IMG/VR virus record: IMGVR_UViG_3300046413_000007 | Span: 1-29,459 of that record | Length of the DNA stretch: 29,459 nt | Origin: a virus | Reading direction: 5' to 3' (one strand) | In this document: one piece after another, positions 1-29,459 of the stretch | Numbering within the stretch: position 1 is the first letter of the stretch | Layout: the number at the start of each line of letters is the position of its first letter | Program-made: the position numbers and the translations under genes | Notes under the pieces: model-generated | What the model saw: only the letters and a program-made list of their open reading frames with translations | The model's database searches: none | What the model was told of the DNA's origin: nothing

Positions 1-63
1 TGTATATCCTAACCAAAAGCATACATCCCATTTTTTTGTTTGTTGTCTTAATGTTAATTCCAT
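1..63 (-). CDS. Start of a small protein cut by the left window edge
   Basis: An ATG at 63-61 opens a frame that stays open for 21 codons to base 1. The peptide starts MELTLRQQ and continues KKWDVCFWLGYT. The start lies 46 bases after the stop of the preceding gene, with an A-rich stretch before it. The frame continues exactly into the open frame at the right edge (29459-29427) if the sequence is circular; the joined product would be 31 residues ending in HKLKQ. The joined peptide has one aromatic, moderately hydrophobic stretch. No function can be given. The frame continuity is seen directly; circularity is inferred. Confidence 0.55.
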   Translation of the reverse strand, partial: MELTLRQQTKKWDVCFWLGYT

Positions 64-109
64 CTTTATAATGCCTATATTAGTGAGAAGGTCTTTACTC
101 TGTTATTAT

Positions 110-433
110 CTATTGTTTTAGTTCTTTGATTCTACTGTCTATATCTTCAACATCAATTTTTCTAAACTCATCAAATCCATCACCTTCATAGCAAACATGT
201 GCTTGTAATCTAAGTAACTCCAACTCCTCAATAACTTTTTGGTTAGCGTATTGTTCTATCAGTTCCATACTGTCATCTAATGTTTTCTTCCTGTGAGTAT
301 GTAGCCAATATTCCCCCTCGTGTAAAATATCAATAGCAACTTTATATACCTCGCTTTCTAATACCTTTTTTGGTATTTCTATTTGTTCATCTAATGATTC
401 ATCTATTTTTATTATTGAATAATACTCTTTCAT
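110..433 (-). CDS. Hypothetical acidic early protein, 107 aa
   Basis: The protein is unrecognised, about 107 residues, acidic and predicted to be mostly helical, with no signal peptide or membrane segment. The start lies three bases after the stop of the small gene at 437-544, so it belongs to the same transcript as the methyltransferase and replication genes. It is probably a cytosolic early protein. Its reality is supported by length, tight spacing and lack of a competing frame. Confidence 0.75.
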   Translation of the reverse strand: MKEYYSIIKIDESLDEQIEIPKKVLESEVYKVAIDILHEGEYWLHTHRKKTLDDSMELIEQYANQKVIEELELLRLQAHVCYEGDGFDEFRKIDVEDIDSRIKELKQ

Positions 434-436
434 ATC

Positions 437-544
437 TTATTGTTTTAATTCTCTATACCAAAAGGAAGCTATGAGTTTATTGTCATTGTCTCTTAAGTGA
501 GGTTTTTCTAATAGGATCTTTCTTATAGTATCTTTTGTTTTCAT
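437..544 (-). CDS. Small early protein, 35 aa
   Basis: ATG at 544-542 opens one base after the stop of the methyltransferase gene (TAA at 548-546), and the TAA at 439-437 leaves three bases before the next start. It therefore fills the gap exactly. The peptide begins MKTKDTIRKILLEKP, then has RDNDNKLIASFWYRELK. The pattern of a helical IRKIL segment, an RDNDNKLI turn and a W-rich end is one seen in many short phage proteins of unknown role. Function unknown; possibly a small DNA- or protein-binding helix-turn-helix-like peptide. Confidence 0.65.
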   Translation of the reverse strand: MKTKDTIRKILLEKPHLRDNDNKLIASFWYRELKQ

Positions 545-545
545 A

Positions 546-1193
546 TTAAAATAATTCAGTTTGTTTTATATCTTCCTTTTTTATAATACCTAGCATTGTT
601 TCAAAGATTGTTTTACCAGCTTCATAATCTACTAAGTTTCTTAAAACATCTCTATAACCACCAACACTAGCACTAACTTTTATATCGTGAAATACTTCAA
701 GTTTCTTATGTTCTCCTCTCATTGTGCATAAAATCCCATCAAGTTTTCTTTCTTTTAAATCATTTGGCAAATTAAAATTAGTCCAATATAAGTGCCTGCC
801 TCTTTTTTTTGCTGGTATTAAAGGTTGGTAGTATGGAGTTACGTTTTCTACGCAATACTTGCCATTAAAATAATTATCTAAAAAAATAATTTCTTCATAA
901 AGTTTTAAATCAGGATAAATTGCTTTAAATGTATCTCTTGATTTTTGTGTAATTCTAATTTTACTATGACTTGGACAAGGTGGAGAACTCCAAATAAAAT
1001 CAAATTCTTTATAGTGTTCTAGCAAATACTGATGTGCATCTGCTATTACAACTTTGTCATTAGGAAACCTATCTTGGTAAAGTCTAGCTAATTCAATATC
1101 TAATTCAACTGCTGTTACTTCTATATCTTCCTTAACTTCATTCCACTTATATCTATTACCACCTAGACAAGCATATAAATTTAATATTTTCAT
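546..1193 (-). CDS. DNA cytosine-5 methyltransferase, short phage type
   Basis: It is predicted to transfer a methyl group from S-adenosylmethionine to C5 of cytosine in phage DNA. Visible motifs are the SAM-binding motif I LNLYACLGGNR (residues 4-14), the catalytic loop SSPPCPSHS (69-77, nucleophile Cys73), ENV motif VI (116-118) and RHLYW, motif VIII-like (133-137). At 215 residues it is far shorter than typical Dcm-like enzymes (300-400); there is little room for a target-recognition domain and no clear motif X. No restriction enzyme lies nearby, so it is probably a solitary enzyme protecting the phage from host restriction. Its start overlaps the previous stop by four bases (ATGA), which implies coupled translation. 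Confidence 0.9.
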   Translation of the reverse strand: MKILNLYACLGGNRYKWNEVKEDIEVTAVELDIELARLYQDRFPNDKVVIADAHQYLLEHYKEFDFIWSSPPCPSHSKIRITQKSRDTFKAIYPDLKLYEEIIFLDNYFNGKYCVENVTPYYQPLIPAKKRGRHLYWTNFNLPNDLKERKLDGILCTMRGEHKKLEVFHDIKVSASVGGYRDVLRNLVDYEAGKTIFETMLGIIKKEDIKQTELF

Positions 1194-1372
1194 CTTAAAG
1201 ATTCTAATACCATTTCATAAAATTCTTCTTCATTGTTTTCTGTCCATTCTTCTATCTGCTGTTCAGTCATTTCTTTACCATTTTCATCTTCTGCATAACT
1301 TATATAAGCATCACAAAAGTCAGGATAGTCCCAAGATTTTACATCTTCTATTTCGTAGTTTGTTATTTTCAT
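1190..1372 (-). CDS. Hypothetical acidic protein, 60 aa
   Basis: The protein starts MKITNYEIEDVKSWDYPDF and is strongly acidic (WTENNEEEFYEMVLESLR at the C terminus). I chose the ATG at 1372-1370 over an in-frame ATG at 1420. It overlaps the TGA of the 19-residue membrane peptide by the ATGA pattern used throughout this operon, and its own TGA overlaps the methyltransferase ATG in the same way. The acidic, DNA-mimic-like composition next to a methyltransferase would fit an anti-restriction role, but this is speculation; no family is recognised. Confidence 0.7.
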   Translation of the reverse strand: MKITNYEIEDVKSWDYPDFCDAYISYAEDENGKEMTEQQIEEWTENNEEEFYEMVLESLR

Positions 1373-1428
1373 TTTAATTCTCTTATTAGCCACATTCCAA
1401 TAGCTGTTATTATTACCCAACCTATCAT
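1369..1428 (-). CDS. Single-span membrane microprotein, 19 aa
   Basis: The whole product is MIGWVIITAIGMWLIRELK: one hydrophobic helix of about 15 residues followed by a charged RELK tail. Its ATG overlaps the TGA of the upstream gene (1425-1427), and its own TGA overlaps the ATG of the downstream gene (1372), both as ATGA. This chain of four-base overlaps is the main evidence for translation. It would insert in the host inner membrane; role unknown. It is too short for most gene callers. Confidence 0.6.
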   Translation of the reverse strand: MIGWVIITAIGMWLIRELK

Positions 1429-1640
1429 TTTATTCCCCATATTTTCTTATCTTCTTCTGTAAGATAATTGTCAGCTTCTAGTTTATCTGTATGTTTTTTA
1501 GCTTCATTATAAAGTTTTATATTTTTTTCTTCAATATAATTTATAAATTCTTCCTGCCAATCTATCCTTTCGCAATTTTTTCTATTCACGTCAAGTACGT
1601 GTAATAAGATTTCTAATGGTGCTGTTTCTTCTTTTTTCAT
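1425..1640 (-). CDS. Hypothetical early protein, 71 aa
   Basis: A charged, probably helical protein beginning MKKEETAPLEILLHVLDVN and ending EEDKKIWGIK. The frame extends ten codons further upstream, but the ATG at 1640-1638 overlaps the TGA of the preceding gene as ATGA, matching the coupling at its neighbours, so that start is preferred. No family recognised. Confidence 0.7.
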   Translation of the reverse strand: MKKEETAPLEILLHVLDVNRKNCERIDWQEEFINYIEEKNIKLYNEAKKHTDKLEADNYLTEEDKKIWGIK

Positions 1641-2005
1641 TTTAATAATTTTATTGGTTCTTGATACCATAAGGTTTTTCCTTTTGGCTTTCCTAATGTA
1701 TGCACTTCATAATAGGCATTGTCTATAAGTTGTTTTTGAGCATAGCACCATTTGTAAAAAGTTCTGATGTTTAAAAATGGTTCATCTTTACCGAACCTAA
1801 CTCCTTGATGAAAAGCATCCTCTACTTGATTCCAAGTCAAATTTCCAAATCTTTTCTCTTGTATTAAGTCTTGTGCAAATATCTTACTAAGACTAGCTAA
1901 TGTTTTAGGATCAGTCTTATGCCCTATTTCTACTGATGTCTTTGCTACTAAGTCCAGGACTTTATTAGTTAGCTCTTGTAAGTTTTCTTGTTTTAGTGGT
2001 TTCAT
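1637..2005 (-). CDS. Hypothetical replication-region protein, 122 aa
   Basis: No catalytic motif is visible. The sequence has a helical N terminus, a central LTWNQVEDAFHQGVRFGKDE segment, then LNIRTFYKWCYAQKQLID and a GKPKGKTLWYQEP tail. The arrangement, a conserved-looking aromatic YKW segment just downstream of a helix-turn-helix replication protein, resembles small replication-module proteins of flavobacterial phages. It starts two bases after the stop of the helix-turn-helix gene. It may be an accessory replication factor, such as a loader or adaptor, but this rests on position only. Confidence 0.75.
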   Translation of the reverse strand: MKPLKQENLQELTNKVLDLVAKTSVEIGHKTDPKTLASLSKIFAQDLIQEKRFGNLTWNQVEDAFHQGVRFGKDEPFLNIRTFYKWCYAQKQLIDNAYYEVHTLGKPKGKTLWYQEPIKLLK

Positions 2006-2007
2006 AA

Positions 2008-2640
2008 TTATATTAATTTTTTAGCTTCTTCCCAAGCATTTATTTGTGCGTCTAATTTAGACATTGTTTTTTGTTGTGGTTTATTCCAAGATTTATCATT
2101 CTTTTTCCATCTTGCTAATCTACGATTAATATCAAATGTACTTTGCATTTCAAATTTCATTTTAGTATTTGACTTATTTGGCTCTGTCCAATAATCAGTA
2201 AATGACTTTTTAATACTATTATCATAATCTAATAAAGAAACATCATTTAAAAATTTTTGCTCTCTTATATATATATTATTCCTTGTATTATTAATACTTG
2301 TATTATTATCTTTAACAATTTTGTTAATAGGCTCTTTAATATCTTTATTTATACCCTCCCCACACAATTGTAAATACCTCTTATCAATTTCTTTAGTACC
2401 ATTTTTGTAAACAATATTTCTATTAATAAAGCCATTTTTTACTAAACTACTAATCCATCTACTTATTGTTACTGTTGACACTTCATAAAGATTTGCAAAG
2501 TATTTGTTACTTGCCCAACAGGTATTATCTTTTTGAGACAAAGCAGTAATCTCTGCATAAAGTAATTTAGCATTAGGTGTTAAGTCTTTACTATATCTTA
2601 CCTCAGCAGGAATAACTGCATAGTAGTTTGGTTTGGTCAT
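2008..2640 (-). CDS. Helix-turn-helix phage replication protein (replisome organiser-like)
   Basis: The N-terminal domain (about residues 4-75) reads YYAVIPAEVRYSKDLTPNAK, then WASNKYFANLYEVSTVTISR with WISSLVKNGFI. This is the winged helix-turn-helix of the HTH_36 type found in phage replication initiators. A polar, Asn-rich linker follows. The C-terminal part has FTDYWTEPNKSNTKMKFE and RRLARWKKN, a motif shared with phage replisome-organiser proteins. It probably binds the phage origin and recruits the host helicase. The ATG at 2640-2638 is chosen over one eight codons upstream because it makes an ATGA overlap with the previous stop and directly precedes the conserved domain. Confidence 0.75.
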   Translation of the reverse strand: MTKPNYYAVIPAEVRYSKDLTPNAKLLYAEITALSQKDNTCWASNKYFANLYEVSTVTISRWISSLVKNGFINRNIVYKNGTKEIDKRYLQLCGEGINKDIKEPINKIVKDNNTSINNTRNNIYIREQKFLNDVSLLDYDNSIKKSFTDYWTEPNKSNTKMKFEMQSTFDINRRLARWKKNDKSWNKPQQKTMSKLDAQINAWEEAKKLI

Positions 2641-3146
2641 ATAATTTCTAAGTTGTAATTGCAATCTGTCATGGCAAACTTACACTTTTCTAATTGATTG
2701 TAGAAATCTTTATAAGAAACCTTAACATCATATTCAGCTCTTCCTGATATAATTCTGATAATGGTATTGTATTTTGCGCTAGCAGTTACCCCATTTTCTT
2801 TTAAATAATTTTCTAATTGTTTATTATATACGAAAGTTCTTTTAGAACCTTGCAAATTAGAGTAAGCATTATAAACCATGTTAAACATTTCTCTATATTT
2901 AGGAAAAGACCTATAATTAGATTCGTGCATTTTTTCATAGTGATATATAGAAGCCCTATCTCTTTTTAGCTCTTTTGCTATGATATTTTGATGTGTATCA
3001 TCTACCATTCTAGCAACTACACTAGCCACTGATCTTGGTATCTGATATTCTTTTTTCCTACTTTTGTAAGAAAGAGAACCCTTACGCAACCCTACTATAT
3101 TGGTTGTAAGGTCGCATAAGAGTTTAAAATTAATCTCTTCTATCAT
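2637..3146 (-). CDS. DnaA domain IV-like DNA-binding protein
   Basis: Residues about 37-76 read IPRSVASVVARMVDDTHQNI, then IAKELKRDRASIYHYEKMH. This has the layout of the DnaA C-terminal domain: helix, helix-turn-helix, then a recognition motif in which RDRASIYHY matches the DnaA signature RDHSTVLYA. The AAA+ ATPase part of DnaA is absent (169 residues in total). The rest is helical with a KR-rich segment and no recognised fold. It probably recognises DnaA-box-like sites in the phage or host origin. It lies between the SSB-like gene and the helix-turn-helix replication gene, overlapping the latter by ATGA. Confidence 0.6.
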   Translation of the reverse strand: MIEEINFKLLCDLTTNIVGLRKGSLSYKSRKKEYQIPRSVASVVARMVDDTHQNIIAKELKRDRASIYHYEKMHESNYRSFPKYREMFNMVYNAYSNLQGSKRTFVYNKQLENYLKENGVTASAKYNTIIRIISGRAEYDVKVSYKDFYNQLEKCKFAMTDCNYNLEII

Positions 3147-3147
3147 C

Positions 3148-3486
3148 TTAAAATGGTGTGTCAGATGTTACAAACTCATCAGTAAGTGAATCATTACCCA
3201 GCTCATCATGATCAGACTGTTGAGAAAAGTGATAGCCATCTATATTATGATAGTATTTCCCATTGTATTCTCTTGAATAGATATTGCAAAGAATAATAAC
3301 TGTCATGCCTACTTGGAGCTTGTTTAAGTTTTTAATCTTATCCTCTCCAAAAGCACTTACAGCAGTCAAGTTGTTAAACTCCTCTCCTGAATCTATTACA
3401 ACTGTTTGCTTTTGCCATTCTTTTCCTGTTTTACCTGTGCCTTTTTCTAGGTCAAGTATCTTTACTAATTTTCCTTTAATTTTCAT
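3148..3486 (-). CDS. DUF3127 single-stranded DNA-binding-like protein
   Basis: The N terminus MKIKGKLVKILDLEKGTGKT followed by GKEWQKQTVVID and a later YSREYNGKYYHNIDGY matches the DUF3127 pattern, a small OB-fold family common in Bacteroidetes phages and thought to act as single-stranded DNA-binding protein. The C terminus is acidic and ends DTPF (residues 109-112), like the DDIPF-type tip by which bacterial SSB recruits partner proteins. It lies directly after the annealing-protein gene, which fits a replication and recombination role. Confidence 0.75.
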   Translation of the reverse strand: MKIKGKLVKILDLEKGTGKTGKEWQKQTVVIDSGEEFNNLTAVSAFGEDKIKNLNKLQVGMTVIILCNIYSREYNGKYYHNIDGYHFSQQSDHDELGNDSLTDEFVTSDTPF

Positions 3487-3510
3487 TTTTATTTATAATT
3501 GATTAATATT

Positions 3511-4119
3511 TTATTGTATGTCCTTATATTCTAACATTATATCTGCTAGCCCTTCATTTATTTTGCTTATTGAATTATATTTTGAATCTTCTTCCCCTGT
3601 TTTATTAATTTCTTTAATTTTTAAATCCATTTCTAAAATCAGCGTGCTGAGTGTTTCCTTTTGCTTTTTTGTAAGTTTGTAGTTATTCATTCTTTCTTGA
3701 ACAACACTTATTTTACCTTCTCCAATCGCCACTATCATAGCTTGGAGCTTGGCATCATCTAGCTTTGTTTTTGGTTTGTCTTTTTGTTGCTTTTTAGCAT
3801 TAAGAACTTCATCAGCACTTGCAATAGAAGTATCTAATCCTATTCCTAAATTAGCCAAAGCCCTTCCCCAAGCTGATGTTTCGCAGTTTTCTATAAAAGA
3901 GGTCTTATTTATAAAACTACTTCCGTGTGTTTCATAAGCTATTCCTGTTGCTATTACTTTGTCTTTTTCATTTGTAATACTTGCTTTTATAACACATCTA
4001 TCCTCAGACAAATCTATTACCTCAGAAGTTAAACTCCAATCTTTAAAATGATCTCTAAAGTATTTAATTCTTTCGTTTACTTCTACATATTGTTTTCCGT
4101 GTATGTTTATTGTTTTCAT
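3511..4119 (-). CDS. Putative single-strand annealing protein, Rad52/Sak3-like
   Basis: Residues 8-25 (GKQYVEVNERIKYFRDHF), 55-61 (VIATGIA) and especially 77-94 (ENCETSAWGRALANLGIG, followed by DTSIASADEV) match the pattern of phage annealing and recombination proteins of the Sak3/Rad52-like group. In these the ETSA-GRALA segment is the most conserved part. The C-terminal third is lysine-rich, helical and variable, as is usual. It would anneal complementary single strands during replication and recombination, working with the SSB-like protein encoded just downstream. Family assignment is from memory of motif patterns. It overlaps the preceding gene by ATGA. Confidence 0.6.
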   Translation of the reverse strand: MKTINIHGKQYVEVNERIKYFRDHFKDWSLTSEVIDLSEDRCVIKASITNEKDKVIATGIAYETHGSSFINKTSFIENCETSAWGRALANLGIGLDTSIASADEVLNAKKQQKDKPKTKLDDAKLQAMIVAIGEGKISVVQERMNNYKLTKKQKETLSTLILEMDLKIKEINKTGEEDSKYNSISKINEGLADIMLEYKDIQ

Positions 4120-4484
4120 ATCGTTGTTATTAATGCTTTATTATTTAGTTTATTATATTCCTTTTTATATACTTCTAAATTTTTACTTACAGTATCGTTA
4201 TACTCTTTTAGTGTTGGTTTATCTTTTCTAGTTTCACTAAAGACTATCTCTTCCCAGTAGCTGCCTTTCTTTTCAATCTCATAATTATAACATTCATCAA
4301 GATTAAGTCCTGTCATTTCACAGTATTCGTCAAGTGCTTTATTAATTTGTTCTTCTGTTCCGAACATTCTAATACTTGTTTCAACTTTTTTCAAGTCTGA
4401 AAACCAACCATCAGGAGATAGTTTTTTAATTGTTTTATACACTCCATTGTTATAGAAGTAAAAGTCTTGTGCTAGTAGTTCCAT
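4116..4484 (-). CDS. Hypothetical early protein, 122 aa
   Basis: A soluble, acidic protein with no recognised motif; the C-terminal third is a lysine-rich helix (YKKEYNKLNNKA). It overlaps the first gene of the operon by 13 bases and the annealing-protein gene by ATGA, so it is part of the early transcript. Possibly a recombination accessory factor, by position only. Confidence 0.75.
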   Translation of the reverse strand: MELLAQDFYFYNNGVYKTIKKLSPDGWFSDLKKVETSIRMFGTEEQINKALDEYCEMTGLNLDECYNYEIEKKGSYWEEIVFSETRKDKPTLKEYNDTVSKNLEVYKKEYNKLNNKALITTI

Positions 4485-4726
4485 TGTGTATTGTCTTTAA
4501 AGTTATAGTATTCGGTTTTAAGTTTAACAAATAAATCTATTACTTGCTCATCTAATGATCTTTCCAATAAGAATCTTTTGTGTTCTAGCTCTATGCTTTT
4601 TACTAATATAAATAAGCCATCAGTAATTTTATTAAGCCATAATGGATTTTCTTCTATTACATCTAATATAGATACAATAGCTTCTTCTTTGTTTGTTGCT
4701 TCTAACATTTTAAAATTTGAGTACAT
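4472..4726 (-). CDS. First gene of the early operon, hypothetical, 84 aa
   Basis: The frame could be extended to a TTG at 4756-4754, but that TTG is the last three bases of the promoter -7 box (4754-4761) and cannot be in the mRNA. The ATG at 4726-4724 is therefore the likely start, giving a leader of roughly 20 nt; a later ATG at 4708 is possible. The protein is helical (MYSNFKMLEATNKEE, then a hydrophobic LWLNKITDGLFILVKS segment) and unrecognised. As the first early gene it might act in host takeover. Confidence 0.65.
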   Translation of the reverse strand: MYSNFKMLEATNKEEAIVSILDVIEENPLWLNKITDGLFILVKSIELEHKRFLLERSLDEQVIDLFVKLKTEYYNFKDNTQWNY

Positions 4727-4753
4727 CTGTTTTTGGTATTGATTAATATGACA

Positions 4754-4784
4754 CAAAAGTAATAAAATAAAATGATATCAACAA
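4754..4784 (-). promoter_or_regulatory. Early promoter, Bacteroidetes type
   Basis: Read on the minus strand, a TACTTTTG box (4761-4754) matches the Bacteroidetes -7 consensus TAnnTTTG exactly. Upstream, GTTGTTG supplies a -33 TTG at 17 or 20 bp spacing (4781-4779 or 4784-4782). Transcription would start near 4747 and feed the replication operon. The -33 region coincides with one copy of the TTGTTGATA repeat, so binding there could control the promoter. Confidence 0.8.
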
Positions 4785-4827
4785 CTTTATTTACAGACTT
4801 ATCAACAATTATAGTGTTAATAGTGTT
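4776..4827 (-). repeat. Two sets of short direct repeats beside the early promoter
   Basis: TTGTTGATA occurs twice (4784-4776 and 4808-4800, 24 bp apart). AACACTA occurs twice just upstream (4827-4821 and 4818-4812, 9 bp apart). One TTGTTGATA overlaps the promoter -33 element. Such spacing fits an operator or a replication-initiator binding region; which of the two cannot be told from sequence. Confidence 0.5.
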
Positions 4828-4830
4828 TTG

Positions 4831-4861
4831 ACTAGATAAGCAACTTTAAGTGCTGTCTAGT
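4831..4861. other. Intergenic stem-loop
   Basis: ACTAGA (4831-4836) pairs with TCTAGT (4856-4861). Inside this, AGCA pairs with TGCT and CT with AG, giving about 12 pairs interrupted by small bulges. No T-tract follows on either strand, so it is not a standard terminator. It lies in the main noncoding stretch (4757-4914), which also holds the promoter and repeats, and could be part of an origin or a processing site. Confidence 0.4.
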
Positions 4862-4888
4862 ATATTGCCATTAAAAATATGTGAAAGT

Positions 4889-4900
4889 GCCTTAAAAGGC
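4889..4900 (-). terminator. Possible weak terminator of the lysis operon
   Basis: A 12-bp perfect palindrome, GCCTTTTAAGGC on the minus strand, lies 15 bases after the stop of the last lysis-region peptide. A T-run (ATATTTTT) follows about ten bases later. The loop is too small for a good hairpin, so this is a weak candidate. Confidence 0.25.
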
Positions 4901-4914
4901 TAAACGGGGGTATA

Positions 4915-4992
4915 TTAAATAGCAATAAGCAATACTATTATAATAATTAGAAAGTAAAACAGAGTTAGCTTTGTAGAGTCGTTTAGCTGCAT
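4915..4992 (-). CDS. Membrane microprotein, 25 aa
   Basis: ATG at 4992-4990 shares its A with the last base of the metallophosphatase TAA stop (TAATG), the coupling used at several other junctions here. The product starts MQLNDSTKLT and then has about 15 hydrophobic residues (LFYFLIIIIVLLIAI), a single membrane span with a short polar N terminus. By position it is the last gene of the late/lysis transcript and may be a small membrane lysis or exclusion factor. Function unknown. Confidence 0.55.
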   Translation of the reverse strand: MQLNDSTKLTLFYFLIIIIVLLIAI

Positions 4993-5741
4993 TATAAGGG
5001 CATTAAAAGATTAATTGGTAGTGTACCATTGTTTAGCACTACGGAGCAGCCTATGGCTTGTTTTTTAAAGTTCTTAGCGTAGGCAGCAGCATAAGTAGTG
5101 CAATCTACACCACAACCTACTTGCATTGCATAGATTTTATACTTTTTTCCTACAAACCACTTACAGTAGGCTTCTGTGTGAGTATGTCCGCAAACGCTAG
5201 ACATTAGGTTGTTCTTAGCTTTTGTTTGTGCCTGACCTCCTTCTCCATGTTCGTAAAGAACATCATCATATACTACTGACTCTACCCAGTTCCAGTTAGG
5301 TGTGCCTAAGACTTCGTTGTAAGATCTTATCCATGCCTTTGGAATGCCGCCAGTAAAAGCTTTCCTAGAAGCTAAGCGGTCATGATTACCAATGCAAACA
5401 TCTGCAACAGGAAAAGCTTCATACCATTTAGCAACTTTTTCTATTGTGGTTTCTAGTTCTAGACCTGCTGACATTCCATCAGGATCAGGTTCGTGGTAAC
5501 TAAAAGCGTGGTTATCTAAGATGTCGCCTATAAATATTACTTGATTGCAATTGTAAGTTTCGTATTGTTCTATACAAAACTCTAAGTAACCATCTAGGCA
5601 AAATGGTTCATGCAAGTCGCCAACAACTAGGATATTCCTAGTGTCAGCTTCTCGCATCTTTTTTAGTGCCGCTACCTCATGCGGCTTTAGTCTATATCTA
5701 TTTGTTTGACTTTCCAAAATCAGATAATGATTGACCGCCAA
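4992..5741 (-). CDS. Calcineurin-like metallophosphatase
   Basis: The five metallophosphatase motifs are all present: GDLH (41-44), GDILDN (72-77), GNHD (118-121), an EHG segment (164-166) and GHTH (185-188). They bind two metal ions. The substrate is unknown: family members act on phosphoproteins, cyclic nucleotides, nucleotides or nucleic acids. Residues 15-32 (RYRLKPHEVAALKKMREA) look like a helical N-terminal extension, which supports the ATG at 5741 rather than the later Met29. The gene overlaps the holin-like gene by 44 bases. Related enzymes are common in Bacteroidetes phages. Confidence 0.88.
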   Translation of the reverse strand: MAVNHYLILESQTNRYRLKPHEVAALKKMREADTRNILVVGDLHEPFCLDGYLEFCIEQYETYNCNQVIFIGDILDNHAFSYHEPDPDGMSAGLELETTIEKVAKWYEAFPVADVCIGNHDRLASRKAFTGGIPKAWIRSYNEVLGTPNWNWVESVVYDDVLYEHGEGGQAQTKAKNNLMSSVCGHTHTEAYCKWFVGKKYKIYAMQVGCGVDCTTYAAAYAKNFKKQAIGCSVVLNNGTLPINLLMPL

Positions 5742-5886
5742 GCATGGCTATTAATGACCACCAAATTTTGCTTACTGTTTCATCATCCACAGATAACCAT
5801 GTAGCAATCATAGGGATAAATATTGAACTGATACCTAGCCATACTTTTTTTGAAGAAAGTAATTGTGTTACAATGTAATTTTTCAT
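5698..5886 (-). CDS. Holin-like two-span membrane protein
   Basis: A 62-residue protein with two hydrophobic segments (about 15-32, VWLGISSIFIPMIATWLS, and 41-56, IWWSLIAMLGGQSLSDFG), an acidic turn (VDDETVSK) between them and a charged C terminus. Size, topology and position next to a DUF5675 gene fit a small (class II-like) holin that permeabilises the inner membrane at lysis. It starts one base after the DUF5675 stop. Confidence 0.7.
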   Translation of the reverse strand: MKNYIVTQLLSSKKVWLGISSIFIPMIATWLSVDDETVSKIWWSLIAMLGGQSLSDFGKSNK

Positions 5887-5887
5887 T

Positions 5888-6373
5888 TTATTTATTTTTG
5901 ATTATTAAATTAATATTTTCTCCTCCCAAATTTATTATTTCTTTCATAAGTAAATCCATAGCCAAAGTTGAATTATGAACAATATCTTGTTGGCTACCCT
6001 GTCCTACTAGGATGCAACCCCTTGTGTCTTTAGCTGTATTACCCCTGTGAAATAATATGTGTGATCTGTCTTTTACATCTTTAACTAATAAATGTAAATA
6101 ATCTCTTGTTGCTGATTCTCTTGCAACCCTTAATCTTACTTTGTATTCTCCTACTGGGATGCAAGATATGCTTCTTTGATTATCTCTATAAGGCAGCTCT
6201 AATGTATCGCAGAATCTTTCTCCATTTACAAATAGTTCTCCTATTGTACTTTCATCACTAAAAGTATCTCTAAGAATTAATAAGTTTATTTTGGAGGGTT
6301 TAGAGATAGTAGGCTTTATAGATTTTACATCCTTTAACTTCTTTAATAAATTCTTTACGCATTTTAACATCAC
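5888..6373 (-). CDS. DUF5675 protein, candidate lysis enzyme
   Basis: Residues 30-125 fit DUF5675: LILRDTFSDESTIGELFVNG, FCDTLELPYRDN, CIPVGEYKV, then HILFHRGNTAKDTRGCILVG. The last motif, a histidine (109) followed ten residues later by a Gly-Cys pair (119-120), resembles the His...GC active site of L,D-transpeptidase (YkuD) folds, which act on peptidoglycan. No other endolysin is visible in the window and a holin-like gene follows directly, so this is the best candidate for the cell-wall enzyme. That is inference; family function is not established. The N-terminal 27 residues are cationic (KNLLKKLKDVKSIKP) and may target the membrane. No signal peptide. Confidence 0.75.
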   Translation of the reverse strand: MMLKCVKNLLKKLKDVKSIKPTISKPSKINLLILRDTFSDESTIGELFVNGERFCDTLELPYRDNQRSISCIPVGEYKVRLRVARESATRDYLHLLVKDVKDRSHILFHRGNTAKDTRGCILVGQGSQQDIVHNSTLAMDLLMKEIINLGGENINLIIKNK

Positions 6374-6431
6374 TTTCTTTTGCTTTGTTGTATATAGGGT
6401 TGTTGCTGTTTAGTTTGCGTTTCTTGGGCAT
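6300..6431 (-). CDS. Small basic protein, 43 aa, overlapping the DUF5675 start
   Basis: The ATG at 6431-6429 overlaps the TAA of the 56-residue membrane protein (TAATG). The product begins MPKKRKLNSNNPIYNKAKES and is rich in Lys and Arg. It fills the 57 bases before the DUF5675 ATG and then overlaps that gene by 74 bases in another frame, so its C-terminal half may be a by-product. Alternatively, translation of this frame may serve to couple ribosomes to the DUF5675 start. Function unknown. Confidence 0.4.
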   Translation of the reverse strand: MPKKRKLNSNNPIYNKAKESDVKMRKEFIKEVKGCKIYKAYYL

Positions 6432-6601
6432 TACCTTTGTTTTTTATGATACCACCATTTGTCTATAGTATAGACTATTGAAATAACTAATAGCAATATC
6501 TTTAGAGCTAGTTCTAAATTAGTGAAGGTTGTTACGCTTAGGATCACACTGTTTACTCCTAACACTTCCCCTACCTCTTTTGTTATCTCCTTTAATGGCA
6601 T
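6431..6601 (-). CDS. Small membrane protein, 56 aa, possible second holin or antiholin
   Basis: Begins MPLKEITKEVGEVLGVNSV, has a hydrophobic helix at about residues 29-46 (LELALKILLLVISIVYTI) and ends in a positively charged DKWWYHKKQR. This is one membrane span with a basic cytoplasmic tail. It lies just upstream of the DUF5675 and holin-like genes, a usual place for holin/antiholin or spanin-like parts. No lipoprotein signal. The gene is missed by simple length cut-offs. Confidence 0.6.
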   Translation of the reverse strand: MPLKEITKEVGEVLGVNSVILSVTTFTNLELALKILLLVISIVYTIDKWWYHKKQR

Positions 6602-6662
6602 CTTGTAAATATGTTTTAAGTTTATTTATATTTTTTATTTTTGGCTTGTAATGTTTCTTCAT
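6519..6662 (-). CDS. Possible small basic protein, 47 aa
   Basis: The ATG at 6662-6660 overlaps the connector-gene stop as TAATG. The peptide is very basic (MKKHYKPKIKNINKLKTYLQ, later NKRGRGSVRSK). Its first 20 codons lie in otherwise unused DNA, but the rest overlaps the 56-residue membrane gene in another frame. It may be real, or only the first part may be translated to hand ribosomes to the next start. Confidence 0.3.
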   Translation of the reverse strand: MKKHYKPKIKNINKLKTYLQDAIKGDNKRGRGSVRSKQCDPKRNNLH

Positions 6663-7237
6663 TAAGTTAAATCAGGAGTTAAAAAATTTCTTAAAGTTAA
6701 TTTAGTTCCTTTTTGCATTGGTCTTTCAAGATTCATACCATTATAATAGGCATTAGAATCAGGATTGACATCAGCACCTGAATTAGTTGAATACTCAGGA
6801 AAGCTAGATGTGTTGTTTTTAACATAGTCTATCATTCTTTCTGTGTAATACTCAGCAGTATTTCTAACCTCTTCTCTTAAATGTTGAGCCTCTTCCGTAC
6901 TAAGGGCATTTCCTGTTTCAGAAGTCTTAGAATAAATATTTCCATTTTCTATTTTAAATCTTAAAAAAGGAACTGCATGATAAAATGCCCAATTTGGCAG
7001 CATATCGCCTATGTAATCATCTACTAAAGTTTTGTATGCTTCATTTCCTACATTTCCTATTGTGCCTGCTGTAATTAAATCTTTTAATTTCTGTGTAAGA
7101 TCAGTTCCCAACTTAGTTTCAACATACAACTTCTGTGCCTGCCTTACATAAGGAAGCAGCAAGTCAGTTGAAACATTTAAATTGATTGCAGTTGAATCTT
7201 TTAACTTCTGTTCTGATATAAAAAGTACATAGCTCAT
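6662..7237 (-). CDS. Head-tail connector protein (DUF6712-like)
   Basis: 191 residues, helical. It opens SYVLFISEQKLKDSTAINLN, followed by VSTDLLLPYVRQAQKLYVE, and has a central DDYIGDMLPNWAFYHAVPFL. This is the pattern of Bacteroidetes phage proteins grouped as DUF6712, which take the place of the gp6-type head-completion connector below the portal. It follows the portal by two bases, as connectors usually do. The family name is recalled from the motif pattern. Confidence 0.65.
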   Translation of the reverse strand: MSYVLFISEQKLKDSTAINLNVSTDLLLPYVRQAQKLYVETKLGTDLTQKLKDLITAGTIGNVGNEAYKTLVDDYIGDMLPNWAFYHAVPFLRFKIENGNIYSKTSETGNALSTEEAQHLREEVRNTAEYYTERMIDYVKNNTSSFPEYSTNSGADVNPDSNAYYNGMNLERPMQKGTKLTLRNFLTPDLT

Positions 7238-7239
7238 AG

Positions 7240-9261
7240 TTATCTTGGTGTTAAAAATCCTTTATTCTTCATTCTTTTTGGTGGCTTTGCTACTAATGGG
7301 CTATTCTTTTCAGGTCTAAATCCTTCTGAAACCGCTTTAGTATATCCAATTAAATCAGCATCCTCTATCTTAGTTGTTCTTGATTCTCCTATTGTAGTCT
7401 TGTAAATTTGTCTAAGCCAAAAGTGCTGACAATTGCCACCCCCTTTGTACTTTAGGATATCATATTTTAAAGCACCTTTAGCACCCCAACCAATATTTCT
7501 CTTTTGGTTTTCTGAATAGTAATAATCATTTACCACTTTATTAGACATAGCTTGAATATCTTCTTTTCTATAAAGCTTCTTAGCTCCCATCATTTGTCTG
7601 CAAAATGGTCTTTTCTCCCCTGTCTTGTTTACTAAAAAATTATCCTCAGCATAAACATATCTAACTCTAAAATAGTCATAGGTTTTTTTAGATATTCCAT
7701 CTTGCTCAGACTTTTTACTTGGCTTAGGGCTTCCTGTTGAAGCAAATTCAATTCTTTCACTAGCAGCATCATTTAATACTTCTTCAAAGTCAAAGTCTAA
7801 ATGTTCTCCATCTGACTTTTCTTCATCTATTAATTCATAGCCTTCAGGCATATCTTCTCCAAATTCTTCAATAAACTGTGCAAGTTCTGTGGCTGATGAA
7901 TGGTCTTTACAAGCCATGTAAGCCGTTTTACCCTCATATTCGTGTGGATGATACCCCTCGCACCCTAAAGTCTTTGCATGAGCCTTAGCTTCTTCTATTG
8001 TGTCAAATACTGGCTTCCCATCTATATTGCCTACTTTACTAAAATCTTCTCTAATTTCTACATCTAAAGGTTCAAGCCCTAATTCATCTCTTATTTCTTC
8101 TTCAGTCATCACTCCTTTCAAGTCCTCAGAAGTAAATTCTAAAGTAATTGGTTTAAGCTGTACGAAGTTTACAGGCATATCCATGTCATTAACTTGGAAG
8201 ATTTTTCTAAGCTGTTTTACTATATGATCCTGGAATGGCTTAACCACAGTGTTTAAATAAAAGTTCGCTGCTGAGTTAAGTTCATCTACATTAGAACCAA
8301 GCCCTGTGTCGTTCTTAATACCCATTAGCATAGGAGATGTAACTCTATGCCCTGAAAGTATGTTAGAAGTGAGGAGTTCTTGTAAGGCAATATATTGCTT
8401 ATCAAGATCAGCAGGACTTATTGCAGTTACTTCAGGTGTTCTAGTCTTGTCATCTGAAAATGTCAATACAAACTTTCCTGCATTATTTTGTCCAGTAAAC
8501 TTTTCTGTTATACTTTGTTCTATCTGAAATCTCTCCTCTTGTGTTGGTATGCCGTTAGAAAAATTAATCATAAAGCTGCCTGAGAATCCTGAGCTGATAT
8601 TATTTAAATGATACTCTGAGATACGACCATCTATAAGACTCCAATTTGAGCAAGAAACCCAATCAGGTGTATAGTAAGAGTTCATATTAGGACTGTAAAG
8701 ACCTGAATACATTATCTGATTTGCACAAGTTCTGTCATTAGTATTGAAAGCAGGTACATAGTAAGGTTTGTTTTGTCTAGTATTTGACCAGTCTGCTGAT
8801 ATGTAATATCCTTTAGTCTTGCCAAGTTCATCAGGTCTGGCACATCTAACCTTAGAAACATCTACATGGTATATCTCTGCGATTTGTGTCCTGTCTTTAG
8901 ACCAAACTATATTTAAAGCAAAAGCACCCTGAAGCTTAAAGTCAAAAGCTAACTTCTTTATTACCTCATGTAAGCTCTCATTGCCATTAGCCCTATTCAT
9001 AAAGTTCTGAAGCCTTATTCTTGCTTCTTCATTTCTATCTTTTTCATCTTCTATTATAAGATTCTCCCCTGCAATCATTTCAGCAGTTGCGTTTACTATC
9101 GCAGCCGTTATTGAGCTTGAGTAGTATAAGTCTATAATAAACTGCGGGTATAAGTTTCTCCAATCTTCAGTTCCGTATTCAATCCAATCTTTACCCCTTA
9201 CCTCTGCTACTGTTGGAGATGTACTTGTTTCTAAATTAATATTAATGATGTTATCTTTCAT
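7240..9261 (-). CDS. Portal protein with Cys/His-rich C-terminal extension
   Basis: The N-terminal 400 residues look like a phage portal: a helical start with ITAAIVNATAEMIAGENLII (51-70), a long middle part and a C-terminal helical stem with RVTSPMLMGIKNDTG and LNTVVKPFQDHIVKQLRKIF. The portal forms the DNA entry and exit ring of the capsid. Beyond residue 410 there are about 260 extra residues: GKPVFDTIEEAKAHAKTLGC, GYHPHEYEGKTAYMACKDH (436-454), an acidic linker, and a final domain with RPFCRQMMGAKKLYRKEDI (551-569) and GGGNCQHFWLRQIY (607-620). The Cys/His spacing (C554, C611, H613) could bind zinc. This tail is not needed in ordinary portals and may act in maturation or head morphogenesis. 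Confidence 0.75.
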   Translation of the reverse strand: MKDNIININLETSTSPTVAEVRGKDWIEYGTEDWRNLYPQFIIDLYYSSSITAAIVNATAEMIAGENLIIEDEKDRNEEARIRLQNFMNRANGNESLHEVIKKLAFDFKLQGAFALNIVWSKDRTQIAEIYHVDVSKVRCARPDELGKTKGYYISADWSNTRQNKPYYVPAFNTNDRTCANQIMYSGLYSPNMNSYYTPDWVSCSNWSLIDGRISEYHLNNISSGFSGSFMINFSNGIPTQEERFQIEQSITEKFTGQNNAGKFVLTFSDDKTRTPEVTAISPADLDKQYIALQELLTSNILSGHRVTSPMLMGIKNDTGLGSNVDELNSAANFYLNTVVKPFQDHIVKQLRKIFQVNDMDMPVNFVQLKPITLEFTSEDLKGVMTEEEIRDELGLEPLDVEIREDFSKVGNIDGKPVFDTIEEAKAHAKTLGCEGYHPHEYEGKTAYMACKDHSSATELAQFIEEFGEDMPEGYELIDEEKSDGEHLDFDFEEVLNDAASERIEFASTGSPKPSKKSEQDGISKKTYDYFRVRYVYAEDNFLVNKTGEKRPFCRQMMGAKKLYRKEDIQAMSNKVVNDYYYSENQKRNIGWGAKGALKYDILKYKGGGNCQHFWLRQIYKTTIGESRTTKIEDADLIGYTKAVSEGFRPEKNSPLVAKPPKRMKNKGFLTPR

Positions 9262-9263
9262 AA

Positions 9264-9611
9264 TTATTGTTGTGGTTCTACATTATCTCCATTTGCATCT
9301 ATACTGTAACCTGCAAATCCATGCACACAATTGGTAGGTGTTAAAGCATGAGATCTAAAGTCTATATGTTCAGTAGTCATTATATCATAAAAAACGCCAT
9401 CATAATAAACAGGCGGTGTTATTACATGACCATCAGGATCATAAGTTCCAGGTGTTTTTATTACTTTTCCTAAGTCTACTACTGCTTGCGTTGCACTAGA
9501 ATTTGATAGGTATTGCTGACCTTCAACTTCAATATTCTGAGTAACCCCTTTATCTAAGAAGTCTGCATCAGCTTGTGCTTTATTATCGTATTGTAGTTTG
9601 TAAATATTCAT
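9264..9611 (-). CDS. Hypothetical virion-associated protein, 115 aa
   Basis: Follows the fibre gene by one base and precedes the portal by two. The protein begins MNIYKLQYDNKAQADADFLD and has a beta-rich, Gly/Pro/Tyr-containing second half (TPPVYYDGVFYDIMT, then VHGFAGYSIDANGDN). No catalytic motif. Position suggests a fibre-associated or adaptor protein; not recognised with confidence. Confidence 0.7.
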   Translation of the reverse strand: MNIYKLQYDNKAQADADFLDKGVTQNIEVEGQQYLSNSSATQAVVDLGKVIKTPGTYDPDGHVITPPVYYDGVFYDIMTTEHIDFRSHALTPTNCVHGFAGYSIDANGDNVEPQQ

Positions 9612-9612
9612 A

Positions 9613-10794
9613 TTAAGTAGTTAAAGCTAATAATTGAGCATCTGTTAGAATAGTGTCGTAGTAAACAATAGACTTAATTCTACCTTCAAAACCCCAAAAG
9701 TTGGCTATTCCGTTATAAGTGCTTGAAATTTTATCTAGTGCGTTTGCAGGAGTTGCTGTAGTTGTGCTATTAAGTTTTTCAACTCCATCCCACCATATCG
9801 CACTATCTCCGCTTTTATATTTAATTGCAGTCTTATGGAAATTTACATCAGGAATTGGAAATTGAAAAGAAAGCGAAAACATAAGATTAGTGCTGCCCAT
9901 TGTAGCAGTACCCATATATCCTGCACCCCATCTGCCCATGTTTACAGATGCACCAGAATTTTCTCCTATACCCATTATTTGTTGATCACTATTTACAACA
10001 TTTAAAAATGCAAACTCCGAATATAAAACCCCCTCAGCGTTATTTGTTACGCTTGATATTCCTGTTTTAGAGAAAAATGTTTTGTTCCTAGTAACAGAAC
10101 CGCTTGTAGTTGGAATGTAAGATGTTTCTTGTGGCCACTCCCCCTTTTCTAATTGAAACCCCCATAAATATACTGTGCCTGTTACACCTGAAGCATTAAG
10201 AGGATAAAAATAACTATTACCACCATTTGCACCAGTTGAAAAAGAAAAAGAAACTCTAGTCCACCCTGTTGCAGATGTTTGAGAGTAATAACTTGTAGCA
10301 GCAACATAATCTGGGTCTCCACCTAAGTTTAAAACTTTCACTCCTAAATCGGTCATTGTACCTCTTTTTACATAAAAACTCCAAGTATAAAAAGTGTTTG
10401 GATCAACAGAAATTGCTTGATACATTTGTGCTGGCGCACTAAGTGTTTCGCATTTATCAGCATTAGTAGTTCCATCTGGAGATGTTATATCGTTAGCAGT
10501 TACAGTTACATCACTCTTGCCCCAAGCAGCATTGTCAAGCTCTTCACTGTAAAGATTAAAATTAGTTCTCTCTGGCTCAATAAGCAAACTAGAACATCCT
10601 CCTAAAGAGTAGTCTAATTGGGGTTCGTTTACAGCAACAGATTCTATTAATCCTGCTGAATCTACCCTTGTAGCAGTTGTTGCTCTTGTAATATCTAAAT
10701 CTACTACGCCATTGTCAGGCACTATACTATAAAGAGTTCCTACTTTAGCAGCATTTGCAGTTGTAATTATTTTTGCATCAGTTAATAATGTCAT
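9613..10794 (-). CDS. Tail fibre or receptor-binding protein with carbohydrate-binding-like domains
   Basis: 393 residues, beta-rich and Thr/Ser/Gly-rich. Residues about 28-72 (LDITRATTATRVDSAGLIE to CSSLLIEPERTNFNLYSEEL) and the following WGKSDVTVTANDITSPDGTT segment, then YTWSFYVKRG, are the pattern of galactose-binding-like domains in phage fibres. The second half has an FHKTAIKYKSGDSAIWWDGV segment and ends in WGFEGRIKSIVYYDTILTDA, typical of a concanavalin/LamG-like jelly roll. It probably sits on the virion surface and binds host polysaccharide. It overlaps the poly-Gly protein gene by ATGA. Confidence 0.72.
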   Translation of the reverse strand: MTLLTDAKIITTANAAKVGTLYSIVPDNGVVDLDITRATTATRVDSAGLIESVAVNEPQLDYSLGGCSSLLIEPERTNFNLYSEELDNAAWGKSDVTVTANDITSPDGTTNADKCETLSAPAQMYQAISVDPNTFYTWSFYVKRGTMTDLGVKVLNLGGDPDYVAATSYYSQTSATGWTRVSFSFSTGANGGNSYFYPLNASGVTGTVYLWGFQLEKGEWPQETSYIPTTSGSVTRNKTFFSKTGISSVTNNAEGVLYSEFAFLNVVNSDQQIMGIGENSGASVNMGRWGAGYMGTATMGSTNLMFSLSFQFPIPDVNFHKTAIKYKSGDSAIWWDGVEKLNSTTTATPANALDKISSTYNGIANFWGFEGRIKSIVYYDTILTDAQLLALTT

Positions 10795-10973
10795 GATATG
10801 TCATTTAAAGCGGTTAGTATAACAGTTAAACAAGCTTCTGCTTCAGTACTACCACCATCAGTTGAAACTCTATTTGTAAAGTCAGTAATCATGGTAGAAA
10901 TAGGATCACCACCACCACCACCACCACCTGCTTTGATGTTATTTAAACTTATGCCTAATTTAAGTGCTAACAT
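10791..10973 (-). CDS. Small protein with poly-glycine linker, 60 aa
   Basis: MLALKLGISLNNIKA is followed by seven glycines and then DPISTMITDFTNRVSTDGGS and TEAEACLTVILTAL. The DF-NRV-DGG-EAEAC segment recurs in phage structural and fibre proteins. The glycine run is encoded by a GGT repeat. It precedes the fibre gene with an ATGA overlap and may be an adaptor between virion and fibre. Role inferred from position. Confidence 0.65.
   Translation of the reverse strand: MLALKLGISLNNIKAGGGGGGGDPISTMITDFTNRVSTDGGSTEAEACLTVILTALNDIS
10907..10928. repeat. Trinucleotide (CAC/GGT) repeat
   Basis: A 22-base run of CAC units on the plus strand encodes the glycine run in the 60-residue protein. Because the unit is three bases, gain or loss of units changes linker length without breaking the frame. 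Confidence 0.9.
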
Positions 10974-10976
10974 ATT

Positions 10977-11252
10977 CTATGTTGTAGCTCCTTCATGATA
11001 ACCTATTCCAATTCCACTTGTAAGAGTAATTGCAGTTACATTCATAAATAAGGTTGTCCCTGCCGCTAAAGTCGTATGTAAAGCTGCTTCTCCAGTTGCA
11101 TCTGCTACTGTAATTGAAGCTACTACACTTTCAACTGGGAAGTAAACACAGTACCAGTCCTTGCTAGTTTGTGCTGCTGTTGTAAAAATTTCAGTTCCTC
11201 CATTTTTACCTAATTGCTCTGTTAAGAGTTGTTGTACATTTTCTATTGCCAT
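10977..11252 (-). CDS. Small beta-rich virion protein, 91 aa
   Basis: Begins MAIENVQQLLTEQLGKNGGT and is rich in Thr, Val, Ala and Gly with a YCVYFPVESVVASITVAD core, fitting a small beta-structured decoration or fibre-linked protein. Its A-rich leader and first codons share 20 identical bases with those of the major capsid gene, which suggests strong translation. No family recognised. Confidence 0.65.
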   Translation of the reverse strand: MAIENVQQLLTEQLGKNGGTEIFTTAAQTSKDWYCVYFPVESVVASITVADATGEAALHTTLAAGTTLFMNVTAITLTSGIGIGYHEGATT

Positions 11253-11262
11253 TTTTTTTTAT

Positions 11263-11745
11263 TTATTGTCCGTAATATATATAATTTGTGCCACTAGGCT
11301 CTTGCCTTTGTGTGTATTGTACTTGCGCTGTTCCTGCTTTGTCTGCTACATACATCTTGCCTTTGGTTACTAACCCTTGCACTATGCCTTTAGTTGCAGC
11401 AGGAGGGCTTAAAACATCATTCTCGTTAGCAGGTGCATTACCTAAAGATATTGTTACAGCACCTACCCAACTTATTTCATACACTTCATATTTCCAAAAT
11501 CCAGAAGGTAAAAAATCAACTTTTCCAGTATAAACATTAGGAGTAGCATTATAATCAAATACAAACTTTGTGTATCTATCATAGATTAAATGAACTGTTG
11601 AATAAGCATACTGAATAGACTTATCCATGTCATTAGTGAACTTTACTAAGTGTCTTATCTTATCCGATCCTACTGAAGTGTCTATGCGATTATCTTCAGT
11701 CTGTAAGTAAGTTGTTAGGTTAGTTTCTGTAATTGCTTGTATCAT
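11263..11745 (-). CDS. Structural protein, 160 aa, first gene of a late transcript
   Basis: The protein starts MIQAITETNLTTYLQTEDNR, then IDTSVGSDKIRHLVKFTNDM and a beta-rich TKFVFDYNATPNVYTGKVDF. The middle is Trp/Tyr-rich (GFWKYEVYEISWVG). It resembles conserved structural proteins of flavobacterial phages without a defined role. Its ATG lies only four bases after a late promoter motif (11750-11779), so the mRNA may have almost no leader. A strong terminator stands just upstream, so expression depends on that promoter. Confidence 0.7.
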   Translation of the reverse strand: MIQAITETNLTTYLQTEDNRIDTSVGSDKIRHLVKFTNDMDKSIQYAYSTVHLIYDRYTKFVFDYNATPNVYTGKVDFLPSGFWKYEVYEISWVGAVTISLGNAPANENDVLSPPAATKGIVQGLVTKGKMYVADKAGTAQVQYTQRQEPSGTNYIYYGQ

Positions 11746-11749
11746 ACAC

Positions 11750-11779
11750 TATATAATAGAAAAACTCAATATTTATTTG
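11750..11779 (-). promoter_or_regulatory. Late promoter motif, copy 5
   Basis: CAAATAAATA, 9 bp (TTGAGTTTT), TCTATTATATA on the minus strand; both boxes match the consensus of the five copies fully. It lies directly after a strong terminator and four bases before the ATG at 11745, so it restarts transcription for the downstream virion, fibre and portal genes. The TAnnTTTG host-type box is absent. Confidence 0.65.
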
Positions 11780-11785
11780 GTATAT

Positions 11786-11814
11786 AAAAGAAAAGAGTAG
11801 TATTAAACTACTCT
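11786..11814 (-). terminator. Rho-independent terminator after the putative tail tube gene
   Basis: A perfect 8-bp stem, AGAGTAGT with ACTACTCT (11814-11794), a five-base loop TTAAT and then TTTCTTTT on the minus strand. It lies 30 bases after the stop of the preceding gene. It separates the capsid/tail-tube transcript from the next block. Confidence 0.88.
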
Positions 11815-11844
11815 CCCCTCAGAAATATATATGAAAACTACTAA

Positions 11845-12426
11845 TTAAGCTTCAACGATAGTACCCATTGTGAATCCTGCATTGTCAAATGGTACTGTTG
11901 TATAATCCGCAACCATTGGGAAAGGGTCTTGCTCCATTCCATCAAAAGTCAGAGTGTAACCATTCTTATCTCCCCAAGCAGCACCAGTATCAATAGTACC
12001 TGCATTTAGTTCCATTCCGTTTCTAACTCCCATTCCGATTATTACATCATGCCCGTTTGTTAGTTGTTGATTTAACTGACAGAATACAACTACTTTAGTT
12101 GCACCTAAAAGCTTAATCTCATTTTGATCTTCTTTAGATAATCTGTTAAATAACACCTGAACAGTTGGAGTATAGTAAATAGTTCCGTTCTCACGACTAC
12201 CTACGATAGTATCAGTTGCTGAAGCTACTCCAATTGGCATAGTGTATCTGTATAGGGTATTAGCACCCATTTCAATATCTGTTATTTCTCCTGAAGTTAC
12301 AGGAAGTCCTGTTGTTTCAATAGGAGTGCCAAATTGGTCAAGAACGCCGAAGTAGATATATTTAATACCACCACTTATTCTATTACAATCTAATCCTCTC
12401 CCTTTTGTTAAGCTAGTACACGCCAT
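11845..12426 (-). CDS. Putative major tail tube protein
   Basis: 193 residues, beta-rich, starting ACTSLTKGRGLDCNRISGGI and containing WGDKNGYTLTFDGMEQDPFP near the C terminus. Size, the small-domain look and the isolated two-gene block with the major capsid protein, each followed by a strong terminator, point to an abundant structural protein; a tail tube (or a second capsid) protein is most likely. The GIKYIYFGVLDQFG opening is typical of Bacteroidetes phage proteins given this label. No signal or membrane segment. Confidence 0.55.
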   Translation of the reverse strand: MACTSLTKGRGLDCNRISGGIKYIYFGVLDQFGTPIETTGLPVTSGEITDIEMGANTLYRYTMPIGVASATDTIVGSRENGTIYYTPTVQVLFNRLSKEDQNEIKLLGATKVVVFCQLNQQLTNGHDVIIGMGVRNGMELNAGTIDTGAAWGDKNGYTLTFDGMEQDPFPMVADYTTVPFDNAGFTMGTIVEA

Positions 12427-12445
12427 TGTTTATTGTTTTAAAGGT

Positions 12446-12472
12446 TAAAAAGAGGGGGTTTTTACGCCCCCT
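12446..12472 (-). terminator. Rho-independent terminator after the capsid gene
   Basis: On the minus strand AGGGGG pairs with CCCCCT across an eight-base loop, followed by CTTTTT (stem 12472-12453). It lies 11 bases after the capsid stop and 27 before the next start. Partial termination here would make capsid mRNA more abundant than the downstream message. Confidence 0.88.
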
Positions 12473-12483
12473 ACTTTGTGCTA

Positions 12484-13389
12484 TTACGATTGTCTTACGA
12501 TGTCAGCTCCAACTCCTGACTGAACACCTGCTGAGTATCTAGCAACCAATCTCATGTTGTCTGAGCCATCTAAAGCAGCCATGTCCATCAAAGTAATTCT
12601 AGTCGCATCTGATAACAAGTCAGTTCCAAAGAACAAGTTTGACTTCTGAGCTATTACCACCTCATTTTCTGCCATTCCGTTACAAACAGCGATTTTGTAG
12701 CCTTCAAACATTGGAATATAATTATCATTCATATTTTGGTAAGGGTAACCTGTTAAACCACTTAAAGCTGAAATGTAGTATTGGTAAGTTCTTTGACTCA
12801 TATAGATATGTAAGTCCTCTTTACCTAAAGTTGTAGTAGGTATAGAAGCAACTGCTCCTTGAAGCTCTCCAATAATAGTTGCAGCCGTGTAAGCACCTGC
12901 CGCTGCATCTTGAACAACTGTTGCATCAACTGCTGGTAATAATAAACCAGTTACAGCTCCTAAGAATCCATTGAATTTCCCTGGAACAGCAGTTCCAGTC
13001 CAAATTGAATCTTCAGTTGCTTCTGCTATAATTTCACCCATATAAGAGATTACATAGTCATCAAAAGAAGCGGGTGGAGGTGCGCCTGCTCCTGCTCTCA
13101 TTTGTAAAGCTTCCCATGAGTCTAGTAAGGTAGACTTGCAAAGATCTAGGTTAATTTGTAAATTTTTAGGTTCTAATACTTTTTCAGTAAGTGCTAAAGT
13201 ACCTGCTGGTGTAAAGTTACATTCTGCATCTGCAACTACTCCAGAGCCTGCCATTCTTTGTATGTTACTTTTAAATTTGATATTTTCTATCATTGTTAGA
13301 TAATCTAACGAGTTTGAAGCCTTTAATGCAGCACTGATGTAAAAACCAGCTGCCTTCCCTGCAAAATTACTTGTTGTAGTAAACGCCAT
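12484..13389 (-). CDS. Major capsid protein, HK97-like
   Basis: 301 residues. The N terminus FAGKAAGFYISAALKASNSL is of the kind seen in Bacteroidetes phage capsid proteins. The middle (DDYVISYMGEIIAEATEDSI, WTGT) looks like the HK97 spine helix. The C-terminal part has LHIYMSQRTYQYY, FEGYKIAVCNGMAENEVVIA and a final DNMRLVARYSAGVQSG, the P-domain and A-domain pattern of the HK97 fold. It forms the icosahedral shell. Position directly after scaffold and followed by a strong terminator supports it. The leader ends in nine A's and fits efficient initiation. Confidence 0.85.
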   Translation of the reverse strand: MAFTTTSNFAGKAAGFYISAALKASNSLDYLTMIENIKFKSNIQRMAGSGVVADAECNFTPAGTLALTEKVLEPKNLQINLDLCKSTLLDSWEALQMRAGAGAPPPASFDDYVISYMGEIIAEATEDSIWTGTAVPGKFNGFLGAVTGLLLPAVDATVVQDAAAGAYTAATIIGELQGAVASIPTTTLGKEDLHIYMSQRTYQYYISALSGLTGYPYQNMNDNYIPMFEGYKIAVCNGMAENEVVIAQKSNLFFGTDLLSDATRITLMDMAALDGSDNMRLVARYSAGVQSGVGADIVRQS

Positions 13390-13412
13390 TTTTTTTTATT
13401 TATTTGTTATTA

Positions 13413-14102
13413 TTATTTGATTAAATTGTATAAGAACTTCTCCTGACTTGTCATTCTTCTAAAATCCTGTGCAGTAGGAGTTGGTCTTTCTGAGCTAAAT
13501 TTGTTTGTATTAATTGGAGCATCAGCAGGACTTTCTGCTAATTCCGTTTTAAGTTTTTCGTTTTCAGCTTTAAGTTTTTCTAACTCTTCTTCTGCTGAAA
13601 ATTCTACTACTTCTTTAGTAGTTATAGTTTTAGGATTTTTAGATGGCTCAGTTACTTCTTCAGCCATTTCTTCTACATCTCCTGTTTCGCCTATTTGTTT
13701 TTTAAGATCACTAACCGCATCTTCTAAATTCTTGATACGCTTTTCCATACCTTGCCAGTCTGCTACATCAGCTTCTTCATCATAGTCATCTTCTTTAGCC
13801 ATTTCTTCAACTTCTTCAGATGCTTCAACTTCTTCTTCAGTTTCTGACTCAATAACTTCAGATACTACACCTTCTTCTTCAACTCTGAAAGAAACTCCCT
13901 CAGCAGTCTTATATGTGCCAATAGGTAAAGGTATTGTTGTACCATCTTCAGTAAGGACTGATATGTCCACGCCTGATTCTAATTCTTCAGCAGTAGAAAC
14001 AAAGATTGTGCCATCTTCTGACTTTGCTTGCCAAGCTAATTTAATTTCATCTTCGGCTTTGTTTAAGCCAAGTGCTACTAATATTTGTTCTTTAATGTCC
14101 AT
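13413..14102 (-). CDS. Capsid scaffolding protein
   Basis: 229 residues, very acidic, with a long Glu-rich middle (SETEEEVEASEEVEEMAKED), coiled-coil heptads (MEKRIKNLEDAVSDLKKQIG and EEELEKLKAENEKLKTELAE) and a basic C-terminal end (RRMTSQEKFLYNLIK) that would bind the capsid. This is the usual build of phage scaffold proteins, placed directly between protease and major capsid genes. A late promoter motif precedes it. The role is inferred from composition and context. Confidence 0.78.
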   Translation of the reverse strand: MDIKEQILVALGLNKAEDEIKLAWQAKSEDGTIFVSTAEELESGVDISVLTEDGTTIPLPIGTYKTAEGVSFRVEEEGVVSEVIESETEEEVEASEEVEEMAKEDDYDEEADVADWQGMEKRIKNLEDAVSDLKKQIGETGDVEEMAEEVTEPSKNPKTITTKEVVEFSAEEELEKLKAENEKLKTELAESPADAPINTNKFSSERPTPTAQDFRRMTSQEKFLYNLIK

Positions 14103-14114
14103 AGGTTCTTTTTT

Positions 14115-14144
14115 AATATAATAGAATAGTTATTTATTTATTTG
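14115..14144 (-). promoter_or_regulatory. Late promoter motif, copy 4
   Basis: CAAATAAATA, 9 bp (AATAACTAT), TCTATTATATT on the minus strand; one base differs from consensus in the second box. It lies in the 52-bp gap before the scaffold gene, with its end 12 bases from the ATG at 14102. It would drive scaffold, capsid and tail-tube expression. Confidence 0.65.
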
Positions 14145-14154
14145 ATTTTTAGAT

Positions 14155-15069
14155 TTATATCATTTTTAATAATTCTTGATACTCTTTAAAAAGGTCATCA
14201 CTTGTATCATCCATTGTTTTAAACCCTTTAATATCTTCAGGTTTTATTCCTAATTCTTTTGCAGCATCCATAGCATCCTCTCTTATTGCACCTGCTCTTT
14301 GATATACATCAACACCTTCCTCCCTTACATTTAAAGCATCATCTTTTGCTTTCTTAAATGCTTTAGTAGCTTGCGATACACTTTTTCTTACAGTTTTTAT
14401 ATTTGCTATCTGCTTTTGTATATCCCCTGCAATACTCAACTCAACCTTTTCTGCTTTTAGTTCAGTCTTTTTAGATTCTTGTATTATCTCATTTAAAGCA
14501 CTTAGTATTTGTTCTGTTGTTGGTTGTCTCTTATTCATTTGTTCAAATTTATTAGCAAAATACCCCTCAATTGATAATCCTTTAAGCTCTCCTTCTTTTA
14601 TCTTATTCCATAAGTCATCATTCTCAATCTTCATTTTAACGAACCAAGTGCCATTAGGCAAGTCGTAGCCAAACATTTTTGACTTATCACTATCACCTTC
14701 CTTTATCCAAGATTCTACTGTTAGAACTCCTGATACTCTATCTTTATGTTCGTAGGTTGCTTTATGGTGATTGTTATGTTTTAAATATAACTCACTAGCT
14801 TTTCTAACTGTATCAGGACTAAAATATACATAATACTCAGAATCAGTATTAGGATCATATCTAAATATCTGCTTGTTAGGTATTAAAGCAGGACTAACTA
14901 GCATACGCTTTTCTTCATCTACTTTAGCGAAGGTCAAGTTATTTTTCTCTTTACCAAAGAATACAAAGTCTTGCTCTATTGCAGGAGAATTGACTAGCGA
15001 GATAGCATCAATAGCTAGTTCTTGACTATCATCTGCTATTACTAATTCTACTATTTTAGTTTCTTTCAT
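14155..15069 (-). CDS. XkdF-like prohead maturation protease
   Basis: 304 residues. Residues 58-170 fit the XkdF/S78-type protease: VSPALIPNKQIFRYDP, YYVYFSPDTVRKASELYL, ATYEHKD (His108 as a likely catalytic residue), ESWIKEGDSDKSKMFGYDLP, GTWFVKMKIENDDLW and GLSIEGYF (Ser166 as the likely nucleophile). It should cleave scaffold and capsid N termini during head maturation. The C-terminal 100 residues are charged and helical (KKTELKAEKVELSIAGDIQK), perhaps a built-in scaffold-like part. It precedes the scaffold gene. The start overlaps no neighbour; the ATG follows the previous stop by nine bases. Confidence 0.8.
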   Translation of the reverse strand: MKETKIVELVIADDSQELAIDAISLVNSPAIEQDFVFFGKEKNNLTFAKVDEEKRMLVSPALIPNKQIFRYDPNTDSEYYVYFSPDTVRKASELYLKHNNHHKATYEHKDRVSGVLTVESWIKEGDSDKSKMFGYDLPNGTWFVKMKIENDDLWNKIKEGELKGLSIEGYFANKFEQMNKRQPTTEQILSALNEIIQESKKTELKAEKVELSIAGDIQKQIANIKTVRKSVSQATKAFKKAKDDALNVREEGVDVYQRAGAIREDAMDAAKELGIKPEDIKGFKTMDDTSDDLFKEYQELLKMI

Positions 15070-15078
15070 ATTATAATT

Positions 15079-15645
15079 TTAAAATGGTAGAGCATCTATA
15101 TCTTGCTCTAAACTTCTAGCTTTTTTTGATAAACTTTCAAACCTTGATATTTCTGCATCAGCCGTAGAATTTTTAATTCCTAATTCTTTTAATTGAGCAG
15201 AAATAGTATTTGCTAATTTTTCTCCTTGATCTGCTAAATTCCTTCCTTTTTGTAATGTTTCTCTTGTGTCTTTAAAAACAGGAGTTGTTTCTTTTTTTAA
15301 TGCTTCAAACTTTTTGTCTAACTCTTTTCTTTGTGCTATAAGCCCATTCCCTTCTTTATAAAGTTTATTTGATAGATTCGTAAGCTGTTCTCCTGCTGCA
15401 ACTGTATCTTCTAAGCTATTAGAAATCTTTTTTAAATCGCCAAAAGCTGAAAATTCAACTTTAGTTAAATTATATTCTTTTAATTCTTTTTCGTATTCTT
15501 CGTAAGTCTTTTTACCTAGTGGTGTTGGTCTCATCTTATTGTATTTTTTAGGATTAGCTTTTTCACAGGATTCTTTTGAGTCGTATTTACACTCTCCTGT
15601 ATTACCCCATTTGTATTTCCCATCTTTACATTGTTTACACGGCAT
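15079..15645 (-). CDS. Cys-rich head-module protein, 188 aa
   Basis: The N terminus is a small Cys motif (MPCKQCKDGKYKWGNTGECK, then YDSKESCEKANPKKY), followed by MRPTPLGKKTYEEYEKELKE, a stretch recurring in flavobacterial phage head proteins. The remaining two thirds are coiled-coil-like (LKKISNSLEDTVAAGEQLTN, LSKKARSLEQDIDALPF). The Cys residues may bind zinc. It lies just before the protease gene and may be an internal head or portal-associated protein. Its ATG is two bases after a late promoter motif. Function unknown. Confidence 0.68.
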   Translation of the reverse strand: MPCKQCKDGKYKWGNTGECKYDSKESCEKANPKKYNKMRPTPLGKKTYEEYEKELKEYNLTKVEFSAFGDLKKISNSLEDTVAAGEQLTNLSNKLYKEGNGLIAQRKELDKKFEALKKETTPVFKDTRETLQKGRNLADQGEKLANTISAQLKELGIKNSTADAEISRFESLSKKARSLEQDIDALPF

Positions 15646-15647
15646 AT

Positions 15648-15677
15648 TATATAATAGATTTAATTAATATTTATTTG
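15648..15677 (-). promoter_or_regulatory. Late promoter motif, copy 3
   Basis: CAAATAAATA, 9 bp (TTAATTAAA), TCTATTATATA; both boxes match the consensus fully. It lies between the tape-measure gene and the 188-residue head protein gene, with only two bases between motif and ATG. It would start the head-module transcript. Confidence 0.65.
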
Positions 15678-15681
15678 ATTT

Positions 15682-17091
15682 TTAAATAGTAGCTCTTCTT
15701 CTAATATTAGCTAACTGGTTTTGACTGTTAGTCATTTCATCTGTTACTACATAAGCTCTCATTGCTTCAGGTGCTTGACCTCCGCTTAATTGAAACGCTC
15801 CTGACATCATTTGAGGTGCAGGAGGTTGAGCAATAGCACCTGCTCCAGATGACCCACCGCTACTGCCTGATACTGGTGTCTCATATATTTTTTTTAGATT
15901 AGCTAATCCTGCTGCAATTATAGCTGCACCTGAAACAAAACCTGCTACACCTCCCTGAGCAAAAGCCTTGTTCGCACCTGCATAAGTGTCAATTAATGCT
16001 CCTGCTGCTGCTAATTCTTTATTTTCTCCTGCTAACCCACTTAATGCTCCTGCTAGACTTGAAAATGCTTCTAATTGAGCATCTGCATTTTCTTGTGCAA
16101 CTGCTTGTTGCTCCTTTTGTAAAGCTATGTTGTTTGTTAACTGTTCTGATTCAAAACCTGTTATTTGGGCTAACACTCCTTTCTTTTCATTTAACGCTTC
16201 TTGTAACTTAATTTGATTTTCTAAGTTGTTATTCTTATTTACATCTGCCTGAGCTGAAGCAATTTGAATATCTACCAACTTGAGCATTTCTTTTTCTTGT
16301 TCTTTAAGAACTTCTCCTAGCTTATTATTTGCTGCTATTCTTTCTTCAAAAGTCTTACTCTCATCATCTCTTACCTGTCTTAGTTTTTCAGCTTGTCTAT
16401 CATAATCTTCAATTAATCCTTGAACCTGAACTGCTGCCAATTCACTTTCATTTCTTAATCCAACTACTGCCTTTGCTTGATCTAAAGTGGACTTAGTGTA
16501 ATCTTTGATCTTTTGAGTTACTTTAGTAATGGTTTGCTCCATTTGTACAGTTTCTGCTACATTACCAATTACTGCATCTTTTAAGTTGTTAAGGGCTTCG
16601 CCTGCTACTTTTCCTGCTTCTTTAAATTCCCCATCAAATACTTTCCCAATTGCTTTACCTAGCCCTCCTATACCTTGTATGAGATTTTTAACTCTTGTAA
16701 TAATTTCTACACTAAGCATCTTACCAAATTGTAATACTTGTTGAACTGCTGAATTGCCAAATATCTTATCCATAAAACTTGTAGCAGTGTTTATGTTGTT
16801 AGATAAAAACTTAAAGAAGTCATTAAAGGTAATGCTTAAAAACTCCATAGCAGTATTGAAAGTGTCTAATACTTTTTGATTTTTACCAAAAACCTCGCCA
16901 AGTTTAGCTAATAAAGCTACTATTATTCCAATTCCTGCCGCTTTTAAAGCTGTTCCAACTCCTTTAATAGCTGTTCCCATGCCTTTAAATCCTCCTGCTG
17001 CTTTGTCAGTTGCTTTGTCTAATTGTTCTACATCTTTAGTAACCTCTCCTGTGTTACTTTTAATCTCCATTTCTAAAACTTCTTTTGCCAT
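15682..17091 (-). CDS. Tape-measure-like tail protein
   Basis: 469 residues. It opens AKEVLEMEIKSNTGEVTKDV and GGFKGMGTAIKGVGTALKAA, the usual start of phage tape-measure proteins, then has a hydrophobic GIGIIVALLAKLGEV segment (about 53-67). A long coiled-coil-like middle follows (about 200-345, with QEKEMLKLVDIQIASAQADV), then a second hydrophobic stretch (about 345-395, ALIDTYAGANKAFAQGGVAG) and a Gly/Ser/Pro-rich tail. Such proteins fill the tail tube and set its length. If all residues count, tail length would be around 70 nm at 1.5 angstrom per residue. Unusually it lies after, not before, the tail-tip genes. Confidence 0.75.
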   Translation of the reverse strand: MAKEVLEMEIKSNTGEVTKDVEQLDKATDKAAGGFKGMGTAIKGVGTALKAAGIGIIVALLAKLGEVFGKNQKVLDTFNTAMEFLSITFNDFFKFLSNNINTATSFMDKIFGNSAVQQVLQFGKMLSVEIITRVKNLIQGIGGLGKAIGKVFDGEFKEAGKVAGEALNNLKDAVIGNVAETVQMEQTITKVTQKIKDYTKSTLDQAKAVVGLRNESELAAVQVQGLIEDYDRQAEKLRQVRDDESKTFEERIAANNKLGEVLKEQEKEMLKLVDIQIASAQADVNKNNNLENQIKLQEALNEKKGVLAQITGFESEQLTNNIALQKEQQAVAQENADAQLEAFSSLAGALSGLAGENKELAAAGALIDTYAGANKAFAQGGVAGFVSGAAIIAAGLANLKKIYETPVSGSSGGSSGAGAIAQPPAPQMMSGAFQLSGGQAPEAMRAYVVTDEMTNSQNQLANIRRRATI

Positions 17092-17097
17092 GTCTTT

Positions 17098-17952
17098 TTA
17101 TGTTAAGTCTACACTTGTTCTTATTTCGGTTATTCTAATAGTTGAAACCCATTCTATTATCATATCTGCTGCCCCTGTTATTTGTTGCTTAAAGTCTGAT
17201 CCTGACACTTGACTTTCAAGATCCCAACCTGTTGTAGTTCCACTTGCACTTATGGTTGTTATGCTTCTATCTATACTTAAAGAAGTCCTTGCATTTTTAA
17301 CAACACCTCTTTCAACCCAAGATACATAATCCCCTTTATTTCCTGCTGCTACTCCTCCTGTTCTCATTGCCACTGTTTCACTTTGAAAGAAGAAGATACA
17401 ATTGTCAGTTCCTACTGGGGGTTGAAAATAACTATCTGTTACATTGTTTAAGTAAGCAAAAGCAGCTTCATCGCCATCAGTTTGTCCTCCGTATATAAAA
17501 GTGATATATTGTCTTTCCCCTAAGATAGATGTGCTGTTATTACCCCCTAATACTATTGAATTATTAGTTATTGAGTTTCCTAAGTTTCCATAGACAAAAG
17601 TGTTATTAACTCCATTAGATATTTCGTTATTACTTCCTATTATAATGTTGTTTCTTGATAAACCTTTAACAGTATTGCTTTCGCCCATTATATAGGTATT
17701 ATTAGTACCTGTTTCAGTCTTATTACCTGCACCTTGAATATTGTTATTTTCGTTACCTATATTTCTTTCTAAGTTTGTGCTATATGTAAAAGCAGTACAA
17801 GTACCTGTTGCTTTGTCATAAGTATAGCCATAAGCTTCACACTGCTGTTGGTTGGGTGTTACATCATTAGTGCCATCAGTAAATGTTACCACTCCTAAAG
17901 CATTAACTGAAGCAGGTTTTATTGAATATCCGTTTAAATAAGGTGTTGCCAT
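17098..17952 (-). CDS. Beta-helix-like tail or fibre protein
   Basis: 284 residues. The middle (about 64-140) is a run of short Asn/Gly-rich repeats with the beat NNIIIGSNNEISNGVNNTFV and NSITNNSIVLGGNNS, which resembles the left-handed beta-roll repeats of YadA-like adhesins and phage fibres. The N terminus has a NQQQCEAYGYTYDKATGTCT cysteine motif. The C-terminal part is beta-rich with no repeats. Probably trimeric and on the tail tip or a side fibre. Its start overlaps the previous stop as TAATG. Confidence 0.62.
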   Translation of the reverse strand: MATPYLNGYSIKPASVNALGVVTFTDGTNDVTPNQQQCEAYGYTYDKATGTCTAFTYSTNLERNIGNENNNIQGAGNKTETGTNNTYIMGESNTVKGLSRNNIIIGSNNEISNGVNNTFVYGNLGNSITNNSIVLGGNNSTSILGERQYITFIYGGQTDGDEAAFAYLNNVTDSYFQPPVGTDNCIFFFQSETVAMRTGGVAAGNKGDYVSWVERGVVKNARTSLSIDRSITTISASGTTTGWDLESQVSGSDFKQQITGAADMIIEWVSTIRITEIRTSVDLT

Positions 17953-20633
17953 TATGGTATAAGTATAAATTCTACTGTTGCTAAATCGTTTGGCTTGTAG
18001 TCTATCTTGTTTACTCTGAACTCTCTATTTTTAATAAAGACTGTATCATAGAACTTGAATGTATTAATATCTCCTGCTGATAAGTTTACTTTAAGGGTCA
18101 TTGTTCTTGTATCAGGATTATACAGCTCATTAAAATAAGGCAGCCAGTAAGTGTTAAATAAATTATTAACTGTTGGGCTTCCTATTGGTAGTATAAGCTG
18201 ACAAATACCAAAATGAAAATCATTAGTTGCTGCTGTTGTTGGTATATCTGTCAAATGACTAAATTGTAAAAACTGATCTTCTGTTGCATCTCCACATGGG
18301 GTTGGTTGGTTTTGACATGGCACAAAATAAGTGCAACTTGTTAAAGTTTGAACTCCGTTATTATACATTATTCTAGGGCTGTTGTCAAACCCCTCAGAAG
18401 TGCCATCATCAGGATTGTGAGAATAAATACTTGGAACTATAAAGTCAGGAAATAAATCATCTAGAGGCTTCGGAACTGTTGCTGCAAATGGCTCTGCTAT
18501 TATTTCTTCTTCTCCTGTTAAAATTGTTGGCAAGTTATTAGAGCTTGTACTAGCATCAAAAATGTTACTTCCGTATAAATGATTCTCAACTTCAGATTTG
18601 TAAAAAGTAAAAGCCCAGTCATCATCATCTTCTACAAATTTAAAGATAGTTTTTTTATTTAATTCTGTTAATGGTGTTAGCTTAATTTCTTCAATATCTA
18701 TTTTATCTGTCCAGTCTAATTGTGTTGAATCTGAGTTTTCTAAAAATATATCATTATAAGGCTCTATGATAATGTTATTAGGATTGTTCTTGTCAGGCAC
18801 AGATACCAAGTTAAACATTGTCATAATTCCTTTTAAAAATTCCCACTGTCCTAGTTCGCTTCTTAAGGTTTGCAATAAAATGTTAGAAGTCATAGCAACA
18901 GTATTAACATTAAAAATAACTGATGAAGTGGGTGTAGTTCCGCTTTCATACATTCTAACAGTATTTGTACTCAAAGGATTTGACCTTTTGAACTGAGCTT
19001 GCAAAGTATCTCCTGTTAAAAGTGTTTCTGTAATGTTAAAGTTAAAGTCCTGATAACTTGTTGGAGATATTGTTAATGTTTGTGTAAATACAACTGAAGT
19101 GTTTTTAATCCATTGACATTCAACAGTTTGAGTTGCACTTGCTGATGTGTTTTCTATTCTATAAGAACCTGAAATATTATATTGCTCTCCATTTGTAGTA
19201 GCGGTAATTATGTCAGTAGATAAACTATAATTAGGAGGTACTGAATTAGAGCCTATATTTTCTAACACTAAATCTGTAAATGAAGTGCCTGCATATACAG
19301 AAGCAGTTGAACTACCTATCTGATAAGCCCATTGACCCCAGTAGTTATTTATGTTTGAAACAGTTGGCGATTGTGCATTTCCCCAATTAAAGTCCATAAA
19401 TAACTTTCCAAAATCAGCAGTATCAAAGAATGTGCTAGTAAAAGAAAATGGTGTTGCAGCAAATATGTTTTGTATTATATATTTAATAGATATAAAAGGT
19501 CTAAAAGCACTTTCTAAATTAGGCAATACAGGAAAGCCTGTACTTGGATCATAAGTAAAATTATGACTCCAGTCCACAAACGGGTATCTTAAAACATCAG
19601 TAGTTGAAGCACCTGCCGTTCCTGCAAAAGTGCCTGTTGGCAATGGACTTGTTAATGCTAAAATTCCTTGCCAACTATTTCTAATTTCAGTATATGTATA
19701 TTGATGTGTCAGCTCTGAAAAATCTAAATCAGCAAAAGTCCTGTTTTCTAACAAGTCAGCTAAGGCAATTGCTTCAGAATACAGATTAACATTGTAGCTT
19801 GTTTCTCCCTGTTTTTCTTGTATGTCTATTAGTCTAAGATAGCCTTGAAATAATATAAACCCATCTTGCTTTAATTCGCATTGTGTTCTTACATAAGGAT
19901 TAAACGCCAGTCCGCTTGTATCTCTTGTTACTTCAAATATATTATCAAAAATCTGGTTGTTCCTTTTTGTTGCTGGCAAATTGAATGCCTTAGAGTATGA
20001 TTGTACTTGTTCTGCTACATTTTTAAAATCATCTACACTTAGAGTTAGTGGTATATCTTCATCTTCATAAAGATCACAAATTACTTGACCTGTACTTAGA
20101 TTATTTATAGCACCACTTGGATTCTGTGCTGCTTGTCTTATTGAAATAGATGATAAAGAACTTATAAAAGAAGAATAAAGAACTACTGTATTTGTAGTTG
20201 ATGTTGCAGTAAATTGAAAACTGTTAGTTCCTACAATTGAAACAGGAGTAGAACTTTGTTGGTTAGTTCCTGAATATACATAAAAAGTTAGAGTAGTAAA
20301 GGACACAGTTTCTATTACTACATCATAAGTTTGTCCTACAACCAAATTAGATAACTTTTGCAATATTCCCTGTGATATAACAAACGAAACATCTCCACCT
20401 GTTTCAGTAGGGGGAGTTATACTGGGAGAAAACCTATACCAAGTGTTTACAATCATAGTAGCATTTAAAGCATTGATTGCTGATTGATAAGTTGGTGCAG
20501 CTAAAGATAAAGAACTAGCTGAAGTGTTTATAGTGTTAAAGTTAATACCATCAACTACTTGCTCGGTGCCTAATCCTGATAAGGAGTTTAAGCCATCATA
20601 ACTCTGAGGATATAATATTAGTTGTACACTCAT
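17952..20633 (-). CDS. Large tail tip / baseplate hub protein, 893 aa
   Basis: The largest gene here. The first 180 residues are Ser/Thr-rich and beta-like (carbohydrate-binding-like). Residues about 188-320 hold LYEDEDIPLTLSVDDFKNVA, QVQSYSKAFNLPATKRNNQI, ELKQDGFILFQGYLRLIDIQ and SYNVNLYSEAIALADLLE, a pattern of hub or Tal-like proteins in Bacteroidetes phages. The C-terminal 250 residues are again beta-rich and end in AGDINTFKFYDTVFIKNREF. It probably forms the end of the tail, joins tube to fibres and opens the cell envelope. No lysozyme or peptidase motif seen. It overlaps both neighbours by TAATG. Confidence 0.65.
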   Translation of the reverse strand: MSVQLILYPQSYDGLNSLSGLGTEQVVDGINFNTINTSASSLSLAAPTYQSAINALNATMIVNTWYRFSPSITPPTETGGDVSFVISQGILQKLSNLVVGQTYDVVIETVSFTTLTFYVYSGTNQQSSTPVSIVGTNSFQFTATSTTNTVVLYSSFISSLSSISIRQAAQNPSGAINNLSTGQVICDLYEDEDIPLTLSVDDFKNVAEQVQSYSKAFNLPATKRNNQIFDNIFEVTRDTSGLAFNPYVRTQCELKQDGFILFQGYLRLIDIQEKQGETSYNVNLYSEAIALADLLENRTFADLDFSELTHQYTYTEIRNSWQGILALTSPLPTGTFAGTAGASTTDVLRYPFVDWSHNFTYDPSTGFPVLPNLESAFRPFISIKYIIQNIFAATPFSFTSTFFDTADFGKLFMDFNWGNAQSPTVSNINNYWGQWAYQIGSSTASVYAGTSFTDLVLENIGSNSVPPNYSLSTDIITATTNGEQYNISGSYRIENTSASATQTVECQWIKNTSVVFTQTLTISPTSYQDFNFNITETLLTGDTLQAQFKRSNPLSTNTVRMYESGTTPTSSVIFNVNTVAMTSNILLQTLRSELGQWEFLKGIMTMFNLVSVPDKNNPNNIIIEPYNDIFLENSDSTQLDWTDKIDIEEIKLTPLTELNKKTIFKFVEDDDDWAFTFYKSEVENHLYGSNIFDASTSSNNLPTILTGEEEIIAEPFAATVPKPLDDLFPDFIVPSIYSHNPDDGTSEGFDNSPRIMYNNGVQTLTSCTYFVPCQNQPTPCGDATEDQFLQFSHLTDIPTTAATNDFHFGICQLILPIGSPTVNNLFNTYWLPYFNELYNPDTRTMTLKVNLSAGDINTFKFYDTVFIKNREFRVNKIDYKPNDLATVEFILIP

Positions 20634-22048
20634 TAGATAGATTGTGTTCTTAGTGTTTTACTTTTCTCTATTTCAAAAGTGTACTGCATAAGTCTATCAT
20701 TAGCAACTGTCTTTCTTGTAAAGCTAGAGGTTGTAAGTCTTACAGGTGTTACATATTGATTCAGTAAAGGATCTGTTACATCAGTTTGAAAGCTCTCTAA
20801 TAAATAAACTTCAGGACTGTTAATTAATTCTTCAAACATAACATTATCATCTTCAGAAACAAAATTAGTGTTCATTGTAATCTTTTCAGTAGCATTCATT
20901 CTAAATGACTTCTTGCCACCTTTAAAACTATCAGGTCTATATAGACTTTCGTTCCAACTGCCACCTAGTTGATGATATGTAGATCCTTGAGTTGATGTGC
21001 TTCTAATTGACTTCTTAGTAAAAGTGTAATAATCCCATGCACCCCATTGGTTGAGCCAACATAGTCTTATGCTTTCATAATTTTTAGTGTCAGGGCAATT
21101 AAGCTGTATTGTGTAAATTTGAGATATTGGAGTAACATTATTAAATGCTTGAACAGTAATATAGCCTCCCTGTATAGTTCCTGCTGTAATTAAGTTGTTA
21201 AGGTTTGTACTCCAACCCCTTATGTTAGCTGGGAAACATCCAAGATGCAATATTTGATTTTCTGAAATAGCTGAAAATGGATCATCCCAAGCACCATTAG
21301 TAGAGTTCCTATAAAGATAATCAGCATTCAATAGAGATCCATCTGTACTATAATAAGTAAATTTAACTCTAGTTAAATCAACAGTAGTAGCCATCATAGC
21401 CATAGTTCCATAATCATCTAAATTTGCATATTGAGTAGTTGACGCATTAGTTAAAAATTCATCTGTTGAATCGTTTAATATGAACTTAGTCATATCATAT
21501 CCAAAGTTGTTCCCTGACCTGTAAAGAGCTTCTGTATGTTTTACATACCCATTAAATATTAAGTATGGGAAATCTGTGTTACAAGTAGTACCATCTTGCC
21601 TAGCAACTACATTAGGATCTGACACTCCATTGTTGGTAGCTCCTAGATATTCTACATAAAACTGAATTACCATGTATCTAATAAGATTAGCGTTTAATGA
21701 AAACCTGTCAATTAAGTGGATTGGTATTCTTTCATTAACTGATGCAGTATTGTCTTTAAACTGACTATTGTCGGAAGCCATGTTGTCCGCCTTTACATAA
21801 TTTTCAATTACATTTCTTAAATCAAACATCCCTACACCTGCATTATTTGGTGTTGTTTTAAATACACCTTTTAAATTAATTGAGTTAGCAGTATTAGGTA
21901 TTGTAGTTCCTATATGCACTTCAGCACAAAACTTAACCTTAGTTTCATTTGCTACTGCTGTTTGGTTAGATACTACAAATATTAAATCCTGACCTACTGG
22001 AGTTGGTATTCCTATTGGATATTGTTCTATTACACAATTTGCTGCCAT
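20633..22048 (-). CDS. Tail tip-associated protein, 471 aa
   Basis: A beta-rich protein starting AANCVIEQYPIGIPTPVGQD, with a conserved-looking CWLNQWGAWDYYTFTKKS segment (about residue 330) followed by LGGSWNESLYRPDSFKGGKK. This Trp-rich motif is characteristic of a tail protein found next to the large hub protein in Bacteroidetes phages. It probably belongs to the distal tail or baseplate (Dit-like position). No enzymatic motif. Stop and start of the next gene overlap as TAATG. Confidence 0.62.
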   Translation of the reverse strand: MAANCVIEQYPIGIPTPVGQDLIFVVSNQTAVANETKVKFCAEVHIGTTIPNTANSINLKGVFKTTPNNAGVGMFDLRNVIENYVKADNMASDNSQFKDNTASVNERIPIHLIDRFSLNANLIRYMVIQFYVEYLGATNNGVSDPNVVARQDGTTCNTDFPYLIFNGYVKHTEALYRSGNNFGYDMTKFILNDSTDEFLTNASTTQYANLDDYGTMAMMATTVDLTRVKFTYYSTDGSLLNADYLYRNSTNGAWDDPFSAISENQILHLGCFPANIRGWSTNLNNLITAGTIQGGYITVQAFNNVTPISQIYTIQLNCPDTKNYESIRLCWLNQWGAWDYYTFTKKSIRSTSTQGSTYHQLGGSWNESLYRPDSFKGGKKSFRMNATEKITMNTNFVSEDDNVMFEELINSPEVYLLESFQTDVTDPLLNQYVTPVRLTTSSFTRKTVANDRLMQYTFEIEKSKTLRTQSI

Positions 22049-22049
22049 G

Positions 22050-22595
22050 TTATTTTGTTTTTGTAAATGTTGTTATATATAACTGCACATCTTTTTTAAA
22101 TTCTTTTAAAATGTTTTTGCCTAGATCTTTATAAGCACTTCCTAAAGGTTTTTGAAAGAAGCTAAGGCTTGGTATTCCTTGTATTTTTATTTTTCTGCTT
22201 ATTAAATATGCAAACCCTGACAAAAATTGTCCTGTTTTTTTATCTCTACCTCTACCAAGTCCTTTTGGCTTTATACCTTTTTTCTTTATCCATTTAGACA
22301 GTATGTCAATAGGAGGACCTTTAGTTGTGTAACTATAAGGGCTTGATTCATTTTTGCCTTTGTAGTTTAAAAAACTTCTTTTCTTTTTGTTGCCTGATAC
22401 ACCTTTGTCTAAAAAAGTACCATAGTCTGCCATGTAAAATTTAACACTATAACCATTAGCATCCGTACTTACAACTGCCCTTATAGAATCACCTAAAGCC
22501 GTATTACCTTTATCTGATTTTAATATACCTTTGGATTCTTTTACAACTTGCGCTGCAAAACTGTTTAAATAATTTTCTAGACTACGAGTATTCAT
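22050..22595 (-). CDS. HK97 gp10-like neck/tail-completion protein
   Basis: 181 residues. A short helical start (SLENYLNSFAAQVVKESKGI) leads to NGYSVKFYMADYGTFLDKGV, then a Lys-rich SGNKKKRSF loop, PPIDILSKWIKKKGIKPKGL and a C-terminal FLSGFAYLISRKIKIQGIPS. The order YG-FLDKGV, WIK-KGI, then IKIQGIP matches the pattern of HK97 gp10-type neck proteins that join head and tail. Strongly basic. It overlaps the previous gene by TAATG. Confidence 0.65.
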   Translation of the reverse strand: MNTRSLENYLNSFAAQVVKESKGILKSDKGNTALGDSIRAVVSTDANGYSVKFYMADYGTFLDKGVSGNKKKRSFLNYKGKNESSPYSYTTKGPPIDILSKWIKKKGIKPKGLGRGRDKKTGQFLSGFAYLISRKIKIQGIPSLSFFQKPLGSAYKDLGKNILKEFKKDVQLYITTFTKTK

Positions 22596-23041
22596 TACAC
22601 AAGCCCTACAAATAATTCTACCTGAGCATCTGCTGCCTTAGGACTTACTTGTAAAGATGCTAAGTCCTCTAAAGTTCCAAAAGCTGGAGATGTATCTGTT
22701 TCTCCAATAGCTACCTCTTCTCCTATGCTAAGGATGTGAGAGTTCCCTCCAGTTAATGTTACTTGATAATTAGTTCCTGTTGTTACTATTGCTAACTCTA
22801 TACTGTTAGTGGTATCTAAGTTTGTAACTCTAACATATCTTACATTCTCAACATCTATTGCACCTGCTGATGTGTGAGGAGTTGTTGCAAAGGTTGCAAT
22901 TGTCGTTACATTACCATTAATACAAGTTACTATTCTTTCCATTACATTGTTTATGCCTGTAGTGGTTACTGAGTTACTTGAACCTCTAACTGCTCCATTT
23001 AAAGTTACTGATTCACTTATTGTTGTTACTAAATCTGCCAT
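22595..23041 (-). CDS. Beta-rich structural protein, 148 aa
   Basis: Rich in Thr, Val and Gly (MADLVTTISESVTLNGAVRG, then VRYVRVTNLDTTNSIELAIV). This looks like a small all-beta virion protein; the LSIGEEVAIGETDT stretch resembles cement or decoration proteins. Placed between two tail-completion genes. Function unknown; structural role inferred. Confidence 0.6.
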   Translation of the reverse strand: MADLVTTISESVTLNGAVRGSSNSVTTTGINNVMERIVTCINGNVTTIATFATTPHTSAGAIDVENVRYVRVTNLDTTNSIELAIVTTGTNYQVTLTGGNSHILSIGEEVAIGETDTSPAFGTLEDLASLQVSPKAADAQVELFVGLV

Positions 23042-23043
23042 GT

Positions 23044-23109
23044 TTATAATTTTATTGTTATTTTAAAAAATCCTATTTCTATTGTATATCTTCCTATCTT
23101 AAATTTCAT
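23044..23109 (-). CDS. Microprotein, 21 aa
   Basis: ATG at 23109-23107 shares its A with the upstream TAA (TAATG), and the TAA at 23046-23044 lies two bases before the next ATG, so this frame uses the whole gap. The peptide alternates polar and hydrophobic residues (KFKIGRYTIEIGFFKITIKL after Met), a beta-strand pattern with net positive charge. Function unknown; short but well placed. Confidence 0.5.
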   Translation of the reverse strand: MKFKIGRYTIEIGFFKITIKL

Positions 23110-23657
23110 TAGTACCCAGCACCTGCATCTGTTACTGGTATTTCGCAAGTATCAAAGTCATTCATTACTCTAACGCCTATTGTAAATGTCCAACCGCATA
23201 AAAGATTGTCAAATCTTTCTTGAAATGGCTCTATTGTAAACTGATCTTGCGTAAAGTACAAAGGAGCATTTATATCATTTACTCCTGCTTGTGATTGTCT
23301 TGAGCTGTGTCTTAACATACCTATGAAATCAGTACATATTTCTAAGGTCTGATTCCATACTTGCTGTTCGTTGTTCTTAGGGTCTAATAGTTTAGTTAAT
23401 TGTTTAGCTTGATATGTTTGCCAATTATCCTTTTCAGAAACAAGATCACAAATAAACAGCTGAAATGAGTAGACAAGTTCTGAATCTCCTGTTGTTACTG
23501 ATGTTGGATTAATATGTAGTAGTGGCATCTTCTCCATCTTTTCAAGATTGATGTCATAAATATCTCCAACTGATACTGTTGAGATTTGCTCATGATACTC
23601 CCCAAGCCTACACAGAGTATCTATTACATTGTTATAAGTCTTATTGCTTACTGCCAT
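23109..23657 (-). CDS. Tail-completion / terminator-like protein, 182 aa
   Basis: Starts AVSNKTYNNVIDTLCRLGEY and has a beta-rich core (VYSFQLFICDLVSEKDNWQT), a helical QTLEICTDFIGMLRHSS and ends DNLLCGWTFTIGVRVMNDFD. The helix-then-strand build and position after the tail chaperone fit a tail-completion (tail terminator) protein. Not recognised with certainty. Its first 17 bases overlap the frameshifted end of the chaperone gene. Confidence 0.55.
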   Translation of the reverse strand: MAVSNKTYNNVIDTLCRLGEYHEQISTVSVGDIYDINLEKMEKMPLLHINPTSVTTGDSELVYSFQLFICDLVSEKDNWQTYQAKQLTKLLDPKNNEQQVWNQTLEICTDFIGMLRHSSRQSQAGVNDINAPLYFTQDQFTIEPFQERFDNLLCGWTFTIGVRVMNDFDTCEIPVTDAGAGY

Positions 23658-23898
23658 GTTTTACTTTATTTTGTGATTCTAAATCTGTTTCATAACTTAA
23701 CCAAGTAAATGCTTCTAATAGATTAAGTTTAGTTATTTGTTCTAGCTTTGAAATATCTGCATTACACAATCTATAAAATATTCCAAAGTACCCCCACTTC
23801 TCTGCAAAAGATTCTGAAGCTATTGCATCTTCATTTCCTTCAGCCGATCCATCAAATATAATGGCAAAGTCAGCGACAATTCTTTGCCTAAATGATAA
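23641..23898 (-). CDS. -1 frameshift extension of the tail-assembly chaperone
   Basis: From the T-run, the -1 frame stays open for 85 codons to the TAA at 23643-23641. It fills the 160-bp gap that would otherwise lie between the chaperone and the next gene. The product starts LSFRQRIVADFAIIFDGSAE and includes FAEKWGYFGIFYRLCNADIS followed by KLEQITKLNLLEAFTWLSYE. The KWG...L-N-DI-K...V/IT-LN...L-WL-Y pattern is known from frameshifted ends of phage tail-assembly chaperones. There is no good start codon near, so it is read by frameshift, or the T-run has an indel. A fusion would be about 259 residues (174 + 85). Confidence 0.75.
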   Translation of the reverse strand, partial: LSFRQRIVADFAIIFDGSAEGNEDAIASESFAEKWGYFGIFYRLCNADISKLEQITKLNLLEAFTWLSYETDLESQNKVKHGSKQ

Positions 23899-24419
23899 AA
23901 AAAAACCAGCGCTGATTGCACTTGCTCTGCTGACATCTTCTTCATCTCCTCCGCCCTTATGCTTATATTACCATCATACGCTTCTATTGTATAGACATCA
24001 TTGTTCTCTTCTACTATTGGTCTATATAAGATTGCGCAAACTTCAGGCATATTCTTTTCAATATCATTCTTAATCATTGTCTCAAGATCTGCATATTCTC
24101 CAAGAGTTATAGAATCCAAATCAGGATGAAATCCATACCTTTTGCCGTTTACCTCTACTATTCTTTTTAAAGAACTATCTTGTTTTGCCTGAAGCTCAGA
24201 TAACTTACTCATTATAACTGCAACATCTTTTAATTCCAACTGCTTAATTAAGTCTTTTGGAATATTAGATAAAGCTGCTATTGTTTCTTCTGCTTCTTTA
24301 CTCTTTGTACCTTTATGGAAGTCAATTAGTTTCAGCCACTTCTCTAATGTTACATCTTCCCACTTGCTAATTAACTTGAACTCCTTTGTTTTGCCCTGCT
24401 TCTTAATCTTAACCTTCAT
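23820..24419 (-). CDS. Tail-assembly chaperone, zero-frame product
   Basis: 199 residues, helical and charged, opening KVKIKKQGKTKEFKLISKWE and ending SAEQVQSALVFFYHLGKELS and LTLPLYLMDRLKEMKMQ. In lambda-like phages the paired chaperones (gpG and gpGT) coat the tape measure during tail assembly and are made from one gene by -1 frameshifting; this gene has the same design. It is unusually placed, directly after the terminase and 6.7 kb from the tape-measure gene. A late promoter motif stands four bases before the ATG. Identification rests on the frameshift architecture and C-terminal pattern. Confidence 0.65.
   Translation of the reverse strand: MKVKIKKQGKTKEFKLISKWEDVTLEKWLKLIDFHKGTKSKEAEETIAALSNIPKDLIKQLELKDVAVIMSKLSELQAKQDSSLKRIVEVNGKRYGFHPDLDSITLGEYADLETMIKNDIEKNMPEVCAILYRPIVEENNDVYTIEAYDGNISIRAEEMKKMSAEQVQSALVFFYHLGKELSLTLPLYLMDRLKEMKMQ
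23897..23906 (-). other. Slippery site for -1 ribosomal frameshifting
   Basis: On the minus strand G followed by nine T's (GTT TTT TTT TAT in zero frame, codons 172-175). This fits the X XXY YYZ slippery heptamer as T TTT TTT. Tandem tRNA-Phe slippage back by one base would join the zero frame to the 85-codon extension. Confidence 0.7.
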
Positions 24420-24423
24420 ACAC

Positions 24424-24453
24424 TATATAATAGAAATTGTTGATATTTAGTTT
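24424..24453 (-). promoter_or_regulatory. Late promoter motif, copy 2
   Basis: AAACTAAATA (8 of 10 to consensus), 9 bp (TCAACAATT), TCTATTATATA on the minus strand. It ends four bases before the chaperone ATG and lies in the only sizeable gap of the terminase/tail region. It overlaps the plus-strand promoter at 24437-24468, so the two cannot both be occupied at once. Confidence 0.6.
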
Positions 24454-24468
24454 AAAATGTTATCTTTG
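24437..24468 (+). promoter_or_regulatory. Plus-strand Bacteroidetes-type promoter
   Basis: TATCTTTG (24461-24468) matches TAnnTTTG, with TTGTTG upstream at 18-bp spacing (24437-24442). The upstream part, TTGTTGATAT, is the same ten bases as in the early promoter at 4784-4775. It would be the only plus-strand promoter seen, and it reads towards a strong terminator about 20 bp downstream. Confidence 0.6.
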
Positions 24469-24473
24469 CTTAG

Positions 24474-24516
24474 TTTTAGTTAATAATTAGGGTACGCTTT
24501 ATGCTGCCCTTTTTTT
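24474..24516 (+). ncRNA. Possible short plus-strand RNA, about 40 nt
   Basis: This is the predicted transcript from the promoter at 24437-24468 to the terminator T-tract at 24511-24516. It would be a short single-stranded 5' part and a stem-loop. It carries no open frame. It overlaps the end of the terminase large-subunit gene only at its last bases. Start position is estimated from the -7 box; nothing proves it is made. Confidence 0.35.
24489..24516 (+). terminator. Rho-independent terminator, plus orientation
   Basis: AGGG-TA-CGC pairs with GCTGCCCT around a TTTAT loop (24489-24510; AGGG with CCCT and GC with GC, small mismatch between), followed by TTTTTT. The T-tract is in plus orientation. 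On the minus strand the same hairpin follows the terminase stop but without a T-tract, so it may terminate terminase mRNA weakly. Confidence 0.7.
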
Positions 24517-25717
24517 ATTGTACATAATACCTTCCTGCGTTTGGATTGTCTAAATGGTAGATTACGTTATACCTTATTCCGTCTATTGCGTGGTTGTATG
24601 AATCGTGATATAATTTAGAACCCTTGTCGCTGTATATATAATTATTTAGCTCTTTAGCTATGTTAGTTGATTCAGGTGTTATTACTAAGTGATAGTCTTG
24701 CATACGTGTTATACCACTTTCAATAGTTCCTTTCTTTACAGGTTTAATGTTTACTCCTAAATGCTTTAAGTCTGCTATTAGTCTTGGCTCTGCTGAGTCT
24801 GCTATGATAAGCTTCTGACCTACCTTGTCTAGTATTATCTGTGCTAGTTCATTTGACTTTAAACCATTCTTGTATATATGCTCTTTAAGATATATCCTCT
24901 GCCTTTTTTTGTCTATTGCTACTTCAGTCAATGAATCAGGATCTACTGAGAATCCAAAGTCCATACCACAAGATGTCTGTAAGTTATCAGGATTAAATTC
25001 TCCTATACTCCAATTATCAAATACTACACCATCTGCTCTGTCTAACCAGCCACCTAATATTTTATGTTGGTACTTCTTAAAGTTATTGTGCTTTATAGTC
25101 TTAATACGCTCTAGGAAACTCTCTGAGAGGTTTTCTCTGTTGTCTTCGTATGTACTATGGATATAGCATACATTGTCTTTAAAACCATTATATCCAGCTT
25201 CAACTCCTTTGTCTTCAAAAAACCTTTTATATATCCAATGCTCTTTTGTTACAGGGTTAAGTATAAGTATGATTCTATTCTGTATATTCTTTTCTCTAAT
25301 ACTTAAGTCTATTGTATCAAATATATCTTCATCAATAAGTTCTTCTGCTTCATCAAGTACCCAAGTGCTTACACCTTGTAATGACTTTAGACTTGCAGTC
25401 TGATTACCAGCTGATGTCTTGATACCTCTAAATAGTATGTCTGATTTATTCTTTAAATTTACTACTTCTGCTTTATTTACACTAAAGGTATTCTCATATC
25501 CTAATAGTATTATCTTTTCTAAGAACTCAGGAATGATTGACAAGTGAGCTGATACCATTGTAAAACGTGTAAACAATACTCTAATGCCTTCTGTCATTGT
25601 TAGTAGTGTAAGAAAGACTGTAACGGCAAATGACTTACCTGATCCTCTACCACCTGTGATAATGTAGTATCTAGCTTTAGATGAAAATAGTTCTTCGTAT
25701 TTCTTATTCAGTATCAA
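24515..25717 (-). CDS. terL: Terminase large subunit (PBSX-like)
   Basis: The motor and nuclease that packages phage DNA. Walker A is GGRGSGKS (residues 22-29) and Walker B WVLDEAEE (119-126), with a coupling motif near ILNPVTKEHW (152-161). The C-terminal nuclease shows the acidic residues in GMDFGFSVDP (Asp253), IIADSAEP (Asp307) and NHAIDGIRY (Asp379). At 400 residues it is of usual length for the Terminase_3/PBSX group, which is commonly linked to cos or pac packaging. It overlaps the small-subunit gene by 14 bases. Confidence 0.95.
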   Translation of the reverse strand: MILNKKYEELFSSKARYYIITGGRGSGKSFAVTVFLTLLTMTEGIRVLFTRFTMVSAHLSIIPEFLEKIILLGYENTFSVNKAEVVNLKNKSDILFRGIKTSAGNQTASLKSLQGVSTWVLDEAEELIDEDIFDTIDLSIREKNIQNRIILILNPVTKEHWIYKRFFEDKGVEAGYNGFKDNVCYIHSTYEDNRENLSESFLERIKTIKHNNFKKYQHKILGGWLDRADGVVFDNWSIGEFNPDNLQTSCGMDFGFSVDPDSLTEVAIDKKRQRIYLKEHIYKNGLKSNELAQIILDKVGQKLIIADSAEPRLIADLKHLGVNIKPVKKGTIESGITRMQDYHLVITPESTNIAKELNNYIYSDKGSKLYHDSYNHAIDGIRYNVIYHLDNPNAGRYYVQ

Positions 25718-25991
25718 TTCCTGTAAGTTTAATAACAGGTTCAGTTTCTACAAAGTTAATGATAGGCATATTTAGACTTTCTTCATTAGTTGTTACATCA
25801 ACTCTTTGTTGTGGTTTACCATAGAAGTATTCAAAGAATAACTTAACTGCCCATTGTTCTTTCTTTTCTAATCCTTGTTGTAGTGAGTCTAGTGCTAGAC
25901 TATTCATAGGTGTTAGATTCTCTATAAGCTTTTGTTCATCTGCTTTTGCTTTTCTACCTGCTCCTGTTCTTTTTCCTCCGTGTGTACTCAT
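25704..25991 (-). CDS. terS: Terminase small subunit
   Basis: 95 residues starting STHGGKRTGAGRKAKADEQK, the basic GGKR-GAGRK start frequent in small terminases, then a helical region with WAVKLFFEYFYGKPQQRVDV and an acidic C terminus. It should recognise the packaging site and bring it to the large subunit encoded next. A late promoter motif and about 34 bp of leader precede it, and the leader includes a short palindrome, TTGATTAATCAA. Confidence 0.85.
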   Translation of the reverse strand: MSTHGGKRTGAGRKAKADEQKLIENLTPMNSLALDSLQQGLEKKEQWAVKLFFEYFYGKPQQRVDVTTNEESLNMPIINFVETEPVIKLTGIDTE

Positions 25992-26022
25992 TTTGAAATA
26001 ATTTGATTAATCAAGTTGTTAT

Positions 26023-26052
26023 TATATAATAGAAATTACTCATATTCATTTG
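26023..26052 (-). promoter_or_regulatory. Late promoter motif, copy 1
   Basis: CAAATGAATA (9 of 10), 9 bp (TGAGTAATT), TCTATTATATA. The first box lies inside the last codons of the NinB-like gene and the second after its stop. It is the first motif in the late region and would start terminase expression; distance to the terminase ATG is about 30 bp. Confidence 0.65.
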
Positions 26053-26419
26053 GTAGCATTAGTCTTACACCTAATTCATACAATGCCCATATCCTTATTT
26101 GATCTGCATATACTTCAAAATCTTTAGTGTTCATTTTAGCTGTACTGTTTACTACTTGTAATCCTATTTGTCTTTCGTTTATATCTATACTTTGCCATTC
26201 ACTAGCAAACTTTACTTTAAGTGTATCGTGCATTTCATCAGGAAAGTAACCTAGCTCTGATGCTAATGGTTGTACTATACAAGCCCAATAGTAATTGTTC
26301 TGCATTTTGCTTCTATTGTTTTTTTGTTTCTTAACATCTACAATATAGTCATTACCTAATTCTTTTAGATAGTCAAATAACTTTTGCTTGTCTTCACTAT
26401 TGTTTATGACGTACTTCAT
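26036..26419 (-). CDS. NinB-like recombination protein
   Basis: 127 residues. The segment RSKMQNNYYWACIVQPLASE followed by LGYFPDEMHDTLKVKF, then STAKMNTKDFEVYADQIRIW and a final LPNEYE, is the usual pattern of NinB/Orf-like proteins: QN-YYW, GY-PDE-H, then EFE-Y---IR-WA and PNE. These bind single-stranded DNA and assist phage recombination. It lies with a NinG-like gene in the same operon, as ninB and ninG do in lambda-like phages. Its start overlaps the previous stop as TAATG. Confidence 0.65.
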   Translation of the reverse strand: MKYVINNSEDKQKLFDYLKELGNDYIVDVKKQKNNRSKMQNNYYWACIVQPLASELGYFPDEMHDTLKVKFASEWQSIDINERQIGLQVVNSTAKMNTKDFEVYADQIRIWALYELGVRLMLPNEYE

Positions 26420-26670
26420 TAATCAAATGATTCATTTATACCTCTTTCTCCTATTAGCTTTTCTTTAGCACCTTCCCATAGTTTATTCCTTCTCTTAGTT
26501 AGAGATGGTTCTGTACGTTTAATTGTAGGCATACCTTCTTCTGGTTTACTATCCATCCATAGACCACATTCACATCTAGCTTCTATTGTTCTCCAGCCAT
26601 TGTCTCTATATCTAATAGTCTGTTTACCTATTTCTTGTGTGTTACCACATTTGCAACTATAAAGTGTCAT
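26419..26670 (-). CDS. Small zinc-ribbon protein, 83 aa
   Basis: Two Cys pairs, CKCG near the N terminus (residues 6-9) and CECG around residue 33-36, make a classic zinc ribbon (CxC/CxxC knuckles). A basic C-terminal half follows (TKRRNKLWEGAKEKL). It may bind nucleic acid or act as an adaptor. Unassigned family. Confidence 0.7.
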   Translation of the reverse strand: MTLYSCKCGNTQEIGKQTIRYRDNGWRTIEARCECGLWMDSKPEEGMPTIKRTEPSLTKRRNKLWEGAKEKLIGERGINESFD

Positions 26671-26671
26671 T

Positions 26672-26905
26672 TTATTCTATTATTTTTAAATCTCTACCTT
26701 CATCTTTAGCTATTCTTATTATAGTTTTAAACATTTTTTTACGTTCTAAACTTGTTTCACACCAAATAAATTGAACATCATTCATACCTTTTAATTGTAA
26801 TTTTAAACCAAATCTAGTTCCTTTGTTTTTGGTTTCTTTATAACCATATCTTTTAACTATCTGTTTCCAGCTAACTAATTCTATTGTCTCTTGATGTGGA
26901 ATCAT
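26672..26905 (-). CDS. Hypothetical basic protein, 77 aa
   Basis: The protein starts IPHQETIELVSWKQIVKRYG and is rich in Lys and Arg, with a RFGLKLQLKGMNDVQFIWCE strand-like middle. No family recognised. The ATGA overlap with the DUF3310 gene supports its start. Confidence 0.7.
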   Translation of the reverse strand: MIPHQETIELVSWKQIVKRYGYKETKNKGTRFGLKLQLKGMNDVQFIWCETSLERKKMFKTIIRIAKDEGRDLKIIE

Positions 26906-27153
26906 TGTAGTTTATCTAGTTCAAAGTGTAAGTGGTTTATAGCTTTTCTTATATCTTGTATGCCACCATCACTATGTTTGTTCTTAGCTCGTAATAGATA
27001 ACTTACAGCTGTTGCCATATTGTAGCTTAGATCAAAGTCTTCTACTACTCTACGTGCTTCATATCCAAAAACCTTACCAATGTAATAGTCAGGTATTCCT
27101 AGTTCTTCTTTGCTCATTAACATCTTAGGATTGATTCCTTCTTTCTTTGTCAT
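26902..27153 (-). CDS. DUF3310-like protein
   Basis: Residues about 20-80, IPDYYIGKVFGYEARRVVED, FDLSYNMATAVSYLLRAKNK and HSDGGIQDIRKAINHLHFEL, match DUF3310, a small helical phage protein related to MazG-like or nucleotide-kinase-associated domains. Role in nucleotide metabolism is suspected but unproven. The ATG at 27153 overlaps the upstream gene by 29 bases; the ATG at 27123 starts just after its stop and is an alternative start ten residues shorter. Confidence 0.7.
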   Translation of the reverse strand: MTKKEGINPKMLMSKEELGIPDYYIGKVFGYEARRVVEDFDLSYNMATAVSYLLRAKNKHSDGGIQDIRKAINHLHFELDKLQ

Positions 27154-27331
27154 TTTCTAGTATTTTAATTAGTCCGTCTTGTGTGTGTAAAGGTTTAGCA
27201 TCAGTAAACTTTCTATATTCTTCAGGAGAGTATATAAGCTTTACTTCTTTTACTAAGTCTTCATTATATTTCACTACCCATCTACTTGAATAGTGCATCT
27301 TATTTCTTTTTAGGTGTGCTAGGTAACTCAT
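27125..27331 (-). CDS. Hypothetical protein, 68 aa
   Basis: A basic protein starting SYLAHLKRNKMHYSSRWVVK, then YNEDLVKEVKLIYSPEEYRK. No domain recognised. It is coupled to the previous gene by ATGA. It could be a small regulatory or nucleic-acid-binding protein. Confidence 0.7.
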   Translation of the reverse strand: MSYLAHLKRNKMHYSSRWVVKYNEDLVKEVKLIYSPEEYRKFTDAKPLHTQDGLIKILENDKERRNQS

Positions 27332-27732
27332 TGGCTGTATTTTTTATATAGTTTCTTTATACCATCAAAACAAGTTGATATACAAGAACCACAATTAGTA
27401 TTAGTTTGATAGTTTGTGTTAAATATAACATTGTAAGTCTCTATCATTTTCTTTTTAGCTTGTACGTTTTTTGCTCTGCCTGTCTTTAAGTCTTCCCACA
27501 TATTTAATATTGCATCTATTATTTCTTGTGGTAAGTCATCAGGTGCTTTCATAACTTCAGTAGTCTGATCCCAATACTTCTGTGGACAATGTTGGTTAGC
27601 TATACGTGCCTTAATTTTCATAAAGCACATACAAATTTTACAACTACCTGTTGGCTTATAATAGTAAGCACATCCTTTACAGATTTCTATCCTATCTTCA
27701 TAGACTTCATTCTCTACAAAGAACCTATTCAT
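27328..27732 (-). CDS. Cys-rich zinc-binding protein, 134 aa
   Basis: The N-terminal segment has ICKGCAYYYKPTGSCKICMC, then FMKIKARIANQHCPQKYW, seven or more Cys/His residues in the order C-x2-C...C-x2-C-x-C...H-C, a probable zinc-binding domain. The second half is helical (DDLPQEIIDAILNMWEDLKT) and ends in a second Cys cluster, CGSCISTC. The ATG at 27732 overlaps the upstream TGA as ATGA and is preferred to one four codons earlier. It may be a transcription or nucleic-acid adaptor; it lies close to the sigma-like gene. Confidence 0.7.
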   Translation of the reverse strand: MNRFFVENEVYEDRIEICKGCAYYYKPTGSCKICMCFMKIKARIANQHCPQKYWDQTTEVMKAPDDLPQEIIDAILNMWEDLKTGRAKNVQAKKKMIETYNVIFNTNYQTNTNCGSCISTCFDGIKKLYKKYSQ

Positions 27733-27803
27733 TTCTTTCTCCAATCAGGATGTCTAAAGCCAAACATCATTACAAAACTATCATTCTTTACAGGATCATA
27801 CAT
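27729..27803 (-). CDS. Microprotein, 24 aa
   Basis: MYDPVKNDSFVMMFGFRHPD then WRKK. The ATG at 27803 (or one two codons earlier, 27809) lies within the end of the sigma-like gene, and its TGA overlaps the next ATG as ATGA. The frame fills the gap between the two genes exactly. Function unknown. Confidence 0.5.
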   Translation of the reverse strand: MYDPVKNDSFVMMFGFRHPDWRKK

Positions 27804-28380
27804 CTTCATTTAATTCATTTTTTAGTATTGTTCTTACTTTATCTATTGTTGTAAATAAACTATTACGACTTATCTTAGTCTTTTTAGCTAGTGAGTCTAA
27901 TGTATTGCCTTCATAGTAATATAACTTGAATAATTCTCTGTCGTACCAATTTTCTAGCTTGTCGAGCTGTTTATCTATAATTTCTAACTTATGTAATTGA
28001 GCATTGTCTACTTCTGCATTAGGAATGTTTGATAGACTCTTATAATAATTATTATCATTTCCATAGTCAAGATGATTACTAGAGACGCTAACATTGTTAG
28101 TAAAGCTATCAATACGTGTATAATACTTTTCATACTTATAATAAAAATTACTTCTCTTACTTGTCAATGCCCTTCTTAGTGCTACTGCTCCGTATCTTGT
28201 TAAACCATCTATACCATCACTTTCATATATTTTTTTAATTACTTGTGGATTAGCTTGAAGTAGATATAACATCAATTCTTGTACTGCTTCATTTATCTTG
28301 TTTTCATCTGTCGTTAATCTGTATGACATAGTTCTAAACTTATCTGTAAGCTTAGCTATTTCAAGATATATCTTATTCAT
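27796..28380 (-). CDS. Sigma factor-like protein
   Basis: 194 residues. The first part is helical (TDENKINEAVQELMLYLLQA, GLTRYGAVALRRAL), as in sigma region 2. The C-terminal part (about 145-190) reads ENWYDRELFKLYYYEGNTLD, SLAKKTKISRNSLFTTIDKV, a region-4 helix-turn-helix that would read a -35 element. The middle is a long Asn/Tyr-rich linker. It probably redirects host RNA polymerase to late promoters; the five bipartite motifs are candidate targets. Similar sigma-like proteins occur in Bacteroidetes phages. It overlaps the previous gene by eight bases. Confidence 0.68.
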   Translation of the reverse strand: MNKIYLEIAKLTDKFRTMSYRLTTDENKINEAVQELMLYLLQANPQVIKKIYESDGIDGLTRYGAVALRRALTSKRSNFYYKYEKYYTRIDSFTNNVSVSSNHLDYGNDNNYYKSLSNIPNAEVDNAQLHKLEIIDKQLDKLENWYDRELFKLYYYEGNTLDSLAKKTKISRNSLFTTIDKVRTILKNELNEDV

Positions 28381-28729
28381 TTGTTGTTTCTAATAAACTT
28401 ATTTTATCTACTGTCTCTTGTAGTATTTCTTCAAGGACTACCTTATACGTTCTTATTACTGCTCTGTTACGTTTAGTTTCAACTCCAGCAAAAAAACCAT
28501 TTGTAGCTACTGATAAGTTAATTGGTATTATCATAAGCCAATCATAAAAGTTATTTTCTTCAACTCCACTACCATAACCATTATGATATTCTAATATAAT
28601 TTTTAAAACATCTTTGTAATTATTGTACTTAGTTTTACTACTTACGTCTTTTGCAAACTCTTTACACATATTAATATAAAGATCTATTAATGCTTTGTGT
28701 TCTTGACTTGAGTAAATAAGTTCTATCAT
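28373..28729 (-). CDS. Hypothetical protein, 118 aa
   Basis: Helical, starting IELIYSSQEHKALIDLYINM, with a FYDWLMIIPINLSVATNGFF hydrophobic middle and a charged ETKRNRAVIRTYKVVLEEIL helix. The middle could be a buried helix or a membrane touch; no clear topology. It precedes the sigma-like gene and overlaps it by eight bases. Not recognised. Confidence 0.72.
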   Translation of the reverse strand: MIELIYSSQEHKALIDLYINMCKEFAKDVSSKTKYNNYKDVLKIILEYHNGYGSGVEENNFYDWLMIIPINLSVATNGFFAGVETKRNRAVIRTYKVVLEEILQETVDKISLLETTNE

Positions 28730-28751
28730 TTTCCAAATATATCATAATATT

Positions 28752-29156
28752 TTATTCAATACCCTTTTCTTCTTTTAAGTTTTTAACAGTTGATTTGTAA
28801 TAAGTTATCTTTTCTTCATAGTCAGCTCTAGTAAATTTAGTTATTTGTCTTGCTTTAAACTCTAACTCTTGTGCAGTACCTTCTCCATACTTTGAGTCTA
28901 ATGCTATTGAGAATTTATATTGTTCTCCTTGTTTAAACATATTACAACCTACACATTGTGGCTGACAGTTTTGTTCATCAAATCTTGTAGCTAAATGACT
29001 TCTACTTTGAAAATGTCCGTTCTGCATACCTTGCTTATAATTTTTAACACATCCACAAGTAATACATTGTACCATACCATTTTTACTATCTCTAAGTCTA
29101 ATGTAAAGACTAAACCACTTATCAAGTTCTTTCTTAAGTTTGCTAATTGTTTTCAT
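28752..29156 (-). CDS. NinG-like recombination nuclease
   Basis: 134 residues. KWFSLYIRLRDSKNGMVQCI, TCGC, NGHFQSRSHLATRFDEQNCQ and PQCVGCNMFKQGEQ form the NinG (Rap) pattern. The zinc-binding residues are C31, C34, C68 and C71, and H48 and N63 are in the HNH-like core. NinG of lambda processes branched DNA and assists RecA-independent or plasmid-type recombination. The enzyme is of usual length for small NinG forms. It overlaps the preceding gene by 14 bases and lies in one operon with a NinB-like gene. Confidence 0.82.
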   Translation of the reverse strand: MKTISKLKKELDKWFSLYIRLRDSKNGMVQCITCGCVKNYKQGMQNGHFQSRSHLATRFDEQNCQPQCVGCNMFKQGEQYKFSIALDSKYGEGTAQELEFKARQITKFTRADYEEKITYYKSTVKNLKEEKGIE

Positions 29157-29424
29157 ACCCTAAGTTTTTTCTCCATTCTTCTTGTAGTTTACCTTTACGT
29201 ATTTTATATGCTTCTCCTCTTAAACCTGGTTCTTCTTCTTGAAGCTTTGCTCTCATTCTTCTTATACTCTCAGCATTAGTTAATTCATTATCTGCATACT
29301 TATGTAAAAAATTTAATGCAGTTATTTCTTCAGCATCTATGTTCTTATTGTTTAATTCTCTTTTTATTTTTATTTTTTTTATCGCTTCTCTAATTTCTTT
29401 TCTTGTTCTTTTTGGATTACTCAT
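29143..29424 (-). CDS. Highly charged hypothetical protein, 93 aa
   Basis: Starts SNPKRTRKEIREAIKKIKIK and ends KGKLQEEWRKNLGYENN; alternating basic and acidic stretches with a predicted coiled coil. No family recognised. It may bind DNA. It follows the end of the edge-spanning small gene by two bases (stop 29429-29427), fitting a single continuous operon across the window join. Confidence 0.68.
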   Translation of the reverse strand: MSNPKRTRKEIREAIKKIKIKRELNNKNIDAEEITALNFLHKYADNELTNAESIRRMRAKLQEEEPGLRGEAYKIRKGKLQEEWRKNLGYENN

Positions 29425-29426
29425 AT

Positions 29427-29459
29427 CTATTGTTTTAATTTATGTATACCATCTACAAT
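29427..29459 (-). CDS. End of a small protein cut by the right window edge
   Basis: The right edge holds ten codons, IVDGIHKLKQ, and a TAG stop (29429-29427), in frame from the last base of the window. They continue exactly the frame that runs off the left edge (1..63). See the entry at position 1. Confidence 0.5.
   Translation of the reverse strand: MVDGIHKLKQ

Follow-up and report, generated by a model that had tools for sequence, protein, structure and literature searches.

At the two ends of the window, that is the whole stretch of 29,459 bp analysed here, lie the pieces of a 96-codon gene, together with further small accessory genes of the same region. These features and the two genes that served as anchors are the following.

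1..63, minus strand: 5' part of the 96-codon gene, first 21 codons (MELTLRQQTKKWDVCFWLGYT), cut by the contig end; the full-length 96-aa gene is present in L082/G023, L002/G024, L098/G025, L099/G026, L100/G027 and L102/G028
108..124, minus strand: gene-end motif RAAYTAAAACAATARAT, at the start of the block common to G024, G027 and G028
110..433, minus strand: 107-aa accessory gene (p107) within the insert, ending in -KELKQ*; matches at 71-100% aa in G023 and G025-G028
437..544, minus strand: N-terminal half (35 aa, MKTKDTIRK...FWYRELKQ*) of a split accessory gene, which relatives lacking the insert have unbroken
444..454, minus strand: left member of the pair of 11-bp direct repeats (AGAGAATTAAA) that flank the 747-bp insert
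24515..25717, minus strand: terminase large subunit (PF04466, E 7e-34), the anchor for relatives and cut points
28752..29156, minus strand: gene of a NinG/Rap-like Holliday-junction endonuclease (PF05766, E 8e-19; PHROG 5034), the synteny anchor
29143..29424, minus strand: 93-aa ORF, a stub of the insert fused to the C-terminal half of the split gene (RELNNKNIDAEE...); the intact MKTK...RELNSKNIDAEE... gene is present in L085, L086, L087, L089 and L090
29351..29361, minus strand: right copy of the direct repeat AGAGAATTAAA, a sequence that occurs only once in close relatives lacking the insert
29425..29441, minus strand: gene-end motif AAATTAAAACAATAGAT, where the 96-aa gene gives way to the following ATG
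29427..29459, minus strand: 3' part of the 96-codon gene, last 10 codons and stop (IVDGIHKLKQ*); 65 codons (195 bp) are absent between this part and base 1

The sequence-only reading had joined the window ends and taken the result as a 31-residue protein and as a sign of a complete circular genome. The frame itself is there: read on the minus strand from 63 to 1 and on from 29459 to 29427, it runs from ATG to TAG without a break over 31 residues (MELTLRQQTKKWDVCFWLGYT followed by IVDGIHKLKQ*), and two bases separate its TAG from the next ATG. However, when unrelated points of this genome are joined at random, 65% of the joins are crossed by a sense-strand ORF that begins with ATG and has 31 aa or more, and the same holds for 85% of the joins made by randomly deleting 1-400 bp. 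Because of these rates the open frame carries almost no weight as evidence, and it is a tempting error to take an open frame over contig ends as proof of closure when two thirds of random joins would pass. Two relatives likewise join in frame and yet miss residues. The ends of G001 meet inside a gene similar to that of the major capsid protein (MCP), of which 245 of 301 aa are present, and those of G006 inside a 193-aa gene with 154 of 193 present; in both cases the missing residues are found in the window's protein. The window ends carry no exact terminal repeat, direct or inverted, so that the direct terminal repeat (DTR) of at least 20 bp by which closed circular contigs are recognised is lacking.

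Relatives were collected by scanning IMG/VR with the terminase, the 93-aa ORF, the NinG-like gene, and then the 96-codon gene itself. These scans recovered the whole gene in six contigs, with 96 codons in each. In all of them residues 1-21 and the last 10 are identical to the window's two pieces, and 65 further residues (KDINFTIDW...KRVNS) fill the window's join point; the exact matches to the window ends are separated by 195 bp in six out of six. The assumption that base 29459 abuts base 1 is therefore contradicted by every relative spanning the point, all of which continue into other coding sequence past the ends. The frame is kept over a naive join because 195 is 3 x 65. A search for the joined peptide in related phages had been proposed; a pattern scan of viral_contigs for its DNA gave no match, and the spanning contigs have the full gene instead. 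This comparison indicates that the window ends belong to the same gene, 195 bp apart, adjacent on the circular map but not touching, and that the 31-aa gene is an artefact of the assembly gap. The 195 bp are seen in the relatives only but presumably exist in this very genome. The 96-codon gene is an accessory gene absent from most relatives. Its protein has no Pfam match and no match among sequenced phages or in bacterial genome contigs, and a weak match to an exonuclease PHROG (E 0.005) is not relied on.

It could be argued that the genome is a closed circle, its terminal repeat trimmed, with a true deletion allele of 31 codons. The open joined frame and the loss of a whole number of codons would agree with this, but the opening of the contig would have had to coincide exactly with the deletion, which is about one of 29,459 positions, and no repeat of more than 1 bp flanks the would-be deletion. 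In addition, no 31-codon allele was found: the pattern over the joined peptide had no match in viral_contigs, and the full gene is present in each of the six contigs that span the point. We therefore regard such an allele as very unlikely.

For gene order, the records of 24 near-complete relatives of 26.4-30.4 kb were fetched. Each has counterparts to 28 to 39 of the 46 window genes, and all of them show the window's gene order in rotated form, cut at various places, as would be seen for a circular gene map. Exact terminal repeats are present in three of the 24 (77, 123, and 123 bp) and imperfect terminal overlaps in at least 12 others; G025 and G026, which are unrelated to the window phage, have exact terminal repeats of 127 bp. 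The authors of CheckV explain such fixed repeat lengths by the assembler's k-mer, which remains where a circular template was randomly opened (PMC8116208). The window also contains the expected phage modules, namely terminase, portal, capsid-like and tape-measure-like structural genes, replication initiation, an SSB-like gene, and NinG, assigned by family match or by position. The rotated gene order and the terminal repeats and overlaps of the relatives thus argue that the genome maps as a circle of roughly 29.65 kb, of which the window covers about 99.3%. Of the earlier proposal of a full circular genome of about 29.46 kb, near-completeness and the circular map hold, whereas closure and the exact size do not, given the missing 195 bp. 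The map is circular as judged from contigs alone, in which permuted, terminally redundant DNA and unit-length cohesive-end DNA look alike. The window resembles the (near-)complete DTR phage genomes assembled from metagenomes (CheckV/IMG-VR, PMC8116208) in its circular map, arbitrary cut, and expected size and modules, but differs from them by having no terminal repeat and by the 195 bp missing between its ends.

The cut points of the relatives range from 4.6 to 28.2 kb in window coordinates. A single fixed genome end was considered and rejected because they are scattered (Rayleigh R 0.16, p about 0.5). About 4 kb by the terminase genes (window-equivalent 24.2-28.2 kb) holds half of the 24 cut points; the gene content may be variable there, or packaging may start in this region. 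That one locus holds both contig ends might suggest that they mark fixed physical genome ends, either cos ends or terminal repeats. However, relatives read straight through the locus, which lies inside an accessory gene that most of them lack, and the 24 are cut elsewhere, half of them by the terminase genes, so that fixed ends at this place are very improbable.

The closest relative, IMGVR_UViG_3300046749_000039 (L082/G023), has a terminase identical to the window's (100% aa), the same insert, and exact flanks, 544 bp up to window base 1 and 148 bp starting from base 29459. It differs by spanning the gap with the full 96-codon gene, by being a 16.4-kb fragment, and by several structural genes of only 44-82% identity. 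This relative also disposes of another alternative, a fragment with unrelated ends whose frame arose by chance, which the 65% of random joins with such an ORF would allow but which has almost no probability left, since in six relatives a single gene matches both ends at 100%, and G023 spans both sides, with its flanking gene order continuing over the point.

The surroundings of the gap are an insertion into another accessory gene. The close relatives L085, L086, L087, L089, and L090 have an intact gene, MKTK...FWYRELNSKNIDAEE..., at the insert's place. This gene is split at AGAGAATTAAA in G023 and likewise in the portion of the region that the window contains. The insert comprises 747 bp (positions 681 and 1428) and carries two genes, of 107 aa and 96 aa, and a short stub. 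AGAGAATTAAA is found at both of its edges and as a single copy at the empty sites of L085, L086, and L087, the pattern expected from mosaic exchange, with the same short sequence at both segment edges and an empty site. With regard to a transposon or an integron-type cassette, which would encode a transposase or recombinase for the motif, none of the proteins of the cassette has a Pfam match. Phage mosaicism at short conserved boundaries has been described (PMC3029335, including Island3 gene 68), and the present case is similar in that the insert lies at a short sequence repeated at both edges and that neighbouring genes have C-termini in common. Unlike in those phages, the -LKQ* then ATATG motif of the window recurs at several gene junctions and also in phages of different families.

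A block of 435 bp of the insert (G023 1015-1449), covering the 96-aa gene and the stub, is shared with other phages. G027 and G028 match it at 99.5% nucleotide identity, and G024, G025, and G026 contain it as well. The portal proteins of G025 and G026 are only 24-25% identical to the window's at the aa level, and there is no terminase match. The window reaches 123 bp into this block from the left and 117 bp from the right, and the middle is missing. The exact matches on the left side are 123 or 127 bp long across the relatives, apart from the 544 bp of G023, and the 127 bp matched in G025 and G026 equal those contigs' own terminal repeats. An assembler k of 127 failed on the right side, where the exact matches vary by relative between 101 and 148 bp. 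Viral short-read assemblies are known to fragment at repeats and genomic islands (PMC6487183), and the overlap lengths at the shared block fit the behaviour of de Bruijn graph assemblers at a segment shared between genomes. The shared block thus presumably caused the contig break.

Taken as a whole, we are highly confident that the window is a nearly complete contig whose ends lie 195 bp apart in the 96-codon gene, broken at the shared block of the insert. It would be a single contig from a short-read metagenome of a circularly mapping phage genome, and the 96-codon gene would have arrived with the 747-bp insert by horizontal acquisition. With the 435-bp part of this insert nearly identical in other, unrelated phages, the graph assembler would have been unable to traverse the block, and at either end the contig would break off after about 120 bp of it. 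A simple end-to-end join would then be in frame solely due to 195 being a multiple of three. The assembly gap is an ordinary one, and its probable cause is local and neat. In short-read assemblies, a phage genome can accordingly be opened by a gene cassette that was exchanged only recently, and it is then the gene of this cassette that is interrupted and wrongly read.

The gene-end motif RAAYTAAAACAATARAT (-LKQ*, in most cases with the ATATG of the following gene after it) turns up repeatedly where accessory genes adjoin, and the gene pairs that flank it vary. The window has a further copy at 435-451, and motifs of this type are found elsewhere in L011 (2213), L015 (4770), L067 (2011), L104 (1669), L174 (5558), and L175 (7366), and also in G025-G028. 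For example, L067, L174, and L175 share the reading frame upstream of the motif, but it is followed by MKEEERTYK in the first and by MNKNIVVIWP in the other two. The motif core occurs in 28 copies on the coding strand versus 1 on the other strand in 844 kb, although many of these copies are related and the coding strand is A-rich. It is possible that the motif is a recombination joint. The order of the cassette units also varies, being p107, 96-aa gene, stub in the window and G023, 96-aa gene, stub, p107-like gene in G027 and G028, and stub, p107-like gene, 96-aa gene, stub in G025 and G026. These orders are circular permutations of the same units, and the first two are what a circular intermediate would leave. 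One might speculate that marine phages of different families swap small accessory genes as single-gene cassettes via the 17-bp motif (-LKQ* then ATATG), and that a dedicated process, or one assisted by a recombinase, perhaps achieves this through a circular intermediate, but we consider this unlikely. A 43-aa ORF, MPKKRKLNSNNPIYNK... (window 6300-6431), is similar to RKLNSKNPKYKKG, a stretch that G025 has fused to its stub, and is possibly another module joined at the same motif.

The terminase large subunit, which also matches PF17288, relates the window to the Nonlabens phages P12024S and P12024L (genus Inhavirus), whose terminase is the best match among sequenced isolates. This comparison concerns the terminase only, at 64% aa identity, and the genomes differ by 6 kb in length (35.7 kb versus about 29.65 kb here); a primase and a helicase are annotated in the Nonlabens phages. 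The host of P12024S is a marine flavobacterium. The window appears to derive from an uncultivated phage whose nearest cultured relative, as judged by the terminase sequence, infects a marine flavobacterium. Scans of the window for tRNAs and Rfam families found nothing. A gene similar to C5-cytosine methyltransferases (window 546-1193) is located upstream of the NinG gene in some relatives and after 118-aa or 194-aa genes in others, and is a mobile accessory gene.

Follow-up and report, generated by a model that had tools for sequence, protein, structure and literature searches.

A putative phage-encoded ECF-type sigma factor and its candidate late promoters in ocean relatives of flavobacterial phages

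We analyzed a virus record of 29,459 bp (hereafter, the window), in which the recognizable genes all lie on the minus strand, and find that this small ocean phage, a relative of flavobacterial phages, very probably carries its own sigma factor. The gene at 27796..28380 (minus strand, ATG start) encodes a protein of 194 aa that is most probably an ECF-type sigma factor running the switch from early to late transcription. In the scheme that we propose, host RNA polymerase carrying the primary sigma of the host would start the early operon at a TTG...TAnnTTTG promoter, as predicted from the DNA sequence, and the phage sigma would then bind host core polymerase and open a set of late promoters, in each of which a spacer of fixed length separates a -35 box of the AAAC/AAAT type from a TTTCTATTATATA -10 box. 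These candidate promoters precede the packaging, head and tail genes. For the most frequent types of site, the predicted transcription start coincides with the start codon or lies no more than ~2 nt from it.

Sequence and predicted structure of the sigma factor

A sequence-only reading of the window had described this ORF as a sigma-like factor with a region-2-like helical N-terminus and a region-4-like helix-turn-helix, and the family matches, the profile of diverse members, and the fold matches all bear out an ECF-type protein. The region 2 part comprises residues 1-93 (28102..28380, minus strand), including the VQE signature of region 2.1 at residues 33-35, while the region 4 part with its helix-turn-helix comprises residues 126-190 (27811..28005, minus strand). 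A small protein consisting of regions 2 and 4 only, joined by a linker, is as expected of the ECF type. Relatives of the ORF number at least 564 in environmental viral contigs. The NCBIfam sigma70-ECF model TIGR02937 gives a near full-length match in 67/67 family members (best E 7e-12), and in the window protein, it covers both domains (residues 20-190, E 2.8e-8). The corresponding score of 33.6 bits is under the curated cut-off of 42.9 bits, which is a matter of the annotation threshold rather than a biological feature; we keep the protein in the ECF superfamily because a profile of 64 diverse members, compared with the PDB by sequence, finds SigW (1.9e-9). The same profile also finds SigR (7.1e-8), SigH and SigL, and V33 and Q34 are conserved at 90% or more across the 64 members. 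A profile of the close family alone finds no sigma factor in the PDB by sequence, and a single-sequence search gives a weak match to Pfam Sigma70_r4 (E 0.034, 14.1 bits against a cut-off of 24.1). When seeded with gp33 of Nonlabens phage P12024S, jackhmmer gathers the window family and its freshwater and soil counterparts as one family of 233 loci. The window sigma has no tblastn match in 50,697 phage records, and the window itself contains 0 Rfam matches and 0 tRNA genes.

In the AlphaFold2 model of the window protein (pLDDT 75, pTM 0.44), two helical domains are predicted at residues 2-93 and 126-189, with a low-confidence linker at residues 89-125 and an undefined domain arrangement. The first Foldseek matches of this model are ECF sigma factors in initiation complexes (SigL, 6dv9, E 6.6e-4). 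Residues 1-80 superpose on region 2 of SigR (1h3l) with 1.9 Å over 70 residues (VIA-align 2), and residues 126-193 superpose on region 4 of E. coli SigE with -35 DNA (2h27) with 2.6 Å over 67 residues (Z 9.6). The large rmsd values in full-length structure matches we take as an effect of the domain arrangement. In the AlphaFold comparison with ECF sigma factors that had been suggested for this protein, the predicted structure resembles sigma regions 2 and 4.

Genomic context of the sigma gene

The large terminase of the window is 64% identical to that of P12024S, and comparison with the order of genes in relatives shows the record to be circularly permuted. This order runs from the replication block (4756 down to 110) through the gene at 29424, ninG (28752), the 28373 protein, and the sigma gene to several small genes and ninB (26036), after which come the terminase and structural genes. 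The small (by position) and large terminase genes, at 24515..25991 on the minus strand, form the first late unit. The sigma gene had been placed near the end of the early transcript, just before the first late motif: gene order in relatives agrees with a distal position in the early operon, but "just before" is loose, as the first late site (26024-26033) lies ~1.8 kb downstream with several small genes in between.

Between 26036 and 29156 (minus strand), the sigma gene is flanked by ninG- and ninB-like genes, akin to the lambda nin region, which stands before Q. With the sigma gene at its end in such surroundings, the early operon resembles that of lambda in the placement of Q. Lambda Q, RinA and ArpU act as late switches and are encoded where the early region ends, close to nin-type genes or the terminase; none of them is a sigma factor with regions 2 and 4.

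The gene at 28373..28729 (minus strand) encodes a 118-aa four-helix protein, and its end overlaps the start of the sigma gene by a few bases. The same overlap is seen in 169 of the 183 homologs, and the neighbor is retained in the marine clade. The protein is predicted as a confident four-helix bundle (pLDDT 93) and is possibly a partner of the sigma; comparison of its fold with the PDB for an anti-sigma factor or cofactor gave nothing significant (best match E 0.96).

Most marine loci were fetched via the sigma itself, and the count of its presence was therefore restricted to loci fetched by the terminase alone. In these, the sigma is found upstream of the large terminase in 83/108 loci with more than 2 kb upstream, 73/76 with more than 3.5 kb, and 51/51 with more than 5 kb; the distance from sigma to terminase is up to 5 kb. 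A sigma search in 44 records left one, L262 (25.8 kb), without a match, though a similar box follows its terminase. Two records have two sigma matches each: G035 (the record of L237) and G007 (the record of L040). In G007, one match lies at either end of the contig (5-439, partial, and 27228-27803), as would fit a genome that is circular or has terminal repeats. Among genome contigs, the sigma family was found at two loci only (L297 and L298), both on phage-like contigs within MAGs labeled Euryarchaeota and Pseudooceanicola; these placements are probably binning errors, and we assign no host from them.

A two-box motif ahead of late genes

Five copies of a non-host promoter motif had been reported from the sequence alone, and they prove to be real: TCTATTATAT occurs exactly 5 times in the window, always on the coding (minus) strand, compared to a mean of 0.48 in dinucleotide shuffles, of which 0/100 reach 5. 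With the upstream box included, the 5 sites compare to 0.21 expected, and again 0/100 shuffles reach 5. All five candidate late promoters are on the minus strand. The first (two boxes, 26024..26052) precedes the small and large terminase genes, and the second (two boxes, 24425..24453) ends 5 nt ahead of the ATG of the gene after the large terminase. The third (15649..15677) precedes the gene at 15079-15645, the fourth (14116..14144) precedes the gene at 13413-14102 and a structural gene at 12484-13389, and the fifth (11751..11779) precedes the gene at 11263-11745. The sites previously named 14115 and 11750 correspond to 14116-14125 and 11751-11760. The genes at 15079, 13413 and 11263 adjoin head and structural genes.

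As a separate observation, the leader from promoter 1 to the small terminase (25992-26023, minus strand) contains a conserved palindrome, TTGATTAATCAA, followed by TTTCAA right before the ATG; it may be an operator or an RNA element. The same palindrome leader is present in L072, L081, L155, L204, L212 and L298.

With a 36-position PWM built from the five window sites (threshold of at least 14 bits), 162 relative loci comprising 1.47 Mb yield 237 matches on the coding strand versus 1 on the opposite strand. Some of these loci overlap, and overlapping loci are included in the count of 237 as well as in that of 364 given below; duplicate site contexts were removed for counts of unique sites, gaps and distances. 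The 201 unique sites give one consensus, AAmTrAAta-N6-aATTTCTATTATATA, and TAAACTA starts 20 nt ahead of TCTATTATAT in 77 of the 78 unique sites that have TAAACTA. A further 110 unique sites have another form of the upstream box, such as CAAATGAAT before the terminase. We thus observe a repeated two-box element with fixed spacing, -35/-10 geometry and a strong strand bias, which stands before late genes and is nearly absent before early genes.

When 244 unique sites are sorted by downstream gene, 114 belong to the gene after the large terminase, 72 to the small terminase, 50 to a gene without a window orthologue, and 4 to the genes at 11263, 15079 or 13413, while 4 have no ORF. Exact TCTATTATAT is present in 72 of the 101 unique stretches upstream of the small terminase; the 29 stretches without it are mainly from non-marine kin, short stretches and a changed sub-lineage. 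Two sites, in L088 and L214, fit no late gene. In L098, L101, L110, L122 and others, an inserted gene starting MKQQVKIS stands ahead of the terminase, and a separate copy of the late promoter lies 3 nt upstream of the ATG of this gene. At up to one mismatch, TTTCTATTATATA is present in 29/29 near-complete marine records and in 0/1 P12024S record (30 records given), with 110 places in total in the marine records versus 16 for the reversed pattern. Some of these 110 places are on the other strand, where the L081 record has one exact copy and the one-mismatch matches are probably due to chance.

A host-type promoter before the early operon

A candidate host-type promoter, TTG-N20-TACTTTTG, is located before the early operon at 4754..4784 (minus strand). 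TTG forms part of the flavobacterial primary-sigma promoter. TAnnTTTG is given as the flavobacterial primary-sigma box in the available text of PMC9723704. A strict search for TTTG-N17-24-TAnnTTTG across the window gave 2 matches, under the 2.85 expected, and the TTG form was used on early gaps after this search, with the reverse strand as the control. In the gap before the early operon, TTG-N17-23-TAnnTTTG is present in 31/46 unique relatives versus 8/46 on the reverse strand, leaving 15/46 early gaps without the host-type pattern. By these sequence patterns, the early genes would be served by host-sigma promoters.

At late sites, TAnnTTTG is rare, lying nearby in only 6/364 (sites not deduplicated), and this count bears on an alternative in which the protein acts as a RinA/ArpU- or Q-type late activator, binding the upstream box and either recruiting host primary-sigma polymerase or antiterminating. 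The best PHROG match of the window protein, to its C-terminal part, is phrog_36 "transcriptional regulator" (3.4e-5), phrog_79 "Q-like" and DUF1492 are also among its matches, and its location upstream of the terminase is typical of late-activator regulators. Regulators of this type, however, have a DNA-binding part, region-4-like or other, without sigma region 2, whereas the window protein contains region 2, complete with the VQE signature and a fold like that of SigR region 2, and TIGR02937 spans both domains. Such an activator would also work with the host -7 box that is so rare at late sites, and it leaves their own conserved -10 box unexplained. We consider a late activator unlikely.

Correspondence of sigma type and motif type

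The earlier proposal that the phage sigma reads the late motif is supported by the two-box -35/-10 geometry, by the presence of a host-type promoter ahead of the early operon and its near absence from late sites, and by a motif type that tracks the sigma clade. We infer that the sigma binds late-promoter DNA with the host core enzyme. P12024S and its kin, in which the sigmas are 15-21% identical to that of the window, contain no copy of the window motif. The motif of this group, obtained by EM on 38 upstream regions, is AAACAAA-N14-CGTTAaTAa (log-likelihood of 207 versus 82-91 in 3 shuffled sets), and it ends 3-5 nt ahead of the ATG in the 13 best sites. The CGT of its downstream box is a hallmark of ECF promoters and lends further support to reading by the phage sigma. 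Exact copies of AAACAAA-N14-CGTTA number 4-5 in each of 4/4 P12024S-type records and 0 in 4/4 marine records searched (19 records given), with one exact match outside the P12024S group in a freshwater/soil record, G038. The marine and P12024S motif types show no overlap in the records searched, and the window sigma and P12024S gp33 would each be expected to use their own type among CTATTATATA and CGTTAATATA promoters.

Within the marine clade, the -10 box ahead of the small terminase is changed in L116, L135 and L146, which have TTACATTATAT there in place of TTCTATTATAT; their second site also shows variants. The sigmas of L116 and L146 are among the most diverged (60% and 59%), that of L135 was not seen, and the motif change in this sub-lineage is probably one event. 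The sole unusual position shared by the L116 and L146 sigmas is 57, and we claim no residue as the explanation of the change. In freshwater/soil relatives, boxes such as ACAAAA...CGTTTATA were spotted by eye only at the corresponding place, and a de novo EM search across 65 upstream regions from the freshwater/soil group settled on coding homology and gave no promoter. The pairing of sigma and motif may partly reflect common descent, with both diverging along the phage tree; co-divergence along a single tree is a weaker argument than recombinants, and the compared set is without recombinants.

The pairing is also informative on whether a host ECF sigma, or some other factor of the phage, reads the late motif instead, the phage sigma serving other promoters. 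The P12024S-type AAAC...CGTTA resembles ECF promoters in general: in the available text of the sources, CGT in the -10 box marks ECF promoters (PMC9723704, PMC3397946) and is the ECF mark in Flavobacterium, where it defines the SM6 box (PMC9723704). Another reader is nonetheless very unlikely, given that the motif type follows the phage sigma type, that all 51 testable terminase-fetched loci contain the sigma, and that a scan of 37 of the 47 genes called in the window (some against Pfam only, some against PHROGs only) finds neither an RNA polymerase nor a second sigma.

Start-codon distance and predicted leaderless mRNAs

The distance from the element to the ATG falls into site classes of 3-6 nt, about 8 nt, or 31-33 nt, the last being seen at many small-terminase sites. 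Because this distance varies by site class, the element is more likely to act as DNA than as RNA: an RNA-level signal for translation or processing, with no promoter, would suit the many sites at which the element ends 3-6 nt ahead of the ATG, but it is hardly credible in light of the longer distance at the small terminase, the near absence of the element before early genes, and a two-box spacing that matches -35/-10 geometry. At the gene after the large terminase, 108 unique sites have an ATG at most 20 nt away, of which 67 read MKVK and 0 have another Met in the next 14 residues, and judging from these reading frames, the ATG adjoining the box appears to be the true start.

In a tested ECF promoter, CGTC occupies -13 to -10 (PMC3397946, available text). 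If the C of CTATTA or CGTTAA is likewise placed at -13, the most frequent sites would have their transcription start no more than ~2 nt from the ATG, and the mRNAs would thus be nearly leaderless. We infer that many late mRNAs are nearly leaderless, with the promoter often ending 3-6 nt before the start codon, and that a leader of ~30 nt would remain on the window's terminase mRNA. In Flavobacterium psychrophilum, leaderless mRNAs are only 5.5% of those mapped (PMC9723704, available text). We propose tentatively, with somewhat less than even confidence, that the phage sigma sets starts at or within ~2 nt of late ATGs such that much late expression occurs on leaderless mRNAs, and that the family is a natural series in which sigma and promoter have changed in step, from CGTTAATA to CTATTATATA types, so that rules of recognition by ECF sigmas could be deduced from it.

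Comparison to known systems

By analogy, the proposed mechanism matches that of Salmonella phage 7-11 and would thus be known in kind. In the available text of PMC8948821, the 7-11 sigma SaPh711_gp47 is shown in vitro, with late promoters of the form GTAAtg-(16)-aCTA. Like the window sigma, gp47 is described there as an ECF-like phage protein with region 4 and bipartite late promoters, the early genes being transcribed from host-sigma promoters; late transcripts of the 7-11 type start 6-9 bp from the element and require the phage sigma. Profile A3 aligns with gp47 over 134 columns (hhalign probability 85%, E 6.5e-6), while profile A1 alone fails to find it (probability 4.5%). The window differs from 7-11 in the phylum of the host and in promoter sequence, its genes are on one strand, and its predicted sigma is encoded within the early operon, ahead of the terminase. 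A second phage sigma, gp36 of phiEco32, drives non-early genes with the host core enzyme, but it recognizes a single-element promoter, tAATGTAtA, and is without region 4 homology (PMC8948821, available text), whereas the window system has two boxes and region 4.

The closest comparison in a flavobacterial phage is P12024S gp33, which is annotated as a hypothetical protein "containing Sigma-70 region 2." Like the window sigma, it lies upstream of the large terminase, belongs to the ECF superfamily and has its own two-box motif; it differs in being only ~15% identical (P12024L copy) and in the motif, AAACAAA-N14-CGTTA. Profile A1 gives a weak alignment with gp33 (50 columns, probability 43%).

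Our literature search found no description of a phage sigma with late promoters for flavobacterial or other Bacteroidota phages, and a term search of the available text of PMC8776804, PMC7198788, PMC7077304 and PMC11946311 found no phage sigma factor or promoter. As far as these searches show, the family, its promoters, its occurrence in relatives of flavobacterial phages and the leaderless prediction are new.

With this motif, late operons can be called from sequence alone, and a concrete, testable program of gene expression becomes available for ocean phages of an abundant group that is largely uncultured. The numerous pairs of sigma and promoter comprise two or more clearly distinct specificities as well as one altered sub-lineage and provide material on promoter choice by ECF sigma factors, and late promoters that are independent of the unusual flavobacterial primary sigma could serve flavobacterial genetics.
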